From an uncultured Oscillospiraceae bacterium (GTDB lineage: Bacteria; Bacillota; Clostridia; Oscillospirales; Oscillospiraceae), in contig CANQUE010000001.1 of assembly GCA_947626905.1 (NCBI GenBank), positions 1-64,000 of the forward strand: a stretch of DNA of 64,000 bases, in the 5' to 3' direction. The notes below the pieces were generated by a model. The model was not told where the DNA came from and made no database searches. It saw nothing but the letters and a program-made list of their open reading frames with translations. The position numbers were made by a program, and so were the translations under genes. Within the stretch, counting starts at the first letter, position 1, and every line of letters begins with the position of its first letter. Shown here piece after piece: positions 1 to 64,000 of the stretch.

Positions 1-2529
1 ATCGAGTTCGAGGTCATGCGGGACTCCAACGACCACACCATCACCATCTGCGGCATGGAGAACGTGGACCCGGTGGGGGTGCATACCGGCGATTCCATCG
101 TGGTGGCGCCCATCCTGTCCCTCAGTGACCATGACCTGAAGATGCTCAACGACAGCGCCATCAAGATCATCCGGGAGCTGAAGATCGAGGGCGGATGCAA
201 CGTGCAGTTCGCGCTCCATCCGCAGACCAGCGAGTATTACCTCATCGAGGTGAACCCCCGGGTCAGCCGTTCCTCGGCCCTGGCCAGCAAAGCCAGCGGC
301 TATCCCATCGCCCGAGTCACCGCCAAGATCGCCATGGGCATGGCCCTGGAGGATATCCCGGTGGCGGGCGGCACCGCCGCCATCGAACCCCAGCTGGACT
401 ATATCGTGGCCAAGTTCCCCCGGTTCCCCTTTGATAAGTTTGCCGACGCGCCCAATACCCTGGGCACCCAGATGAAAGCCACGGGGGAGGTCATGGGCAT
501 CGGCTCCTCTCTGGAGGAGTGCTTCCTCAAGTCCGTGCGCTCGCTGGAAACCGGCGTGTGCCATTTCCGGCTGGAAAAGTTTGACCACTTCACCGATGAG
601 GAACTGATCGACTATCTCAGCGAGTTTCGGGACAACGGCATTTACGCTGTGGCGGAGCTGCTGCGCCGGGGCATGAGCGTGCAGAGGCTGCATGAGATCA
701 CCATGATCACGGAGCTTTTCCTGGAATCTGTCCGGAAGATCGTGGATATGGAAAAGCAGCTCAAAGAGCATGTCAACGACGTGTCCGTTCTGAAAGCCGC
801 CAAGGTCATGGGCTTCTCCGACCAGTATATCGCCTCCCTCTGGAACCTGACGGAAGTGGAGGTATACGAAAAGAGAAGATCGAGAGGCATCACGCCGGTA
901 TTCCGCATGGTGGATACGCTCCACACCGGGAAATACATCGCCTATCTCTATTCCTCTTACAGCGGGAAAAACGACTCGCGCCTGACAGATAAGAAAAAGA
1001 TCGTGGTGCTGGGAGCGGGCCCCATCCGCATCGGCCAGGGGGTGGAATTCGACTACTCCACCGTCCACGCGGTCCAGACCATCAAGAGCGCCGGCTACGA
1101 GGCCATCATTATCAACAACAACCCGGAGACTGTGTCCACCGACTATACCACCGCCGACAAGCTGTATTTTGAGCCGTTGACGCCAGAGGACGCCATGGCC
1201 ATCATCGACTTTGAAAAGCCGGAGGGGGTCATCGCCTCCCTGGGAGGGCAGACAGCCATCAACCTGGCCCAGCCGCTGATGGAGCGGGGCGTGAACATCA
1301 TTGGCACGGACTGCGCCGCCATCGAGCGGGCGGAGAATCGGGACAGCTTTGAAAAGATCCTGAAGGATCTGAACATTCCCCAGCCGAAGGGCCAGGCCGT
1401 TACGGACATTGAAGACGGCGTGAAGGCGGCCGCCGCGATCGGCTACCCGGTGCTGGTGCGTCCCAGCTTCGTGCTGGGGGGCCGGGCCATGCAGATCGTG
1501 GCGGACGAGGCGCAGCTGCGCCACTACCTCAAGACCGCCGTGGAGATCGACGCGGACAAGCCCGTGTTGGTGGACAAATATATCCAGGGGAAAGAGGTAG
1601 AGGTGGACGCCATCTGCGACGGGCGGGACGTGTTCGTGCCGGGCATCATGGAGCTGGTGGAGCGCACCGGCATCCACTCCGGCGACTCCATCAGCATTTA
1701 TCCCACCTTCTCCATCTCCGACAAGGTCAAGGGGATCATCCTTCAATATGCCAAGCGGCTGGGCCTGGGCATCGGGATCGTGGGCCTTTACAACATCCAG
1801 TTCATCGTGGACCGGAACGACGACGTGTATATCATCGAGGTGAATCCCCGGTCCAGCCGGACGGTGCCGTTTTTGTCCAAGGCCACCGGCTGGTCCCTGG
1901 CGGACATCGCCACGGAGGTGATATTGGGGAAGAGCCTGAAGGAGCAGGGGATATTCGACCTCTATCCTCCGGAGAAGGAGCGGTACTATGTGAAGGTGCC
2001 GGTATTCTCCTTCAACAAGATCAAAGGTCTGGACGCCTATCTCTCCCCGGAGATGAAATCCACCGGCGAGGCCATCGGCTACGACGACAAGCTCAACCGG
2101 GCCCTGTATAAGGCCCTGCAGGCGGCGGGGACAAAGCTGCAGAATTACGGCACCGTGTTCGCCACCATCGCCCGCAAGGACCAGCCGGAGGCGCTCCCCC
2201 TGATCCGCCGGTTCTACAACCTGGGCTTCAATATCGAAGCCACCGCCGGGACGGCCGCCTTTTTGAAGGAAAACGGCATCCGTACCCACGTCCTGCACAA
2301 GATCAGCGAGGACAGCGAGGAGATCCCCAACGCCATCCGCCAGGGCCATCTGGCCTACGTGATCAACACCCGGGACCTGGGCTCCGAGTCCGGCCGCAAC
2401 GACGGCGTGAAGATCCGCCAGCTGGCCACCGAGAACAACGTGACCATCTTTACCAGCCTGGACACGGTGCGGGTGCTGCTGGACGTGCTGGAGGAGACCA
2501 CGCTGACCATCTCCACCATCGACGCATGA
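1..2529 (+). CDS. carB: Carbamoyl-phosphate synthase large subunit, 5'-truncated by window edge
   Basis: CarB makes carbamoyl phosphate from bicarbonate, ammonia (passed from CarA) and two ATP, for pyrimidine and arginine synthesis. The frame is open from base 1, so about 230 N-terminal residues of the usual ~1070 lie outside the window. The end of the first ATP-grasp half is seen in EVNPRVSRSSALASKA. The second half begins near GAGPIRIGQGVEFDYS and has its own EVNPRSSRT. The C-terminal ~130 residues, starting near LPLIRRFYNLGFNI, form the MGS-like allosteric domain. The stop overlaps the pyrK start (ATGA), so the two are translationally coupled in a pyr operon. No damage is seen in the visible part. 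Confidence 0.97.
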   Translation: MEFEVMRDSNDHTITICGMENVDPVGVHTGDSIVVAPILSLSDHDLKMLNDSAIKIIRELKIEGGCNVQFALHPQTSEYYLIEVNPRVSRSSALASKASGYPIARVTAKIAMGMALEDIPVAGGTAAIEPQLDYIVAKFPRFPFDKFADAPNTLGTQMKATGEVMGIGSSLEECFLKSVRSLETGVCHFRLEKFDHFTDEELIDYLSEFRDNGIYAVAELLRRGMSVQRLHEITMITELFLESVRKIVDMEKQLKEHVNDVSVLKAAKVMGFSDQYIASLWNLTEVEVYEKRRSRGITPVFRMVDTLHTGKYIAYLYSSYSGKNDSRLTDKKKIVVLGAGPIRIGQGVEFDYSTVHAVQTIKSAGYEAIIINNNPETVSTDYTTADKLYFEPLTPEDAMAIIDFEKPEGVIASLGGQTAINLAQPLMERGVNIIGTDCAAIERAENRDSFEKILKDLNIPQPKGQAVTDIEDGVKAAAAIGYPVLVRPSFVLGGRAMQIVADEAQLRHYLKTAVEIDADKPVLVDKYIQGKEVEVDAICDGRDVFVPGIMELVERTGIHSGDSISIYPTFSISDKVKGIILQYAKRLGLGIGIVGLYNIQFIVDRNDDVYIIEVNPRSSRTVPFLSKATGWSLADIATEVILGKSLKEQGIFDLYPPEKERYYVKVPVFSFNKIKGLDAYLSPEMKSTGEAIGYDDKLNRALYKALQAAGTKLQNYGTVFATIARKDQPEALPLIRRFYNLGFNIEATAGTAAFLKENGIRTHVLHKISEDSEEIPNAIRQGHLAYVINTRDLGSESGRNDGVKIRQLATENNVTIFTSLDTVRVLLDVLEETTLTISTIDA

Positions 2530-3260
2530 AACAGGGCCTTTACACGATCGCCGAGAACAAGCCGCTGACGGAGGCGGTATACCGTCTGCGTCTGGCGGGG
2601 GACACGTCTGCCATCACCGCGCCGGGCCAGTTTGTAAACATCGCGCTTCCCGGCCTTTACCTGCGCCGGCCGATCTCTGTATGCGACGTACAGGAGGGCC
2701 TTGTCACCCTTGCCTACAAGATCGCGGGCAGAGGCACGGAGCAGCTGACGGCGATGCGGCCGGGGACCAGGCTGGATGTGCTCTCGGGTCTGGGCAACGG
2801 CTTTGATGTGTCCCTGTCCGGCGACGAGCCGCTGCTGCTGGGGGGCGGGATCGGTTCGGCGCCGCTCTACCTTTTGGCAAAACAGCTGCGGGCGGCGGGC
2901 AAGACGGTCCGGGCGGTGCTGGGCTTCAATGCTCTGAACGAGGATTTTTGCAGCGGCTGGTTCCGCGCTCTGGGCTGCGAGGTGACCGTGACCATAGCGG
3001 ATGGGACCGGCGGCGCGCCCCGGTATGTGACCGACGCGCTTCCGTCGGGCTATAGCTTTTACTACGCCTGCGGCCCGGAACCGATGCTCCGGGCGGTATT
3101 CGACCGGACCGCCGGTCCCGGCCAGCTTAGCTTTGAGGAGCGGATGGGCTGCGGCTTCGGGGCCTGTATGGGCTGCACCCACCAGATGCGCACGGGCCCG
3201 AAGCGGATATGCAAGGACGGGCCGGTATTCCGAAAGGAGGAGATCGCGTGGCCGGACTGA
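2526..3260 (+). CDS. pyrK: Dihydroorotate dehydrogenase electron-transfer subunit PyrK
   Basis: PyrK is the FAD/[2Fe-2S] partner of class 1B dihydroorotate dehydrogenase and passes electrons from dihydroorotate to NAD. The 244-residue protein has the flavin-binding PGQFVNI and RRPISV motifs, a GGGIGSAPLY nucleotide-binding loop, and a C-terminal cysteine cluster MGCGFGACMGC with a later Cys in RICKDG that ligates the 2Fe-2S centre. It starts inside the carB stop and overlaps pyrD by 13 bp, which fits an obligate PyrK-PyrD complex. Confidence 0.96.
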   Translation: MKQGLYTIAENKPLTEAVYRLRLAGDTSAITAPGQFVNIALPGLYLRRPISVCDVQEGLVTLAYKIAGRGTEQLTAMRPGTRLDVLSGLGNGFDVSLSGDEPLLLGGGIGSAPLYLLAKQLRAAGKTVRAVLGFNALNEDFCSGWFRALGCEVTVTIADGTGGAPRYVTDALPSGYSFYYACGPEPMLRAVFDRTAGPGQLSFEERMGCGFGACMGCTHQMRTGPKRICKDGPVFRKEEIAWPD

Positions 3261-4162
3261 GCGTGGAGCTGTGCGGGATAGAGCTGGCCAATCCGGTGAT
3301 CCCCGCTTCCGGGACCTTTGGATACGGGCATGAGTATGCGCAGCTGTATGACATCAACTGCCTGGGGACCTTCTCCTTCAAGGGCACGACCCGGGATGCC
3401 CGGCCCGGCAATCCCTCGCCCCGGATCGCGGAGGCGCCAGGGGGGATGCTCAACGCCGTGGGGCTGCAAAACCCGGGCGTGGAGCAGGTCATCTCCCAGG
3501 AACTGCCCAAGCTGCGGGCCTGTTTTTACAAGCCGGTCATGGCCAACGTCAGCGGTTTCTCGGTGGAGGATTACGCCTATACCTGCGCAAAACTGGACAG
3601 CCAGCCCCAGGTGGGCTGGCTGGAGGTCAATATCAGCTGCCCCAATGTGCATGGGGGCGGCATGAGCTTCGGCACCGATCCCTCCGCCGCCGCGGCTGTG
3701 ATCCGGGCGGTGAAGGCCGTCACGACAAAGCCGGTGATCGCGAAGCTGACGCCCAACGTCACCGACATCACCGTCATGGCCAGAGCCTGCGAGGAGGCGG
3801 GCGCCGACGCCGTCAGCCTTATCAACACCCTGCTGGCCATGCGGATCGATCTGAAACGAAAAAAGCCGCTGCTGGCCAATAAGACCGGCGGCCTGTCGGG
3901 CCCGGCGGTCTTCCCGGTGGCGCTACGGATGGTGTACCAGGTCTATGAGGCCGTCCGCATCCCCGTCATCGGCATGGGCGGCGTTTCCAGCGCGGAAGAT
4001 GTGCTGGAGATGATGCTGGCCGGTGCCACGGCGGTGGAGGTAGGGGCCGCCAATTTGGTGGAACCCTGCGCCTGCCGGGATATCATAGCGGCGCTACCGG
4101 CGGCGATGGAAAAGTACGGGATAGACAATCTCAGGGATATCATAGGAGGAGCACATGGGTAA
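3248..4162 (+). CDS. pyrD: Dihydroorotate dehydrogenase catalytic subunit, class 1B
   Basis: PyrD oxidises dihydroorotate to orotate on FMN, with PyrK as electron outlet. I place the start at the GTG at 3248 (VAGLSVELCG), because AAAGGAGG lies a few bases upstream and the longer in-frame ATG has no ribosome binding site. The 304-residue TIM barrel shows ASGTFGYG near the N-terminus, NISCPNVHGGG in the active-site strand, and the FMN phosphate-binding GMGGVSSAEDVLEM. Tight linkage to pyrK marks it as type 1B, not the quinone-linked type 2 or fumarate-linked 1A. Confidence 0.96.
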   Translation: MAGLSVELCGIELANPVIPASGTFGYGHEYAQLYDINCLGTFSFKGTTRDARPGNPSPRIAEAPGGMLNAVGLQNPGVEQVISQELPKLRACFYKPVMANVSGFSVEDYAYTCAKLDSQPQVGWLEVNISCPNVHGGGMSFGTDPSAAAAVIRAVKAVTTKPVIAKLTPNVTDITVMARACEEAGADAVSLINTLLAMRIDLKRKKPLLANKTGGLSGPAVFPVALRMVYQVYEAVRIPVIGMGGVSSAEDVLEMMLAGATAVEVGAANLVEPCACRDIIAALPAAMEKYGIDNLRDIIGGAHG

Positions 4163-4856
4163 AGACGTGATCGTGGCCTGCGATTTTTCCAGCGGGCCGG
4201 CCGTATACAGCTTTCTGGACAAGTTTCAGGGGGAGAGGAAGCCGTTCGTGAAGATCGGCATGGAGCTCTATTATGCCGAGGGACCGGACATCGTCCGCCA
4301 GATCAAGGCCCGCGGGCACAAGATCTTTCTGGATCTGAAGCTGCATGACATCCCCAACACGGTGAAAAAGGCCATGGCGGTGCTGTCCGGCCTGGACGTA
4401 GATATCTGCAATCTCCATGCGGCTGGAACGGTGGCCATGATGGAGGCGGCGCTGGAGGGCCTGACCCGGCCGGACGGTACCCGGCCGCTCCTGATCGCCG
4501 TGACCCAGCTGACCAGCACCGATCAGCAGAGCATGGAACGGGACCTGCTGATCCGGGAGCCGCTGGACCGGGTGGTGATGCACTATGCCGCCAACGCCAA
4601 ACGGGCCGGGCTGGACGGCGTGGTATGCTCGCCTTTGGAGGCGGAGAAGGTCCACGCCCTATGTGGCCGGGATTTTCTCACCGTGACCCCCGGCGTGCGC
4701 TTTGCCGGCGGGGACATAGGCGATCAGCGGCGGGTGACTACGCCCGCCCAGGCCAAACATATCGGTTCGGATTACATCGTGGTGGGCCGCCCCATCACCG
4801 CCGCGGAGGACCCGGTAGCGGCCTATGAGCGGTGTGTGGCGGAGTTCGTGGACTGA
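4155..4856 (+). CDS. pyrF: Orotidine 5'-phosphate decarboxylase
   Basis: PyrF decarboxylates OMP to UMP, the last de novo step. The 233-residue protein has the diagnostic catalytic motif LDLKLHDIPNT (D-x-K-x-x-D), the substrate loop GVRFAGGDIGDQRR, and the C-terminal phosphate-binding VVGRPI. The start overlaps the end of pyrD and is preceded by AGGAGG. Length and motifs are normal for the bacterial group 1 family. Confidence 0.97.
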   Translation: MGKDVIVACDFSSGPAVYSFLDKFQGERKPFVKIGMELYYAEGPDIVRQIKARGHKIFLDLKLHDIPNTVKKAMAVLSGLDVDICNLHAAGTVAMMEAALEGLTRPDGTRPLLIAVTQLTSTDQQSMERDLLIREPLDRVVMHYAANAKRAGLDGVVCSPLEAEKVHALCGRDFLTVTPGVRFAGGDIGDQRRVTTPAQAKHIGSDYIVVGRPITAAEDPVAAYERCVAEFVD

Positions 4857-4868
4857 GAGGAGAACGAT

Positions 4869-5513
4869 ATGGATCTGAAAACGGTCATAGCAAAGGATCT
4901 GCTGAAGATCCGGGCGGTGTTCTTCCGCCCGGAAGAGCCCTTCACCTGGGCCAGCGGCATAAAAAGCCCTGTATACTGCGACAACCGCCTGACCCTGACC
5001 GCGCCGGAGGTGCGCTCGGACGTGGAAAACGGCCTGGCCCGGCTGATACGGGACAACTACCCCCAGGCAGAGGTGCTCATGGGCACGTCCACCGCCGGCA
5101 TCGCTCATGCGGCCATCACCGGATATATCCTGGATCTGCCCATGGGGTATGTGCGCTCCGGAGCCAAGGACCACGGCCGGAAAAACCAGATCGAGGGAAA
5201 GCTGGAGCCAGGCCAGAAAGTGGTCGTCGTGGAGGACCTCATATCCACCGGGGGCAGCGTGCTGGAGGTGGTCGATGTGCTGCGCCAGGCCGGCGCAGAG
5301 GTGCTGGGCATCGTGAGCATCTTCACTTACGGCATGCGGAAAGGCCTGGAGCGCCTGGCGGCGGCGGATGTGAAGAACATCTCCCTGACCGACTTTGACG
5401 AGATCGCCCGGGTGGCGGCGGAAGAGGGATATATCCGCCCGGAGGATGTGGCGCGGCTGATCGCCTTCCGGAACGATCCCTCTGACGAGAGCTGGATGGA
5501 GGCGCGGGGATGA
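4869..5513 (+). CDS. pyrE: Orotate phosphoribosyltransferase
   Basis: PyrE joins orotate to PRPP to give OMP. The PRPP-binding motif [14 protein letters not shown] is intact, and the N-terminal [16 protein letters not shown] is the usual orotate-binding region. The 214-residue protein follows pyrF by 12 bp with GAGGAG as ribosome binding site, and its stop overlaps the pyrB start (ATGA). Confidence 0.97.
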
Positions 5514-6580
5514 AGAGCCTCATCGATATCATGGACCTGTCGGTCCGGGAACTGGACGAGCTGACGGACACGGCCCTGGACATCATCGCCCACCCGGACC
5601 AATACGCCCATGCCTGTGAAGGGAAGAAGCTGGCCACTCTGTTTTTTGAGCCGTCCACCCGCACGCGCCTGAGCTTCGAAGCGGCCATGTACGAGCTGGG
5701 CGGTCATGTGCTGGGCTTTTCCGAGGCCGCCAGCTCATCCGCGTCCAAGGGGGAGAGCGTGGCGGATACGGCCAAGATCGTCAGCTGCTACGCGGATATC
5801 ATCGCCATGCGCCATCCCCGGGACGGCGCGGCGCTGGTGGCGGCTATGAACGCCACGGTGCCGGTCATCAACGCCGGAGACGGGGGGCACTGCCATCCCA
5901 CCCAAACGCTGGCGGACCTGCTTACCATCCGGCGGGAGATGGGCCGGTTCGATCATCTCACCATCGGCCTGTGCGGGGACCTGAAATATGGGCGCACGGT
6001 ACACTCCCTCGTCAATGCCATGAGCCGTTATGAGGGGGTCCGGTTTTTGCTCATCGCCCCGGATGAGCTGCGGCTGCCGGAATATGTGCGGCGGGACGTG
6101 CTGGACGCCAAAGGGATCCCCTATACCGTCACCAACGACCTGGACGGGGCCATCCCATCGCTGGATATCCTGTATATGACCCGCATCCAGCGGGAGCGCT
6201 TTCCGGATCAGAGTCAGTATGAGCGGCTGAAGGACAGCTTTGTGCTCACCCCGGAAAAAATGGCCCGCGCCAAGGATAAAATGGCCGTGCTGCATCCGCT
6301 GCCCCGTGTAAACGAGATCAGCGTGGCCGTGGACCAGGATGCGCGGGCCTGTTATTTCCGCCAGGCGCTGAACGGCAAGTATATGCGCATGGCCCTTATC
6401 CTGAAGCTGCTCAGCCAGGCGGACGGAGCGCCGGCGATAACGCTGCCGGAGGGGCTGAGCGGCGATCACCGGTGCAAAAACCGCCGCTGCATCGTCCAGA
6501 CGGAGCAGGAGCTTCCCCAGCGCTTCGTGTCGTCCGACGGCGTCTGGCGGTGCGTATACTGTGAGACCGCGGCGGAGTGA
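5510..6580 (+). CDS. pyrB: Aspartate carbamoyltransferase catalytic chain with a PyrI-like zinc-ribbon tail
   Basis: PyrB condenses carbamoyl phosphate and aspartate to carbamoyl aspartate. The first ~305 residues are a complete catalytic chain: [13 protein letters not shown] and SKGES (carbamoyl phosphate), [21 protein letters not shown], and [10 protein letters not shown] (aspartate loop). The protein then continues about 45 residues into a tail with Cys 322, 327, 348 and 351 (C-x4-C-x20-C-x2-C). That matches the zinc site at the end of the enteric regulatory chain PyrI (C-x4-C-x23-C-x2-C). The nucleotide-binding allosteric half of PyrI is absent, and no separate pyrI follows. The tail may mimic the catalytic-regulatory interface or stabilise trimers. 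Confidence 0.95.
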
Positions 6581-6592
6581 CGCCCGCGGTCT
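6564..6592 (+). other. Hairpin at the end of pyrB
   Basis: A 9-bp perfect inverted repeat (AGACCGCGG / CCGCGGTCT, 11-nt loop) spans the pyrB stop codon. No T-run follows, so it is a poor intrinsic terminator; it could end or stabilise the pyr message before the DUF554 gene. Confidence 0.35.
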
Positions 6593-6610
6593 TAGAAACG
6601 GGAAACAGAT

Positions 6611-7324
6611 ATGATCGGATTGGGCACAATCTTGAACGTGGCGGCGATCGTTGCCGGCGGGCTGCTGGGCATGGTATGCGGCCGCTTCCTGCCGGAGCGG
6701 GTGCAGGACACGCTCAACAAGGCATGCGGCGTGAGCGTGCTGTTTTTGGCCATGGCCGGGGCCATGGAGGGGATGCTGTCCCTGGAAGAGGGAAAGCTGG
6801 TCAGCGGCGGGTCCATGCTGATCGTGGCGAGCCTGGCCCTGGGGGCGCTGGTGGGGGAGATCATCAACATCGACAGCGGCTTTGAGCGGTTCGGCCAGTG
6901 GCTGAAGATCAAGACCGGCAACGCCAGGGACAAACAGTTCGTGGAGGGGTTCGTCACCGCCTCTCTGACCGTGTGCGTGGGAGCCATGGCAGTGGTAGGG
7001 GCCATTCAGGACGGCCTCTTCGGGGACTGGTCCATCCTGGCCACCAAGGCGGTGCTGGACTTGATCATCGTGCTGGTGATGACCTGCTCGATGGGGAAGG
7101 GATGCCTGTTTTCCGCGATCCCGGTGGGGATCGTGCAGGGGCTGGTGACGGTGTTGGCTCGGCTGGTGAAACCGCTGATGACGGATGCGGCCCTTGCCAA
7201 CCTCTCGCTGGTGGGGTCCGTACTCATCTTTTGCGTGGGCCTGAATCTGGTGTGGGGCAAGAAGATCCGGGTGGCGAACCTGCTGCCCGCCGTGATCTTT
7301 GCGGTGATCTTTTCATTCCTGTAG
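6611..7324 (+). CDS. DUF554 family integral membrane protein
   Basis: A 237-residue, strongly hydrophobic protein with about six to seven predicted membrane segments and glycine-rich turns (GLGTILNVAAIVAGGLLGM, SLTVCVGAMAVVGAI), typical of the DUF554 (YdfK/YqgA-like) family. The family has no firmly established function; transport has been suggested. It starts 30 bp after pyrB and may be co-transcribed, though a hairpin separates them and its ribosome binding site is weak. Confidence 0.8.
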   Translation: MIGLGTILNVAAIVAGGLLGMVCGRFLPERVQDTLNKACGVSVLFLAMAGAMEGMLSLEEGKLVSGGSMLIVASLALGALVGEIINIDSGFERFGQWLKIKTGNARDKQFVEGFVTASLTVCVGAMAVVGAIQDGLFGDWSILATKAVLDLIIVLVMTCSMGKGCLFSAIPVGIVQGLVTVLARLVKPLMTDAALANLSLVGSVLIFCVGLNLVWGKKIRVANLLPAVIFAVIFSFL

Positions 7325-7341
7325 ACAACGCCATAGAGGAT

Positions 7342-7375
7342 AAAAACAGGCGCCGGAGCGAAACGCTCCGGCGCC
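7342..7375 (-). terminator. Intrinsic terminator of the DUF169/LarA-like transcript
   Basis: A 12-bp perfect GC-rich stem (7349-7360 with 7364-7375, AAA loop) is followed on the minus strand by a T-rich run (TGTTTTTA). It lies just past the DUF169 stop and could also slow rightward transcription leaving the DUF554 gene. Confidence 0.8.
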
Positions 7376-7386
7376 GCGGTATTTTC

Positions 7387-8151
7387 TCAATAGGACAGAT
7401 ATCGTTCCGGCAGACCCGCCAGCATGTCGTTGGACAGGCCATAAGGGGCGATGGGGTAGCGGAAGCCCCGCTTGAAAAGCTCTTCCACGCCGTCAACGGC
7501 CCGCACCAGGTCCTCCGGGGTCATAGACACCACCAGCTCATCCTCCCGCACGGCGCCAAATTTCCGCTCCGCATAGCAGGGGATGGACACCTTCGGCTTG
7601 CCCGTCAGTATGGTAGAGACCCAGGAGTCGGAGCATGTGGATTCGCCTACGAAGGAGAACAGCAGCTTTTCATGGCCGAAAAACTGCCAGCCGATAAGGA
7701 GCATGAACGCCTGGGCCGGCGTGGCATAGACGATGCACACATCCGGGTGGACGAGCCGACCCCGTTCCAGCGGGGAGGCCACCAGACCCACATATTGGGC
7801 CGGCAGGCAGGTGAGGGAGGACTGATGCCGTTTGGAGTCGGCCAGATCCTGAAAATAATAGTCGTCAAACATCCCGCCGGAGTAGAACTTCTCGTCCCGC
7901 TGGGCCATGCCGTGGATGGCCCGGCAATAGTCCGCGTGTACGCTCCCGGCCAGGCATGCGGCCGTCCAGCCAAAGCGGGCGGCCTGGCCGATCACCATAC
8001 AGGGAGAGTATCGCTTATCGGGCAGGCGGACCTTCTCCACAGCCTTCAACTGGTCCATAGAGGTGAAATAGCTCACGCCTACCGGCATGGCGTTGAGCCG
8101 CAGCTGCTGAAGCAGACGCTGGCAAAGGGAATTCCACTGTTCTTTTTCCAT
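7387..8151 (-). CDS. DUF169 family protein
   Basis: A 254-residue soluble protein resembling DUF169 (COG2043), a widespread family without a known reaction. Typical elements are the N-terminal MPVGVSYF segment, a conserved Cys after the first strand (YSPCMVIG), FYSGGMF, HPDVCIVYATPAQAF, and a late Cys block (STCSDSW, SIPCYAERKFG) with ELVVSMTPEDL. The several conserved cysteines could bind metal or a cofactor, which is a guess. It starts 12 bp after the LarA-like gene and clearly shares its transcript, so it probably works with that enzyme. Confidence 0.72.
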   Translation of the reverse strand: MEKEQWNSLCQRLLQQLRLNAMPVGVSYFTSMDQLKAVEKVRLPDKRYSPCMVIGQAARFGWTAACLAGSVHADYCRAIHGMAQRDEKFYSGGMFDDYYFQDLADSKRHQSSLTCLPAQYVGLVASPLERGRLVHPDVCIVYATPAQAFMLLIGWQFFGHEKLLFSFVGESTCSDSWVSTILTGKPKVSIPCYAERKFGAVREDELVVSMTPEDLVRAVDGVEELFKRGFRYPIAPYGLSNDMLAGLPERYLSY

Positions 8152-8163
8152 ATCGTGTTCCTT

Positions 8164-9474
8164 TCAGTCAAAAGCGGGACAGAGATCGCCGCTGCCGTCG
8201 AACAGCAGAGGCTCGGGCGGGGAAACGATCTGGCAGCGGGGATCGGCCGACAGCTCGTCCCACAGCGCCTCGGAGGCGAGAAGCTCCGACAGATGCAGCG
8301 TATCGCGAATGCGCACGATGCGGGGGGCGGAGGGATCGGGAGCGTTGCACACGCGGACCGCGAACCGCAGGGCCGTCTCATCGTTGGACAGGACGATGGG
8401 GATCCTGGCGTTCAGGAGGAAAGTGGAGGTTATGGCGTTCACGTAGGTCTTGCCCATGTCCAGCTTGTCGAAGAGCCGCTGGGTGATGATATCCGCCTGT
8501 CCGATGCCGCTGGCGGCGCCCACGGATTCCTCGGTCAGGTCGCCCATGATGAAAACAGAGGGGGGCGTCCTCGTGTTTTTGGCGATCTTCTCCGGCGCCA
8601 GAAAGCGGAGCGTCACCGCCGGGTCGGCGCAAACGCCGCTGATGTTCTTGCCTACTTTGTCCACGAACAGCACATCCAGCTTTTCCGGATAGATGGCCGG
8701 CATGTAGGATAGGGCCCGGCGCAGGAGCGCCGGCTCCTCCTGATGGATGCGCTCCGCCGGAACGCAGCAAAGCTCCGCTGTTTCGTCGTAGGCGTTCTCC
8801 AAAATGGCCACCCCGAAGATGACCGGCATGACGTCCAGCATGACGCGGCTGCTGGCCAGCAGACGCTCCTCCATACCCGCCATGCCGAGCCGGTGGCAGG
8901 TCGCCGCGCCCTTCTGCTTTCCGCAGCCGATGACGGACATCTTGATAAGGCCGCTCTGGATATCGCCGGCCAGGCCCGGATGGGCCTTCACCCGGTTGCA
9001 GAGGATGATGGCGTCCGCCTCGTGACAGAGGGTAGAAGAGCAGTAGACAGGCAGGCCGTCCGGGGTATGGCCGATCAATTCCGTATCCATGCTGGAGATG
9101 ATAGGACAACCCACGGACTGCTCCGTGATGCCATAGTGATGGAGGATACCCAGCTGGCCCTCCGCCGTAGCGGAACCGTGGCTGCCCATAGCCGGGATAA
9201 CGAAGGGAGAAGCGCCGCGGGACTTTACGGCATCCGCGATGGCCCGAAGGATCTGGGGCATATGGGCGATCTGACGGCTGCCGGCGGTGATGGCGACGCG
9301 CTGCCCGGGCAAAATGCGGCGGTAAAGATCCCGCTGCTTAAGCTGCCGGTCCAGTTCACCGGGGATGTCGTCCACTGTCCTGCCGTCAAACAGCTGCCTT
9401 ACCCGAAAGAAGCGGGGGAGGGGCACATCCTTAACAGCCTGTTCAACAATGTATCGGGTGGAAAAATCGGCCAT
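8164..9474 (-). CDS. LarA-like (DUF2088) nickel-pincer racemase/epimerase family protein
   Basis: A 436-residue protein of the LarA superfamily. LarA racemises lactate with a nickel-pincer nucleotide, and homologues act on other 2-hydroxy acids, some on sugar acids. Visible elements are ITAGSRQIAHMPQ and PAMGSHGSATAEGQ in the N-terminal domain, then NRVKAHPGLAG, SGLIKMSVIGCGKQKGA and CHR. The His in KAHP, the Lys in LIKM and the His 16 residues later in TCHR match the LarA pincer-binding His, Lys and nickel-ligand His in order. No cofactor genes (larB/C/E) are in the window. The Shine-Dalgarno AAGGAG is 9 bp before the ATG. It is divergent from the RraA/ABC operon. Confidence 0.75.
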   Translation of the reverse strand: MADFSTRYIVEQAVKDVPLPRFFRVRQLFDGRTVDDIPGELDRQLKQRDLYRRILPGQRVAITAGSRQIAHMPQILRAIADAVKSRGASPFVIPAMGSHGSATAEGQLGILHHYGITEQSVGCPIISSMDTELIGHTPDGLPVYCSSTLCHEADAIILCNRVKAHPGLAGDIQSGLIKMSVIGCGKQKGAATCHRLGMAGMEERLLASSRVMLDVMPVIFGVAILENAYDETAELCCVPAERIHQEEPALLRRALSYMPAIYPEKLDVLFVDKVGKNISGVCADPAVTLRFLAPEKIAKNTRTPPSVFIMGDLTEESVGAASGIGQADIITQRLFDKLDMGKTYVNAITSTFLLNARIPIVLSNDETALRFAVRVCNAPDPSAPRIVRIRDTLHLSELLASEALWDELSADPRCQIVSPPEPLLFDGSGDLCPAFD

Positions 9475-9519
9475 GGGTGGTACTCCTTTCTGGATTTGCT
9501 CGGATCAAAAACAAGTTTC

Positions 9520-9548
9520 AGTATATCGCGCAAAGCTCTATATGTCAA
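9520..9548 (-). promoter_or_regulatory. Sigma-A promoter of the LarA-like/DUF169 operon
   Basis: On the minus strand TTGACA (9548-9543) and TATACT (9525-9520) are separated by exactly 17 bp, a near-perfect vegetative promoter. It lies about 45 bp upstream of the LarA-like ATG. Confidence 0.8.
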
Positions 9549-9557
9549 ACGATTAAC
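9546..9557. promoter_or_regulatory. Candidate LacI-type operator at the LarA-like promoter
   Basis: AAACGATT (9547-9554) fits the central AANCGNTT core of LacI-family operators and overlaps the -35 box of the leftward promoter. The likely ligand is the LacI protein encoded at 23729-24751; this is inferred from position and core only. Confidence 0.35.
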
Positions 9558-9708
9558 TATAATTTTCCTAATTTTTTGGTAATTTACCGCAATTTTTGCT
9601 ATATCAGCGACAAAATCACAAAAGAAGAACAAAAAGTTTGACCATAAAGAACGGGATAAATGGCACAATACGGTTTTATAAAAAGGACAAAATGGGGAGT
9701 CAGGAGAA

Positions 9709-9748
9709 AGAACCGCCGTGAAGGAGAGTGAAGTCTGTTGGCGGTTCT
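9709..9748. repeat. Inverted repeat in the divergent control region
   Basis: AGAACCGCC (9709-9717) and GGCGGTTCT (9740-9748) form a perfect 9-bp inverted repeat with a 22-bp spacer. It lies between the two divergent promoters in non-coding DNA and may be a regulator site or short hairpin. Confidence 0.5.
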
Positions 9749-9756
9749 AAAAAGAG

Positions 9757-9768
9757 ATCACCGGTGAT
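9757..9768. repeat. 12-bp perfect palindrome ATCACCGGTGAT
   Basis: A symmetric 12-bp site with a central CG, located about 90 bp upstream of the rightward -35 box. Its symmetry suggests a dimeric regulator, but no protein can be assigned from sequence. Confidence 0.45.
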
Positions 9769-9823
9769 TTGCGCCGATCTATGGGAAATTTGCACAGTTT
9801 ATTGCGCAAAAAGATGGATGGGT

Positions 9824-9841
9824 TCGACAAAAAATTGTCGA
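9824..9841. repeat. Inverted repeat TCGACAA-AAAA-TTGTCGA upstream of the RraA promoter
   Basis: A perfect 7-bp inverted repeat around AAAA sits 15 bp upstream of the rightward -35 box, where an activator usually binds. The rest of the 9475-9940 gap is AT-rich and holds no ORF that I believe. Confidence 0.5.
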
Positions 9842-9856
9842 TTTTGTGTTTCTCTC

Positions 9857-9884
9857 TTGACATAGGCCCGATTTTCCATATAAT
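9857..9884 (+). promoter_or_regulatory. Consensus sigma-A promoter of the RraA/ABC/catabolic operon
   Basis: TTGACA (9857-9862) and TATAAT (9879-9884) with a 16-bp spacer are both perfect consensus hexamers. Transcription would begin near 9891, about 50 nt before the first RraA start. Such a strong core promoter normally needs a repressor, which fits the linked LacI gene. Confidence 0.85.
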
Positions 9885-9897
9885 TTTCACATAGCAG

Positions 9898-9909
9898 TTA
9901 ATCGATAAA
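9898..9909. promoter_or_regulatory. Candidate LacI-type operator just downstream of the RraA start site
   Basis: TTAATCGATAAA is a near-palindrome centred on CG, at about +7 to +18 of the rightward transcript, a classic roadblock position. Its core AATCGATA matches AANCGNTT at all but the last base. The nine-base AGTTAATCG also occurs at the leftward promoter. Inference only. Confidence 0.35.
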
Positions 9910-9940
9910 CATATTTGTGCTGCTCACAGGAGGATTCATT

Positions 9941-10603
9941 ATGAGAATGAGCCAGGAACAGCTTTCCCAGCTGGGCAAGAAGCTGTATTCCGGTCTGATC
10001 TGCGACGTACTGGATTACTTCGGTTACCGGGATCAGAGTTTCAAACGTGCGTTCGTCCCCGTCCGGGAGGATATGTCCGTGTTTGGATACGCCTTTCCCG
10101 TCACGGCGGAGCGTGTGGACACCATGATCGAGAATGCTCTGGTGAGCCAGTGCATCTCCGTGGATGAGGTGAAGGAAGGGGACGTGTACCTTCTGACCAC
10201 GAAGGACGGCGACTATCACGGCGCTGTCTGGGGCGAGCTGATGTCCACGGGCGTGCGGGCCCACGGAGGCGTCGGCGCCATCATCGACGGTATGCTCCGG
10301 GATACAAAACAGGTCCTGGCGATGGATTTTCCTGTCATCTCCCGCGGTCATCTTCCCACCACTTCCAAGGGACGCACGGAGATCACAGCCTGGAACGTTC
10401 CCGTTACCATCGACGGCGTGCTCGTCCGGCCGGGCGATCTGATCTTCGGCGATGTGGACGGGGTCGTGGTGATCCCCGCCGAGGCCATCGATAAGGTCCT
10501 GGACCGTTGCGCCCGCATCATGGAGAATGAGAATGTGACCCGGGATCTGATCGCCGCCGGCGCGTCCGTGGCGGAAACATATATGAAGATCGGCGCGATC
10601 TGA
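9941..10603 (+). CDS. RraA-family aldolase-like protein (first of tandem pair)
   Basis: A 220-residue member of the RraA / 4-hydroxy-4-methyl-2-oxoglutarate aldolase family, class II pyruvate aldolases that cleave branched hydroxy-oxo acids; some members decarboxylate oxaloacetate. I start it at ATG 9941, six bases after AGGAGGA, rather than at the upstream GTG. The family core is present: GGVGAIIDGMLRD (with the Arg-Asp active-site pair), a G-D-x-D-G motif in FGDVDGVVVIP, and VRPGDLIFGD. Retention of Arg-Asp favours an aldolase over the non-enzymatic RNase E inhibitor. It heads the operon. The substrate is unknown. Confidence 0.85.
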   Translation: MRMSQEQLSQLGKKLYSGLICDVLDYFGYRDQSFKRAFVPVREDMSVFGYAFPVTAERVDTMIENALVSQCISVDEVKEGDVYLLTTKDGDYHGAVWGELMSTGVRAHGGVGAIIDGMLRDTKQVLAMDFPVISRGHLPTTSKGRTEITAWNVPVTIDGVLVRPGDLIFGDVDGVVVIPAEAIDKVLDRCARIMENENVTRDLIAAGASVAETYMKIGAI

Positions 10604-10649
10604 CGCCTGGCGCCGTTAGCTTTTGTCAATAATAGGAGGAATAACAACC

Positions 10650-11336
10650 ATGAAAGACTGTAAAGATCTGATCGTCAAAGATTTTCCGAAGCCCGCTCCC
10701 GAGATCGTGGAGGGCTTCAAGAAGGTGTCCGTCGCCACCGCCCACGAGGCGATGGGCCGGCTGGGTTATCTGGACCCCGCCATCCACCAGCTTTATCCCG
10801 GTATGAAGGTCTGCGGCACCGCGGTGACCTGCGAGTGCAAGGAGATGGATAACCTGACGCTCCACGCCGCCATCCATGTTTCCCATCCCGGGGACGTGAT
10901 CGTGTGCACCATGGGCAACTACCCTGAGCAGGGACCCTTTGGCGACTGCATGGCTACCGCCGCCATGATGAAGGGCGTGCAGGGCCTTGTCATCGACAGC
11001 GGCGTCCGCGACGGCGAAACGATCAAAGAGCTGGGCTTCAACGTGTTCAGCAAGGGCCACTGTGTCAACGGCACCGTGAAAGAACAGTTCGGCACCGTGA
11101 ACCATCCCATCGCCATCGGCGGCCAGGTGGTCAATCCCGGCGATATCGTGATCGGAGACGACGACGGCGTGGTGGTCGTGCCCCGGCAGATCGCCGCCCA
11201 GGTCCTGGAGGCCTCCCTGCAGCGGCTGGACAACGAGGTGGGCATCCGGGCGAAGTTCGAGGCGGGCACCGACTCCTGGGAGTTGAGCGGCTTCGGCGAG
11301 AAGATGAAGGCCAAGGGCATCGACCTGGGCATCTGA
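10650..11336 (+). CDS. RraA-family aldolase-like protein (second of tandem pair)
   Basis: A 228-residue paralogue of the preceding gene. ATG 10650 is chosen because AATAGGAGGA lies 9 bp upstream; an in-frame start 27 bp earlier would overlap that site. Core motifs are LVIDSGVRDGETIKELGF (active-site Arg-Asp) and PGDIVIGDDDGVVVVP. The first protein has a quite different middle region, so this is an old duplication, perhaps giving a hetero-oligomer or two substrates. Family members need Mg or Mn. Confidence 0.86.
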   Translation: MKDCKDLIVKDFPKPAPEIVEGFKKVSVATAHEAMGRLGYLDPAIHQLYPGMKVCGTAVTCECKEMDNLTLHAAIHVSHPGDVIVCTMGNYPEQGPFGDCMATAAMMKGVQGLVIDSGVRDGETIKELGFNVFSKGHCVNGTVKEQFGTVNHPIAIGGQVVNPGDIVIGDDDGVVVVPRQIAAQVLEASLQRLDNEVGIRAKFEAGTDSWELSGFGEKMKAKGIDLGI

Positions 11337-11390
11337 AAGGGAAGGGCGCTCTCCGGCGAATCCACACGCGTACTTCGCGCCCGTCTAAAA

Positions 11391-11421
11391 ATGTGACCCC
11401 GAGGGGCGACCCTCGAAACAT
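11391..11421 (+). other. Hairpin upstream of the substrate-binding protein gene
   Basis: CGAGGG (11400-11405) pairs with CCCTCG (11410-11415) around a GCGA tetraloop, flanked by ATGT/ACAT. It lies between the second RraA gene and the ribosome binding site (GGAGG, 11441) of the binding protein. Probably an mRNA processing or stability element; no T-run for termination. Confidence 0.4.
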
Positions 11422-11452
11422 ACACCGAAAACAGTTTTAAGGAGGAACAAAC

Positions 11453-13090
11453 GTGAAAAAGCTCATTTGCCTTTTGCTCGCGATGCTCATCATGGCGAGC
11501 ATGCTGGTCGGTTGCGGAGGGAACTCCTCTTCCGACAAAACCGACGGCTGGTCCGGCGAACCGGCGGCGGATGCCGGCACCGACGCCAAGGAGCCGGCGG
11601 CGGAAACCGGCGGCGAAGGCGGCTCTGAGGGCGGCAGCAAAGTCGTTTCCATCGCCATCAGCGAGAACCTGTTCGATCTTGACCCCCTGAACAGCAACTC
11701 CATGCCCGCCCGTGTCAACACCTTCAACGTGTACGAGCCTCTGATGGAGTTCGACCACAAGGGCACCTCCGGTGAGTTCACCTACTGCCTGGCGACCGAG
11801 CACTCCGTGGACGACACCGGCTGCGTCTGGACCTTCAAGCTGCGCGAGGGCGTGAAGTTCCATAACGGCGAGGACTTCAACGCCGACGACGTGGTCTGCA
11901 CCTTCCAGCGCCTGGTGGACGATCCCTCTCTGTCCTGCGCCAACCAGTTCTGGCCCTATCTGGAGTCCGTTGAGAAGATCGACGACTACACCGTGAGCAT
12001 CAAGACCAGCCAGCCCTATGCCGCTACGCTGATCTCCGTTTGCTACACGCCCATCATCCCCAATGAGGCTTATGCCGAGCTGGGCGCCGACCTGTTCATC
12101 AACGGCGCTATGTACGGCACCGGCCCCTGGATATTCGACGAGTGGGTCGACGGCGCTTATACCCATTACTACAAGAACCCGGATTACTGGAACAAGGAAA
12201 ACTACGATCCCTACTATGATGAGATGTACACCCGCTACATCCTTGAGTCCAGCTCCGCTCTGGCCGCGCACCTGTCCGGCGAGGTGGACGCCTATGTGCC
12301 CGCCAACGGCATCGACACCGGCCTGCTGAGCCAGTATGAAGGCCGCGACGACATCACTCTGACCTCCATCGACACCGGTACGTTCAACTACTTCGGCTTC
12401 AACTGCGCCAACGGCGCTTTCGCCGACATCAACTGCCGCATGGCCTTTGAGTATGCCCTGGACCGCCAGCTGATCTGCGACACCATCTATGGCGGTGCCG
12501 CCAAGGTCCCCAACTCCGTGGTCATGGACTGCGTACCCGGCTATGATCCCACCCTGGAGCCCTATGAGTACGACCCCGAGCTGGCGAAGGAATATCTGGC
12601 GAAGAGCTCCTATGACGGCCATGAGATCGTTCTGTACTCCTCCACCGGCCTGAACCTGTCCGAGGAAGCCATGCTGGCCTGCTCCGAGATGCTCAATGCC
12701 GTGGGCTTCAACACCTCCGTTTCCATCGTGGAAGGCGCCACCTTCACCACCATTCGGAAAGAGGGCAACTATGAGGTGTTCTACATCAACGACATGACCG
12801 TGGGCGGCGATATCTCCAAGTATATCGCCCAGAAGATCACCGGCGACTCCCACAAGCACGGCCTGAAGGACGAAAAGCTCATGGAGCTTGCCACCGGCAT
12901 TCTGCTCACCATCGATCCTGACGAGCGCGCCGAGATCTCCAAGGAGTATGCCCGTTATACCCGTGAGATCGCCGCTCCTCACTCCATCATGGCGCAGTTC
13001 AACTGCACTTACGCCATCGACAACGACGTGACCGGCATCGATCTGTGGACCGACGGGACCTACGGGTTCAAGTATGTGGATCACGTCTGA
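11453..13090 (+). CDS. ABC transporter substrate-binding lipoprotein, family 5 (DppA/OppA-like)
   Basis: A 545-residue extracellular solute-binding protein. The first 20 residues form a lipoprotein signal peptide ending in the lipobox LVGC (Cys 21), followed by a Ser/Gly/Asp/Glu-rich linker to about residue 62. The family-5 fold is shown by the opening LDPLNSNSMPARVNTFNVYEPL-type region, VWTFKLREGVKFHNG and FNADDVVCTFQRL. Family-5 proteins bind peptides, nickel complexes, opines and some sugars; the catabolic neighbours favour a non-peptide ligand here (inference). GTG start with GGAGG 7 bp upstream. Hairpins on both sides suggest separately tuned expression. Confidence 0.92.
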   Translation: MKKLICLLLAMLIMASMLVGCGGNSSSDKTDGWSGEPAADAGTDAKEPAAETGGEGGSEGGSKVVSIAISENLFDLDPLNSNSMPARVNTFNVYEPLMEFDHKGTSGEFTYCLATEHSVDDTGCVWTFKLREGVKFHNGEDFNADDVVCTFQRLVDDPSLSCANQFWPYLESVEKIDDYTVSIKTSQPYAATLISVCYTPIIPNEAYAELGADLFINGAMYGTGPWIFDEWVDGAYTHYYKNPDYWNKENYDPYYDEMYTRYILESSSALAAHLSGEVDAYVPANGIDTGLLSQYEGRDDITLTSIDTGTFNYFGFNCANGAFADINCRMAFEYALDRQLICDTIYGGAAKVPNSVVMDCVPGYDPTLEPYEYDPELAKEYLAKSSYDGHEIVLYSSTGLNLSEEAMLACSEMLNAVGFNTSVSIVEGATFTTIRKEGNYEVFYINDMTVGGDISKYIAQKITGDSHKHGLKDEKLMELATGILLTIDPDERAEISKEYARYTREIAAPHSIMAQFNCTYAIDNDVTGIDLWTDGTYGFKYVDHV

Positions 13091-13123
13091 GCAGCGCATA
13101 TAGCAAATACCCCTCTACTGGCC

Positions 13124-13151
13124 TATGGGGCAGACAGTAGTCTGCCCCATA
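13124..13151 (+). other. Intercistronic hairpin after the substrate-binding protein gene
   Basis: A 12-bp perfect stem (13124-13135 with 13140-13151) and AGTA loop, without a T-run. It sits in the 203-bp gap before the permeases, which otherwise shows no gene. Such stems commonly protect the 3' end of binding-protein mRNA so that it outnumbers the permease message. Confidence 0.55.
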
Positions 13152-13293
13152 TGTTTCAATCTGACGGACGGCCCTATGGCCGCCCGGACGAGCAGCCGCC
13201 GCGCCTTTGCGATGGCTGACGCCGGTCCCCGCTGGCCGCTGGCGGGGGATGTGACCGGTCCGCTGATCGCGCAGCGGCAGAATGGAGATTGCT

Positions 13294-14214
13294 ATGGGAA
13301 ATTATATTCTGCGGCGGATCGGACAGACGCTGATCGTGCTGGTCTGCGTTTCCCTGGTGGCGTTTTTCCTGATCCGTCTGGCGCCGGGCAGCCCCGCGGT
13401 GCTGCTGCTGGGCGATGGCGCTACGGATGAGCAGATCGCCGCGAAGGAAGCGGAGCTTGGCCTGGATAAGCCGCTGTATGTCCAGTATTTCCGATACATT
13501 GCCGGCGTGTTCAGAGGCGATCTGGGCATGTCGACCCAGTATCGTATGCCGGTGTCTGACCTGATCGCCAACCGGCTGCCGAACACCCTGCGCCTGGCGT
13601 TCTTCACGGTGCTGCTTGGTCTGGCCCTGTGTATCCCGCTGGGCATCGTCGCCGGCTCCCACCGAGGCACGGCCATCGACTTTTTCGCCATGTTCTTCGC
13701 CCTGCTGGGCCAGTCCATGGCCACGATCTGGATCGCAGTGCTCAACGTGTACGTCTTTTCCGTCGTTTTGGGCTGGCTCCCCGCGGTGGGCACAGGCACA
13801 TGGGCGCACTACGTCCTGCCGGTGGTGACCCTGGGCTATCCTCTGGCGGCAGAGACCACCCGTATCGGCAGGTCCGGCATGATCGACACGCTGAACGAGG
13901 ACTTCATCACCGCCACCCACGCCAAAGGCATTCGTCCGTCAGTGGTCCATTGGAAGTATGCTTTCAAGAACGCCGTCTGCCCGGTCATCACTTTGGTGGG
14001 CATGCGCCTGGGCGCGTTCCTGGCCGGCGCGATCGTGGTAGAGTCCATCTATTCCTGGCCTGGGATCGGTCAGCTGCTGAAAACGTCAGTGGGCAACCGG
14101 GACTATCAGCTGGTGCAGTCGCTGCTGCTCCTGTCGGCGTTCCTGTTCGCGCTCGTCAACCTGTTGGTCGATATCATCAACTCCTTGATCGACCCGCGCA
14201 TCGTGCTGGAATAA
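13294..14214 (+). CDS. ABC transporter permease, DppB/OppB-like
   Basis: The first membrane subunit of the family-5 importer, 306 residues with six membrane segments. ATG 13294 is used because GGAG lies 6 bp upstream; the ATG four codons earlier lacks a site. The N-terminal MGNYILRRIGQTL and QYFRYIAGVFRGDLGMS are typical of DppB. The cytoplasmic EAA loop, which docks on the ATPases, is near TRIGRSGMIDTLNEDFI and AKGI. The C-terminus NSLIDPRIVLE is also standard. Confidence 0.95.
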   Translation: MGNYILRRIGQTLIVLVCVSLVAFFLIRLAPGSPAVLLLGDGATDEQIAAKEAELGLDKPLYVQYFRYIAGVFRGDLGMSTQYRMPVSDLIANRLPNTLRLAFFTVLLGLALCIPLGIVAGSHRGTAIDFFAMFFALLGQSMATIWIAVLNVYVFSVVLGWLPAVGTGTWAHYVLPVVTLGYPLAAETTRIGRSGMIDTLNEDFITATHAKGIRPSVVHWKYAFKNAVCPVITLVGMRLGAFLAGAIVVESIYSWPGIGQLLKTSVGNRDYQLVQSLLLLSAFLFALVNLLVDIINSLIDPRIVLE

Positions 14215-14226
14215 GGAGGATACCCC

Positions 14227-15081
14227 ATGAATCGAAAGATCATCGCGCAGCGGATGCGCAAGAATCCGTTTTTCATCGTCGGCACGATCACATGCACGGT
14301 CATCATCGTCTGCCTGTTCGTCATTCCTTATTTCATTCCCTTTGACGCCCAGGCCAACTCTCTGACGGAAATGTTCGGCAAGCCCGATTGGTTTTCCAAG
14401 GGCTTTGAGGGCCATATCTTCGGCACGGACCAGATGGGCCGCGATATTTTGGCCCGCCTGCTGCTGGGCGGCAAGATCTCCCTGGCCATCGCCTTCGTGG
14501 TGGTGTTCATCCAGGTGGTGGTCGGCACGGTGCTGGGCCTGATCGCGGGCTACTTTGGCGGCATAGTGGACTCGATCATCATGCGCACGTGCGATGTGGT
14601 GCTGTCCATCCCGAACCTGGTGCTGGCGCTGGCCATCATGGCCGTGCTGGGCACGAGCGTGGTGAACCTGGTGGCGGTGCTGAGCTTCTCCGGCTGGGTG
14701 CAGTTCTGCAAGCTGACGCGCAACAACGTGAAGGTGGCCAGCAATATGGAGTATGTGCACGCCTCCCAGGCGCTCGGCTCCGGCAGCGCCCGGGTCATGT
14801 TCCGGCAGATATTCCCCAACGTTACCACCCACATCATCATCCTGGCCAGCCAGCGTATCGGCTGGGTCATCCTGCTGGAGTCCTCTCTCAGCTTCCTGAG
14901 CCTGGGCATTCCGGCTCCCACGCCTTCCTGGGGCAATATGATCGCCAACGGACGCGAGTATCTGACGCTCTATCCCTGGATCGCCCTGGTGCCCGGCGTA
15001 GCGCTGATGTTCGTCGTGCTGGGATTCAACTTCCTGGGCGACGGGCTGCGGGACGTGCTTGATCCCAAGCGTACCTCCTAA
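14227..15081 (+). CDS. ABC transporter permease, DppC/OppC-like
   Basis: The second membrane subunit of the importer, 284 residues. It has the N-terminal cytoplasmic stretch and first membrane helix (FFIVGTITCTVIIVCLFVI), the DppC signature GTDQMGRDILARLLLGGK, an EAA loop around EYVHASQALGSGSARV, and the C-terminal FNFLGDGLRDVLDPK. It follows DppB by 12 bp with AAGGAGG upstream. Confidence 0.95.
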   Translation: MNRKIIAQRMRKNPFFIVGTITCTVIIVCLFVIPYFIPFDAQANSLTEMFGKPDWFSKGFEGHIFGTDQMGRDILARLLLGGKISLAIAFVVVFIQVVVGTVLGLIAGYFGGIVDSIIMRTCDVVLSIPNLVLALAIMAVLGTSVVNLVAVLSFSGWVQFCKLTRNNVKVASNMEYVHASQALGSGSARVMFRQIFPNVTTHIIILASQRIGWVILLESSLSFLSLGIPAPTPSWGNMIANGREYLTLYPWIALVPGVALMFVVLGFNFLGDGLRDVLDPKRTS

Positions 15082-15099
15082 TACGAGAGGAGACGAGCA

Positions 15100-16128
15100 A
15101 TGGAACAGTTACTAGAAATCAAGGACCTGCGGGTGCAGTTCAAAACAGAACGGGCCACCAGCAACGCCCTCAACGGCGTGACGCTCTCCATCGGCAAGGG
15201 CGAGTCCCTGGGCCTGGTGGGTGAAACGGGCGCCGGAAAGACTACCACGGCGCTGTCCATCCTGCGGCTGCTGCCCGATGCCGCCCGGATCTTGGACGGG
15301 AGCATCACCTTTGACGGCCAGAACGTGTTCGATATGACCGGCGCCGGCAACGATCTGAGCAGCCGGCAGTATAAAAAGCTGCTGGAAAAACAGGGCATCA
15401 GCGAAACAGAGATGCGGAAGATCCGCGGCAATAAGATCGCCATGATCTTCCAAAACCCCCTGACCGCCCTGAACCCGGTGTTCACCGTTGGCGAGCAGAT
15501 CGCCATGGTGCTGCGGGTGCACAGAGGCATGGGCAAGCGGGAGGCCATGGAATACGCCGGAAAGCTCCTGGAGCAGGTGGGCATCGCCAGCTATCGCGTG
15601 AAGGATTATCCCGGCCAGTTCTCCGGCGGCATGCGCCAGCGGGTGGGTATCGCCGCGGGCATCGCCTGCAACCCGGAGCTGCTCATCGCGGACGAGCCCA
15701 CCACAGCGCTGGACGTGACGATCCAGGCCCAGATCCTGGAGCTGATGAAGCAGCTTCAGACCCAGCATAAGACGTCGCTGCTCATGATAACCCATAACCT
15801 GGGCATCATCTCGGAGCTGTGCCAGAAGGTGGCGGTCATGTACGGCGGCCAGATCATCGAGTACGGCACGGTGGACGCCGTTTTCCGCGATCCTCTGCAT
15901 CCCTATACCAGGGGCCTTTTGGGCGCGCTGCCCAATCTGGAAGGCGACCGGGAGCGTCTGGTGGCCATCCCGGGCAAGATCGCCGATCCCCAGAATCTTC
16001 CCAATGGCTGCTATTTCAATCCCCGGTGCGAGCACAAATGCGCCGTGTGCGAGAGCAAGCAGCCGGAGATGATCAAGATAAGCGACGACCACTTCGTCGC
16101 GTGCTTCCAGGCGAAGGGAGGAGTCTGA
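15100..16128 (+). CDS. ABC transporter ATP-binding protein, DppD/OppD-like
   Basis: The first of two ATPases that power the importer. The 342-residue protein shows Walker [10 protein letters not shown], the Q-loop in [12 protein letters not shown], the signature [13 protein letters not shown], Walker [14 protein letters not shown] and the switch His in MITHNLG. The C-terminal oligopeptide-transporter domain carries Cys residues ([14 protein letters not shown]) that hold an iron-sulphur cluster in some Dpp/Opp ATPases. Confidence 0.95.
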
Positions 16129-17151
16129 ATGAACGAGCGCAAACAGGAGCCGCTGCTGGAAGCGGTCCATCTGAAAAAGTATTTCTCCCTGGCGAAAAAG
16201 AAGAAGCTCCACGCGGTGGACGACGTGAATTTCACCATTTATCGCGGCGAAACGTTGGGCCTGGTGGGAGAGTCTGGCTGCGGAAAGTCCACCGTGGGCA
16301 ACGTGGTGATGCGGCTGCTGCCCCATACCGACGGAGAGCTGCTCTATGACGGGAAGAATATCTTCGACGCCACCAAGGAAGAAAAGAAAGAATACTGCCG
16401 GAAGATGCAGATCATCTTCCAGGACCCCTACTCCTCGCTGAACCCCCGCAAGACCATCCGGGCCATCCTGCGGGAGGCCTACGAGATCCATGCCAACGAC
16501 TGCTTCAAGGGCGAGGATATCGACAAGCTGGTGGAACGGCTGTGCGAGAGCGTGAGCATCCCCCTGAACCTGCTGGACCACTATCCCCATGAGCTGGACG
16601 GCGGTATGCGTCAGGTGGTCGGCATCGCCCGGGCCCTCTCCCTGGAGCCGGAGTTCATCGTATGCGACGAGCCGGTATCCTCTCTGGACGTGTCCATTCA
16701 GGCCAGGATCATCAACCTTCTGATCGACATGAAGAAGGAGCGCAATCTGTCCTATCTGTTCATCTCCCATGACCTCTCCGTGGTGCGTCATATCTCCGAC
16801 CGCATCGCCGTCATGTATTTGGGACAGATCGTGGAGATGGCGGAAACGGATGAGCTGTTCAAAAACACGATGCATCCCTATTCCATCGCGCTGCTGTCCG
16901 CCGTGCCCCGGATCAACCTGGATCAGAAGGTGTCCCGCATCGTGCTCAAGGGCGACGTGCCCAGCCCCGTGGACCCCAAGCCCGGCTGCCGCTTCGCGCC
17001 CCGGTGCTGGATGGCCTGCGAGGAGTGCTTCGACGGCCAGACGCCGCCGCTGCGCGAGGTGAGCCCCGGCCATTTCGTGGCGTGCAAATTTGCTGAAACG
17101 TCTGCTGAGAAGGCGAAAAGCGCTGAGACCAGCAGCCTGGACAAGATTTGA
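16129..17151 (+). CDS. ABC transporter ATP-binding protein, DppF/OppF-like
   Basis: The second importer ATPase, 340 residues, starting directly after the DppD stop. Walker A GESGCGKST, Q-loop IIFQDPYSSLNPR, Walker B FIVCDEPVSSLDV and the switch FISHDLS are intact. The signature reads ELDGGMRQVVGIA rather than LSGGQ, a mild variation, with Ser replaced by Asp. The C-terminal CRFAPRCWMACEECF cysteine cluster is present. The short Lys/Ser/Glu-rich C-terminus is variable in this family. Confidence 0.94.
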   Translation: MNERKQEPLLEAVHLKKYFSLAKKKKLHAVDDVNFTIYRGETLGLVGESGCGKSTVGNVVMRLLPHTDGELLYDGKNIFDATKEEKKEYCRKMQIIFQDPYSSLNPRKTIRAILREAYEIHANDCFKGEDIDKLVERLCESVSIPLNLLDHYPHELDGGMRQVVGIARALSLEPEFIVCDEPVSSLDVSIQARIINLLIDMKKERNLSYLFISHDLSVVRHISDRIAVMYLGQIVEMAETDELFKNTMHPYSIALLSAVPRINLDQKVSRIVLKGDVPSPVDPKPGCRFAPRCWMACEECFDGQTPPLREVSPGHFVACKFAETSAEKAKSAETSSLDKI

Positions 17152-17167
17152 ATCAGAGGTGATACAT

Positions 17168-18190
17168 ATGAAAGCATGTGTTTTGACGGACTGGAAGACC
17201 CTCCAGATGATGGATGTCCCCAAGCCCGTTCCCAAGGAAGGGGAAGTGGTTATCCATGTGAAATACGCCGGCGTCTGCGGCTCCGACGTGAACGTGTTCA
17301 ACCACAACCATCCCACGGCTACGGTCCCCCGGATCATGTGCCATGAGATCCTGGGCACGATCGACGAGATCAACGCCGCCGGCCCCCTGGATTATAAAGT
17401 GGGAACCCGCGTAGTGGTGTGCCCGCTGACCTGGTGCGGCAAGTGCGAGGCCTGCCGGGCCGGCGCGTTCCATGTTTGCCGGAACCTGGGGATCCTGGGC
17501 CTTCACCGGGACGGCGGCTTTGCCGAATACGTGGCGGTGGACGCGGATATGGTGTTCCCCGTGCCGGATGAGCTGACCGACGAAGAGGCGATCCTTACCG
17601 AGCCGTTCGCGGTGGGCTTCCATCTGAACAGCCGGGCCGGCGTGCAGCCAGGCGATACCGTGCTGGTCTATGGCGGCGGCCCCATCGGCCTGATGGCCGC
17701 CATCAACGCCCGGTATTTCCGGGCCGAGCGGGTCGTGATCTCCGAGCCCAACCCGGAGCGGAGGGCCTATGTGGCCTCCTTCGGCTTTGAAACGGTCGAC
17801 CCGTCCCAGCGGGATATCGTGGAAGCGGCCATGGAAATGACCAACGGCGTAGGCTTCGACAAGGTGATCGAGGCCTCCGGCGCCGCGCCCGCGTGGCGGA
17901 CCCTGACAGACGTCTGCCGCATTCGCGGCGTGATCGCGCCTGTGGGCATCCCCAAGGGATTCGCGGAGCTGAAGGTGGTACAGCTCATCTTCAAAGAGCA
18001 GACGATCCTAGGCAACCGCGTCTATACCAGGGAGCATTTCATGCGTACGATCGGCATGCTGAAGGAGCTTCGCAGCACCTGCCAGCTGGAGCGGATCGTG
18101 GACCAGTTCATGCCCCTTGAGAAGCTGCCCGAGGCCATCGACACCCAGATGAACGGCCGCAACAAGGGCAAGATCGTCATGGTGATCTGA
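17168..18190 (+). CDS. Zinc-dependent medium-chain alcohol/polyol dehydrogenase
   Basis: A 340-residue MDR-family NAD(P) dehydrogenase, most like sorbitol, threonine or galactitol dehydrogenases. ATG 17168 follows GAGGTG by 6 bp; the longer reading overlaps DppF and is rejected. Catalytic zinc ligands are Cys in GVCGSDV and the His-Glu of MCHEILG. The structural zinc site is CGKCEACRAGAFHVC (C-x2-C-x2-C-x7-C). The Rossmann loop is YGGGPIGLMAA. In this operon it probably oxidises a hydroxyl of the imported compound to a ketone or the reverse; the substrate is not readable. Confidence 0.9.
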   Translation: MKACVLTDWKTLQMMDVPKPVPKEGEVVIHVKYAGVCGSDVNVFNHNHPTATVPRIMCHEILGTIDEINAAGPLDYKVGTRVVVCPLTWCGKCEACRAGAFHVCRNLGILGLHRDGGFAEYVAVDADMVFPVPDELTDEEAILTEPFAVGFHLNSRAGVQPGDTVLVYGGGPIGLMAAINARYFRAERVVISEPNPERRAYVASFGFETVDPSQRDIVEAAMEMTNGVGFDKVIEASGAAPAWRTLTDVCRIRGVIAPVGIPKGFAELKVVQLIFKEQTILGNRVYTREHFMRTIGMLKELRSTCQLERIVDQFMPLEKLPEAIDTQMNGRNKGKIVMVI

Positions 18191-18207
18191 GGGAAGGAGA
18201 TCTTACG

Positions 18208-19395
18208 ATGCCTGTTATCGAGAAAGTAGAAACTTTTCTGTTCAATCCGAACGCGTCGAAAAACCTGATGCTCTGCCGCGTCACCGCCTCCGACGGCACC
18301 TATGGCTGGGGCGAGGCATACGTCGGCAAGGGCAAGGAGCAGGTGGCCAAGGACATGGTGGACGCCATGGCAAAAGTGGTGAAGGGCCACAGCGTGTTTG
18401 AGATCCGCCACCTGACCCAGGTGATGTTCGACGATTTCCAGATCCGCCGCAGCGCGGTGGACTACTATTCCGCCTGGAGCGCCATCGAGATCGCCCTGTG
18501 GGATATCGCCGGCAAGCTGACGGGCCAGCCGGTGTGCAATCTGCTGGGCGGGCCCGTGCGCGACCATGTGCGTGTCTACGCCAACGGCTGGTGGTTCGGC
18601 ACCCAGTCCATCGAGGACACGATCCAGCGCTGCGAGAAGGTCAAGGCCATGGGCTTCAACGCGGTAAAATGGGACCCGTTTTTCGGGCCTTGGCGGAGCT
18701 ATATCGACCGCAGGGATGAGGACATCGCGGTGGAGCATGTGCGCGCCATGCGCGAGGCCTTCCCCGAGATGGACCTGATGATCGAGGTCCACCGCCGCCT
18801 GTCCCCGTATAACGCCATCCACTTTGCCGAGCGCATCCGGGAGTATGATCCCTTCGTCTTTGAAGAGCCCTGCCTGTCCGACAACAAGGATCTGCTGGTC
18901 CAGGTGAAAAAAGGCGCGCCCTATGCCAAGATCGTCACCGGCGAGACCTGCTATACCAAGGCGGAATTCAAGGAGATCTTTGAAAAGGGCTGCGCGGATG
19001 TGATCAACCCGGACACCTGCGTGTGCAACGGCATCCTGGGCATGGTGGAGCTGGCCGCCATGGCGGAGCCGTACTGCGTGGAGTTCTCTCCCCACAACTA
19101 CAACAGCACCACCGTCGGCCTGGCCGCCACGGTCCATATCTCCGCCGTCGCTCCCACGTTCAACATCGCGGAGCTGTTCATCAACCTGAAAGAGGGCTGC
19201 GACGAGATCACCTCCAAGGGCCTGAAGCTGGACAACGGCTATCTGGAAGTCCCCACCGATCCCGGCCTGGGCATCGACATCGACGTGGATAAGCTCATGG
19301 CCCGGTCCCCCAAGGATTTCCCGGCGCCCACCCTCACGCCCATCAGCAAGGAATACCCCAGCAAGCTGCTGGGACACGGAGGTCGGAAGGCATGA
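18208..19395 (+). CDS. Enolase-superfamily sugar-acid dehydratase-like protein (mandelate racemase/MLE family)
   Basis: A 395-residue enolase-superfamily enzyme. These abstract a proton next to a carboxylate, then dehydrate, racemise or cycloisomerise. The N-terminal capping domain ends near LLGGPVRDHVRVYANGW, a signature of galactonate/mandelate-type members. Barrel motifs run in order: AVKWDPF, LMIEVHRRL, FEEP, TGE, NPDTC and the late FSPHNYNS, giving acidic metal ligands and a general His. The arrangement favours sugar-acid dehydration over muconate cycloisomerisation. Its neighbours, an MDR and an SDR, are the usual partners of sugar-acid dehydratases. Exact substrate unknown. Confidence 0.85.
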   Translation: MPVIEKVETFLFNPNASKNLMLCRVTASDGTYGWGEAYVGKGKEQVAKDMVDAMAKVVKGHSVFEIRHLTQVMFDDFQIRRSAVDYYSAWSAIEIALWDIAGKLTGQPVCNLLGGPVRDHVRVYANGWWFGTQSIEDTIQRCEKVKAMGFNAVKWDPFFGPWRSYIDRRDEDIAVEHVRAMREAFPEMDLMIEVHRRLSPYNAIHFAERIREYDPFVFEEPCLSDNKDLLVQVKKGAPYAKIVTGETCYTKAEFKEIFEKGCADVINPDTCVCNGILGMVELAAMAEPYCVEFSPHNYNSTTVGLAATVHISAVAPTFNIAELFINLKEGCDEITSKGLKLDNGYLEVPTDPGLGIDIDVDKLMARSPKDFPAPTLTPISKEYPSKLLGHGGRKA

Positions 19396-20150
19396 GCGGA
19401 ATGTTCTCTCTGGAAGGGAAAATCGCGGTCGTCACCGGCGCCGGTTCCGGTATAGGCCAGGGCATCGCCCTGGGCCTGGCGCAGGCCGGGGCGGATATCG
19501 TGGCGGTATGTCACACCTCCACCGGCGGCGTAGAGGAGAAAGTCGCCGCCATGGGGCGCCGCTGCCAGATCGTTAAGGCGGATCTGTCCGCGATGGCGTC
19601 GGTCGACCAGATCACGGCGGCTGCCCTGGACGCTTTTGGCCGCATCGACATTCTGGTGAACGCCGCGGGCCAGATCTACCGGGAGCCCGCTCTGACGCAT
19701 CCGGAAGATAAATGGGACCTGGTCATGGACGTCAACCTGAAGATGCCTTACTTCCTGTCCCAGCGGGTGGCCCAGCATATGGTGGAGAAGGGGATCCACG
19801 GGAGGATCATCAACATCGCCTCCATGAATTCCTATTTCGGCGGTATTCTCGTCCCCGGCTATTCTTCCTCCAAGCACGCCATCGTGGGCCTTACGAAGGC
19901 GCTGTCCAACGAGTGGGCCCAGTACGGCATCCGTATCAACGCTTTGGCGCCCGGATGGATCAATACGAAACTGAGCGCCGCCGTCAAGGAAAACGAAGTC
20001 CGCAACGCGGAGATCGTTTCCCGCATCCCGGCCGGAAGGTGGGGCGAGCCTGAAGATTTTGCCGGTCCGGCGGTGTTTCTTGCCAGCGACGCGGCGGAAT
20101 ATGTGACAGGCGCCACTCTTCCTGTGGATGGCGGCTTCCTGGCCCGCTGA
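19392..20150 (+). CDS. Short-chain dehydrogenase/reductase
   Basis: A 252-residue classical SDR. It shows the coenzyme motif TGAGSGIGQGIA (TGxxxGxG), the NAG-like NAAGQIY, catalytic Ser in NIASMNSYFG, the YSSSKHA active-site Tyr-Lys, and DGGFLAR at the C-terminus. The start overlaps the upstream stop (ATGA) with GGAGGT 8 bp before it, so it is coupled to the dehydratase. SDRs paired with such dehydratases often oxidise 2-keto-3-deoxy acids to 2,4-diketo acids; applying that here is inference. Confidence 0.92.
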   Translation: MSGMFSLEGKIAVVTGAGSGIGQGIALGLAQAGADIVAVCHTSTGGVEEKVAAMGRRCQIVKADLSAMASVDQITAAALDAFGRIDILVNAAGQIYREPALTHPEDKWDLVMDVNLKMPYFLSQRVAQHMVEKGIHGRIINIASMNSYFGGILVPGYSSSKHAIVGLTKALSNEWAQYGIRINALAPGWINTKLSAAVKENEVRNAEIVSRIPAGRWGEPEDFAGPAVFLASDAAEYVTGATLPVDGGFLAR

Positions 20151-20174
20151 CGGATCAGATCGGAGGTATCTTCA

Positions 20175-20477
20175 ATGGTAAGACATATCACTTTGTGGAA
20201 ACTGAAAGATTTTGCCTGCGGCAACGACAAAGAGACCAACTATCAGATCTCCAAAAAGCTCAGCGCGGAGGTGGCGGCGCAGTTTCCCAAGCTGCTGCGC
20301 TCCGATGTGTATCGGGGATTCAAAAGCGGCGGGCAGAACTATGACATGGTGAACATCCTGGAATTTGCCAATCGGGACGACCTGGAGGAATTCCTCGCCA
20401 GCCCGATCCATGTCAAGGCCCATGACTTCAACAAGGAGATCCGCTCTGAGCGGGCGGTGATCGATTTCGAATTCTAA
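20175..20477 (+). CDS. Dabb (stress-responsive alpha/beta-barrel) domain protein, copy 1
   Basis: A 100-residue single-domain protein with the Dabb opening VRHITLWKLKD and C-terminal VKAHDFNKEIRSERAVIDFEF. Dabb proteins are small dimeric barrels; a few are cyclases or isomerases, most have no known reaction. AGATCGGAGG lies before the ATG. A relative sits at 21428-21757, so the pair may form a heterodimer or work on two related intermediates. Confidence 0.82.
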   Translation: MVRHITLWKLKDFACGNDKETNYQISKKLSAEVAAQFPKLLRSDVYRGFKSGGQNYDMVNILEFANRDDLEEFLASPIHVKAHDFNKEIRSERAVIDFEF

Positions 20478-20484
20478 TACCCTG

Positions 20485-20516
20485 TCCGCCTGAGCGTCTG
20501 TTGGCGCTCAGGCGGA
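20485..20516 (+). other. Intercistronic hairpin between Dabb and DUF1932 genes
   Basis: A perfect 12-bp stem (20485-20496 with 20505-20516) and 8-nt loop, followed by AAAAGGAAAGG rather than Ts, so not a terminator. Probably an mRNA processing or protection element inside the operon. Confidence 0.5.
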
Positions 20517-20534
20517 AAAGGAAAGGAGAAGATT

Positions 20535-21431
20535 ATGGTTATCGGTTTGATCGGTCTGGGAGATGTGGGCAGCCGGTTTTCCGGCGGCCTTGCGCGGGAC
20601 GAAGGCGCCGATGTCATCGGCTACGACCTCCGCTTCGGCATGGAGGAGTTCAAGGATAAGAAAGATCGCTGCCGGGAGTGCGGCGTGCGCCTGGCGGCCT
20701 CCATGGAGGAGCTGATGGGCGCGGCGGATCTTGTGATCTCCGTCACATCCTGCGACGAGGCTCTGAATACGGAGCAGCAGGCCCATCCCTATCTCAGGGC
20801 CGGACAGTATTATCTGGACTTCAACTCCGCTGTCCCGGCGATAAAGCGGCAGCTTCAGCAGAGAGTGGAACCCACCGGCGCCATTTTTGTGGACGGCGGC
20901 ATTCTGGACAGCCCCATGAACGGCTGGCACAAGATCCCCGTGGGCGTATCCGGCGAACATGCCCAGGAGGTGGTGGATATCCTCAACGGCAGCGGTATGA
21001 ATCTGCGCTACATAGGCCCCAAGGTAGGGCAGGCCTCCGGCCTGAAGATCCTGCGGAGCATTTTCACCAAGGGCCTGGAAGCGCTGCTGCTGGAAACCTT
21101 TGCCTCCGCGTACCGCTATGAGGTGCTGCCGGATGTGTACGGCTCCATTCAGGAGATGTTCGCCCGGGAGCCGATCCCCCGCATGCTGGAGCGGATGGTG
21201 ACCACCGACGTGGTCCATGCCCGCCGCCGCGCCGTGGAAGTGGGCGGCGTCGCCGATATGCTCCGGGACGACCACATGGACAATACCATGTCCAGCGCGG
21301 CGTACCGGAAGCTGATGTGGTCCGCCGGCTGCGGCCTGCGGGAGCACTTCGACGGAAAGATCCCCTCCGATTATCTGGAGGTGGCCGCCTATCTGGCGAC
21401 CCTGCGAACGGAACAGGAGGAGAAGGCATGA
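20535..21431 (+). CDS. NAD(P)-binding oxidoreductase, 6-phosphogluconate dehydrogenase-like with DUF1932 C-terminus
   Basis: A 298-residue protein. The N-terminal Rossmann domain has GLIGLGDVGSRFSGGLA and VIGYDLR, with an acidic residue ending beta-2. The middle has the beta-hydroxyacid dehydrogenase-like DGGILDSPMNG and a Lys in GLKILRSIFTKGLEALLLE near the usual catalytic position. The helical C-terminal half (RMLERMVTTDVVHARRRA) fits DUF1932. Members probably oxidise or reduce beta-hydroxy acids, but none is well defined. It is bracketed by the two Dabb genes, and its stop overlaps the next start (ATGA). Confidence 0.82.
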   Translation: MVIGLIGLGDVGSRFSGGLARDEGADVIGYDLRFGMEEFKDKKDRCRECGVRLAASMEELMGAADLVISVTSCDEALNTEQQAHPYLRAGQYYLDFNSAVPAIKRQLQQRVEPTGAIFVDGGILDSPMNGWHKIPVGVSGEHAQEVVDILNGSGMNLRYIGPKVGQASGLKILRSIFTKGLEALLLETFASAYRYEVLPDVYGSIQEMFAREPIPRMLERMVTTDVVHARRRAVEVGGVADMLRDDHMDNTMSSAAYRKLMWSAGCGLREHFDGKIPSDYLEVAAYLATLRTEQEEKA

Positions 21432-21757
21432 TCCGCCACGTGGTATTGTGGAAGCTGAAGCCGGAGGCCTGCGCTACGCCGGAGATCCTCCAGGCCAACC
21501 TTACCAAGATCCGGGAAAACCACCGGATCATGGATCAAAACTCTCCGCTGATCCTGCGGATGGAGCTGTGCCAGTCCGTGCGTCAGGGCGAGGATATCTA
21601 TGAATTCGGCGCCATCATGGACTTTGCCTCTCTGGAGGCACTGCTGGAGTACCGGGCCTCGCCGGCACACCTGGAGCCGGAGGCCAAGGCGTTTTGCGAT
21701 GCGGTCCGGGAGAGGAAGGCGACCATCGACTACGAGGTGCCGGACAGCGCCTTATGA
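21428..21757 (+). CDS. Dabb domain protein, copy 2
   Basis: A 109-residue Dabb protein beginning IRHVVLWKLKPEA, clearly related to copy 1, with SPAHLEPEAKAFCDAVRERKATIDYEV at its end in a similar arrangement. ATG 21428 overlaps the DUF1932 stop, and its own stop overlaps the MATE start (ATGA twice), so three genes are translationally coupled. Function unknown; probably an isomerase/cyclase-like or binding role in the same pathway. Confidence 0.82.
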   Translation: MIRHVVLWKLKPEACATPEILQANLTKIRENHRIMDQNSPLILRMELCQSVRQGEDIYEFGAIMDFASLEALLEYRASPAHLEPEAKAFCDAVRERKATIDYEVPDSAL

Positions 21758-23145
21758 AAGTCAAGAGCGCGGTCTCCCAGGAGGAGAAGCAGGCCGCCAA
21801 ACTCCGCGAGATCACCACGGGGCCTGTGCACAGGCTGATCTGCCGCTACGCGGTGCCGACGATCATCACGATGCTGATATCGTCGATGTACAATTTTGCT
21901 GACACCTATTTCGTCAGCGGAATGAGCGACGGCGCCACGGCCGCGGTAGGGATCGTATACTCTCTTGTCAGCCTGTCACAGGCGGTGGGCTATTTCTGGG
22001 GGCAGGGGTCTGCCAACTATATCTCCCGGAGCCTGGGAAGAGGAAACAGCGACGACTCCCGGGAAATGGCCCGGCTCGGCTTCGAGGGCGCTGCGCTGAG
22101 CGGCCTTTTTGTCACGGTCACAGGCCTGGTGTTTTTGACGCCTCTTTGCAAACTTCTTGGCTCACCGGATGAGATTTTGGCGGAAACCAAGACATATTGT
22201 GCTATAATCCTCATTGGTATCCCTTTCCAGATGACGTCGCTGGCCATGAACTGCCAGTATCGCTATCAGGGCAACGCCTTCAGCTCCATGGTGGGCATCA
22301 GCATAGGGGCGATACTGAACGTGGCGCTGGACCCGCTGATGATCTATACGCTGGGCTGGGGAATCTCCGGCGCGGCCTGGGCCACGGTCCTGTCCCAGAT
22401 GGTGAGCTTTCTGGTGCTCCTGTATCAGTCCCATACCAGGGGAAACATCCGGCTGGATCTTCGCCTGCGCCGTATGCGTCCGGCGATGCTGGCCCATGTG
22501 CTGCCGGGCGGCATGCCCTCTTTGTGGCGCAACGGCCTGTTGAGCGTTTCTGTGGCGGTACTGAACACGGTTTCCAAGCCCTACGGCGTGTCCGCCGTGG
22601 CGGCCATGAGCGTGGTATCCAAGATCATGAGCGTGTGCATCTCGCTGGCCACCGGTTTTGGGCAGGGGGCCCAGCCGGTTTGGGGCATGAACTACGGGGC
22701 CAAGCGCTATGACAGGGTCCTGCGGGCGTATTACTTTGCGCTGGCAGTGGGGTTTGCCATGGATCTGACCGTGGCAAGTATCTGCTACCTGGCGGCGCCG
22801 GAGCTGATCGACCTATTCCAGGGCTCCGCGGACTCCGACCTTATGTCCTACGGCGTCAGGGCGCTGCGCCTGCAGTGCATCACCTTCCCGCTGACCGCCT
22901 TTCTGCTCATCACCAACATGATGGTGCAGACCATGGGGAAGATGTTCGACGGTACGTTTTTGGCCGTTGCCAGAAATGGGCTTTACTTTATTCCCATCGT
23001 TCTGGTGTTCCGCATGTGGGGGATGGCGGGGATACAGATGTCCCAGCCCGCGGCGGACGTGTGCGCGTTCATCTCCACGGCCTTCGTCTTCCGTCGGGCA
23101 TGGCTGGAGCTGACGGGACGGCGGCCAGGAATATCGGACAGATAA
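21754..23145 (+). CDS. MATE family efflux transporter
   Basis: A 463-residue polytopic membrane protein with about 12 membrane segments in two repeats, of the DinF/NorM-like MATE type that exports compounds against Na+ or H+. The N-terminal PVHRLICRYAVPTIITMLI, then YNFADTYFVSG and the repeat-2 ISLATGFGQGAQPVWGMNYGA are typical. ATG 21754 is chosen because it overlaps the Dabb stop; the longer reading runs through that gene. In this operon it could export a toxic intermediate or the cleaved aglycone-like product (inference). Confidence 0.92.
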   Translation: MKVKSAVSQEEKQAAKLREITTGPVHRLICRYAVPTIITMLISSMYNFADTYFVSGMSDGATAAVGIVYSLVSLSQAVGYFWGQGSANYISRSLGRGNSDDSREMARLGFEGAALSGLFVTVTGLVFLTPLCKLLGSPDEILAETKTYCAIILIGIPFQMTSLAMNCQYRYQGNAFSSMVGISIGAILNVALDPLMIYTLGWGISGAAWATVLSQMVSFLVLLYQSHTRGNIRLDLRLRRMRPAMLAHVLPGGMPSLWRNGLLSVSVAVLNTVSKPYGVSAVAAMSVVSKIMSVCISLATGFGQGAQPVWGMNYGAKRYDRVLRAYYFALAVGFAMDLTVASICYLAAPELIDLFQGSADSDLMSYGVRALRLQCITFPLTAFLLITNMMVQTMGKMFDGTFLAVARNGLYFIPIVLVFRMWGMAGIQMSQPAADVCAFISTAFVFRRAWLELTGRRPGISDR

Positions 23146-23164
23146 AAACGCGGGAGGTATCGCT

Positions 23165-23701
23165 ATGCCGCCTATCTTTGAGATCCATACGGACCAGTCA
23201 AAAGAGATCCTCCGCCGGACGGCGGCCCGCATCATGCGGGGAAAACTGATCGCCTACGGATGCATCTGGATAGCCGTGGGGACGGCGTTCGCCATATTCG
23301 TCGCCGTGCGCCGGCTGGAAAACGCCTATTTCTTCGCGGCGCTCCTATGGATGGGCTGCGCGAGCTTTTCGGTGTACCGCTATGACAGCGTGCCCCGGCG
23401 CTATGCAGAGAAGACGTATTCGTCCATGGTCACCATGTATGGTCAGCCGGTGTCGACCTGGACGCTGGTCTATGAGGACCACTTCACGGTGGATAACCCC
23501 CTGCAGCGGACAAACCGCCGGTATGGATTTGACCAGTGTACGCTGCTTCTGGAGGACAAGAAGGTCTTTCTGCTCCGGACGGAGAAAAAAAGCTACATCA
23601 TCCTGGACAGGGCAGGCTTTGTCCAAGGCGACAGCGAACAGTTCCCGGCGTTTATCCGCAGCAAGATCGGTCCGGCGCAGCAAAAAACCACGGCTCGTTA
23701 A
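23165..23701 (+). CDS. YcxB-like C-terminal domain membrane protein
   Basis: A 178-residue protein with two closely spaced membrane helices (about 29-47 and 52-66) and a soluble C-terminal domain (about 90-165) containing YGFDQCTLLLEDKKVFLLRTEKKSYII-type strands that resemble YcxB-like domains. The ribosome binding site GGGAGG precedes the ATG. It is the last gene before the terminator and may be a passenger of the operon rather than part of the pathway. Function unknown. Confidence 0.65.
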   Translation: MPPIFEIHTDQSKEILRRTAARIMRGKLIAYGCIWIAVGTAFAIFVAVRRLENAYFFAALLWMGCASFSVYRYDSVPRRYAEKTYSSMVTMYGQPVSTWTLVYEDHFTVDNPLQRTNRRYGFDQCTLLLEDKKVFLLRTEKKSYIILDRAGFVQGDSEQFPAFIRSKIGPAQQKTTAR

Positions 23702-23717
23702 GAGCCGTGGTTTTTTG
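23682..23717. terminator. Bidirectional terminator between the catabolic operon and lacI-type gene
   Basis: An 11-bp stem (23686-23696 with 23702-23712) and GTTAA loop with an A-run on the left and T-run on the right, so it ends both the rightward operon and the convergent LacI transcript. Confidence 0.9.
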
Positions 23718-23728
23718 TTCCTTAAAAC

Positions 23729-24751
23729 TTACAAAAGAGTGGAGCGGCGGATGGTGAGCGTTGCGGGAATGACCCGGTGGATCGCCTCATGGCCAAGATC
23801 TTCCCCGGAGACCCGGGAGATGAGCAGATTCAGCGCCTCCCGGCACACAAGGTCGACAGGCTGGGAGATCACGGAAAGCTCCGCGGCCGCCGCCATGGGA
23901 TCGTTTTCCACCACGTAGCCCAATATGGCTAGATCTTTGGGGTAGCGCAGACCCATGAGCTGGCATGCCCAGTGCACGTTGGACAGATCCTCCACCGACG
24001 GGACAAATATGGCCTTGCGGTCGTCGGGGTAGGCGGCCATAAAATGAGTCAGGGCATTTCGCAGAGAATAGGTATGGTTCGTATCCACAGAGTACTCGAT
24101 GGGTTCCAGACCGTCGTTCTTCGCGATAAAATCGTGATAGGCCCGCAAACGGGTATTCAGGGTGCTGTAGGGGGAGATTGCCTCTTTGTTGATGAAAATG
24201 GCGATCTTGTTAAAGCCAGACACCGTCAGATTCAAAAGCGCGTCCTGTACGACTTCATAATGGTTCTGGCTGACGCTGTCAAAGGTCGGGGAGTCCTCGC
24301 ACCGGTCTACACGCACCACCGGCACGCCCGCCTCCACGGCTCTGCGATAATAGGTATCCCCGCTTCCGGTGAAGGTAAGGATGCCGTCCACCCGGTGGTC
24401 CAACAGCTCCTGGATCTTCTGTTCTTCGGTGGCGTTGTTGTTTTCAATGGAAACGATGATGGGGCTGTAAATGGTATCGTTGCAGGCCATGCACACGCCG
24501 CGGAGGGAAAGGCTGGACGCGGTCATGTGCACCTGGTGCATGACCACGCCGATCAAATAGCTCTTGCTGGATTTCAGCCCGCGGGCCACAAGGCTGGGGC
24601 GGTAGTTGTGCCGCTGGATCGCGATGCGGATCTTCTCGCGGGTATTCTTCGACATATACTGATACTGCCCGCTGAGAAACCTCGATACCGTGGTGGTGGA
24701 AACGCCAACTTCATTGGCGATACTGGAGATGGTAGCTCTTTTATCGTCCAT
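23729..24751 (-). CDS. LacI-family transcriptional regulator
   Basis: A 340-residue regulator. The N-terminal helix-turn-helix is typical (TISSIANEVGVSTTTVSRFL) with the hinge helix YRPSLVARGLKSSKSYLIGVV. The rest is a periplasmic-binding-protein-like sensor domain (about 60-335). It is convergent with the catabolic operon and closes the locus, so it is the probable repressor of the divergent 9.5-9.9 kb promoters; candidate AANCGNTT boxes lie there. The ribosome binding site is weak (AGGCGG), as for many repressors kept at low level. Confidence 0.93.
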   Translation of the reverse strand: MDDKRATISSIANEVGVSTTTVSRFLSGQYQYMSKNTREKIRIAIQRHNYRPSLVARGLKSSKSYLIGVVMHQVHMTASSLSLRGVCMACNDTIYSPIIVSIENNNATEEQKIQELLDHRVDGILTFTGSGDTYYRRAVEAGVPVVRVDRCEDSPTFDSVSQNHYEVVQDALLNLTVSGFNKIAIFINKEAISPYSTLNTRLRAYHDFIAKNDGLEPIEYSVDTNHTYSLRNALTHFMAAYPDDRKAIFVPSVEDLSNVHWACQLMGLRYPKDLAILGYVVENDPMAAAAELSVISQPVDLVCREALNLLISRVSGEDLGHEAIHRVIPATLTIRRSTLL

Positions 24752-24805
24752 GTATAGACCGCCTGTCTGATTGGGCTGTTCAATAGTTTGGTAGATTTAT
24801 TTAAT

Positions 24806-24834
24806 ATTTTACTATACTAATGTTCATTTTGCAA
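24806..24834 (-). promoter_or_regulatory. Promoter of the LacI-type regulator with nearby ATCGAT box
   Basis: Minus-strand TTGCAA (24834-24829) and TAAAAT (24811-24806) are 17 bp apart. ATATCGATCA (24834-24843) lies against the -35 box and shares the ATCGAT core of the candidate operator at 9898, which hints at autoregulation. Confidence 0.5.
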
Positions 24835-24922
24835 TATCGATCAAAAATAATACTGCCCAGGAAAAATGGGCCTGGCCAGAGAAAACGAAAGGACGCCGCA
24901 AAGCGGGGCGTTCGGAAACGAT

Positions 24923-24947
24923 GAAACGCTCGCTAAGCGAGCGTTTC
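24923..24947 (-). terminator. Terminator-like hairpin overlapping the hydrolase stop codon
   Basis: A perfect 11-bp inverted repeat GAAACGCTCGC/GCGAGCGTTTC with a 3-nt loop contains the end of the alpha/beta hydrolase gene; downstream on the minus strand it is only moderately T-rich. Confidence 0.55.
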
Positions 24948-25862
24948 CAGCCAGTTCAGAACGTCGGCCCAGACCGTTTCCTTCTCCAGCTCGTTGAGCA
25001 CCTCGTGGCGGGCGCCGGGATAGATCCGAACGGTCACGTTTTCCATCCCCGCCTTGCGGAAGGCGGAGGCCACCTTTTCCACGCCTTTGCCCCAGCCGCC
25101 GACCGGATCGGCGCCGCCGGCAATGAACAGCACGGGCATGGACTTTTTCATCATAGCCATGTGCCCGGACCGGCCGATGATGGAGAGGCCCTCCATCATG
25201 TCCCGCATGAGCCCGGCCGTTGCGGTGAAGCCGCAAAGAGGATCGGCGTCATAGGCCCGGATCACGGCTTCGTCCCGGCAGATCCAGTCGTTGGCGCCGA
25301 TGGGGTTTTCGATGCCCTTCAGGTAACCGCCAAAGGCGATCTTTTGCAGGACCGGGCTGCGGTACTTGCTGCCGTTTTTCCGGATCTCCCGGCCGGCAAG
25401 AGCCTTTCCTGCGGCGCAGACAACGGCGGGCTGGGCGCCTGTGCCGGATAGGATGCAGCCGTCATGGTCCCCGGGATACCAGCCGATATAGGTGCGGGCA
25501 ATAAAACTGCCCATGCTGTGGCCAAACAGCACCAGCGGCACGCCGGGAAACTGTTCCCGGAGCTTGTCCCGCAAATACTTTTCGTCTTTTACCAGAAGCT
25601 CCCAACCGTCCTTTTCGGCGAACCAGCCAAGCTCCGAGCTGTCGTGGATGCTCTCACCGTGGCCCAGATGGTCATCCCCGGTCGCAGCGATGCCCTGTCC
25701 GGCCAAAAAGGCGGCAAACGCGTCATAGCGGCGGATATGCTCCGCCACGCCGTGGACGAGCTGCACGGCCATGCGCACGTCCCCCTCCGGGAGCCATTGG
25801 CGGCAGTGGATAGAGTGGACGCCGTCGGAAGAGGGAAATGTAAAATCACTGATCTTGACCAT
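24933..25862 (-). CDS. Alpha/beta hydrolase, lysophospholipase/monoacylglycerol lipase-like
   Basis: A 309-residue serine hydrolase. The nucleophile elbow is FGHSMGSF, with a general acid Asp in IAGGADPVGGWG and the catalytic His in GARHEVLNE, in normal order. LVHGVAEHIRRY gives the oxyanion-hole HG and is typical of monoacylglycerol lipases (COG2267). ATG 25862 is preferred over the start six codons upstream because GGGAGGG lies 9 bp before it. It is divergent from glpK; release of glycerol from acylglycerols would feed that kinase, a plausible functional pair. Confidence 0.88.
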   Translation of the reverse strand: MVKISDFTFPSSDGVHSIHCRQWLPEGDVRMAVQLVHGVAEHIRRYDAFAAFLAGQGIAATGDDHLGHGESIHDSSELGWFAEKDGWELLVKDEKYLRDKLREQFPGVPLVLFGHSMGSFIARTYIGWYPGDHDGCILSGTGAQPAVVCAAGKALAGREIRKNGSKYRSPVLQKIAFGGYLKGIENPIGANDWICRDEAVIRAYDADPLCGFTATAGLMRDMMEGLSIIGRSGHMAMMKKSMPVLFIAGGADPVGGWGKGVEKVASAFRKAGMENVTVRIYPGARHEVLNELEKETVWADVLNWLETLA

Positions 25863-25909
25863 GGAAAACTGCCCTCCCATATGCTATAATCTATAGAAAC
25901 ACACGGTAT

Positions 25910-25938
25910 ATTTTACACGATGCGAGTCTGTTCGTCAA
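25910..25938 (-). promoter_or_regulatory. Promoter of the alpha/beta hydrolase gene
   Basis: Minus-strand TTGACG (25938-25933) and TAAAAT (25915-25910) are separated by 17 bp, about 48 bp before the start codon. The rightward glpK promoter is less clear in the same gap. Confidence 0.65.
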
Positions 25939-25953
25939 TGAGGAGGGCCGGCT

Positions 25954-27453
25954 ATGGACGGTTATGTGATCGCGCTGGACCAGGGAACGACCAGCTCCCG
26001 GGCCATCATTTTTGACAGAGCCGGGAACATCGTTTCCCAGGCACAGTACCCCTTTGCCCAGCATTATCCTCAGCCCGGGTGGGTGGAGCATGATCCGATG
26101 GATATCGTGAACACCCAATTCCACGCCTTGGGAGCGGCCTTTGAGAAGTCGGGCCTGTCCGGGGCGGACATCGCGGCCATCGGTATCACCAACCAGCGGG
26201 AGACCACCCTGGTGTGGGACAAGATCACCGGCGAGCCGGTGTACAACGCCATCGTATGGCAATGCCGGCGGACCACGCCCATCATCCGCGATCTGGTGGA
26301 CAACGGGATGCGGGATAAGATCCTGGCTGTCACCGGTCTGGTGCCCGACCCCTATTTCTCCGGCACGAAGATCAAGTGGATCCTGGACAATGTGGACGGC
26401 GCCAGGGCCAGGGCAGAGAGAGGGGAACTGCTGTTCGGTACGGTAGACTCCTGGCTCATCTGGAATCTGACGGGAAAACACGTCACAGACCCCTCCAACG
26501 CCTCCCGGACCATGCTCTTCAACATCGACACGCTGCGCTGGGACGAAGAGCTTTGCCGGGCGCTGGATGTGCCCATGGCTATGCTGCCGCAGGTGGTCCC
26601 CAACTCCGGGCTGTTCGGCAGGGTGAAGCGGGGCATACGGGGCCTGGAGCAACTGGAGGGCATCCCGGTGTGCGGCGCGGCGGGGGATCAGCAGGCGGCG
26701 CTGCTGGGCCAGGGATGTATCCTGCCCGGCCAGGCAAAGAATACATACGGCACCGGCTGCTTCACACTGATGAACGTGGGCTCTGCCGCGCCCCGGAGCC
26801 GGAACGGCCTTCTCACCAGCGTGGGCTGGCAGATCGGCAGCGACGTCACCTATGCCGTGGAGGGGAGCGTTTTCAACGCCGGGTCCTCCATCCAATGGCT
26901 GCGGGACGAGGTGGGGCTCATATCCACCGCCCATGAGTGCGACGTGCTGGCGGAGCAGGTGCCGGACGCCGGCGGGGCATATATGGTCAGCGCTTTCACG
27001 GGCCTGGGCGCTCCATGGTGGGACCCCTGCGCCAGAGGGGTGCTGGTAGGCGTCACCAGAGGGACCGGAAAGGCCCATATCTGCCGGGCGGTGCTGGAGG
27101 GCATCGCCTATCAGGTGGCGGATCTGCTGGACCTGATGGAAAAGGACGGCGGCCATAAGATGGATGTGCTGCGGGTAGACGGCGGCGCGTCGGTATCGGA
27201 CCTTCTGATGCAGTTTCAGGCGGATCTGCTGCGCCGGCCCATCGACCGGCCTCAGACCGTGGAGACCACGGCCCTTGGCGCGGCGTTTCTGGCCGGCCTG
27301 TCCGCAGGCGTGTGGACACAGCTGAAAGATGTGCAGAGCCTGCGGCAGACGCAGAGGCGCTTTGAACCGGCCATGGAGGAGGCCCAGGCGGAAAAACGAA
27401 TGGCCGGCTGGCATAGGGCCGTGGAACGGGCCCGCAGCTGGGCGTGTGAATAA
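25954..27453 (+). CDS. glpK: Glycerol kinase
   Basis: GlpK phosphorylates glycerol to sn-glycerol 3-phosphate. The 499-residue FGGY-family protein opens with YVIALDQGTTSSRAIIFD, contains NQRETTLVWD, the FGGY signature region TYGTGCFTLMN, and the C-terminal VDGGASVSDLLMQFQADLL. The full length and motifs are normal. GGAGGG lies upstream. No glpF or glpD is adjacent; the neighbours are the divergent lipase-like gene and an insertion sequence. Confidence 0.97.
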   Translation: MDGYVIALDQGTTSSRAIIFDRAGNIVSQAQYPFAQHYPQPGWVEHDPMDIVNTQFHALGAAFEKSGLSGADIAAIGITNQRETTLVWDKITGEPVYNAIVWQCRRTTPIIRDLVDNGMRDKILAVTGLVPDPYFSGTKIKWILDNVDGARARAERGELLFGTVDSWLIWNLTGKHVTDPSNASRTMLFNIDTLRWDEELCRALDVPMAMLPQVVPNSGLFGRVKRGIRGLEQLEGIPVCGAAGDQQAALLGQGCILPGQAKNTYGTGCFTLMNVGSAAPRSRNGLLTSVGWQIGSDVTYAVEGSVFNAGSSIQWLRDEVGLISTAHECDVLAEQVPDAGGAYMVSAFTGLGAPWWDPCARGVLVGVTRGTGKAHICRAVLEGIAYQVADLLDLMEKDGGHKMDVLRVDGGASVSDLLMQFQADLLRRPIDRPQTVETTALGAAFLAGLSAGVWTQLKDVQSLRQTQRRFEPAMEEAQAEKRMAGWHRAVERARSWACE

Positions 27454-27519
27454 AACAAAGTCATGACCACCAGTAAACTGGTGGCATGAGAAGCCCCTAG
27501 AAGGGGCAAATACGGACGT

Positions 27520-27536
27520 AGCCCCTGAAAGGGGCT
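27520..27536. repeat. Second internal hairpin near the right end of the IS200 element
   Basis: AGCCCCT-GAA-AGGGGCT repeats the form of the hairpin at 27493-27507 (GCCCCT-AGA-AGGGGC) 27 bp away; one of the two is likely the right-end structure recognised by TnpA. Confidence 0.45.
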
Positions 27537-27568
27537 CTGAAAGTTTGACACCGCATTACCATCTCGGG

Positions 27569-27595
27569 CAGCCGCTTTAAGCGGCTGTCTTTTTA
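27569..27595 (+). terminator. Rightward terminator at the tnpA 3' end
   Basis: CAGCCGC/GCGGCTG stem followed on the plus strand by TCTTTTT. It would stop glpK read-through from producing antisense transcript into the transposase. Confidence 0.65.
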
Positions 27596-28084
27596 TGCCT
27601 TCTTATTCTTGTCACCCGTAAACGGGTCATAATATTCCTTTATGCTCATCTGGTCCGCCGCATAGTCCTCTTCCAGTTGGTTGCGGATGTATTCCGCTAT
27701 GATCTTTTTATTGCGTCCCACAGTGTCCACGTAGTATCCTCTGCACCAGAAATTCCTAGACCCGTACTTGTACTTCAGATTCGCATGTCTGTCAAATATC
27801 ATCAGGCTGCTCTTTCCCTTGAGAAATCCCATGAACTGTGCTACACTCAAGTACGGCGGGATGCTCACCAGCATATGGATGTGGTCAGGACATGCCTCTG
27901 CCTCCAGTATCTCCACATTCTTCTGTTTGCACAGTGTTCGTAGGATTTCTCCAATGTCCCGTTTCAGTTGCCCGTATATCTCTTTCCTCCTATACTTCGG
28001 GGCAAACACTATGTGATATTGGCATCTGTACTTTGAGTGGGCTGTACTCTTTACTTCTTCTCGCTCGCTTTTCTTGATCTGCAT
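27593..28084 (-). CDS. tnpA: IS200/IS605-family transposase TnpA (Y1 HUH)
   Basis: A 163-residue single-strand transposase. The HUH metal motif is PDHIHML, and the single catalytic Tyr is in RGYYVDTVGRN. KYRCQYHIVFAPKYRRK is the usual IS200 opening. No tnpB accompanies it. The ribosome binding site AGGAGG lies inside a long stem (28085-28156), which should limit translation. The gene is intact and may be active. Confidence 0.95.
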   Translation of the reverse strand: MQIKKSEREEVKSTAHSKYRCQYHIVFAPKYRRKEIYGQLKRDIGEILRTLCKQKNVEILEAEACPDHIHMLVSIPPYLSVAQFMGFLKGKSSLMIFDRHANLKYKYGSRNFWCRGYYVDTVGRNKKIIAEYIRNQLEEDYAADQMSIKEYYDPFTGDKNKKA

Positions 28085-28156
28085 AAAAACCTCCTATTGC
28101 TTTCTTGGTAATGCGGTCGCCAAACCGTTACCAGTATACAGCAATAGGAGGTTTTT
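28085..28156 (-). promoter_or_regulatory. IS200 leader stem sequestering the tnpA ribosome binding site
   Basis: A perfect 16-bp inverted repeat (28085-28100 with 28141-28156) encloses a 40-nt loop with a second imperfect stem (GGTAATGCGG/CCGTTACC). The Shine-Dalgarno sits in the outer stem. This matches the known IS200 design, in which the leader blocks read-through and transposase translation. Confidence 0.75.
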
Positions 28157-28227
28157 CTCATGCTAAAGCTTTTTCTCTTCCCCTGGTAGAACCAGGGGTT
28201 TATTTCCACGTCTAAAGACACCAACCA

Positions 28228-28261
28228 AATCGCCCGGAAGGCAAGTGCCTTCCGGGCGATT
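28228..28261 (-). terminator. Terminator of gdhA
   Basis: A 16-bp perfect inverted repeat (28228-28243 with 28246-28261) just after the gdhA stop on the minus strand, followed by TTGGTTGGTGT. Very stable, with a modest T-tract. Confidence 0.75.
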
Positions 28262-28276
28262 GAGATCGGATAGACT

Positions 28277-29638
<1,362 letters not shown>

Positions 29639-29740
29639 CTAATTAAAATTTGGCCTGGTTCATGGGATATCCGCCTGCTATAATGGGGCATGTTTTGCGG
29701 TTCCGGCCTTGGCCGGGAGCAAAACCGCCTCAAATCAAAC

Positions 29741-29765
29741 ATAATGACCGCTCTGCGGTCATTAT
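29741..29765. repeat. Perfect hairpin upstream of sigK
   Basis: ATAATGACCGC and GCGGTCATTAT form an 11-bp stem with a TCT loop. No T-run follows. It lies in the 266-bp gap between gdhA and sigK, next to a nested GC-rich repeat (GCGGTT-CCGGCC-TT-GGCCGG...AACCGC, 29697-29728). Could be an operator or processing site. Confidence 0.5.
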
Positions 29766-29892
29766 AACATGCATTTCCAGGGCGGACAAGAGAGAGAAGC
29801 AGATTTTCCGGGAAAAACAGCCTGCGCCCGGCATTTGTCGAATCAGGACAAACCGCAGCGGCATAGTCTGCTTGGGGGAGGTGATACCGGCT

Positions 29893-30579
29893 ATGCTGTC
29901 GGCCACGTTCATGCTTCTGGTTTCCAGCGCGCTTTTGATGCTCCGGCTGGGAGATAACGCCTCGTCTTTCCCGCGGCCTCTGAAGCCGCAGGAAGAACAG
30001 GAATACATACAAAGGGCCATGGAAGGCGATCTGGAGGCCAGAAATATCCTTATCGAGCACAATCTGCGGCTGGTGATGCATATCATCAAGAAATATTACA
30101 CCTCCAGCGCGGACGCGGAAGACCTTGTTTCTATTGGCACCATCGGCCTGATCAAGGGCGTTTCCACTTACCGGCCGGATAAAGGCGTGCGCCTGGCCAC
30201 TTACGCGTCCAAATGCATCGAAAACGAGATCCTCATGCACTTTCGGGGCCAGAAAAAATCCGCCGGGGACGTGTCCCTGTCCGAGGCGCTGGATACGGAC
30301 GGCGAAGGGGAGGGGCTGGCGCTGCTGGATACCATCTCCACCGATCCGGATATCCTGGAGGAGCTGAGCCGCAAAGAGGCGGTGGAGCAGGTGCGCCGGG
30401 CCGTGGAAGCGGCTTTGGAGGGCAGGGAGGCGCAGGTGATCCGCCTGCGATACGGTCTGGACGGCCGGCCGCCTATGCCCCAGCGGGAGGTGGCCGCGAT
30501 CATCGGTATCAGCCGTTCCTATGTGTCCCGGATCGAAAAAAAGGCGCTGGAAAGGCTTCGGAAACATCTGGAAGCGTGA
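29893..30579 (+). CDS. sigK: RNA polymerase sporulation sigma factor SigK
   Basis: SigK directs late mother-cell transcription, including coat and cortex genes. The 228-residue protein starts with a hydrophobic pro-sequence (MLSATFMLLVSSALLML) like pro-SigK, which must be cleaved for activity. Region 2 has NILIEHNLRLVMHI, DAEDLVSIGTIGLIKG and KCIENEILMHFR. Region 4 has ISRSYVSRIEKKALERL. ATG 29893 is used, with GGGGGAGGTG upstream; GTG 29881 is possible. The gene is intact, with no skin element or recombinase inside it. Confidence 0.93.
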   Translation: MLSATFMLLVSSALLMLRLGDNASSFPRPLKPQEEQEYIQRAMEGDLEARNILIEHNLRLVMHIIKKYYTSSADAEDLVSIGTIGLIKGVSTYRPDKGVRLATYASKCIENEILMHFRGQKKSAGDVSLSEALDTDGEGEGLALLDTISTDPDILEELSRKEAVEQVRRAVEAALEGREAQVIRLRYGLDGRPPMPQREVAAIIGISRSYVSRIEKKALERLRKHLEA

Positions 30580-30647
30580 GCACGACAAAATATGGTGGTT
30601 TTCGCCCAAAGCAGGCCACAAAACTTGGAGGGACAGTTAAAAAGTAC

Positions 30648-30676
30648 TTGATTTATACACGATCCTATGGTATATA
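30648..30676 (+). promoter_or_regulatory. Candidate promoter of the rimP-nusA-infB operon
   Basis: TTGATT (30648-30653) and TATATA (30671-30676) with a 17-bp spacer, about 90 bp before rimP. The region after sigK shows no other gene. Confidence 0.55.
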
Positions 30677-30700
30677 TATATCAGCAATGTTCTGTTCCTG

Positions 30701-30726
30701 GAGTGGGTAACGTCCCACTCTTTTTC
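30701..30726 (+). promoter_or_regulatory. Terminator-like hairpin in the rimP leader
   Basis: GAGTGGG-TAACGT-CCCACTC followed by TTTTT lies inside the leader, downstream of the candidate promoter and 38 bp before rimP. Its position, not after a gene but before one, suggests a leader attenuator of the translation operon. The regulator is not evident. Confidence 0.55.
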
Positions 30727-30763
30727 TTGAACTAAAAGAATTTGTCAAAAACTGGTATTTTTT

Positions 30764-31216
30764 ATGAACCGTATCGAAAAAACCGTGTGGGACCTGGCTT
30801 TGCCGGTGGTAGAGCGGGCGGGACTGGAGCTCTGGGACGTGGAATATGTCACCGAGGGCGGACAGCGGTATCTGCGGCTTTACCTGGACGGGCCGGAGGG
30901 CGTGGATCTGGACGCCTGCGAGGCGGTGAGCCGCGCCATGGACCCGATCCTGGACGAAGCGGACCCGGTGCCGGACAGCTATATTTTTGAAGTGAGCTCT
31001 GCGGGATGCGAGCGGGCGCTGAAGCGGCCCTCAGACTTTGAGCGGTTTTTGGGCGCCTATGTGGAAGTGAAGCTCTACAGCGCCGTCGACGGGGCCAAGG
31101 CGTGGACCGGCACGCTGCTGGGCTATGACGACGGGGCCGTGACCATCGATTCCGGTGGAGAACGCCGGTTTGAAAAGAAACAAATCGCCAGCGTGCGTCT
31201 GCGGCTGGAAATGTGA
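30764..31216 (+). CDS. rimP: Ribosome maturation factor RimP
   Basis: RimP assists 30S subunit assembly. The 150-residue protein has the N-terminal domain motif GLELWDVEYV with RYLRLYLDGPEGVDLDAC, the family hallmark YIFEVSSAGCERALK (usually EVSSPG), and a C-terminal SH3-like barrel (about 90-150). It begins the conserved rimP-nusA-ylxR-ylxQ-infB-rbfA block. A ribosome binding site is not obvious, so the exact start is the nearest ATG matching family length. Confidence 0.94.
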   Translation: MNRIEKTVWDLALPVVERAGLELWDVEYVTEGGQRYLRLYLDGPEGVDLDACEAVSRAMDPILDEADPVPDSYIFEVSSAGCERALKRPSDFERFLGAYVEVKLYSAVDGAKAWTGTLLGYDDGAVTIDSGGERRFEKKQIASVRLRLEM

Positions 31217-31233
31217 CGGAGGAGAATGATACG

Positions 31234-32286
31234 ATGAACGCCGAGTTTTTTGCAGCCATTGAGGATCTGGAGCGGGAAAAGGGGATCCCCCGTGAATATA
31301 TGTACGACAAGATCAACCAGGCCATGCTGACCGCTTTCCGCAAGGACAATCCGGACGCGGCGGACAACGTGGTGGTGGAGCTTGACGAAGATAAAAAGCG
31401 CATCGAGATGTTCGTGGTCACAGACGTGGTGGAAACGGTGGAGAATCCCGCCGTGGAGATGACGCTGGAGCAGGCCCGGAAGATCTCCAAGCGGGCCAAG
31501 GTCGGCGGCCAGATCAAAGTCCCCGTGAACACCAAAGAGCTGGGCCGCATCGCCGCGCAGAACGCCAAACAGGTGATCATCCAGGGCATTCGGGAGGCTG
31601 AGCGGGGCCTGATCTACGACGAATTCACCACCCATGAGCACGAGATCCTCACCGGCGAGGTGGCCCGCATCGATCCGCGCACCGGCAACGCCTCTCTGAA
31701 GATCAGCTCCAACGCCGAGTATACCGACGCGCTGCTGTCCGTCAACGAGCAGATCCGGGACGAGGTGCTGGTTGAGGGGAAGCGGATGAAGGTGTACGTC
31801 ATCGAAGTGCGCAAATCCTCCCGGGGCCCGCAGGTGCTCATCAGCCGCACCCATCCGGTGCTGGTCAAGCGCCTGTTCGAGCTGGAAGTGCCCGAGATCG
31901 CTGACGGGACCGTGGAGATCATGAGCATCGCCCGGGAGGCCGGCTCCCGCACCAAAATGGCCGTATGGAGCACCGCGCCGGACGTGGACCCCATTGGCGC
32001 CTGCGTGGGGCCCAGGGGCGGCCGCGTATCCAGCGTGGTGGATGAGCTGGGCGGCGAGAAGATCGATATCGTAAAATACAGCGAGATCCCCGAGGAATAT
32101 GTGGCTGCGGCCCTGTCCCCGGCGGAAGTGCTGAACGTATATATGGACGAAGAGGGCAAGAGCTGCCGGGTCATCGTGCCGGACAACCAGCTCTCTCTGG
32201 CCATCGGCAAGGAGGGGCAGAACGCCCGCCTGGCCGCGAAGCTCACCGGGATCAAGATCGACATCAAGCCGGAGAGCGAGGACTGA
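31234..32286 (+). CDS. nusA: Transcription termination/antitermination protein NusA
   Basis: NusA binds RNA polymerase and nascent RNA and controls pausing, termination and antitermination. ATG 31234 (MNAEFFAAIEDLEREKG) is chosen, 8 bp after GGAGGAG; the upstream GTG would overlap rimP. The 350-residue protein has the N-terminal RNAP-binding domain (1-~125), an S1 domain (~130-200), and two KH domains with IGACVGPRGGRV and LAIGKEGQNARLAAKLTG. It lacks the C-terminal acidic repeats of proteobacterial NusA, as is normal in Firmicutes. Confidence 0.96.
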   Translation: MNAEFFAAIEDLEREKGIPREYMYDKINQAMLTAFRKDNPDAADNVVVELDEDKKRIEMFVVTDVVETVENPAVEMTLEQARKISKRAKVGGQIKVPVNTKELGRIAAQNAKQVIIQGIREAERGLIYDEFTTHEHEILTGEVARIDPRTGNASLKISSNAEYTDALLSVNEQIRDEVLVEGKRMKVYVIEVRKSSRGPQVLISRTHPVLVKRLFELEVPEIADGTVEIMSIAREAGSRTKMAVWSTAPDVDPIGACVGPRGGRVSSVVDELGGEKIDIVKYSEIPEEYVAAALSPAEVLNVYMDEEGKSCRVIVPDNQLSLAIGKEGQNARLAAKLTGIKIDIKPESED

Positions 32287-32289
32287 GCC

Positions 32290-32553
32290 ATGGCGGAACC
32301 AGTGCGGATGTGTGTAGGGTGCCGGGAGCGGACCGCGAAAAGGGAGTTGATCCGCATCGTCCGTACCCCGGACGGCCAGATCGTGGCGGACGCCACGGGA
32401 AAGACGCCGGGGCGGGGCGCCTACATCTGCCGGAAGGCGTCATGCCTGGCCAAAGCTAGGAAGAGCCGGGCGCTGGAGCGGGCGCTGGACGCCCCGATCG
32501 CGCCGGAGGATTACGAAAAGCTATCCGCCGCCGTGGAGGCAGCGAATGGATAA
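32290..32553 (+). CDS. rnpM: YlxR/RnpM (DUF448) RNA-binding protein
   Basis: An 87-residue YlxR-family protein; in Bacillus it binds RNase P RNA and modulates it (RnpM). The family signature is complete: RMCVGCRERTAKRELIRIVR followed by GRGAYIC and CLAKARKSRALERAL. It lies 3 bp after nusA and overlaps ylxQ, the standard order. Confidence 0.93.
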   Translation: MAEPVRMCVGCRERTAKRELIRIVRTPDGQIVADATGKTPGRGAYICRKASCLAKARKSRALERALDAPIAPEDYEKLSAAVEAANG

Positions 32554-32878
32554 GGCCCTGCGGTATCTGGGCCTTGCGGCAAAGGCGGGACGGCTGTCCG
32601 TCGGGACGGAGGAGTGTGTAAAGCGCTCCCGCAGCCGCCACGGAGGGTTGGCCGTTCTCGCGTCCGACGCGGGGGAAGACGCCGCGCGTCAGGCACGGGC
32701 CATCCAGGCCGAGGGCGGCGCGAAATTGATCTGCCCCGGTTATTCAAAACGGGAGCTGGCCTTCGCCGTGGGCATGGCGCGCCCTGTGGCTTTGGCGGTC
32801 ATATGGGACAGAGGACTTGCGGAAGCCTTTGAAGGAGCCGTCCTTGAGGAGCGAGGAAGACAGGAGGAACGAGTATGA
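32546..32878 (+). CDS. ylxQ: YlxQ, L7Ae-family RNA-binding protein
   Basis: A 110-residue protein of the L7Ae/L30e/S12e/Gadd45 fold, probable kink-turn RNA binder. It shows YLGLAAKAGRLSVGTEECVK, LAVLASDAGEDAARQ and CPGYSKRELAFAVGMARPVALAV. The ATGA overlaps on both sides (rnpM and infB) indicate coupling. The exact role is not settled. Confidence 0.9.
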   Translation: MDKALRYLGLAAKAGRLSVGTEECVKRSRSRHGGLAVLASDAGEDAARQARAIQAEGGAKLICPGYSKRELAFAVGMARPVALAVIWDRGLAEAFEGAVLEERGRQEERV

Positions 32879-35217
32879 GTTTTATCAAATACCGTGTGCA
32901 CGAGGTCGCCAAGGATTTTGGCGTCACCTCCAAGGTCATTACGGAGATCCTGACGGAGTATGCCACCACCCCCAAGAACCACATGCAGGTGCTGGAGGAC
33001 CAGGAGCTGAGCATCATTTTCGAGTATATGACCCAGCACAACCAGGTCGCGAGCATCGCGGAGGTGTTTGCCGAGGGGGCGGCGCCGGCGGAGAGCTCTG
33101 CCGCGAAGAAGGAAGCCCAGACTTCCCGTCCCGCTCAAGATAAAAAGCCCGCCCAAGGTCAGCCCGCTCAGGACAAAGCCCAGCCGCAGCAGCCCAGGCA
33201 GCCCAAGCCGGAGAAGCCCCATGTGCCTAGGCAGCAGCCGGAGAAGAAGGTAGTGGACACCCGCGGCTCCGCCAATACGAACCTGTCCAAATACGACGAG
33301 CGCTTTGACCGCATGGCCGGGGATAAGGCCGAAAAGATGAAGCGGGGCAAGGAGAAGATCGGCAGCCGCAATAAACAGCGCCAGAACACCGCCGCCGCCA
33401 GCGCCAAGCGCCGTCAGGAGGAGCGGGACAAGATGCAGCGGCTCCAGTTTGAGATCGCCAAAAAGGCTCCCACCCGCGTACAGATCCCCGATGAGATCTC
33501 CGTGCAGGAGCTGGCTGTCCGCATGAAGAAGAGCGGCGCCGAGGTCGTTCGCAAGCTGGTCAAGATGGGCGTTATGGCAAGCCTTCCCGACGTGATCGAC
33601 TTCGATACCGCCGCCCTGGTGGCCATGGAGTTCAACTGCAAGATCGAGCATGAGGTGGTCGTCACGGTAGAGGAACGGCTCATCGACGACCATGTGGACA
33701 CAGAGGAAGAACTGGTGCCCCGCGCACCAGTGGTGGTGGTCATGGGCCATGTCGACCATGGCAAGACCTCCCTTTTGGACTATATCCGCAATACGAAAGT
33801 GGCCGCAGGCGAGGCCGGCGGCATCACCCAGGCCATCGGCGCTTATGTGGTGGACATCGGCGGCAATCCCGTCACGTTCCTGGACACGCCGGGCCACGAG
33901 GCTTTCACCTCCATGCGCGCCCGCGGCGCCATGGTGACCGATGTGGCTATCCTGGTGGTGGCCGCTACCGAAGGCATCAAGCCCCAGACCGTGGAGTCCA
34001 TCAATCACGCCAAGGCTGCCAACATCCCCATCGTGGTCGCCATCAACAAGATGGATATGCCCGGCGCCAACCCGGACCGGGTGAAGCAGGAGCTGACCGA
34101 GTACGATCTGGTGCCGGAAGAGTGGGGCGGCGAGACCATCGTCTGCCAGATCTCTGCCAAGACCGGGCAGGGCGTGGAGGATCTGCTGGAGATGCTGGCC
34201 CTGCAGACAGAGATGCTGGGCCTGCGGGCGAATCCCAACCGGGCCGCCAGCGGCACCGTGATCGAGGCGCGCCTGGACAAGGGCCGCGGCCCCATCATGA
34301 CCGTGCTGGTGCAAAACGGCACGCTGAAACAGGGCGACGTGATCATCGCCGGCACAGCGGTGGGCCGCGTGCGCACCATGATCAACGACAAGGGCCAGCG
34401 GGTCACCGAGGCAGGCCCCTCTGTGCCGGTGGAGATCGCCGGCATGAGCGAAGTGCCCAACGCGGGGGACACCTTCAACGCCGTGGCCGACGAACGTATG
34501 GCCCGGGAGCTGGTGGAGGAGCGCAAAGCCAAAGAGAAGCAGGCCGCATCCACCGCCCCCAAGAAGGTTTCTCTGGACGACCTGTTCGCCCGCATCCAGG
34601 AGGGCGAGATGAAGGATTTCAACATCATCGTCAAGGCCGATGTGAAGGGCAGCGCCGAGGCGGTGAAGGCCTCGCTGGAGAAGCTGTCCAACGAGGAGGT
34701 CCGCGTGCGGGTCATCCACTGCGCCGTGGGCGCCATCAACGAATCCGACGTGATGCTTGCCTCTACCTCCAACGCGGTGATCGTGGGCTTCAACGTCCGG
34801 CCGGAGAACGCCGCCCGGGACAGCGCCGCCCGCTCGGACGTGGATATCCGCCTGTATCGGGTGATCTATGATTGCATCAACGAGATCGAGGCGGCCATGA
34901 AGGGCATGCTGGCGCCCAAGTATCAGGAGAAGATCATCGGCCATGCCGAGGTGCGTCAGACCTACAAAGTTTCCAAGGTGGGGACCGTGTGCGGCTGCTA
35001 TGTGCTGGACGGAAAGATCCAGCGCAGCTGTCAGGTCCGGGTGCTCCGGGACAATGTGGTGGTCTACGAGGGCAATCTGGCCAGCCTGCGCCGGTTCAAG
35101 GACGACGTGCGGGAAGTGGCCAGCGGCTACGAGTGCGGCATGCAGGTGGAGAAGTTCAACGATATCAAGGAACAGGACGTCATCGAGTGCTTTGTGATGG
35201 AGCAGATCAATGGCTAA
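32875..35217 (+). CDS. infB: Translation initiation factor IF-2
   Basis: IF-2 is the GTPase that brings initiator tRNA to the ribosome. The 780-residue protein has an N-terminal IF2N segment, a Pro/Gln/Lys-rich linker (about residues 80-130 with repeated PAQDK and QP units), a second IF2N (~200-250), and the G domain with [17 protein letters not shown] and NKMD. Domains II, III and C2 follow, with the [20 protein letters not shown] end typical of C2. The start overlaps ylxQ and the stop overlaps rbfA. Confidence 0.98.
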
Positions 35218-35578
35218 TCACCACATCGACCGTATCAACGACGATATCCGCCGTGTCCTGGCGGAGAAACTGCGGGAAGTGAAGGACCCCCGCCTCCAGC
35301 AGGGGACCATGCTCACCGTCACCCATACCGATACCACCAACGACCTTCGCCACTGCAAAGTATTTATAAGCGTACTGGGGCAGTTTGACGAGAAGGAAAT
35401 GATGAAGGGGCTTCGGTCCGTGTCGGGCTTCCTGCGCCGGGAGCTGGGCCACAGCCTGGATCTGCGCTATACCCCGGAGCTCACCTTCGTGCTGGATGAT
35501 TCCATTGCCCACGGGGCCTATATCAACCGGCTGATCAACGATCTGGATATTCAACATGACGACGATGACCCTGAATGA
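35210..35578 (+). CDS. rbfA: 30S ribosome-binding factor RbfA
   Basis: RbfA aids 16S rRNA 5' end maturation and 30S assembly. The 122-residue KH-type protein has RINDDIRRVLAEKLREVKDPRL, the central CKVFISVLG, and LGHSLDLRYTPELTFVLDDS. It overlaps infB by 8 bp and the nrnA-like gene by 23 bp. Confidence 0.95.
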   Translation: MANHHIDRINDDIRRVLAEKLREVKDPRLQQGTMLTVTHTDTTNDLRHCKVFISVLGQFDEKEMMKGLRSVSGFLRRELGHSLDLRYTPELTFVLDDSIAHGAYINRLINDLDIQHDDDDPE

Positions 35579-36500
35579 CTGCATCGACTATCTGAAGAGC
35601 AACGACGGATATCTGCTCCTGACGCATATCCGCCCGGACGGCGACACGCTTGGAAGTGCCGCCGCCCTTTGTCATATCCTCCGGCGCATGGGCAAACAGG
35701 CCTTCCTGTTCCCCAATCCGCAGATAACGGCCCAGTACGCGCCCTTTGTGGCGCCCTATCTGGCCAAGGCGGACTTTGTGCCGGAAAAGCGGATCGCGGT
35801 GGATCTGGCGTCGGAGAATCTGTTCCCCATGGGGTTTTCCGGCGGGGAGATCGATCTGTGCATCGACCATCATCCCACCAACGCAGGCTATGCCGAACGG
35901 CTTCTGTGCCAAGCGGAGAAAGCCTCCTGCGGGGAGATCATCCTTCAGCTGGCTCAGGCGCTGGACATGCTGGACACAGAGGTGGCGGAGCTTTTATATA
36001 TCGCCGTGAGCACAGACTGCGGCTGCTTTGTCTATGCCAACACCACCGCGGAAACGCACCGGGCCGCCGCCGCGCTCATGGAGGCCGGCGCGGACTATAA
36101 ACGGCTGAACAAGCTGCTGTTTCGCACCTTTTCCTTTTCCAGGCTGACGCTGGAGGGGATGATCTATGCGGGCATGCGCCGGTATGGGCCGGATCAGTGC
36201 GTCACCGTGGCGACCGTCACGAACCATATGATGGAGGAATGCGGCGCGACGGAGGATGACTGCGAGGATCTGGCCTCCCTGGCAGGCCGGGTGGCGGGCA
36301 GCCGCGTTTCCGTGACCATCCGGGAGCTGGGCCCAGGAGTGAGCAAGATCAGCATGCGCAGCGGAGAGGATTTCGACAGCTCCGCCGTGTGCGCTCTCTA
36401 TGGCGGCGGGGGACACAGAATGGCCTCCGGCTGTACCATCAAGGCGTCGCCGGACGAAGCCCGCGAGCGCATCGTCAGGGACATCCTGGAGGCGCTTTGA
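35556..36500 (+). CDS. nrnA: DHH-family phosphoesterase, NrnA-like oligoribonuclease/pAp phosphatase
   Basis: NrnA degrades very short RNAs and dephosphorylates pAp. The 314-residue protein has the DHH-domain metal motifs HIRPDGDTLGSA, the DHH triad as IDHHPTNAGY, and STDCGCF, then the DHHA1 domain ending GGGGHRMASGCTI. In this operon position NrnA is common in Firmicutes. Two closely spaced in-frame ATGs (35556, 35565) are possible starts, and neither has a strong ribosome binding site, so it may rely on coupling from rbfA. Confidence 0.9.
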   Translation: MTTMTLNDCIDYLKSNDGYLLLTHIRPDGDTLGSAAALCHILRRMGKQAFLFPNPQITAQYAPFVAPYLAKADFVPEKRIAVDLASENLFPMGFSGGEIDLCIDHHPTNAGYAERLLCQAEKASCGEIILQLAQALDMLDTEVAELLYIAVSTDCGCFVYANTTAETHRAAAALMEAGADYKRLNKLLFRTFSFSRLTLEGMIYAGMRRYGPDQCVTVATVTNHMMEECGATEDDCEDLASLAGRVAGSRVSVTIRELGPGVSKISMRSGEDFDSSAVCALYGGGGHRMASGCTIKASPDEARERIVRDILEAL

Positions 36501-37192
36501 TGGATGGGATCATTTTGGTGGACAAGCCCGCCGAATGGACGAGCATGGACGTATGCGCCCACCTACGCGGCGTGCTCCACGAGCGGCATATAGGCCATAC
36601 CGGTACCCTTGATCCCAACGCCACAGGCCTTCTGGTGGTGCTGGCCGGGAAGGGGACCAAGGCGGCGAAATATGCGGAGAATGACGACAAGGAATACCAC
36701 GCCCGGCTGCGGCTCGGGATGGAAACAGACACCCAGGACATATGGGGGACCGTACTGCGTCAGCGCCCGGCCTGCGTTTCCCGGGAGCAGATCGAGGCGG
36801 CGCTGGACCGGTTCCGCGGCCCCATCATGCAGCTTCCGCCTATGTATTCCGCCATCAAGCGCAAAGGCAAAAAGCTCTATGAGATCGCCCGCCGTGGCGG
36901 AGAGGTGGAGCGGGAGCCCCGCCCCATCCACATCCACCGGCTGGAGCTCACCGAACAGGACGGCCAGGGGGATTGGGGGCTGGAGATCACCTGCTCCAAA
37001 GGTACTTATATCCGCACGCTCTGCCATGACATCGGCATGGCCCTTGGCTGCGGCGGATGCATGAGCGCCCTGCGCCGGGTCCGGGCGGGCCGCTTCACCG
37101 TCGACATGGCCCACACGCTGGAACAGATCCGCTCCGATCCGGAGGGATGCGTCCTGCCGGTGGAGATGATCGGACAGGGGGGACCTGCGTGA
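36500..37192 (+). CDS. truB: tRNA pseudouridine-55 synthase TruB, short form
   Basis: TruB makes pseudouridine 55 in the T-loop of tRNA. The catalytic Asp is in GTLDPNATGLL; KPAEWTSMDV, PPMYSAIKRKGKKLYEIAR and CSKGTYIRTLCHDIG are the other family motifs. ATG 36500 overlaps the preceding stop (TGATG). At 230 residues it ends at about LPVEMIG, where typical ~300-residue TruB continues into a C-terminal PUA-like domain. No frameshift is visible, and ribF begins at once (GTGA overlap), so the truncation looks settled. Confidence 0.94.
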   Translation: MDGIILVDKPAEWTSMDVCAHLRGVLHERHIGHTGTLDPNATGLLVVLAGKGTKAAKYAENDDKEYHARLRLGMETDTQDIWGTVLRQRPACVSREQIEAALDRFRGPIMQLPPMYSAIKRKGKKLYEIARRGGEVEREPRPIHIHRLELTEQDGQGDWGLEITCSKGTYIRTLCHDIGMALGCGGCMSALRRVRAGRFTVDMAHTLEQIRSDPEGCVLPVEMIGQGGPA

Positions 37193-38100
37193 AAGAGGGC
37201 GTGCGGCGTGTCATCGCGCTGGGTTACTTTGACGGCCTGCACCTCGGCCATCAGGCGCTGATGAAGATCGTAAGGGAACGGGCGGCCTGGCTGGATGCCT
37301 GCCCCGCGGTGGTCACTTTTGATGCGCATCCGGACCGCTTTGTCCTGGGAAAGGCAGCGCCTCTGCTGAGCGACAACGACGGACGCCGTGAGCTGATTGA
37401 CCGCGTCGGCGGTATCGGCGACGTGGTGATGCTCCACTTTGACGAGCAATTCATGCGCACCCCCTGGGAGGACTTCATCCGCTCCGTGGTGGGGGACCTG
37501 GGCGCGGTGCACCTGGTGATGGGGCAGGATTTCTGCTGCGGCTGGCGCGGAGAGGGCACCGCCCCGCGCATTGCCGCCTGGGCGCACGCCAACGGCATTG
37601 GCTGCGATATCGTGGAACAGGTAGCGCTGGACGGGATCGTTGTCAGCTCCACCTATATCCGCTCGCTCGTGGCCGCGGGGGATATGCGCCGGGCCGCCCG
37701 ATTCCTGGGCCATCCGTATTGCGTATGCCACACGGTGGAGCATGGGCATGCCCGCGGCCGGCGGATGGGCATACCCACCATCAATTTCCCAGTACCGGAG
37801 GGCGTGATCGCGCCCCGGTATGGGGTCTATGCCACCCGGGCCTGGCTCCAGTCCGGGCCGGTGGACGCGGTGACGAACGTGGGCGTGAGGCCCACTTTCG
37901 CCGGGGACGGGCAAGCCACGGTGGAAACGAACCTCCTGGACTTTGATGGGGAGCTGTACGGTCAGAGCGTGCGGATCGATTTTGTGGATTTTCTGCGGCC
38001 GGAGGCCCGGTTTTCCGGCCAGGAAGCTCTGGCGGAGCAGATCCGCCGTGACATCGGCGCCGCCCGGCAGTGCCTGTCGGGAGAGAGGAGCGGCCTATGA
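37189..38100 (+). CDS. ribF: Bifunctional riboflavin kinase/FAD synthetase
   Basis: RibF converts riboflavin to FMN and FAD. The 303-residue protein has an N-terminal FAD synthetase domain with GYFDGLHLGHQAL and VVSSTYIRSLV, then a riboflavin kinase domain with GRRMGIPTINFPVP and NVGVRPTF. It starts at GTG 37189, overlapping the truB stop; a longer upstream reading runs through truB and is rejected. ruvC starts inside its stop. Confidence 0.95.
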   Translation: MKEGVRRVIALGYFDGLHLGHQALMKIVRERAAWLDACPAVVTFDAHPDRFVLGKAAPLLSDNDGRRELIDRVGGIGDVVMLHFDEQFMRTPWEDFIRSVVGDLGAVHLVMGQDFCCGWRGEGTAPRIAAWAHANGIGCDIVEQVALDGIVVSSTYIRSLVAAGDMRRAARFLGHPYCVCHTVEHGHARGRRMGIPTINFPVPEGVIAPRYGVYATRAWLQSGPVDAVTNVGVRPTFAGDGQATVETNLLDFDGELYGQSVRIDFVDFLRPEARFSGQEALAEQIRRDIGAARQCLSGERSGL

Positions 38101-38612
38101 GGATCCTTGGCATCGACCCGGGCATCGGCACGGTGGGCTTTGGCGTCATCGACGCGGTGAAGGGAAAGAACACATATGTGGCCTGCGGCGCCGTCACGAC
38201 GCCGCCCAACACCCATTTGTCCCCCCGGCTGGATATGATCTATAACGATCTGAACGAGCTGATCGTCACCTTCTCTCCGGAGGCCATCGCCATCGAGGAG
38301 CTGTTTTTCTCCAAGAACATCACCACCGGCATCGCGGTGGCCCACGGCCGGGGTGTGATCCTGCTGAGCGCGTACCGCAGCGGCGTGCCGGTATTTGAGT
38401 ATACCCCCATGCAGGTGAAGCAGGCCGTGGTGGGCTATGGCAGCGCCAAAAAGAATCAGGTGATCTACATGGTCCAGCGGCTTTTGAACATGAAAACGCC
38501 GCCAAAGCCGGACGACGCGGCGGACGCGCTGGCTTTGGCCATATGCCATGCCAGGAGCATGACGAGCCGCCTGGCGGCGGAAGGAGGGGAGAGCGAGTGT
38601 TCTACCATTTGA
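38097..38612 (+). CDS. ruvC: Holliday junction resolvase RuvC
   Basis: RuvC cuts Holliday junctions symmetrically. The 171-residue RNase H-fold protein has the acidic catalytic residues in ILGIDPGIGTVG, AIEELFF and PDDAADALALA. ATG 38097 overlaps the ribF stop; ruvA starts within its last codons. The ruvC-ruvA-ruvB order indicates a resolvasome operon. Confidence 0.96.
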   Translation: MRILGIDPGIGTVGFGVIDAVKGKNTYVACGAVTTPPNTHLSPRLDMIYNDLNELIVTFSPEAIAIEELFFSKNITTGIAVAHGRGVILLSAYRSGVPVFEYTPMQVKQAVVGYGSAKKNQVIYMVQRLLNMKTPPKPDDAADALALAICHARSMTSRLAAEGGESECSTI

Positions 38613-39208
38613 ACGGTACGGTTTCCGAATTGGAGCCCAATATGGCCGTCATCGACTGCGGCGGCGTGGGCTTCGCGGTGAACACCAGCGCTTATACTGT
38701 GGCGCAGCTGCACAGGGGCGAGCGGGCAAAGCTGTATATTTCCGAACAGGTGCGGGAAGATGCCTTTGACCTTTACGGATTTGCGACGCCGGCGGAAAAG
38801 CGCTGCTTTGATATGCTGACCTCCGTGTCCGGCGTGGGTCCCAAGGCCGCCGTGTCCATCCTCTCCGCGGGTTCTCCGGAAAAGGTGTGCATGGCGGTGA
38901 TGAGCGACGACGAACGGGTGCTCACCGCCGCGCAGGGAGTGGGCAAGCGGCTGGCCCAGCGGATCATCCTGGAGCTTAAGGACAAGATCCAAAAGCAGAC
39001 GGAGGGCATGGCTATGCCGGAGCTTTCCGGCGCTTCCTCCACCGGAACGGCGGGCGGAGGAAAGCTGGCGGATGTGGCCAGCGCCCTCACCGCGCTGGGC
39101 TATACCCGGGCGGAATGTGCGGCCGCGATGAAGGGATTGGATCTGGAGGGCCTTTCCCTGGAGGACGCCATCCGCGCCGCTCTGCGCAACATCTCCGGCC
39201 GTTCATAA
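38597..39208 (+). CDS. ruvA: Holliday junction branch migration protein RuvA
   Basis: RuvA binds the four-way junction and loads RuvB. The 203-residue protein begins FYHLNGTVSELEPNMAVIDCGGVGF (OB fold), has the helix-hairpin-helix VSGVGPKAAVSIL and GVGKRLAQRIILELK, and a C-terminal RuvB-binding domain (DVASALTALGYTRAE). GTG 38597 is the start, 7 bp after AAGGAGGGG-like sequence and overlapping ruvC by 16 bp. Confidence 0.96.
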   Translation: MFYHLNGTVSELEPNMAVIDCGGVGFAVNTSAYTVAQLHRGERAKLYISEQVREDAFDLYGFATPAEKRCFDMLTSVSGVGPKAAVSILSAGSPEKVCMAVMSDDERVLTAAQGVGKRLAQRIILELKDKIQKQTEGMAMPELSGASSTGTAGGGKLADVASALTALGYTRAECAAAMKGLDLEGLSLEDAIRAALRNISGRS

Positions 39209-39247
39209 GAGCGGACTGTCTGACCGAAAGGAGAGCGAATCGGTACC

Positions 39248-40291
39248 ATGAGCATCAACTTTTCCGACGACGGGCCGGAACAGGTCCTGACCACGGCTTC
39301 CTTTCAGCCGGAGGACGCGACGGAGGCGTCGCTGCGCCCCAAGCGGCTGGCAGACTATACCGGGCAGGAAAAGGCCAAGGAGAACCTGGCTGTATTCATC
39401 CAGGCGGCCAAGATACGCAACGAGCCGCTGGACCACGTGCTGCTACATGGCCCACCGGGCCTGGGCAAGACCACCCTGGCGGGCGTCATCGCCAACGAGA
39501 TGGGCGTCAATATGCGCATCACCTCCGGCCCGGCCATTGAAAAGCCAGGAGATCTGGTGGCGCTGCTGACGAACCTGCAGGAAAACGATATCCTTTTCTT
39601 GGACGAGATCCACCGCCTGAACCGGTCGGTGGAGGAGATCCTCTATCCGGCGATGGAGGATTTTGCCATCGACATCATACTGGGGAAGGGCCCGTCCGCC
39701 AATTCCATACGGCTGGATCTGCCCCATTTCACACTGATCGGCGCCACCACCCGCTCCGGCCAGCTCTCCGCGCCGCTGCGGGACCGCTTTGGCGTCGTGC
39801 TGCGGCTGGAGCTTTACAGCACGGATGATCTGCGCCGGATCGTGGAGCGGAGCGCGGGGATATTGGGCGTGGAGATCCGCCCCGACGGCGCCACGGAGAT
39901 CGCCTCCCGCAGCCGCGGCACGCCCCGTATCGCCAACCGTATGCTACGAAGGGTCCGGGATTTCGCCCAGGTCAAAGGGGAGGGGATCATCACCCGGGAG
40001 ATCGCCAACGAGGCGCTCTTGCGCCTGGAGGTGGATCAGGCAGGTCTGGACAATGTGGACCGGAGGATGCTGCGGAGCATCATCGAGCTCTATAACGGCG
40101 GCCCGGTGGGGCTGGAAGCGCTGGCGGCCACCATCAACGAAGAGGCGGTCACGCTGGAGGATGTGTATGAGCCGTTTCTTCTCCAGCAGGGTTATCTGAC
40201 CCGCACTATGCGGGGCCGGTGCGTCACGCAGAAGGCCTATGAGCACCTGGGCATCCAATATCTGGGACAGCAGAAGCTGGATTTGACATGA
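39248..40291 (+). CDS. ruvB: Holliday junction branch migration helicase RuvB
   Basis: RuvB is the AAA+ motor of branch migration. The 347-residue protein has [11 protein letters not shown], Walker [12 protein letters not shown], Walker [11 protein letters not shown], sensor [18 protein letters not shown] and the winged-helix end [22 protein letters not shown] lies upstream. A 110-bp AT-rich gap without a clear terminator separates it from sigH. Confidence 0.97.
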
Positions 40292-40369
40292 TCGGCGCCC
40301 GTTTTGCATAAAACACTGGTTTTCTGTCAATTTTTCCCTGAATTTGACGACAAATTTTGTAAAAAATGC

Positions 40370-40397
40370 TTGACTTCTCGCCGGAACGAGCTATAAT
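40370..40397 (+). promoter_or_regulatory. Sigma-A promoter directly upstream of sigH
   Basis: TTGACT (40370-40375) and TATAAT (40392-40397) with a 16-bp spacer. The -10 box ends only five bases before the GTG that best fits the SigH N-terminus, so transcription should start at or next to the start codon. Confidence 0.75.
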
Positions 40398-40402
40398 TAC
40401 TG

Positions 40403-41017
40403 GTGTGTTATTATAATTATACAAATAAATCAGACGAAGAATTGCAATCACTTGTCAGGGCCCAGGCCCCCGGTGCGGAAGAAGCCCTGGCGGAGAGATA
40501 TGTGCGTGTTGTCCGAATGTGTGCCCGGCCGTATTTTCTGATCGGTGGGGACAGCGAGGATCTGATCCAGGAAGGGATGCTTGGCCTTCTGTCCGCCATC
40601 CGGGAGTACGATGATGTAAAAGGCGCGTCCTTTAAGACCTACGCGGAAGCCTGTATTTTAAACCGTATCCGTTCCGCTGTCCGAAGCGACAAGCGCTTGA
40701 AAAACGCTCCGCTGAACGACGGCGTTTCCCTTGACGATGTCCTCTCAGATGAATCCCAGTCCCTAGGTGCAAACTTTTATGCGCGCAGTCCCGAGGAGCA
40801 GGTTCTAGCCAGAGAGACCGATAACGAATTTATTTCCGCCTATTCACGGTGCTTGTCAAAATTGGAAGCGCAGATCCTTGGCCTGTATTTGGAGGGCCTT
40901 TCCTATGAGGAAATGGCCGTTGCCGCGGGTCGGGATCGGAAGGCTGTGGACAACGCCGTGCAGCGCATACGGCGCAAGCTGGCCAAGCTGCCCTCAGGCG
41001 AAAACAGCAAAAGCTGA
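40403..41017 (+). CDS. sigH: RNA polymerase sigma factor SigH-like
   Basis: SigH drives early stationary-phase and sporulation genes. The 204-residue protein aligns with SigH: region 2 ARPYFLIGGDSEDLIQEGM and SFKTYAEACILNRI, region 4 LEGLSYEEMAVAAGRDRKAVDNAVQRIRRKL. The family N-terminus (NKSDEELQSLV) is coded upstream of any good ribosome binding site, so GTG 40403 is taken as start. It sits at the predicted transcription start, implying a leaderless message. A TTG at 40442 is the alternative but would remove conserved residues. Confidence 0.9.
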   Translation: MCYYNYTNKSDEELQSLVRAQAPGAEEALAERYVRVVRMCARPYFLIGGDSEDLIQEGMLGLLSAIREYDDVKGASFKTYAEACILNRIRSAVRSDKRLKNAPLNDGVSLDDVLSDESQSLGANFYARSPEEQVLARETDNEFISAYSRCLSKLEAQILGLYLEGLSYEEMAVAAGRDRKAVDNAVQRIRRKLAKLPSGENSKS

Positions 41018-41067
41018 TCGCAATAAATCTGCCCTTATGGGAAAACTATCAAAAGAGAGGAACCGAA

Positions 41068-41349
41068 ATGTACGAAGACAAGACCCTTGTATGCAAGGAA
41101 TGCGGACAGGAGTTCGTGTTCACAGCCGGTGAGCAGGAGTTTTACGCTGAGCGCGGCTTCCAGAACGAGCCCCAGCGCTGCAAGGCCTGCCGTGACGCCC
41201 GCAAGGCCGCTGCCCGTGGTCCCCGGGAGTACTTCACCGCTGTGTGCGCTGCCTGCGGCGGCGAGGCGCGCGTCCCCTTCGAGCCGAAGAGCGACCGTCC
41301 TGTGTACTGCAGCGAGTGCTTTGCGAAGATGCGCGCCGGCGAGCTCTAA
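41068..41349 (+). CDS. Small zinc-ribbon protein
   Basis: A 93-residue protein with two zinc-ribbon halves: CKECGQEF...CKACR (residues 9-42) and CAACGG...CSECF (about 61-84). It belongs to the probable zinc-ribbon (zf-trcl-like) family common in Firmicutes, likely nucleic-acid binding, role unknown. AAAGAGAGG lies before the ATG. A terminator follows, so it is probably expressed with or soon after sigH. Confidence 0.8.
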   Translation: MYEDKTLVCKECGQEFVFTAGEQEFYAERGFQNEPQRCKACRDARKAAARGPREYFTAVCAACGGEARVPFEPKSDRPVYCSECFAKMRAGEL

Positions 41350-41370
41350 TCGCCCGGTTGCCAGCAAGAT

Positions 41371-41406
41371 ATAGAGGAGGCCGGAGCGGCTTCCTCTATT
41401 TCTTTT
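41371..41406 (+). terminator. Terminator after the zinc-ribbon gene
   Basis: ATAGAGGAGGCC pairs with GGCTTCCTCTAT (one G-T pair, GGAGC loop), followed by TTCTTTT. Confidence 0.8.
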
Positions 41407-41488
41407 GCGCAACAAAGTTTTTTGTTGAAATCCCGCGGACAAGAGGGTATAATAATCCCACCGAATTTCATTATTGGAGGAAGATCAA

Positions 41489-41695
41489 ATGTATCAGATC
41501 ACGAAGGATACCATCGTTTATGATATCATGGTGAATGCGCCTGTGACCCAGCCGCTGTTTCTGGAGATCGGCATGCACTGCCTGGGCTGCGCTTTCGCTA
41601 CCGGCGAGAGCGTGGAGCAGGCCTGCATGGCCCACGGCGTGGAGGTCGAGCCCTTCGTCAAGAAGGTCAACGACTTCATCGCCGCCAACGCCTGA
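41489..41695 (+). CDS. DUF1858 (hybrid-cluster-protein-associated redox disulfide) protein
   Basis: A 68-residue protein matching the DUF1858 / prismane-associated redox domain: ITKDTIVYDIM...PLFLEIGMHCLGCAFATGESVEQACMAHG. The HCLGC pair is the expected disulfide or metal site. ATG 41489 lies 7 bp after GGAGGAAG. In other genomes the domain is fused to or near hybrid cluster proteins, flavoproteins or ferredoxins; here it stands alone between two terminators, so its redox partner is elsewhere. Confidence 0.88.
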   Translation: MYQITKDTIVYDIMVNAPVTQPLFLEIGMHCLGCAFATGESVEQACMAHGVEVEPFVKKVNDFIAANA

Positions 41696-41705
41696 TCGTC
41701 CGTCC

Positions 41706-41733
41706 GCGGCGGGGGAGACCCCGCCGCTTTTTT
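41706..41733 (+). terminator. Terminator after the DUF1858 gene
   Basis: A 9-bp GC stem (GCGGCGGGG/CCCCGCCGC, GAGA loop) followed by six Ts. Confidence 0.9.
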
Positions 41734-41740
41734 ATTGCTT

Positions 41741-42412
41741 ATGATACATCTATCTGACCGCCTTCAGGCGGTTGCCTCGCTGGTGGAGCCCGGCGCGTCG
41801 GTTATCGACGTGGGCACCGACCACGCCATGGTCCCGGTCTGGCTCATCCAGACCGGCCGGGCCGCGCGGGTGCTGGCCACGGATATCCGCCCCGGACCGC
41901 TGGCCGGCGCTGCGGCGCTGGTGGAAAAGACGGGCACCGGGACAGCCGTGGAGCTCCGCCTGACGGACGGCCTGTCGGGGATTGACCCCGCCGGATGGGA
42001 TACGGTGATCATCGCCGGGATGGGAGGGGAGACCATGGTCTCCATCCTCTCCGCCGCTCCCTGGACGAGAGAGGGCGTGCGTCTGATCCTGTCTCCCCAC
42101 AGCAAGCGGGCTCTGCTGCGCCGCTTTCTCTGGGAGAGCGGCTACCGGATCGGATCGGAGCGGCTGGTGGAGGACGCCGGGCGGATCTATCCCATCCTGA
42201 CCGCCGCCGGCGGCGCGAGCGACGCCTATTCGCCGGCGGAGCTGCATTTGGGGAAGCTGGAGCAGATCGGGGCCGATCCGCTCTTTGCCCGGTACCTGGA
42301 CGGCTGCATCCAGCGGACAGAGAAGGCCGCGCCGTACAGCGGCGGGGCGGCCGCGCTGGCGGCGGAATACCGCAGCATAAAAAGGAGGCTTTTTGGTGAC
42401 GACGGTACATGA
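41741..42412 (+). CDS. trmK: tRNA (adenine-22-N1)-methyltransferase TrmK
   Basis: TrmK methylates A22 of tRNA using SAM. The class I methyltransferase core is seen in VIDVGTDHAMVPVWL, LATDIRPGPL and the diagnostic GMGGETMVSIL, with a C-terminal coiled-coil-like region. ATG 41741 (224 residues) is used; a TTG two codons earlier is possible and no good ribosome binding site is visible, as it sits just after a terminator. The usual trmK-nif3 gene order follows. Confidence 0.9.
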   Translation: MIHLSDRLQAVASLVEPGASVIDVGTDHAMVPVWLIQTGRAARVLATDIRPGPLAGAAALVEKTGTGTAVELRLTDGLSGIDPAGWDTVIIAGMGGETMVSILSAAPWTREGVRLILSPHSKRALLRRFLWESGYRIGSERLVEDAGRIYPILTAAGGASDAYSPAELHLGKLEQIGADPLFARYLDGCIQRTEKAAPYSGGAAALAAEYRSIKRRLFGDDGT

Positions 42413-43163
42413 TATCCTTGCCTTTTTGGACGGCAAGGCCCCCATGGCGGGGAAGATGGATTTCGACAACGTGGGGCTGCTGGTGGGCCGCGGAGAAAAA
42501 CCGGTGCGCCGGGTGCTGGTGAGTCTGGATATCACCGGACCCGTCATCCGGGAGGCGGCCGCGTGGGGCGCGGAGCTGATCGTGAGCCACCACCCGCTGT
42601 TTTTCGAACTGAAGGCCGTCTCGGACGGCTCCATGGAGGGCGAGTTGGCCCTCTCGCTGGCGGAGAGTGGCATCGCCGCCATCTGCATGCACACCAATCT
42701 GGACGCCGCGCAGGGCGGCGTCAACGACGCGCTGATGGCTGCGCTGGGCGGCATGGTCACCGGTCTGCTGGAGCCGGACACCCGCATCGGGCGGGTGGGG
42801 CAGCTGCCGGAGGAGGTGCCCTTTGCAGCCTTTTTGGAAAAGGTGAAAGCATCCCTGAACGGCAACGGCCTGCGCTACCATGACGCCGGTCGGCCCGTCA
42901 GGCATTTGGCGGTATGCGGCGGCTCCGGCGGCGGAGACATCGGCCTCGCGGCTGCGGCCGGCTGCGATACCTACGTGACGGCGGATATCAAATACCACCA
43001 ATTCCTGGAGGCTGTCCACAAGGGGATCAACCTGATCGACGCGGACCATTTCTGCACGGAGAACGTGGTGGTTCCGGTGGTGTGCGGCTGGCTGCGGAAG
43101 GCCTTTCCCGAGACGGAGGTGCGCGTGTCCCAGGTCCATGGCCAGACGGCGCAGTTTCTCTGA
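42396..43163 (+). CDS. Nif3-like dinuclear metal-centre protein (YqfO/DUF34)
   Basis: A 255-residue member of the Nif3/DUF34 family, which binds two metals; proposed as a GTP cyclohydrolase 1 type 2-like or metal-insertion protein, not settled. Metal-site motifs are FDNVGLLVG, VSHHPLFF, CMHTNLDAAQGGVND and DADHFCTENVVV. GTG 42396 follows AAAGGAGG by 7 bp. It overlaps trmK by 17 bp. The long inserted middle domain of some YqfO proteins is absent. Confidence 0.9.
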   Translation: MTTVHDILAFLDGKAPMAGKMDFDNVGLLVGRGEKPVRRVLVSLDITGPVIREAAAWGAELIVSHHPLFFELKAVSDGSMEGELALSLAESGIAAICMHTNLDAAQGGVNDALMAALGGMVTGLLEPDTRIGRVGQLPEEVPFAAFLEKVKASLNGNGLRYHDAGRPVRHLAVCGGSGGGDIGLAAAAGCDTYVTADIKYHQFLEAVHKGINLIDADHFCTENVVVPVVCGWLRKAFPETEVRVSQVHGQTAQFL

Positions 43164-43176
43164 CGCAAAAACTTTG

Positions 43177-43205
43177 TCATAATGAAACCCTCCCGGGCGT
43201 ATGTT
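43177..43205 (+). promoter_or_regulatory. Possible sigma-E promoter of spoIVA
   Basis: TCATAAT (43177-43183) matches the sigma-E -35 box at six of seven positions; CGTATGTT after a 14-nt spacer matches the -10 box (CATACAMT) at only about half. spoIVA is a sigma-E gene in Bacillus, so function supports it more than sequence. Confidence 0.35.
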
Positions 43206-43233
43206 TTAGCAAACATGCCTTGGAGGGATTTTT

Positions 43234-44706
43234 GTGGACAGCATCTATGAAGATATTGCCCGCAGGACGGACGGAGACATCTATTTGGGCGTCGTCGGAC
43301 CGGTGCGGACGGGAAAGTCGACCTTTATCAAGCGTTTCATGGAAACGCTGGTCATTCCCAACATTGAAAACGTCTATAAGAAGGAGCGCGCCAGGGATGA
43401 ACTGCCCCAGTCCGGCTCCGGACGGACCATTATGACGGCGGAGCCGAAATTCGTGCCGGAGGAGGCGGTGGAGCTGACGCTGGGCGGCCAGACCGCCGCC
43501 CGGATGAGGCTGATCGACTGCGTGGGCTACATGGTGCCTGGGGCGGAGGGCCTATATGAAGACGGGGCGGAGCGGATGGTCACCACCCCTTGGTATGACC
43601 ATGAGATCCCCATGACCCAGGCGGCAGAGGAGGGGACGAAAAAGGTCATCTCCGAGCATTCCACCATCGGTCTTGTGGTCACCACGGACGGCTCTTTCGG
43701 GGATATACCCAGAGAGAACTATCTGGCGGCAGAGGAACGGGTGGTCCGGGAACTGGAGCAGATCGGGAAGCCCTTTGCCGTGCTTGTGAACAGCGCGGAC
43801 CCGGAAGGGGAGGAGGCCGTTTCTCTGGCGGAGCAGCTTTCCAAGCAATACCGTGTGCCCTGTATGGCGGCAAATTGCCTGGAGCTGTCCGAGGAGGACA
43901 TCCACGCGATCATGGAAGCGGTGCTGTTCCAATTCCCGCTGCAGGAACTGAGCCTTTGGCTGCCCGCCTGGGCGGAGGCGCTGCCGGAGGACAGCGATCT
44001 GAAGCAGACGCTATACGGCATGGTGATGGACGCCGGAGAGTCTATGCAGGCGCTGACGGACGCATACCGGTGTGTGGAGTACCTGGCCGGGAGCGAGCTT
44101 GTGAGCGCGGCAAGGATTAGCGGCGTGCAGCCCGGCGCCGGAACGGCCGCCGCTGTGATCGAACTGGAGCCGGGGCTGTATTACAAGACCATCAGCGAGC
44201 AGTCCGGCTTCGAGATCGCCGATGACGGGGACCTGATGGAGCTGCTCCGCTCCCTGAAGCAGGTAAAAAGCGAGTATGACCACGTCCACGAGGCGTTGGA
44301 GCAGGCCAGACAGACCGGATATGGCATCATTATGCCCGGGCCGCAGGAAATGGAGCTGGAAGAGCCGAAGATCGTCAGCCGCGGGGGCCGTTACAGCGTC
44401 CGCCTGAAGGCCAGCGCCCCTGCCATCCATCTGTTCCGTACCCAAGTGGAAACAGAAGTTTCCCCGGCGGTGGGCGGAGAGAAGGCGTCGGAGCAGATCG
44501 TAAGCTTCCTTCTTCAGGGTTTTGACGGGGACATCAACCGGATCTGGGAGTCCAATATCTTTGGAAAATCCCTGTATGACATCGCCGAGGAGGGGCTCAC
44601 CGCCAAGCTGCAGCGGATGCCGCCCAACATCCGCAACCGGCTGCGGGGCACCATACAGCGGCTGGTGAACGACGGAGGATACAGTCTGATCTGCCTGATC
44701 ATATAA
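43234..44706 (+). CDS. spoIVA: Stage IV sporulation protein A (coat basement ATPase)
   Basis: SpoIVA polymerises on the forespore surface by ATP hydrolysis and forms the base for the spore coat. The 490-residue protein has the Walker A region GVVGPVRTGKSTFIKRF, the Walker B-like LIDCVGYMVPGAEG, and TDGSFGDIPRENY, and ends with the conserved hydrophobic C-terminus (GGYSLICLII) that targets the forespore. GTG start with GGAGGG 6 bp upstream. Full length, intact. Confidence 0.98.
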   Translation: MDSIYEDIARRTDGDIYLGVVGPVRTGKSTFIKRFMETLVIPNIENVYKKERARDELPQSGSGRTIMTAEPKFVPEEAVELTLGGQTAARMRLIDCVGYMVPGAEGLYEDGAERMVTTPWYDHEIPMTQAAEEGTKKVISEHSTIGLVVTTDGSFGDIPRENYLAAEERVVRELEQIGKPFAVLVNSADPEGEEAVSLAEQLSKQYRVPCMAANCLELSEEDIHAIMEAVLFQFPLQELSLWLPAWAEALPEDSDLKQTLYGMVMDAGESMQALTDAYRCVEYLAGSELVSAARISGVQPGAGTAAAVIELEPGLYYKTISEQSGFEIADDGDLMELLRSLKQVKSEYDHVHEALEQARQTGYGIIMPGPQEMELEEPKIVSRGGRYSVRLKASAPAIHLFRTQVETEVSPAVGGEKASEQIVSFLLQGFDGDINRIWESNIFGKSLYDIAEEGLTAKLQRMPPNIRNRLRGTIQRLVNDGGYSLICLII

Positions 44707-44736
44707 CAACAAAACCATTGCGCCACGCGGGCGATT

Positions 44737-44775
44737 GGAGGTATAATGGCGTTGAGCCGTTATACCTCCTTTTTC
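44737..44775 (+). terminator. Terminator of spoIVA
   Basis: A 14-nt stem (GGAGGTATAATGGC with GCCGTTATACCTCC, GTTGA loop, one mismatch) followed by six Ts. Confidence 0.9.
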
Positions 44776-44789
44776 GTCCGAAACTGCCG

Positions 44790-44818
44790 TGAATAGGCGT
44801 CCGCATCCGCTCATAAGC
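44790..44818 (+). promoter_or_regulatory. Possible sigma-G/F promoter of cwlD
   Basis: TGAATA (44790-44795) and CATAAGC (44812-44818), 16-nt spacer, resemble the forespore sigma-F/G boxes (GHATR, CATNMTA). cwlD is expressed in both compartments in Bacillus. Modest match. Confidence 0.35.
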
Positions 44819-44838
44819 TGAGGTGAGGTGGGCAGGAT

Positions 44839-45540
44839 ATGAGGACTTGGATCAAATGGTGGTTTCCCCTGGCGGCAGCGGTGATCTTGGCTGCGGCCGC
44901 GTTGGCACAGGATCAGTATGCGGCCACTATGGCCGAGGCGGCGGTCCCGCCGGTGCTGGTGATCGACCCGGGCCACGGCGGGGAGGACGGCGGCGCCGTG
45001 GCCGCGGACGGCACACAGGAGAGCGATATCAATTTGGATATCGCCCTGCGGCTGGAAGCTCTCTGCCGCTTTTGGGGCGTGGACGCGGTGATGAGCCGGA
45101 CCGGGAACGATATCGACTACCCCTCTGAGGCGAACTCCATCGCCCAAAAGAAAGTAGCCGATCAGCACGCCCGCCTGGCCCTGGTGAACGGTACCCAGGG
45201 AGGCGTGCTCCTGAGCATCCATCAAAACAAATACCCCGCCGCCTCTCCCCATGGCATACAGGTCTTTTACGGCGCCGTGGCCGGGGGCGAAGCACTGGCC
45301 AAGCTGGCTCAGAGCAACCTGACAGCACAGGTTTGTCCGGACAATCGCCGGGTGGCCGCGCCTGCGGACAAGAGCATCTATCTGATGAAGAACGCCCAAT
45401 GTCCCGCCGTATTGGTGGAATGCGGCTTTCTGTCCAACCCGGACGATCTGGCCCATCTCTGCTCCGGATCGTACCGGCTGAAGCTGTCAGCTGTGCTGCT
45501 GGGAAGCTATCTGCAATACATAAGAGGAACGAACGCATGA
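44839..45540 (+). CDS. cwlD: N-acetylmuramoyl-L-alanine amidase CwlD
   Basis: CwlD removes peptide side chains during muramic-delta-lactam formation in spore cortex. The 233-residue Amidase_3 protein has an N-terminal membrane anchor/signal (about 6-24), then the zinc motifs DPGHGGEDGG (His), the ESDINLDIA Glu, SIHQNKY (His) and the catalytic Glu in VECGFLSNPDD. Its place between spoIVA and radA, with a forespore-like promoter, supports CwlD over a vegetative amidase. Confidence 0.9.
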   Translation: MRTWIKWWFPLAAAVILAAAALAQDQYAATMAEAAVPPVLVIDPGHGGEDGGAVAADGTQESDINLDIALRLEALCRFWGVDAVMSRTGNDIDYPSEANSIAQKKVADQHARLALVNGTQGGVLLSIHQNKYPAASPHGIQVFYGAVAGGEALAKLAQSNLTAQVCPDNRRVAAPADKSIYLMKNAQCPAVLVECGFLSNPDDLAHLCSGSYRLKLSAVLLGSYLQYIRGTNA

Positions 45541-46886
45541 AAGATAAGAGCGTGTTTTACTGTTCAGCCTGCGGCTACGAAACCAGCCGATGGCAGGGGC
45601 AATGTCCGTCCTGCCGGGCGTGGAATACACTGGTAGAGGCGCCTGCCGCGCCAAAGGCGGCGGAAAAGGCCCGGCCTGTCCGGCGGACGCTGCCCAGAAA
45701 GCTGGCGGAGCTGGACGACCGGGACGAACTGCGCTTTTCCACAGGGATCGACGAGCTGGACCGGGTCCTGGGCGGCGGCGCCGTCCGCGGTTCCATCGTG
45801 CTGTTTGGCGGCGCGCCGGGCATCGGCAAGTCCACGCTTCTCCTGCAGGCCTGCGGAAGCATGGACCCGGAGGAGGATATTTTATATGTCACCGGCGAGG
45901 AGAGCGAGCACCAGCTGAAAATGCGCGCTCAGCGGCTCCGGGTGGAGCGCGACAGGCTCCATGTCCTGGCAGGCACAGATATCAACGACGTCATCGCCGC
46001 CATCGAGGAGCTGGAGCCGGCCATCGTCATCATCGATTCGATACAGACGGTGTATGACCCGGAGCTGAACACCGCCCCCGGCAGCGTAGGCCAGGTGAAG
46101 CAGTGCGCCATGGAGATCATGCAGCTGGCAAAATCTGCCGGCTTTACCGCCTTTGTGGTGGGCCATGTGAACAAAGAGGGCGCCATCGCCGGGCCGAAGG
46201 TACTGGAGCATATGGTGGACTGCGTGCTGTATTTTGAGGGCGACGGCAGTCTGAGCTACCGCATCCTCCGGGCAGAAAAGAACCGCTTTGGCTCTACCAA
46301 CGAGATCGGCGTATTTGAAATGGTCCGGGAGGGACTGCGGGAGGTGCCAAATCCCTCGGAAGTGATGCTGGCGGGACGGCCCGTCGGCGTGCCGGGCACA
46401 TGCGTGGCCTGCGTGATGGAGGGGAGCCGTCCCATCCTGGCGGAGGTACAAGCCCTTTTGACGCCCAGCGGCTTCTCCGCGCCCCGGCGCACGTCCAACG
46501 GACTGGACTATAACAGGCTGTATCTGCTGCTGGCGGTGCTGGAAAAACGGGGCGGCATGAACGTAAACGCCTGCGACGCTTACATGAACGTGGTGGGCGG
46601 CCTGACGCTGGACGAGCCCGCCGCCGATCTGGCGGCATGCCTGGCCATCGCGTCCAGTTTTCGGGACATCCCTCTGCCGGACAAGCTGGCCGCAGTGGGT
46701 GAGGTGGGGCTCACCGGAGAGATCCGGTCCGTTCAGGCGCTGGATCAGCGCCTGGCGGAGATCGCCCGGCTGGGCTTCGATCAATGTGTGCTCCCCAGCC
46801 GCATTCGGGGCGAACTGAAGCCTCCAAAGGGACTGGAGCTCATCTATGTGAAAACACTGCGGGAAGCGGTAGAGAAGACGCTGTGA
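45537..46886 (+). CDS. radA: DNA repair protein RadA
   Basis: RadA (Sms) is a RecA-related ATPase that aids branch migration in recombination. The 449-residue protein has the zinc finger CSACGYETSRWQGQCPSC, Walker A FGGAPGIGKST, the RadA-specific KNRFGSTNEIG, and a Lon-protease-like C-terminal domain (about 270-449) with the inactive peptidase core. ATG 45537 overlaps the cwlD stop; an upstream reading through cwlD is rejected. Confidence 0.96.
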   Translation: MKDKSVFYCSACGYETSRWQGQCPSCRAWNTLVEAPAAPKAAEKARPVRRTLPRKLAELDDRDELRFSTGIDELDRVLGGGAVRGSIVLFGGAPGIGKSTLLLQACGSMDPEEDILYVTGEESEHQLKMRAQRLRVERDRLHVLAGTDINDVIAAIEELEPAIVIIDSIQTVYDPELNTAPGSVGQVKQCAMEIMQLAKSAGFTAFVVGHVNKEGAIAGPKVLEHMVDCVLYFEGDGSLSYRILRAEKNRFGSTNEIGVFEMVREGLREVPNPSEVMLAGRPVGVPGTCVACVMEGSRPILAEVQALLTPSGFSAPRRTSNGLDYNRLYLLLAVLEKRGGMNVNACDAYMNVVGGLTLDEPAADLAACLAIASSFRDIPLPDKLAAVGEVGLTGEIRSVQALDQRLAEIARLGFDQCVLPSRIRGELKPPKGLELIYVKTLREAVEKTL

Positions 46887-47572
46887 CCGTCGCGATAGGG
46901 GAGAGATACGCCCGGAAGCTATCCGATCGGTTAGAGAAACGTGGCCTGACGGTGCTGTGGCTGCCGGAGAACGGGGATATAGACCCGCGGCTGTCGGGAC
47001 ATGCCGATCTGAGCCTGTTTGCGGCCGGAAAAAAGGCCGTTGCGGCAAAGGGGATATATCCCCATATCGTTAACTATTTAACTAACAGGGGATGCTCTGT
47101 GATCCAGGCCCGGGAGCAGGGACCGGTTTATCCGTCGGACGCCGGACTGTGCCTCTGTCCGGTGGGAAACCACCTTATATATAATCCGAAGGCGGCCGAT
47201 CCTGCCGCCGTAGCCGCCGCCGGTGAGCGCATCCCTGTACCGGTGGCGCAGGGTTATACGCGCTGCGCTGCGCTGGCCGTGGACGACCGATCCATCATCA
47301 CGTCAGACGCTGGCGTCAGCAGAGCGGCGAAAAGCGCGGGATTGGACGTGCTGCACATCCGTCCGGGCTATATAGGACTGGACGGATACGAGGCCGGTTT
47401 TATCGGCGGGAGCGCCTTCGCGATCTCTGATGAGGTGATCGCATTCACCGGCGCATTGGATCTGCATCCGGACAGAGAGCGGATATTGGGATTTCTCGCC
47501 GCCCACGGGAAAAGGGCTGATTTTCTCACAGAGGACCCCATATTTGATATTGGCGGCGCCATAGCGGTTTAG
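46883..47572 (+). CDS. Conserved protein of unknown function, DUF6873-like
   Basis: A 230-residue soluble protein I do not recognise with certainty; composition and the blocks CPVGNHLIYNPKAADP, GYTRCAALAVDDRSIITSDAGVSRAA, HIRPGYIGLDGYEAGFIGGSA and LHPDRERILGFL suggest the uncharacterised DUF6873 family of Clostridia. The fold looks like alternating strands and helices. It starts at GTG 46883 inside the radA stop, so it is coupled to radA, and a strong terminator follows it. Confidence 0.6.
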   Translation: MTVAIGERYARKLSDRLEKRGLTVLWLPENGDIDPRLSGHADLSLFAAGKKAVAAKGIYPHIVNYLTNRGCSVIQAREQGPVYPSDAGLCLCPVGNHLIYNPKAADPAAVAAAGERIPVPVAQGYTRCAALAVDDRSIITSDAGVSRAAKSAGLDVLHIRPGYIGLDGYEAGFIGGSAFAISDEVIAFTGALDLHPDRERILGFLAAHGKRADFLTEDPIFDIGGAIAV

Positions 47573-47581
47573 CCCTCCCCT

Positions 47582-47617
47582 AAATTCGGCATAATATTAA
47601 TTATGCCGAATTTTTTG
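47582..47617 (+). terminator. Terminator after the radA-linked gene
   Basis: A 14-bp perfect inverted repeat (47582-47595 with 47600-47613, ATTA loop) running into a T-tract; A-rich on the left, so it can work in both directions. Confidence 0.88.
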
Positions 47618-47630
47618 TGTATTTTGTCTC

Positions 47631-47659
47631 TGGACAGGCCTGCCCCTCTTTGGTATTAT
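47631..47659 (+). promoter_or_regulatory. Promoter of the Xer recombinase gene
   Basis: TGGACA (47631-47636) and TATTAT (47654-47659) with a 17-bp spacer, 24 bp before the start codon. Confidence 0.65.
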
Positions 47660-47683
47660 TATGAATTGTTGGAGGGCATTTCT

Positions 47684-48664
47684 ATGAGCTATCAGAATGA
47701 AGCGCCCCAGGTGCTGCGGGAGTTTCTTGTGTATCACGACACGATCAAAGGCCAGTCCCAGCGCACGGTGGATTCCTATTATATGGATCTGCGGACCTTT
47801 ACCAGATATCTTTATATCAGCCGCGGCCTGGTCCCCAGGGACACGGCGCTGGAAGACGTGGACATCCGCGGCGCGGACCTGGGATTCTACGGCAAGGTCA
47901 CCTTGGCGGAGGTATACGACTTTCTGGCATACCTGTCCCGGGACCGGGAATTGAACGCCACCAGCCGGGCGCGGATGATCACGAGCCTGAAGGGATTCTA
48001 TCGGTACCTTACCGTCAAGACAAAGCAGCTGACCGTCGATCCGGTGCAGGACCTGGACAGTCCCAAGCTGAAAAAGTCCCTCCCCCACTATCTGTCGCTG
48101 GAAGAGAGCCGCCGTCTGCTCTCCGCTGTGGATGGGAAAAACCGTGAACGGGATTACTGTATTCTGTGCCTGTTTCTCAACTGCGGACTGCGGATCTCGG
48201 AGATGGTGGGACTGAATCTGGCGGATATCCGCGCTGACAGCCTGCTCATCCACGGCAAGGGCAATAAAGAACGGGTGGTGTATCTCAACGGGGCCTGCAT
48301 CCAGGCGTTGAACGATTGGCTGGCCGTCCGCAAGAGCATTGCCGCCGTGGACAAAAACGCGGTGTTTTTGTCCAACCGCCGCACGCGCATGAGCGTGGAT
48401 TCCATACAGGTCATGGTCCGAAAGACTCTGTTGAAAGCGGGGCTGGACCCCAGTCAGATCTCCCCTCACAAGCTGCGCCACACCGCCGCCACGCTGATGC
48501 TGCAAAACGGCGTGGACGTGCGCACGCTCCAGGAGGTGCTGGGCCACGAGAGCCTGAATACCACCCAGATCTATACCCATATCGCCAACGCGGAGCTGAA
48601 AAAAGCGGCGGCGGCCAATCCTCTGGCGGGGTTCTCCCCTTCCAATGACGATCAGGAGGAATAA
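47684..48664 (+). CDS. Tyrosine recombinase, XerC/XerD-like
   Basis: A 326-residue site-specific recombinase, probably the chromosome-dimer resolution enzyme. The catalytic set is complete: Arg in NCGLRISEMVGL, Lys in IHGKGNKERVV, His-x-x-Arg in PHKLRHTAAT, His in LGHESLNTT and Tyr in QIYTHI. The N-terminal SAM-like domain spans about 10-110. ATG 47684 follows GGAGGG. The surroundings show no phage genes or att repeats, so a housekeeping Xer role is favoured over an integrase. Confidence 0.88.
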   Translation: MSYQNEAPQVLREFLVYHDTIKGQSQRTVDSYYMDLRTFTRYLYISRGLVPRDTALEDVDIRGADLGFYGKVTLAEVYDFLAYLSRDRELNATSRARMITSLKGFYRYLTVKTKQLTVDPVQDLDSPKLKKSLPHYLSLEESRRLLSAVDGKNRERDYCILCLFLNCGLRISEMVGLNLADIRADSLLIHGKGNKERVVYLNGACIQALNDWLAVRKSIAAVDKNAVFLSNRRTRMSVDSIQVMVRKTLLKAGLDPSQISPHKLRHTAATLMLQNGVDVRTLQEVLGHESLNTTQIYTHIANAELKKAAAANPLAGFSPSNDDQEE

Positions 48665-48670
48665 ACGGAT

Positions 48671-50095
48671 ATGGTCTTTTCCAGCATCCTCTTCTTATTT
48701 ATATATCTGCCCATCGTGCTGGCAGTGTATTATATCGTTCCCAGCCGGTGGCGGAACGTGTGGCTTTTTGCCGTAAATCTGGTGTTTTACGGCTGGGGCG
48801 AGCCAGTCTATATCCTTCTGATGCTGTTTTCCATCTGCCTGAACTATGTCAGCGGCCTGCTCGTCGGAAAGTATATGGGCGCCGGCGGCGGCAGACACGC
48901 CGGGTGCGAGCGAAAAAAGGCCCGGGCCGTGCTCATCGTCAACACGGTGGCAAACCTGGCCATGCTGTTCTTCTTCAAGTATTTTGACCTGGTCGCCGAC
49001 ACCCTGAGCCTGATCCCCGGGATACGGGTCCCCAAGCTGGGTCTGAGTCTTCCCATCGGCATTTCATTCTACACCTTCCAGACCATGAGCTACCCCATCG
49101 ACGTATACCGGGGCGACAGCTATGTGCAGAAAAACTTCATTAAATTCGGTACTTTTGTGGCCCTCTTCCCCCAGCTGATCGCGGGTCCCATCGTTCGTTA
49201 CAAGGACATTGCCCGCCAGCTGGACGAGCGCCATGAAACGCTGGACAAGTTCGCCGACGGCGTCCAGCGGTTTGTGGTCGGTCTGGGGAAAAAGGTGCTC
49301 ATCGCCAACAACGTGGGTATGCTGTGGGACGTTTACGCGGGAAAGTCCCCCGGCGAGCTGACCTTTGTGGGGGCCTGGATGGCGGCCATCGCCTTTTCTC
49401 TGCAGATCTATTTTGACTTCTCCGGCTACTCAGACATGGCCATCGGCCTGGGAAAGATGCTGGGCTTCGAGTTTTTGGAGAACTTCAACTACCCCTATAT
49501 CTCCAAGTCGGTCACCGAGTTTTGGCGGCGCTGGCACATCAGCTTGAGCACCTGGTTCCGGGATTACGTCTATATCCCCCTTGGCGGCAGCCGAAAGGGC
49601 CTGCCCCGGCAGCTGCTCAACCTGCTGATCGTCTGGTCCCTGACCGGGCTTTGGCACGGCGCCAGCTGGACATTCCTGTTCTGGGGACTGTATTACGCCT
49701 TTTTCCTGATCCTGGAGAAGGTCTTTTTGCTGAAGCAGCTGCAGAAGCTCCCCTCCTTCGTCGGCCATATCTATACCCTTCTGGTGGCCATATCCGGTTG
49801 GGTGATCTTCCAGCAGGCCAGCGTGGGCCAAACGCTGGTATTTTTCCGGGCCATGTACGGTTTTGGGCAGGCCGGTTTTTGCGGGAGCGAGGATCTGTAT
49901 TACCTGGCCGGCTTCGGTCTGCTTTTGGCGGCGGGCATATTTGCCAGCCTTCCCGCGGGAAAGGCGCTGTTCGGAAAGCTGCCGGAGAAGCTGCGGGCGG
50001 CCGCCGTGCCGGCGCTGATCCTGCTGGTGATGTGCGTTTCCACCGCTTATTTGGTGGATTCCACGTACAACCCCTTCCTGTACTTCCGGTTTTGA
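48671..50095 (+). CDS. MBOAT-family O-acyltransferase (AlgI/DltB-like)
   Basis: A 474-residue polytopic membrane enzyme with about 11-12 segments that transfers acyl (usually acetyl) groups across the membrane to an extracellular polymer. Typical motifs are LPIGISFYTFQTMSYPIDVYRG, FPQLIAGPIVRYKDI, FDFSGYSDMAIGLGKMLG and FWRRWHISLSTWFRDYVYIPLGGSR, with the conserved catalytic His in LTGLWHGASWTFLFWG. It is paired with the DHHW gene 9 bp downstream. Confidence 0.93.
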   Translation: MVFSSILFLFIYLPIVLAVYYIVPSRWRNVWLFAVNLVFYGWGEPVYILLMLFSICLNYVSGLLVGKYMGAGGGRHAGCERKKARAVLIVNTVANLAMLFFFKYFDLVADTLSLIPGIRVPKLGLSLPIGISFYTFQTMSYPIDVYRGDSYVQKNFIKFGTFVALFPQLIAGPIVRYKDIARQLDERHETLDKFADGVQRFVVGLGKKVLIANNVGMLWDVYAGKSPGELTFVGAWMAAIAFSLQIYFDFSGYSDMAIGLGKMLGFEFLENFNYPYISKSVTEFWRRWHISLSTWFRDYVYIPLGGSRKGLPRQLLNLLIVWSLTGLWHGASWTFLFWGLYYAFFLILEKVFLLKQLQKLPSFVGHIYTLLVAISGWVIFQQASVGQTLVFFRAMYGFGQAGFCGSEDLYYLAGFGLLLAAGIFASLPAGKALFGKLPEKLRAAAVPALILLVMCVSTAYLVDSTYNPFLYFRF

Positions 50096-50104
50096 GGTGA
50101 CAGT

Positions 50105-51226
50105 ATGAAAAAGATTTGTCAGATCATCGCCATCGGCGTATTTTTGCTGTTTATCGGCGGCTTTTTCGTGCTGAACCTGGCCATGCCAGACCGGGACTTT
50201 TCCGAACAGGAGAACAAGTATTTGCAAACGCTGCCGGAGTTCTCCTTTAAGGCGCTTTTCTCCGGCAGATTTACCAAGGATTTTGAGGATTATACCACCG
50301 ATCAGTTTGCCTTCCGGGACACCTGGATCACCATGAAGGCCCGGTGCGAGCTTTTGAGCGGGAAAAAAGAGAACAACGGCGCTTACTATTGTGGCGACAC
50401 GATCCTCTCCGATTTTGACGATCCGGGCCAGGCCGATATCGAGCAGCGGGTGGATTATGTGAGCGCCCTGGCGGAGCGGGTCGACGCGCCGGTCTATTTC
50501 GGCCTCATCCCCAGCGCCACGGAGATCAACGCCTCCCTCCTGCCCAAAAACGCCCCCGCCGACGACCAGCAGACGGTGCTGGACTGGGCCTATGGCCGGA
50601 GCCGGTCCGTAGCCGCCAATATCGACCTGCAGTCCGCCTTAGGCGCCCACAGGGACGAGTATATCTATTACCGCACCGACCATCACTGGACCAGTCTGGG
50701 GGCCTATTACGGCTATACCGCCGTCTGCCAGGCCATGGGGCTGACCCCCTCCCCCCTGTCCTCTTACCACCGGCAGACGGTCAGCGAGGATTTCTGCGGC
50801 ACCACCTGGTCCTCCTCCGGCTTCACGTGGGTAAAGCCGGACGCCATCGAGACCTTCGTGCCCGATGACGGCTCCGTCACCGTGACGAACCTGGAAAAGC
50901 AACCCCCGGAGGAAGGCCCGCTTTACGTCACGTCTTTCCTGGACGTGAAGGACAAGTACTCCATGTTCCTGGGCGGCAATTCCGCCCTGCGCAGCATCGA
51001 TACGGGTCACGACGGTCCCTCCCTGCTGATCGTCCGGGATTCTTACGCGGACAGCATGGCGCCTTTTCTGCTGGAGCACTTCTCCCGGATCGATCTGATC
51101 GACCTGCGATACTACCGCGCCTCGCTCTCGGGGTACATCCAGGAAAACGGCTTTGACAGTGTGCTGGTGCTCTACAGCGTGCCCAATTTCACCACAGACC
51201 AGAACCTGTTCCTGCTCTCTATGTAA
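50105..51226 (+). CDS. DHHW-family (AlgX/AlgJ SGNH-like) extracellular O-acetylation protein
   Basis: A 373-residue protein with an N-terminal membrane anchor (about 5-24) and an extracellular SGNH-hydrolase-like domain. The name-giving motif is RTDHHWTSLGAYYGY; the nucleophile Ser is probably in LLIVRDSYADSMAPFL. Such proteins accept acetyl groups from an MBOAT partner and place them on a cell-surface glycan. Which glycan is acetylated here is unknown. Confidence 0.88.
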   Translation: MKKICQIIAIGVFLLFIGGFFVLNLAMPDRDFSEQENKYLQTLPEFSFKALFSGRFTKDFEDYTTDQFAFRDTWITMKARCELLSGKKENNGAYYCGDTILSDFDDPGQADIEQRVDYVSALAERVDAPVYFGLIPSATEINASLLPKNAPADDQQTVLDWAYGRSRSVAANIDLQSALGAHRDEYIYYRTDHHWTSLGAYYGYTAVCQAMGLTPSPLSSYHRQTVSEDFCGTTWSSSGFTWVKPDAIETFVPDDGSVTVTNLEKQPPEEGPLYVTSFLDVKDKYSMFLGGNSALRSIDTGHDGPSLLIVRDSYADSMAPFLLEHFSRIDLIDLRYYRASLSGYIQENGFDSVLVLYSVPNFTTDQNLFLLSM

Positions 51227-51242
51227 ACACAAGGAGGACGCC

Positions 51243-51653
51243 ATGAAAGTGACTTTAGACCCTGGCGCTATCATGCCCACCCGGGCCCACCCCGCCGACG
51301 CGGGGCTGGACCTGTACGCCACCCGCTCCGCCGTCATCCCCGCCCGGGGACACGCCACAGTGGACACAGGGGTACACGTGGCCATCCCGGAGGGATACGT
51401 GGGCATGCTCAAGAGCAAGAGCGGCCTGAACGTGAAGAAGAACATTCTTGGCGAGGGCGTCATCGACGCGGGCTATACCGGCCCCATCGTGGTAAAGCTG
51501 TATAACCAGGGCGACGAGGACGTCACCGTCGAGGCGGGCCAGAAGCTGATCCAGCTGGTGATCCTCCCCATCCTCACCCCGGAGCTGGAGCTTGTGGACT
51601 CGCTGGAGGATACCGCCAGAGGCGCCGGGGGGTTCGGCAGCACAGGTGCGTGA
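51243..51653 (+). CDS. dut: dUTP diphosphatase (trimeric)
   Basis: Dut hydrolyses dUTP to dUMP and PPi. The 136-residue protein has the five dUTPase motifs: AGLDLYA, KSKSGL (a variant of RSSSGL), GVIDAGYTGPI, GQKLIQLVI and the P-loop-like RGAGGFGSTG. ATG 51243 lies 7 bp after AGGAGG. Its placement behind the acylation genes is probably incidental. Confidence 0.92.
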   Translation: MKVTLDPGAIMPTRAHPADAGLDLYATRSAVIPARGHATVDTGVHVAIPEGYVGMLKSKSGLNVKKNILGEGVIDAGYTGPIVVKLYNQGDEDVTVEAGQKLIQLVILPILTPELELVDSLEDTARGAGGFGSTGA

Positions 51654-51686
51654 GCGCGGCGACGGATATTTCGATACGGAAACTAT

Positions 51687-51728
51687 AAAGATCCGCACCC
51701 CTTCAAACGAGAGGGGTGCGGATCTTTT
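51687..51728. terminator. Bidirectional terminator between dut and the histidine kinase
   Basis: A 16-bp perfect stem (51687-51702 with 51712-51727, 9-nt loop) with A and T tracts on its flanks; it ends dut rightward and the two-component operon leftward. Confidence 0.92.
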
Positions 51729-51767
51729 ACGCGCGGACATTCTTCTGTTGAAAAACAACGCGGGCGA

Positions 51768-53621
51768 TCACTCCGGGTCTGGGGAAATGGGCTGTTCTTC
51801 AGGCTGGGCCGGCGCCGCCGCGGCCGGGAACAGGACCTCCGCCTTGAAAAGATCGCCATCCAGCGTCAGCTGCAGATGGCCGCCCATGAGCTCGGAGAGG
51901 CTCCTGGCGATGGACAGGCCCAGGCCGCTTCCCTCCGTGCTGCGGGAACTGTCGCCCCGGACGAACCGCTCCATCAGCTCATCCGCCGGGATATCCAGCG
52001 GTTCCCGGGAGGTGTTCTTTATAGCCACGACCACCTCTTCCCCGTCGGAGGAAAGGTCAAAATAGGCCCTCGTGCCAGGCTGGGCATATTTCAAAACGTT
52101 CGTCAAAAGATTGTCCATCACCCGCCCCACCAGCCTTGGGTCGGCCAACACCCACAGCTCTTCTTCGGGGATGTGCAGCACCGGTTCGATCCCGGCAGTA
52201 GTCATGCGCTCGGCGTACTCTCCCGCCGACTGCTGTAGCAGCTCCCGCACATCAAAGACTTCGCTGCTCACATTTACCGCGCCGCTGGCAGCCCGGGACG
52301 CCTCTATCACGTCGACGGTAAGCTTCTTCAGCTTGGCGCTCTGCCGGTCCAGCACCTCCAAATACTCCCGGCGCACGTCCTCCGGCAGATCCTCTCCCAT
52401 AAGCAGCTGGATGTAATTGACGATGGAAGTCAGCGGCGTCTTCAGATCGTGAGACACATTGGTAATGAGCTCTGTTTTCATGCGCTCAGCCCGCATCTGC
52501 TCATCCACGGCCAGGGCCATGCCGTCGCCGATGCTGTTCAGATCCTCCCCCAGATCCTTCCACACCATATGCAGCCGGCCGGTGTCCACTTTATAATGCA
52601 GATCGCCCGCGGCCAGGGCCGACGATGCCTTGCGGATGCTCCGCGCCTCCATGCCCCATTTGACAGCGCAGGGGATCAGCGCCAGATCGAACAGGGCCAG
52701 CGGCATGGCGATGGCGCTGCGGAGGAACAGCACCGCCAGCGCACCGACGATGTTCACAGCCAGCACGCCCACCGCGATAGCCAGCGGAGATACCCGCAGG
52801 ATGATCCGGCGCAGCAGCAGCCTCTCTTTGCATACGCCCGCCCCCAGCTGGTTGGCCACGCAGCACCCGGTCAGCATCAGGATATACAGCGTGACGACGG
52901 TCTCGAAGCGCCCTCTGTAAACGCCCAGCAGGCTCAGCACGTCCAGAAGGTTGGCGATGACCTGCCAGCTGACAAAAACGTAAAAGAACAGGTTCGCCGC
53001 TATCGCCAGTCCAACCGCCAATACATCGGCGGGGATACGGCCCAGAAGGGTGAGCCTCCCCTGTTTGCCCTCCAGCGTCACCGCCGAGAGGCTCACCGCC
53101 AGGGAGAGCATCGTCAGCAGGGCCCCCGCAATGGCTATCGGCAGGATGATATTCCGCAGCGGATAGACGTTCTCAAAGAGATAGTATTCCAGATAGCACC
53201 CCTCATAGGGCTCCACAGGCAGGTTGACATAGCCGCTGAGGCTGTATGTCCGGCCGTCGGAAAGGGTGACCACCCCCGGCAGCGAATACACATAATGGGA
53301 GCGCTCTGTCCGTGTGTCGGCCTTGATGTCGCCGGTGCCGCCGTCTGTGATCAGATAAGAAAAGGCCTTGCCTCCGTATCCGCCCAGCTCAGTGCTGTAG
53401 GGATCTTCCAGCCACTGCAGGTTGGACTCCACATTCCAAAGGCTCTGCACCACATATTGGTTGCACATGGAAGTATTTTCAAATTGAAAATCATTGGAGT
53501 ACCACCCATCGATCAGCAAATAACGAAACATGGACGCCGCCAGCACCGCTGCCAGCAGGCTGACGAAAAACACCGCCAGCATCAGCAGCCGGAACCACAG
53601 CTTTTCCATGACAGCTCTCAT
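51768..53621 (-). CDS. Sensor histidine kinase
   Basis: A 617-residue membrane kinase. Residues 11-33 are a first membrane helix, about 34-150 an extracellular sensor region, then several more helices (about 155-320), an unusually large membrane part. A HAMP-like segment leads to HisKA with the phospho-acceptor in VSHDLKTPLTSIVNYIQLL, the N box NLLTNVLKYA, and a G box GSGLGLSIA. The end is Pro/Glu-rich. It follows the response regulator by 5 bp. The signal is unknown; closest in layout to VanS/PhoR-like kinases. Confidence 0.92.
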   Translation of the reverse strand: MRAVMEKLWFRLLMLAVFFVSLLAAVLAASMFRYLLIDGWYSNDFQFENTSMCNQYVVQSLWNVESNLQWLEDPYSTELGGYGGKAFSYLITDGGTGDIKADTRTERSHYVYSLPGVVTLSDGRTYSLSGYVNLPVEPYEGCYLEYYLFENVYPLRNIILPIAIAGALLTMLSLAVSLSAVTLEGKQGRLTLLGRIPADVLAVGLAIAANLFFYVFVSWQVIANLLDVLSLLGVYRGRFETVVTLYILMLTGCCVANQLGAGVCKERLLLRRIILRVSPLAIAVGVLAVNIVGALAVLFLRSAIAMPLALFDLALIPCAVKWGMEARSIRKASSALAAGDLHYKVDTGRLHMVWKDLGEDLNSIGDGMALAVDEQMRAERMKTELITNVSHDLKTPLTSIVNYIQLLMGEDLPEDVRREYLEVLDRQSAKLKKLTVDVIEASRAASGAVNVSSEVFDVRELLQQSAGEYAERMTTAGIEPVLHIPEEELWVLADPRLVGRVMDNLLTNVLKYAQPGTRAYFDLSSDGEEVVVAIKNTSREPLDIPADELMERFVRGDSSRSTEGSGLGLSIARSLSELMGGHLQLTLDGDLFKAEVLFPAAAAPAQPEEQPISPDPE

Positions 53622-53626
53622 GCGTC

Positions 53627-54313
53627 TTACCCCTCGATCTTATAGCCCTTTCCCCAGACCACTTTCAAATACCGCGGCTCCGCCGGATCGATCTCCAGCT
53701 TCTCCCGCAGATGGCGGATATGCACGGCCACCGTTCCCTCCGCACCCATGGGCTTGTCCTGCCACACCCGGCGGTAGATCTCCCGGCTGGAGAACACCTT
53801 TCCCGGGTTTTCCATGAAAAATTTCAATATGTCGTATTCCTTGGGCGTGATGGTGATCTCTTCCCCGTCCACTGTGACGGTCTTGGCGTCGTCGTCCAGT
53901 TCAATGCCGCCCAGCGTCAGCGCGGTGGGTCTTGTTTCCTTCTCCCCCAGGCGCATGTACCGCCGCAGCAGGGCCTTTACCCTGGCCAGCACCTCCTGGG
54001 CGTTGAAGGGCTTTGTCACATAATCGTCCGCGCCCAGCTCCAGGCCCATGATCTTGTCCTCATCCTCGCTCTTGGCGGTAAGAAGGATCACCGGTACATT
54101 GCTGCGCTGCCGCAGGATCGTCAGGGCGGACACGCCGTCCAGCTCCGGCATCATAATGTCCAGCAGGATCAAATGGATATCCCGATCGGACACGATATCC
54201 AGCGCTTCCCTGCCGTCGGCAGCCTCCAGCACCTCATAGCCCGCGCCGGTGAGATATATGTTCAACGCCCGGCGGATATCCCGGTCGTCGTCACAGATCA
54301 GAACAGTATACAC
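53627..54313 (-). CDS. OmpR/PhoB-family response regulator
   Basis: A 228-residue regulator. The receiver domain has the acidic pocket ICDDDRDIRRAL, the phospho-acceptor Asp in LILLDIMMPELDG, a Thr/Lys pair (LTAKSEDEDKI, YVTKPFNAQEV), and a C-terminal winged helix (ITPKEYDILKFFMENPGKVFS, VHIRHLREKLE). GTG 54313 is chosen because AAGGAGG lies 8 bp upstream; the GTG seven codons earlier would contain that site. It heads the operon with the kinase. Confidence 0.95.
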   Translation of the reverse strand: MYTVLICDDDRDIRRALNIYLTGAGYEVLEAADGREALDIVSDRDIHLILLDIMMPELDGVSALTILRQRSNVPVILLTAKSEDEDKIMGLELGADDYVTKPFNAQEVLARVKALLRRYMRLGEKETRPTALTLGGIELDDDAKTVTVDGEEITITPKEYDILKFFMENPGKVFSSREIYRRVWQDKPMGAEGTVAVHIRHLREKLEIDPAEPRYLKVVWGKGYKIEG

Positions 54314-54403
54314 ACCCTTCGCCTCCTTTTCCACCTTTTAAGGTATCACAACAAGCAGTGAGAAAAAAGAGGGAAATTCTTAAGATTTCCTTAATTCATA
54401 CCA

Positions 54404-54432
54404 AAGAAAAGGCCCCGGATGATCTCCGGGGC
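54404..54432 (-). terminator. Terminator of the P-type ATPase homologue transcript
   Basis: GCCCCGGA/TCCGGGGC (8 bp, 5-nt loop) followed on the minus strand by CTTTTCTTT, 15 bp after the stop codon. Confidence 0.75.
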
Positions 54433-54446
54433 GGTGTTGGATTTTT

Positions 54447-56147
54447 TCATTCCTCCGGGATGACGGATTCCCGCTGGACAAAGGCGCGAAGAGAATTGAG
54501 CACGGCCAGCAGCGCCACGCCCACGTCCGCGAACACGGCCAGCCACAGCGGGCAGGTGCCGAACATATCCAGCACCAAGATCACAGCCTTGAAAGCCAGC
54601 GCGAAGAGGATGTTCTGCCATACGATGGACCGGGTCCTCTTGGCGGCGTCCATCGCGGTGACCACCTTGCTGGGCTCCGCGCCCATGATGACCACATCCG
54701 CCGCCTGGATGGCGGCGTCGGAAGTGGCGCCGTGGAGGGATATGCCCACATCCGCCGCTTGGATACAGTCGGGATTGGACTCGGCGTCCCCCACAAAGAT
54801 CAGCTTTCCCCGGCGGATCTGGCGGTTTTGGATCTCCTTTACCACCGCCACCTTTTCCGTGGGCATACAGTTGGGATAATACTCCCCGATGCCCACCTGA
54901 CGGGCAAACTTTTCTGTGGCGGCGGGACTGTCCTCGGTGAGCATGGCGATCTGCCGGTCATTGTTCCATTGAAGCACCGTGACGGCGCCGGACACATCCG
55001 GCTTGGCCACGCTGCCGAAAACGATCCTTCCGGCATACTGCCCGTCGATGGAAAGATATACGCAGTTTTCGTTCAGCTTATCCGCGCCGGGGTCCACTCC
55101 CTGTTCCCGGATGAAATCCAACGGTCCCAGGAGGATCTTCACCCCATCCACCTCGACGGTGATGCCAAAGGGATCTTCCTGCTGATGGAAGCTCTGGATG
55201 AGCTCGATATAGATGACGCCTTTATAGGCCGCCTTCACCGCCTCGGCATAATCGCTCTCCGAATAGGCGCAGGCATGGGCCGCGATGCGCAGGAAAACTT
55301 CCGGGTCCATCCGCTCGCTCTTCACGGAGCTGACCCGAAGCCCCTCCCCTTCCAGCGCGCCGGTCTTGTCAAAGACCACCGCCTTGGCCCGGGCCACATT
55401 GTCCATGGCGCAGGTGTTCTTGAAGAGGATGCCCTGGCGGGTGGTCCCGCCGATCCCGGCAAAATAGCTCAGCGGCACAGAGATCACGATGGCGCAGGGG
55501 CAGGCGATGACCATCAGCACCAGCGCCCGATAGACCCCCTCGATCACTGTGATCTTCAATACCAGCGGCGAGATCACCGCGATGATCACGGCGATGCCGA
55601 TGACCACGGGCGTATAGATGCGGGCAAAATGGGTGATGAATTCCTCGGTGCGGCCTTTGGGCCCCTTGTCAGAGCGGACCTCCGCCAGCGCGGCGCTGGC
55701 CTCCGGCGAACGGTTCTCCATCAGCCCCTCGATGCTATGGCGCACCTTCGCCACGGCAAAGCCCTGAAACAGCTCCCCCAGCTGGTACAGGATCATCACG
55801 CTGGCGCCCTCGCTGGCCTCCCCGATGATCACGGAGGCCACCGCCACCACGCTCATCAGCAGGCTCTCGTCAAAGAGCCGGCGGCGGACGATATTCGCCA
55901 CAGCCCGGATAAAGACGTCGTATCCGGCGCAGAGGATCGCCAGCACGTTGAGGGCCAACGCCAAATGGGGCAGCGTGCCCTCGGCTACCACTCCCCCAAT
56001 GAAAAAAGCGCCGGACGTGACCAAGCGCCAGACCATCACGGTGTCAAAACCGTGATGGTCATGGTGATGCTCGGCCATACAGTCGTCGCATGTGCAGTCG
56101 TGGCCGTGACCGGCCACTGCCTGTTTTATCTCCCGCAGAAAGCCCAT
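54447..56147 (-). CDS. Degenerate heavy-metal P-type ATPase homologue lacking the actuator domain
   Basis: A 566-residue CadA/ZntA-like protein. The frame aligns along its length with P1B pumps: a His/Cys-rich N-terminus (residues 13-32, HGHDCTCDDC...HHHDHH), membrane helices, the ion-site CPC (about 216-218), DKTG (about 260) and a normal membrane C-terminus. The actuator domain with TGES is missing: LMENRSPEASAALAEV joins directly to the segment before FITHFARIYTPVV. Other core motifs are altered: HP became SD (YSESDYAE), TGDS became TEDS, and GDGINDxP became GDAESNPD. The pump is very unlikely to cycle, yet there is no stop or frameshift. It starts 3 bp after fba. Confidence 0.82.
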   Translation of the reverse strand: MGFLREIKQAVAGHGHDCTCDDCMAEHHHDHHGFDTVMVWRLVTSGAFFIGGVVAEGTLPHLALALNVLAILCAGYDVFIRAVANIVRRRLFDESLLMSVVAVASVIIGEASEGASVMILYQLGELFQGFAVAKVRHSIEGLMENRSPEASAALAEVRSDKGPKGRTEEFITHFARIYTPVVIGIAVIIAVISPLVLKITVIEGVYRALVLMVIACPCAIVISVPLSYFAGIGGTTRQGILFKNTCAMDNVARAKAVVFDKTGALEGEGLRVSSVKSERMDPEVFLRIAAHACAYSESDYAEAVKAAYKGVIYIELIQSFHQQEDPFGITVEVDGVKILLGPLDFIREQGVDPGADKLNENCVYLSIDGQYAGRIVFGSVAKPDVSGAVTVLQWNNDRQIAMLTEDSPAATEKFARQVGIGEYYPNCMPTEKVAVVKEIQNRQIRRGKLIFVGDAESNPDCIQAADVGISLHGATSDAAIQAADVVIMGAEPSKVVTAMDAAKRTRSIVWQNILFALAFKAVILVLDMFGTCPLWLAVFADVGVALLAVLNSLRAFVQRESVIPEE

Positions 56148-56150
56148 CAA

Positions 56151-57119
56151 TCAGGCTTTGCCGTTGCAGCCCAGCACGTCCACCAGCTTGTGGCGAACCA
56201 GCTCCTTGATATTGGCCCGGGCGGGCTTCAGATACTCGCGGGGATCGAACTTGTCGGGGTGCTCATCAAAGAACTGGCGGATGGTGCCGGTCATGGTCAG
56301 ACGCAGGTCGGAGTCGATGTTGATCTTGCACACGCTCAGCGTGGCCGCCTTGCGCAGCTGCTCCTCGGGAATGCCTACCGCATCGGGCATCTTTCCGCCG
56401 TGGGCGTTGATCATCTGCACATATTCCTGGGGCACGGAGGAAGAGCCGTGCAGCACGATGGGAAATCCGGGCAGGCGGCGGGAAACTTCCTCCAGCACGT
56501 CGAAACGCAGAGGAGGCGGCACGAGCACGCCCTTCTCATTGCGGGTGCACTGGGCGGCAGTGAATTTATAGGCGCCGTGGCTGGTGCCGATGGCGATGGC
56601 CAGGGAGTCGCATCCGGTCTTGGAAACGAACTCCTCCACCTCTTCGGGGTGGGTATAAGAGGAATCCTCGGCGGAGACCTTCACGTCGTCCTCCACGCCC
56701 GCCAGCGTGCCCAGCTCGGCCTCTACCACCACGCCGTGATCGTGGGCGTACTCCACGACCTTGCGGGTGATCTCGATGTTCTTGGCAAAAGGCTCGGAAG
56801 AGGCGTCGATCATTACGGAAGTGAACCCGCCGTCGATGCAGCTCTTGCAGGTCTCAAAGTCGGGGCCATGGTCCAGATGCAGCACGATGGGGATCTCCGG
56901 GCATTCGATCACAGCGGCCTCCACCAGCTTCACCAGGTAGGTGTGGTTGGCATAGGCCCGGGCGCCCTTGGACACCTGGAGGATCACGGGAGCATGCTCC
57001 TCCCGGCAGGCCTCGGTGATGGCCTGGAGAATCTCCATATTGTTGACGTTGAAAGCGCCCACGGCATAACCGCCGTCGTAGGCCTTTTTGAACATTTCGG
57101 TCGAGGTTACAAGAGGCAT
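56151..57119 (-). CDS. fba: Class II fructose-bisphosphate aldolase
   Basis: Fba cleaves fructose 1,6-bisphosphate to two triose phosphates, zinc dependent. The 322-residue protein has YAVGAFNVNNMEILQAI, the zinc-binding LHLDHGPDFETCKSCID, catalytic VEAELGTLAGVED, the IGTSHGAYK zinc His, and VLHGSSSVPQEYV. AGGAGT precedes the ATG. It is divergent from the phosphofructokinase gene and followed at once by the degenerate ATPase gene. Confidence 0.96.
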   Translation of the reverse strand: MPLVTSTEMFKKAYDGGYAVGAFNVNNMEILQAITEACREEHAPVILQVSKGARAYANHTYLVKLVEAAVIECPEIPIVLHLDHGPDFETCKSCIDGGFTSVMIDASSEPFAKNIEITRKVVEYAHDHGVVVEAELGTLAGVEDDVKVSAEDSSYTHPEEVEEFVSKTGCDSLAIAIGTSHGAYKFTAAQCTRNEKGVLVPPPLRFDVLEEVSRRLPGFPIVLHGSSSVPQEYVQMINAHGGKMPDAVGIPEEQLRKAATLSVCKINIDSDLRLTMTGTIRQFFDEHPDKFDPREYLKPARANIKELVRHKLVDVLGCNGKA

Positions 57120-57153
57120 GGTAAAGACTCCTTTACTTTATTTTTCCATGGCC

Positions 57154-57182
57154 TTTATTTTAACGCAGTTTTATGTTATAAT
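57154..57182 (+). promoter_or_regulatory. Promoter of the phosphofructokinase gene (extended -10)
   Basis: TGTTATAAT (57174-57182) is a perfect extended -10; TTTATT 17 bp upstream is a weak -35. It overlaps the fba promoter on the other strand. Confidence 0.7.
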
Positions 57183-57185
57183 CAA
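57157..57185 (-). promoter_or_regulatory. Promoter of fba
   Basis: Minus-strand TTGATT (57185-57180) and TAAAAT (57162-57157), 17-bp spacer. Its -35 shares bases with the opposing -10 box, so the two cannot be occupied together. Confidence 0.6.
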
Positions 57186-57223
57186 CAAAAACATGAAAAA
57201 CATTGATTTTGGGAGGAAAAATC

Positions 57224-58465
57224 ATGGCAAATAAACTTGTCGGCGCCTGCGTCATCGGACAGTCCGGCGGACCCACCTCTGTCATCAACGCCAGCGCTTA
57301 CGGCGCCATCAGCGCCGCGCTGGAAGCGGAAGAGATCACCCAGGTGCTGGGTGCCGATCACGGCATCACCGGCGTGCTGGCGGACAAGCTCTATGATATG
57401 GGGCTGGAAGATCCTAAGGAGCTGGCCTACCTGAAAAACACCCCTGCCTCCGAGCTTGGCTCCTGCCGGTACAAGCTGGCGGACCCGGAAACGGACGATA
57501 CCGATTACAAGCGCATCCTGGATGTATTCAAAAAGCACAACGTCCGCTATTTCTTCTACAACGGCGGCAACGACTCCATGGATACCTGCGATAAGATCAG
57601 CCGTTATATGGCCAAGTCCGGCTGGGAGTGCCGTGTCATGGGCATCCCCAAGACCATCGACAACGACCTGTGGGGCACGGACCACTGCCCCGGCTTTGCC
57701 TCTGCCGCGAAGTACATCGCCACCAGCGCGATGGAAGTTTCCAAGGACGGGCGGGTCTACCCAACCGGCCAGGTGACGATCATGGAGATCATGGGCCGTC
57801 ACGCGGGCTGGCTGGCAGCCTCCGCCGCTCTCGCCACCCATTTTGGCGCGGGTCCCGATCTGGTATATCTGCCGGAGGTGGACTTTGACACGGACGCCTT
57901 TTTGGCAGACGTGGAAAGGATCTATAACGAGAAGAAGTCCTGCCTTGTGGCCGTGTCCGAAGGGCTGCATTTTGCCGACGGCACCTTCGTTTCTCAGGCA
58001 AAGACCAGCGCCACCGATGGCTTTGGCCATGCCCAGCTGGGCGGCCTTGCCTCCCGTCTGGCCGAACTGGTCAAGGACCGCACCGGCGCCAAGGTCCGGG
58101 CCATAGAGCTGAGCCTGCTCCAGCGCTGCGGGGCGCACCTGGCCTCCAAGACCGACGTGGAAGAGGCCGAAATGGCCGGCCGCAAGGCGGTCGAAGCAGC
58201 CGTGGCCGGCGAGACCGGCAAGATGGTGGCCTTCCAGCGCGCCGCCGATGAAAATGGGGACTATCGGTGTGAGTACATTCTTTTGCCCCTCACCTCCGTG
58301 GCCAACGCGGAGAAAAAAGTGCCCCTGGAGTGGATCACCCCAGAGCACAATTTCGTCACCAAAGATTTCATCGACTACGCCCTGCCCCTGATCCAGGGCG
58401 AGCCGGAGCGCCCCACCGAGTGCTCTCTGCCCCGCTACGCCAAGCTGAAGAAGATCCTGGCCTGA
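57224..58465 (+). CDS. 6-phosphofructokinase, probably pyrophosphate dependent
   Basis: The enzyme phosphorylates fructose 6-phosphate. The 413-residue protein has the phosphoryl-donor loop as YNGGNDSMDT and the catalytic PKTIDNDLWGTDH. ATP-type enzymes have Gly at the positions held here by Asp (GGND) and Lys (PKTIDND); Asp plus Lys is the usual sign of PPi use. Other motifs are IGQSGGPT, EIMGRHAGWLA and an insert-free C-terminus. ATG 57224 follows GGGAGG by 8 bp. Confidence 0.92.
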   Translation: MANKLVGACVIGQSGGPTSVINASAYGAISAALEAEEITQVLGADHGITGVLADKLYDMGLEDPKELAYLKNTPASELGSCRYKLADPETDDTDYKRILDVFKKHNVRYFFYNGGNDSMDTCDKISRYMAKSGWECRVMGIPKTIDNDLWGTDHCPGFASAAKYIATSAMEVSKDGRVYPTGQVTIMEIMGRHAGWLAASAALATHFGAGPDLVYLPEVDFDTDAFLADVERIYNEKKSCLVAVSEGLHFADGTFVSQAKTSATDGFGHAQLGGLASRLAELVKDRTGAKVRAIELSLLQRCGAHLASKTDVEEAEMAGRKAVEAAVAGETGKMVAFQRAADENGDYRCEYILLPLTSVANAEKKVPLEWITPEHNFVTKDFIDYALPLIQGEPERPTECSLPRYAKLKKILA

Positions 58466-58474
58466 GATCGCGAA

Positions 58475-58511
58475 AACGCCGGCCGGAGGTACAGACCTCC
58501 GGCCGGTTTTT
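58475..58511. terminator. Bidirectional terminator between phosphofructokinase and cotJC
   Basis: A 12-bp perfect stem (CCGGCCGGAGGT/ACCTCCGGCCGG, ACAG loop) with AAAA on the left and TTTTT on the right. Confidence 0.9.
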
Positions 58512-58549
58512 CTTATGCCTGCCAGAGTGGCAGGCTGTCGATCAACGGA

Positions 58550-59155
58550 TCACTTCTTCATCTTGTCGAAAGCCGGGTTGACGGCATAGACGTTCCGCTG
58601 GTCCATTTTGGCGGTGGCGATGCCCATGGCCTCGCCGAAGCGCTGGAAGTGGACCACCTCGCGCTCACGCAGGAAGCGCATCACGTCGATCACGTCCGGA
58701 TCGTCGCACATCCGCAGAATGTTGTCATAGGTCACCCGGGCCTTTTGCTCCGCGCCCATGTCCTCGGACAGGTCGGCGATCACGTCGCCCTTTACCTGGA
58801 TGGTGGCGGCGCTGTAAGGGAAGCCCGCGGCGGCCTGGGCATAGACGCCGGCGGTGTGATCAACGAAGTAATCCTGAAAGCCAGCCTTTTCCACCTGTTC
58901 CACGGTCATGTTCCGGGTGAGCTGGTGCACCACCGTGCCCACGATCTCCAGATGACCAAGCTCTTCCACGCCGATGTCGGTGAGAACGGCCTTCAGCTCG
59001 GGATAGGGCATGGAATACCGCTGGCTCAGGTACCGCAGAGATGCGGACAGCTCGCCGTCCGGTCCGCCATATTGGCTGATGATATACTTTGCCATGGCCG
59101 GGTCCGGATTCTTGATGCGGACGGGATACTGGAGTTTTTTCTCATATACGAACAT
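58550..59155 (-). CDS. cotJC: Spore-coat manganese catalase CotJC
   Basis: CotJC is the manganese-catalase-like protein of the spore coat. The 201-residue ferritin-like protein has the dimetal ligands in the helix TDIGVEELGHLEIVG (E-E-x-x-H) and the C-terminal helix MRFLREREVVHFQRFGEA (E-x-x-H). Its ATG overlaps the stop of the CotJA-JB gene by one base, so the two are coupled. It is likely expressed by sigma-E in the mother cell. Confidence 0.94.
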   Translation of the reverse strand: MFVYEKKLQYPVRIKNPDPAMAKYIISQYGGPDGELSASLRYLSQRYSMPYPELKAVLTDIGVEELGHLEIVGTVVHQLTRNMTVEQVEKAGFQDYFVDHTAGVYAQAAAGFPYSAATIQVKGDVIADLSEDMGAEQKARVTYDNILRMCDDPDVIDVMRFLREREVVHFQRFGEAMGIATAKMDQRNVYAVNPAFDKMKK

Positions 59156-59598
59156 TATTTCTTACCCGCCTTTCCATTGTTCCAGGGCCAGGGATCCTCA
59201 GGCCACACCCAGCTGTCAAACATGGCTGTGTCGGATCGCTTGACGGGACCGCACATCTCTACATACCGCCGGCGGCCTTCTTTGGCCAGGGCGGTGAAGC
59301 TCTTCCAGCTTTTGAACGCTTCCTTGTCGTCCGGGTGGGTGTCCAGATACAGGGCCAGCTCCTGGCAGACAAAGTCCAGGGCCATCAGCTCTGCCAGCGG
59401 CGTGTCCTCCACGGGGCCGTTGGCGATATAGTCCATAAAGGGCAGGTCAAGCCCCGGGAACAGCGTTCCCTTGGCCAGCGCGGCGGCGCTTTCATACGCC
59501 GGCTCCGCGCTCTGCTGTGCCGCCAGCATCGGCACCGCCAGCGGCGCGCACATGGGCAGCGGACCTTCCTTATAGGTGCAGGATTCTTTGCTTGACAA
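59155..59598 (-). CDS. Fused spore-coat protein CotJA-CotJB
   Basis: A single 147-codon frame carries both small CotJ proteins. The CotJA part (about 1-60) has PAYESAAALAKGTLFPGLDLPF; the CotJB part (about 68-147) has LAELMALDFVCQELALYLDTHPDDKEAF and the Trp/Pro-rich end WVWPEDPWPWNN. In Bacillus they are separate genes. I place the start at TTG 59598, 8 bp after AAAGGGGG and about 16 nt after a sigma-E-like promoter; the longer reading would extend upstream of that promoter. No frameshift is needed. Confidence 0.85.
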   Translation of the reverse strand: MSSKESCTYKEGPLPMCAPLAVPMLAAQQSAEPAYESAAALAKGTLFPGLDLPFMDYIANGPVEDTPLAELMALDFVCQELALYLDTHPDDKEAFKSWKSFTALAKEGRRRYVEMCGPVKRSDTAMFDSWVWPEDPWPWNNGKAGKK

Positions 59599-59621
59599 AC
59601 GTATTTCCCCCTTTGCACGCC

Positions 59622-59650
59622 ATTCTATGTGCGGCAAAGGGGGAATGTGT
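59622..59650 (-). promoter_or_regulatory. Sigma-E-like promoter of the cotJ operon
   Basis: On the minus strand ACACATT (59650-59644), a 14-nt spacer, then CATAGAAT (59629-59622), which matches the sigma-E -10 CATACAMT at seven of eight positions. The predicted start near 59614 leaves a short leader holding the ribosome binding site. Confidence 0.55.
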
Positions 59651-59710
59651 GTCCAATTGTCAGCTGTCCTGGTATACAGAGGGGATCGGGGCCGTGCCGG
59701 TCTTTTCTCC

Positions 59711-61684
59711 TCACGGCTCAATGAGCTTGGCAAATTCGTCCTCCGTCAGGATCGGTATGCCCAAAGTCTGGGCTTTGGTAAGTTTGGAGCCGGGATTGGC
59801 GCCCGCCAGGACATAGGATGTCTTTTTGGAAACGGACCCGGAGGCCTTTCCGCCGAACCGCTCAATGATCTCTTCCGCCTCCGAACGGGTGAATCTCTCC
59901 AGCGCGCCGGTGAGCACGAAGGTCATCCCGGCAAAACGGCTGTCCTCCAGCTCCTCCCTGCTGTCAAAGGAAACGCCCGCCTGGCGCAGCAGCTCCACCT
60001 GGTGGCGGCTCTGATCCGAGGCGAACCAGTCCGTCAGATATTTGGCGGTGATCGGGCCCACATCGGCGATCTGGGTCAGGCGCTCTTCTCCCGCGGCCAT
60101 GAGCTCGTCCAGGGAGGTGAAGTTCCTTGCCAGGACCTTCGCGGCCTTGGTCCCCACCTGCCGGATGCCAAAAGCGCACAGCAGCCGGGCAAGCCCCCGG
60201 GATTTGCTCTCCTCCAGATTGGCGATGAGCTTTTCCGCGGACTTCTTCCCCATCCGCTCCACCGTGGCCACGCTCTGGGCGTCCAAATAATACAGCTCCG
60301 CCGGGGTCTTGGCCAGTCCTGCCCTGTCCAGCGCCTCCACCACCGCCGGTCCCAGGCCGTCGATGTCCATGGCGTCCTTGGAGGCAAAGTGGACGATGTT
60401 GCGCAGCCTCTGGGCCGGGCACTCCGCGCCGGTGCAGCGGATGGCGGCTCCATCCTCGTCCCGGACGACGCCCGCGCCGCACACAGGACAGACGGTCGGA
60501 AAGCGGAAAAATCCGTCGCTGTCTTTTTTTACTACCTGCAACACCTCGGGGATGATCTCCCCCGCCTTTTGCACCAACACCGTATCCCCCACGTTCACGC
60601 CAAGGTTCTCGATGAAATCCTGGTTGTGCAGCGTGGCGTTGGTGACCGTCGTCCCCGCCAGACGGATGGGCTCGATCACCGCCTTGGGCGTGAGCACGCC
60701 GGTACGGCCCACCTGTATGAGGATATCCACCACCCGGCTCGGCTTCTTCTCCGGCGGGTATTTGTATGCCACCGCCCAGCGGGGATATTTGGCGGTGCTG
60801 CCGAGAAGGAGGCGCTGGCCGAGATCGTTCAGCTTGATCACGGCCCCATCGATGTCAAAGGGATATCCCTCCCGGCCCTCGCCAATGGCGTTTATGGCGT
60901 CGACGCAGTCCTGCGCCGTCCGGCATATGGTATGGGCCACCACAGGCAGCCCCATGGCCGCCATGGCCTCCAGCGTTTCGTAGTGGCTCGTATAATCGAC
61001 GCCTTCGGCCAGCTGGATGTTGAAAAAGATCACATCCAGCATCCGCTGGGCGCATATGGCCGGGTCCTGTTGGCGCAGGGAACCGGCGGCCGCATTCCGT
61101 GGATTGGCCAGCAGCGGCTGGCCCTCCACCTCCCGGCGGGCGTTGATGGTCTGGAACGTTTCATGGGACATATACACTTCGCCCCGGACGATCAGCCGTG
61201 CCGGGGCATTTTTCAGTTTTTGGGGCAGAGAGCGGATGGTCCGGAGATTTTCCGTCACGTCCTCGCCCACTTCGCCGTTGCCGCGGGTAGCGCCCCGGTA
61301 AAACACACCGGACCGGTATTCCACCGCCACCGACAGGCCGTCTATCTTCGGCTCTGCCACATAGTCGTGGCTGCCGCTGACAGCGCCGTCCATCCGCTCT
61401 ACGAACCCTGCGACCTCCTCAAAAGAAAACACATCCTGCAAACTCTCCAGCGGCACTTCATGGGCCACCGGGGCAAACGCGTCGCTCACATGGCCGCCCA
61501 CATGCTGCGTAGGCGAATCGGGACGGACCCACTCCGGATGGGCCGCCTCCATGGCTTTGAGCTCGTTGTTCATATGGTCATACTCAAAGTCAGACACCAG
61601 CGGCGCGTCGTTGTCGTAATACGCTACAGACAGTTCCAGCAGGCGTTCTACCAGCGCGTTATAGTTTTCTTTCGTATAGTCCAT
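59711..61684 (-). CDS. ligA: NAD-dependent DNA ligase
   Basis: LigA seals nicks using NAD. The 657-residue protein has the adenylated Lys in AEPKIDGLSVAVEY, ATRGNGEVGEDVT, the OB fold around GRTGVLTPKAV, the four-Cys zinc finger (CPVCGAGVV...CTGAECPAQRL), helix-hairpin-helix repeats (RQVGTKAAKVLA) and a C-terminal BRCT domain (FAGMTFVLTGALERF). It begins one base after the yunB stop, so it shares that transcript. Confidence 0.97.
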   Translation of the reverse strand: MDYTKENYNALVERLLELSVAYYDNDAPLVSDFEYDHMNNELKAMEAAHPEWVRPDSPTQHVGGHVSDAFAPVAHEVPLESLQDVFSFEEVAGFVERMDGAVSGSHDYVAEPKIDGLSVAVEYRSGVFYRGATRGNGEVGEDVTENLRTIRSLPQKLKNAPARLIVRGEVYMSHETFQTINARREVEGQPLLANPRNAAAGSLRQQDPAICAQRMLDVIFFNIQLAEGVDYTSHYETLEAMAAMGLPVVAHTICRTAQDCVDAINAIGEGREGYPFDIDGAVIKLNDLGQRLLLGSTAKYPRWAVAYKYPPEKKPSRVVDILIQVGRTGVLTPKAVIEPIRLAGTTVTNATLHNQDFIENLGVNVGDTVLVQKAGEIIPEVLQVVKKDSDGFFRFPTVCPVCGAGVVRDEDGAAIRCTGAECPAQRLRNIVHFASKDAMDIDGLGPAVVEALDRAGLAKTPAELYYLDAQSVATVERMGKKSAEKLIANLEESKSRGLARLLCAFGIRQVGTKAAKVLARNFTSLDELMAAGEERLTQIADVGPITAKYLTDWFASDQSRHQVELLRQAGVSFDSREELEDSRFAGMTFVLTGALERFTRSEAEEIIERFGGKASGSVSKKTSYVLAGANPGSKLTKAQTLGIPILTEDEFAKLIEP

Positions 61685-61685
61685 G

Positions 61686-62345
61686 TCATCTCTCCCAGTT
61701 CATATAGCTCTCCGGGACCCGCCCCACGATCACAGTTTCTGAGATCAGGATCTCCGTCTGCACGGAGGTATCCATATTCCGCCAGGGCAGCAGAAAGGAC
61801 AGCTGCACATCCAGATCCAAAAACAGCTGGTGGCGCGTCTGGTTGATCCCCGCCGATGCGATCTCGCTGCGAAAGCCCGCGGTGCTGGAGGAGAGCATCA
61901 GCACGTCCACTCCAATGGCCGGCCCGCGGTTCATCAATACCGCGCTCCCGAACAGGTTCGTGATCGGGATGTTGACGGTGAGCTCCTCCCGCTCCGTGGC
62001 TTCCACCGCCCGGGCCAGCACTTCCGCTGCCAAAGTATTCACCGCGGCCACATTGGCAGATATGGCGGTGATGGTGCCGCTTGCGTCCCGTTCCATGCTC
62101 ACCAGAGGCCGGCTGTTGAACTCCGGGTCCGCCATCACGTCCTTTACGATGGCGTTCACCTTTGACACCACCAGATCCCGGGCGGCCGAGGCGGCATACT
62201 CCGCCACCATGCTCCGCAATGCCAGCGCCCCAGAAACCGTTCCGGCGATCAGCACGATCCCCAGCAGGAGCAGGACCGCCCTCCGGGCGGATATGCCGGC
62301 TCCGGGCCGGAACACAGGACGCCTGGGCCAGCGCTTCTCTGCCAT
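61686..62345 (-). CDS. yunB: Sporulation protein YunB
   Basis: A 219-residue protein matching YunB, a mother-cell (sigma-E) sporulation protein of unclear role. It has an N-terminal membrane helix (about 22-45), then SKVNAIVKDVMADPEF, ITAISANVAAVNTLAAEV, IPITNLFGSAVLMNRGP and the end TVIVGRVPESYMNW, all typical. A well-formed sigma-E-like promoter lies 20 bp upstream of the start, and GGGGGGAGG is the ribosome binding site. Confidence 0.92.
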   Translation of the reverse strand: MAEKRWPRRPVFRPGAGISARRAVLLLLGIVLIAGTVSGALALRSMVAEYAASAARDLVVSKVNAIVKDVMADPEFNSRPLVSMERDASGTITAISANVAAVNTLAAEVLARAVEATEREELTVNIPITNLFGSAVLMNRGPAIGVDVLMLSSSTAGFRSEIASAGINQTRHQLFLDLDVQLSFLLPWRNMDTSVQTEILISETVIVGRVPESYMNWER

Positions 62346-62365
62346 AAGCCTCCCCCCTTCGGGCC

Positions 62366-62394
62366 AATCTATGCCCGGAGCGGGGCGGATATGA
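62366..62394 (-). promoter_or_regulatory. Sigma-E-like promoter of yunB
   Basis: Minus-strand TCATATC (62394-62388), 14-nt spacer, CATAGATT (62373-62366): six of seven -35 and six of eight -10 positions match sigma-E consensus. The -35 lies two bases after the M42 peptidase stop. Confidence 0.6.
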
Positions 62395-62396
62395 CA

Positions 62397-63416
62397 TTAT
62401 TTTGCCATTTCCCGCAAAAACAGCTCGGCCAGACGCTTCTGATTCTCACACTCGCTGATCTTTGCCACGCAGGCCGGAGAGTGGATGTTCCGTATGGCAA
62501 CGGAAGCCGCCGCCACCGCCGTCCCCTCCCCGGAGCGCTGGATGGCAGAGGCGTCTGTGCCTCCGGCGATCATGGTCTTGGTTTGCCATGGAATGCCGTT
62601 CTCATCGGCCAGACGGGTCAGCGTCTGGAAAAGCTCTCGGTTATAGATGGTGCCCCGGTCCATAAAGGGGATCACCAGTCCGCCGCCCACCTTACACACC
62701 TGATCCGCGCCGGAAGCAGCCGGAATATCGGCGGCGGTCGTTCCCTCCAGAACGAGCGCCACCTGGGGATCGATGGTCCGGGCGGCCACGGCGGCGCCCC
62801 GGGTGCCCACTTCCTCCTGAACGGTGAACGCGAACCAGCAGTCGCACGGCAGCTCGCTCTCCAGCAGCTCCACCATCACCGCGCAGCCCGTGCGGTCGTC
62901 GATGGCCTTCGCCTTGATAAAGCCGTTTCCAAAGCGAACGACCGTGTCGTCAAAGCTGACAAGATCCCCCACCTTCACCAGCGCTTCCGCCTGTCTGCGG
63001 CTGCCCGCGCCGATGTCGATGTACATATCCTTCATCTCCGGCAGGTTCTTCCGCTGTTCGGGGGTGGTCATGTGTACCGCCTTGACGCCGATGACCCCGG
63101 GGAGCCTGTCCGTCCCCACAAATACCCGTTTGCCCATGAGAACACGCCGGTCGATGCCTCCGGCCTGGGCAAAACGAAGATAACCCTCCTCGGTAACAGA
63201 GGTGACGATCAGGCCCACCTCATCCATATGCGCGCAGAGCATGATCCGTCTGGACGGGGCGACGGCCCCTTTCTTAAATACGAGCAGATTCCCCATCGGG
63301 TCGGTGCGCACCTCGTCCGCGTAGGGCATGACCCGCTCCAGGATGTAATCCCGGACTTCCTCCTCGCCGCCGGTGACGCCCACCAGGCAGCACAGCGTTT
63401 CCAGCGTGTCCAGCAT
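62397..63416 (-). CDS. M42-family metalloaminopeptidase
   Basis: A 339-residue cytosolic dinuclear-metal aminopeptidase/deblocking enzyme (PepA/FrvX-like). Metal and catalytic residues are seen in order: CAHMDEVGLIV (His), AIDDRTGCAV (Asp), FTVQEEVGTRGA (Glu-Glu), the EGTTAADIP acid, and RNIHSPACV (His). Such enzymes form large tetrahedral dodecamers that trim peptides. It follows the second M42 gene by three bases in one operon. Confidence 0.93.
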   Translation of the reverse strand: MLDTLETLCCLVGVTGGEEEVRDYILERVMPYADEVRTDPMGNLLVFKKGAVAPSRRIMLCAHMDEVGLIVTSVTEEGYLRFAQAGGIDRRVLMGKRVFVGTDRLPGVIGVKAVHMTTPEQRKNLPEMKDMYIDIGAGSRRQAEALVKVGDLVSFDDTVVRFGNGFIKAKAIDDRTGCAVMVELLESELPCDCWFAFTVQEEVGTRGAAVAARTIDPQVALVLEGTTAADIPAASGADQVCKVGGGLVIPFMDRGTIYNRELFQTLTRLADENGIPWQTKTMIAGGTDASAIQRSGEGTAVAAASVAIRNIHSPACVAKISECENQKRLAELFLREMAK

Positions 63417-63419
63417 CCA

Positions 63420-64000
63420 TCAGCCCTCCATTCTTTTCACGTAGGCGGTGATAAGCGCCTCCACGGCGGCCATATCCTCCCGGCTGACCACCTCCACCGG
63501 CGTGTGCATATACTTCAGCGGCAGGCACACCAGCGCGGTGGCAACGCCCTGACGGGCGATCTGGATCGCAGCGGCGTTGGTACCGCTGCGGCCGCCGGGC
63601 ACGGCGATCCGCTGGCAGGCGATGTTCTCTTCATCCGCCAGGGCCAGAAGCTCCCTGGTGAGAGCGGGATTCATATTGGGCCCGATGCCGACGGCCGCCC
63701 CGGCGCCGCATACGCAGGGCGCTTCCGGTCCGTCCGGCGTTTTTCCGTGGGTCACGTCTACCACGATGGCCGCGGCCGGATAAATGGCGTGGGCCGCCAC
63801 CTCGGCGCCCCGCATGCCCACCTCCTCCTGTGTGCTCAAAAGGCAGCACAGATCCACATTCAGAGGCATGGCGCTGAGCCTTTCAAACGCCTTCATCACG
63901 ATGGCGGCGCATGCCCGGTCGTCCAGGGCCTTTCCGCACAGCTTGTCCGCCCCCAGCTCTCCGCAGGCGGCGGCATACACCACCGGCGTTCCCACCGGCA
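63420..64000 (-). CDS. M42-family metalloaminopeptidase, truncated by window edge
   Basis: The C-terminal 193 or so residues of a second M42 peptidase; the N-terminal metal His lies beyond base 64000, and the frame stays open to the edge. It shows KALDDRACAAIVM (Asp), STQEEVGMRGAEV (Glu-Glu), VVDVTHG, GGRSGTNAAAIQIA and the C-terminal KYMHTPVEVV (His). It differs clearly from its neighbour, so it is an old paralogue; tandem M42 genes may form mixed assemblies. Confidence 0.93.
   Translation of the reverse strand, partial: PVGTPVVYAAACGELGADKLCGKALDDRACAAIVMKAFERLSAMPLNVDLCCLLSTQEEVGMRGAEVAAHAIYPAAAIVVDVTHGKTPDGPEAPCVCGAGAAVGIGPNMNPALTRELLALADEENIACQRIAVPGGRSGTNAAAIQIARQGVATALVCLPLKYMHTPVEVVSREDMAAVEALITAYVKRMEG

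Follow-up and report, generated by a model that had tools for sequence, protein, structure and literature searches.

A P1B-2-derived pseudo-pump without an actuator domain, encoded directly behind the class II aldolase gene throughout a bacterial genus

The 64,000-nucleotide stretch of DNA analysed here, which we call the window, carries at 54447..56147 on the minus strand a gene for a 566-aa membrane protein that derives from a P1B-2 metal pump and has no actuator domain. We refer to this protein as the pseudo-pump. An actuator-less orthologue is present in 35 of 35 genomes of the genus, which belongs to the gut bacteria, and the deletion and the motif losses are common to all of them. Judged by its sequence, the pseudo-pump is a pseudoenzyme with a P1B-2 pump as its ancestor: its catalytic residues have been lost, and dN/dS is well below 1 across many species. 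We propose that it is a metal-binding, ATP-independent protein, fixed genus-wide, that would be co-produced with class II fructose-bisphosphate aldolase (FBA); we put the probability of this reading at roughly 0.6. The members named here are uncultured assemblies throughout. For two relatives with names, the assemblies carry the label uncultured Oscillospiraceae, and their “Lapin” isolate names suggest the rabbit gut.

The protein and its lost catalytic machinery

The open reading frame runs from an ATG at 56147 to a stop at 54447, and its relatedness is to P1B-2 (CadA/ZntA-type) zinc/cadmium ATPases. Pfam PF00122 matches the pseudo-pump at profile positions 92-177 of 181 only, which is the membrane part past the actuator; in an intact relative, the match covers profile positions 2-180. 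The scores for NCBIfam TIGR01525 (284.8 bits) and TIGR01512 (260.5 bits) are below the curated cut-offs of 346.25 and 313.5 bits, respectively, and the intact relative is above both (528). The initial annotation, made from the letters alone, had described an uninterrupted 566-codon gene for an actuator-less P-type ATPase; the reading frame, the PF00122 match and the alignment with intact pumps all bear this out. Modelling of the structure, which had been suggested as a check, gave a P1B fold. The AlphaFold2 model (pLDDT 79, from a shallow alignment) has eight transmembrane helices together with P and N domains, and its best structure matches are P1B proteins, with Z up to ~32. Identity to SsZntA (4UMV/4UMW) in the structural alignment is 25-28%. 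Antisense to the pseudo-pump and FBA genes, there is an 824-codon open frame (window 54732-57206, plus strand) that is most likely a by-product of opposite-strand codon usage.

Alignment with intact pumps shows that ~87 residues, including TGES, are absent between core helices two and three. In place of the actuator domain, a linker of ~23 residues (residues 143-166; 55650..55721, minus strand) joins the helices. SD replaces HP of the (S)xHP motif (55251..55256), TEDS replaces the TGDS/TGDT hinge motif (54927..54938), and GDAESNPD replaces GDGxNDxP (GDGINDAP) at the Mg2+ site (54768..54791), all on the minus strand; these three changes, alongside an intact CPC, are as the initial annotation described them. 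C293 (55269-55271, minus strand) occupies the place of the ATP-pocket Glu. The annotation's further claim, that DKTG stays, holds in part. DKTG is present in the window protein, but the Thr that should follow it is Ala, giving DKTGA for the DKTGT phosphorylation motif (55356..55370, minus strand). Most members have DKTGA, and the divergent ones drift further, to DKSG, DKAG, DQHS, DQTP or EKKA. In one genome (G016) the phosphorylation Asp itself is lost to Glu, and two others (G022 and G023) have DQ.

The pseudo-pump shares with P1B-2 ATPases (CadA/ZntA, SsZntA) the eight-helix P1B membrane domain, as modelled, the membrane site of CPC, Lys and Asp, and the folds of the P and N domains. Unlike them, it has no TGE(S/A/P) actuator, no HP or ATP-pocket Glu, no TGD, no GDGxND, no Thr in DKTGT and no ArsR partner, and it is encoded directly behind FBA.

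A P-type pump requires the TGES of its actuator for dephosphorylation, and GDGxND and HP for the handling of Mg2+ and ATP. Because TGES is absent, and GDGxND and HP are lost, a cycle of phosphorylation and dephosphorylation would not be completable; it follows from known P-type chemistry that the pseudo-pump should not pump. Could the protein nonetheless still have ATPase activity, with a second protein providing the actuator function in trans? Retention of the catalytic Asp in most members is in keeping with this idea. However, the Mg2+-site and ATP-pocket residues have been lost independently, and none of the 35 genus genomes has a stand-alone actuator ORF, since every PF00122 match falls within a large pump frame, at the end of a contig or within a single frameshifted pump. 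Hence, an actuator acting in trans is highly improbable, and we reject a split gene with its actuator elsewhere.

Conservation across the genus and a shift of constraint

Besides the window's own gene, 30 genomes have the pseudo-pump at full length, colinear, without stops and with 73-89% identity. In G007 it is split across two contig ends, and three divergent genus members (52, 45 and 38% identity) likewise lack the actuator. The only intact homologues are those that other genera have at this locus and those that are separate paralogues.

The loss of several catalytic motifs and a somewhat relaxed P domain could be taken as signs of a decaying pseudogene, or the deletion as an error of assembly. 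However, a homologue search, proposed with the initial annotation, found the deletion and the substitutions in all 35 genus genomes, thereby ruling out an assembly deletion. These genomes are independent, the genes have no stops, and dN/dS is far below 1. We reject both explanations, to which we attach almost no credence. For the ten closest pairs of pseudo-pumps, dN/dS is 0.03-0.12, and the median is 0.20-0.22 for pairs with usable dS, many pairs having high dS. For the same genomes and with identical treatment, dN/dS is 0.22 for the pseudo-pump and 0.30 for the intact P1B pump. The values, at ~0.2 overall, are not near 1, and with the losses shared by the whole genus they agree with the original proposal of selection for a non-pumping role rather than recent decay. 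A non-pumping role is well supported.

Outside the genus, actuator-less pumps occur as two copies in G085, a single genome from another genus of the family with 6% contamination; otherwise, the strong matches listed for 400 family, 394 order and 391 class genomes are all intact pumps. In our best trees, all actuator-less sequences form one clade, whose neighbours are intact pumps from G145, G111 and G092. Support for this clade is moderate (SH-aLRT 94, then 87/85; one change in 90% of bootstrap trees), and a topology test did not reject a grouping of G085 with G111 (p-AU 0.17). We favour a single origin for the clade, including the G085 copies, as the trees suggest. In G085, the pair of FBA and actuator-less pump occurs twice in the genome (L142, L143). 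The pairs may have been duplicated as a unit, or the contaminated assembly may mix two strains.

The pattern of constraint within the protein differs from that of a pump. The intact pump always shows lower conservation in the N domain than in the second half of the P domain (P2), with median identities of 64 vs 82%. In the pseudo-pump, N and P2 are conserved to about the same degree (71 vs 73%), and among divergent pseudo-pumps the N domain is better conserved than P2 in every pair, by a mean of 17 points. Parsimony changes in N and P2 number 271:285 for the pseudo-pump and 378:205 for the intact pump, in the same 21 genomes for both (odds ratio 0.52, Fisher p 5e-8, the counts being not fully independent). 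Without the two most divergent genomes, the contrast is still seen (p 4e-5). Together, the identities and the change counts indicate that constraint has shifted away from the catalytic P domain, which is somewhat relaxed in the pseudo-pump, and towards the N domain. This former nucleotide-binding domain (54996..55316, minus strand) has come under new constraint and contains two conserved motifs, AHACA and IYIEL; AHACA has its Cys where intact pumps have the ATP-pocket Glu. In divergent members, where metal ligands begin to go, no other large cytosolic part is as well preserved as the N domain. The membrane helices around the CPC and the last two helices are strongly conserved. Helix pair 91-145, whose equivalent in a normal pump runs into the actuator, is relaxed in the pseudo-pump relative to the intact pump.

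Pseudoenzymes, such as pseudokinases, have lost catalytic residues, but purifying selection maintains their fold and new constraint arises in one domain. The pseudo-pump has in common with them the catalytic loss, the purifying selection and the newly constrained domain. Unlike pseudoenzymes in general, it arose from a primary-active membrane pump that lost an entire domain.

Retained metal ligands

The initial annotation stated that a His/Cys-rich N-terminus is retained, and the comparison across the genus upholds this. The segment is cytosolic (HGHDCTCDDCMAEHHHDHHGFD; 56043..56147, minus strand) and has the lowest regional dN/dS (0.084); its H14, H16, C18, C20 and C23 are invariant in an alignment of 20 genus members. 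In G085, most of the His/Cys tail is gone from one of the two copies. Within the membrane domain, E113 (55809..55811) aligns with E202 of SsZntA (4UMV), the CPC (C216-P217-C218; 55494..55502) with C392/C394, K520 (54588..54590) with K693, and D541 (54525..54527) with D714, all on the minus strand. The CPC is invariant in the genus alignment. C216, C218 and K520 are retained in all members checked, and E113 and D541 in all but G016, the most divergent member (38%), in which the equivalents of E202 and D714 are lost. Hence, not every species requires the membrane metal site.

One function suggested by these ligands is a passive path: an eight-helix metal channel with no ATP-driven gate, through which Zn2+ or other divalent ions would move down their gradient, as in low-affinity uptake. 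This is consistent with retention of the membrane ligand set and the exit Glu, and with the strong conservation of the helices around the CPC and of the last two helices. However, a passive path accounts neither for the constraint newly acquired by the N domain nor for the conserved His/Cys tail. Moreover, G016 has lost part of the ligand set, and helix pair 91-145 is relaxed compared with the intact pump. We consider a passive path unlikely.

The aldolase locus and the proposed role

The class II FBA gene (56151..57119, minus strand) ends in a TGA 3 nt before the pseudo-pump ATG. The phosphofructokinase (PFK) gene (57227..58465, plus strand) is divergent from the FBA-pseudo-pump unit and is a conserved anchor of the locus. 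The order PFK (divergent), FBA, pseudo-pump is found in all genus members with contigs that are long enough, and the distance from the FBA stop to the pseudo-pump start codon is ~2-10 nt in the 34 genomes for which the junction was read. This spacing suggests that the two genes are likely to be translationally coupled. Downstream of the pseudo-pump gene there is a two-component system (window 51768-54334; L001-L030). Across the genus, identity is 71-91% for its response regulator and only ~35-69% for the adjoining histidine kinase. Several genus members (basal) have no two-component system beside the pseudo-pump gene, and we reject an obligatory partnership with this neighbour as a constant feature.

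In two other genera, the same PFK-FBA locus consists of FBA, an ArsR/SmtB-type repressor gene and an intact pump (G111, L144; G238, L149). The intact pump has a Cys-containing N-terminus, and over the C-terminal 400 residues it is 48.5% (G111) or 40% (G238) identical to the pseudo-pump. Unlike the pseudo-pump, it is full length, has all catalytic motifs, and has its own repressor gene between FBA and the pump. The two actuator-less genes of G085 lie ~80 and 160 nt behind FBA genes, with no repressor between.

Nearly every genus genome also encodes a separate intact P1B pump elsewhere, which raises the idea that the pseudo-pump is a regulatory subunit, pairing with and modulating the full-length pump of the same cell. 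Against this, the two are not co-located, and ArsR-type control goes with the intact pump only, an ArsR-type gene being near it in most genomes checked. No requirement for a subunit of this kind is known among bacterial P1B pumps. We regard such a role as very unlikely. In one genome, an intact-type P1B pump (G031:C18:3498-5032) appears to be split by a frameshift into frames of 183 and 571 aa.

What, then, might the pseudo-pump do? We propose that the ancestor was an ArsR-regulated zinc/cadmium P1B-2 ATPase encoded behind the FBA gene. In the pseudo-pump lineage, the actuator domain has gone, as have the residues of the ATP pocket and the Mg2+ site and the metal-responsive repressor, and the gene would have joined the glycolytic transcription unit of FBA. 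The product would be a membrane protein that binds divalent metal through the membrane CPC/K/D site and the N-terminal His/Cys cluster without using ATP, with the remodelled N domain serving as its surface for docking or sensing. Class II aldolase is a zinc enzyme. An attractive though unproven possibility is, therefore, that the pseudo-pump supplies or monitors metal for the aldolase made from the same message. A more specific version is tentative and, in our view, rather doubtful: an ATP-independent metal sensor or chaperone whose remodelled ATP pocket (C293, IYIEL) and membrane metal site would couple metal status to glycolysis via the co-translated aldolase. Sensor, chaperone, scaffold and passive path are all candidate roles.

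The FBA gene itself bears on these ideas. Within the genus, the FBA at this locus is of two types, 94-97% or ~70-74% identical to that of the window, and always in the same place (window 56151-57119, compared in L023, L026-L028, L030, L031 and L034-L036). FBA has probably been exchanged in situ, with the pseudo-pump left where it was, and this speaks against a close pairing specific to FBA. The swap, with no visible effect on the pseudo-pump, also weighs against a scaffold or membrane anchor in which the N domain tethers FBA or another cytosolic partner and metal is structural or irrelevant. Such a tether is consistent with the pseudo-pump start lying so few nucleotides past the FBA stop, and with an N domain that outlasts the metal ligands in divergent members, but it sits poorly with the invariance of the CPC and the His/Cys cluster in the genus alignment. 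We think it improbable that the pseudo-pump is only an anchor, and prefer a metal-binding, ATP-independent protein produced together with the aldolase.

P-type ATPases are textbook machines whose actuator, P and N domains are thought to be inseparable. A 2023 review of open questions describes three cytosolic domains as common to the P-type superfamily (PMC10654040). The open literature that we searched contains no description of an actuator-less or pseudo P-type ATPase family under selection, which is weak evidence of novelty, as subscription papers fall mostly outside it. In the genus described here, every species has lost the actuator along with most catalytic motifs, yet constraint is comparable to that on a working pump. 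The pseudo-pump thus shows, as a dissection made by nature, which pump parts have a use when pumping is lost; intact relatives at the same locus allow comparison, and the protein would link metal-binding machinery to a glycolytic metalloenzyme.
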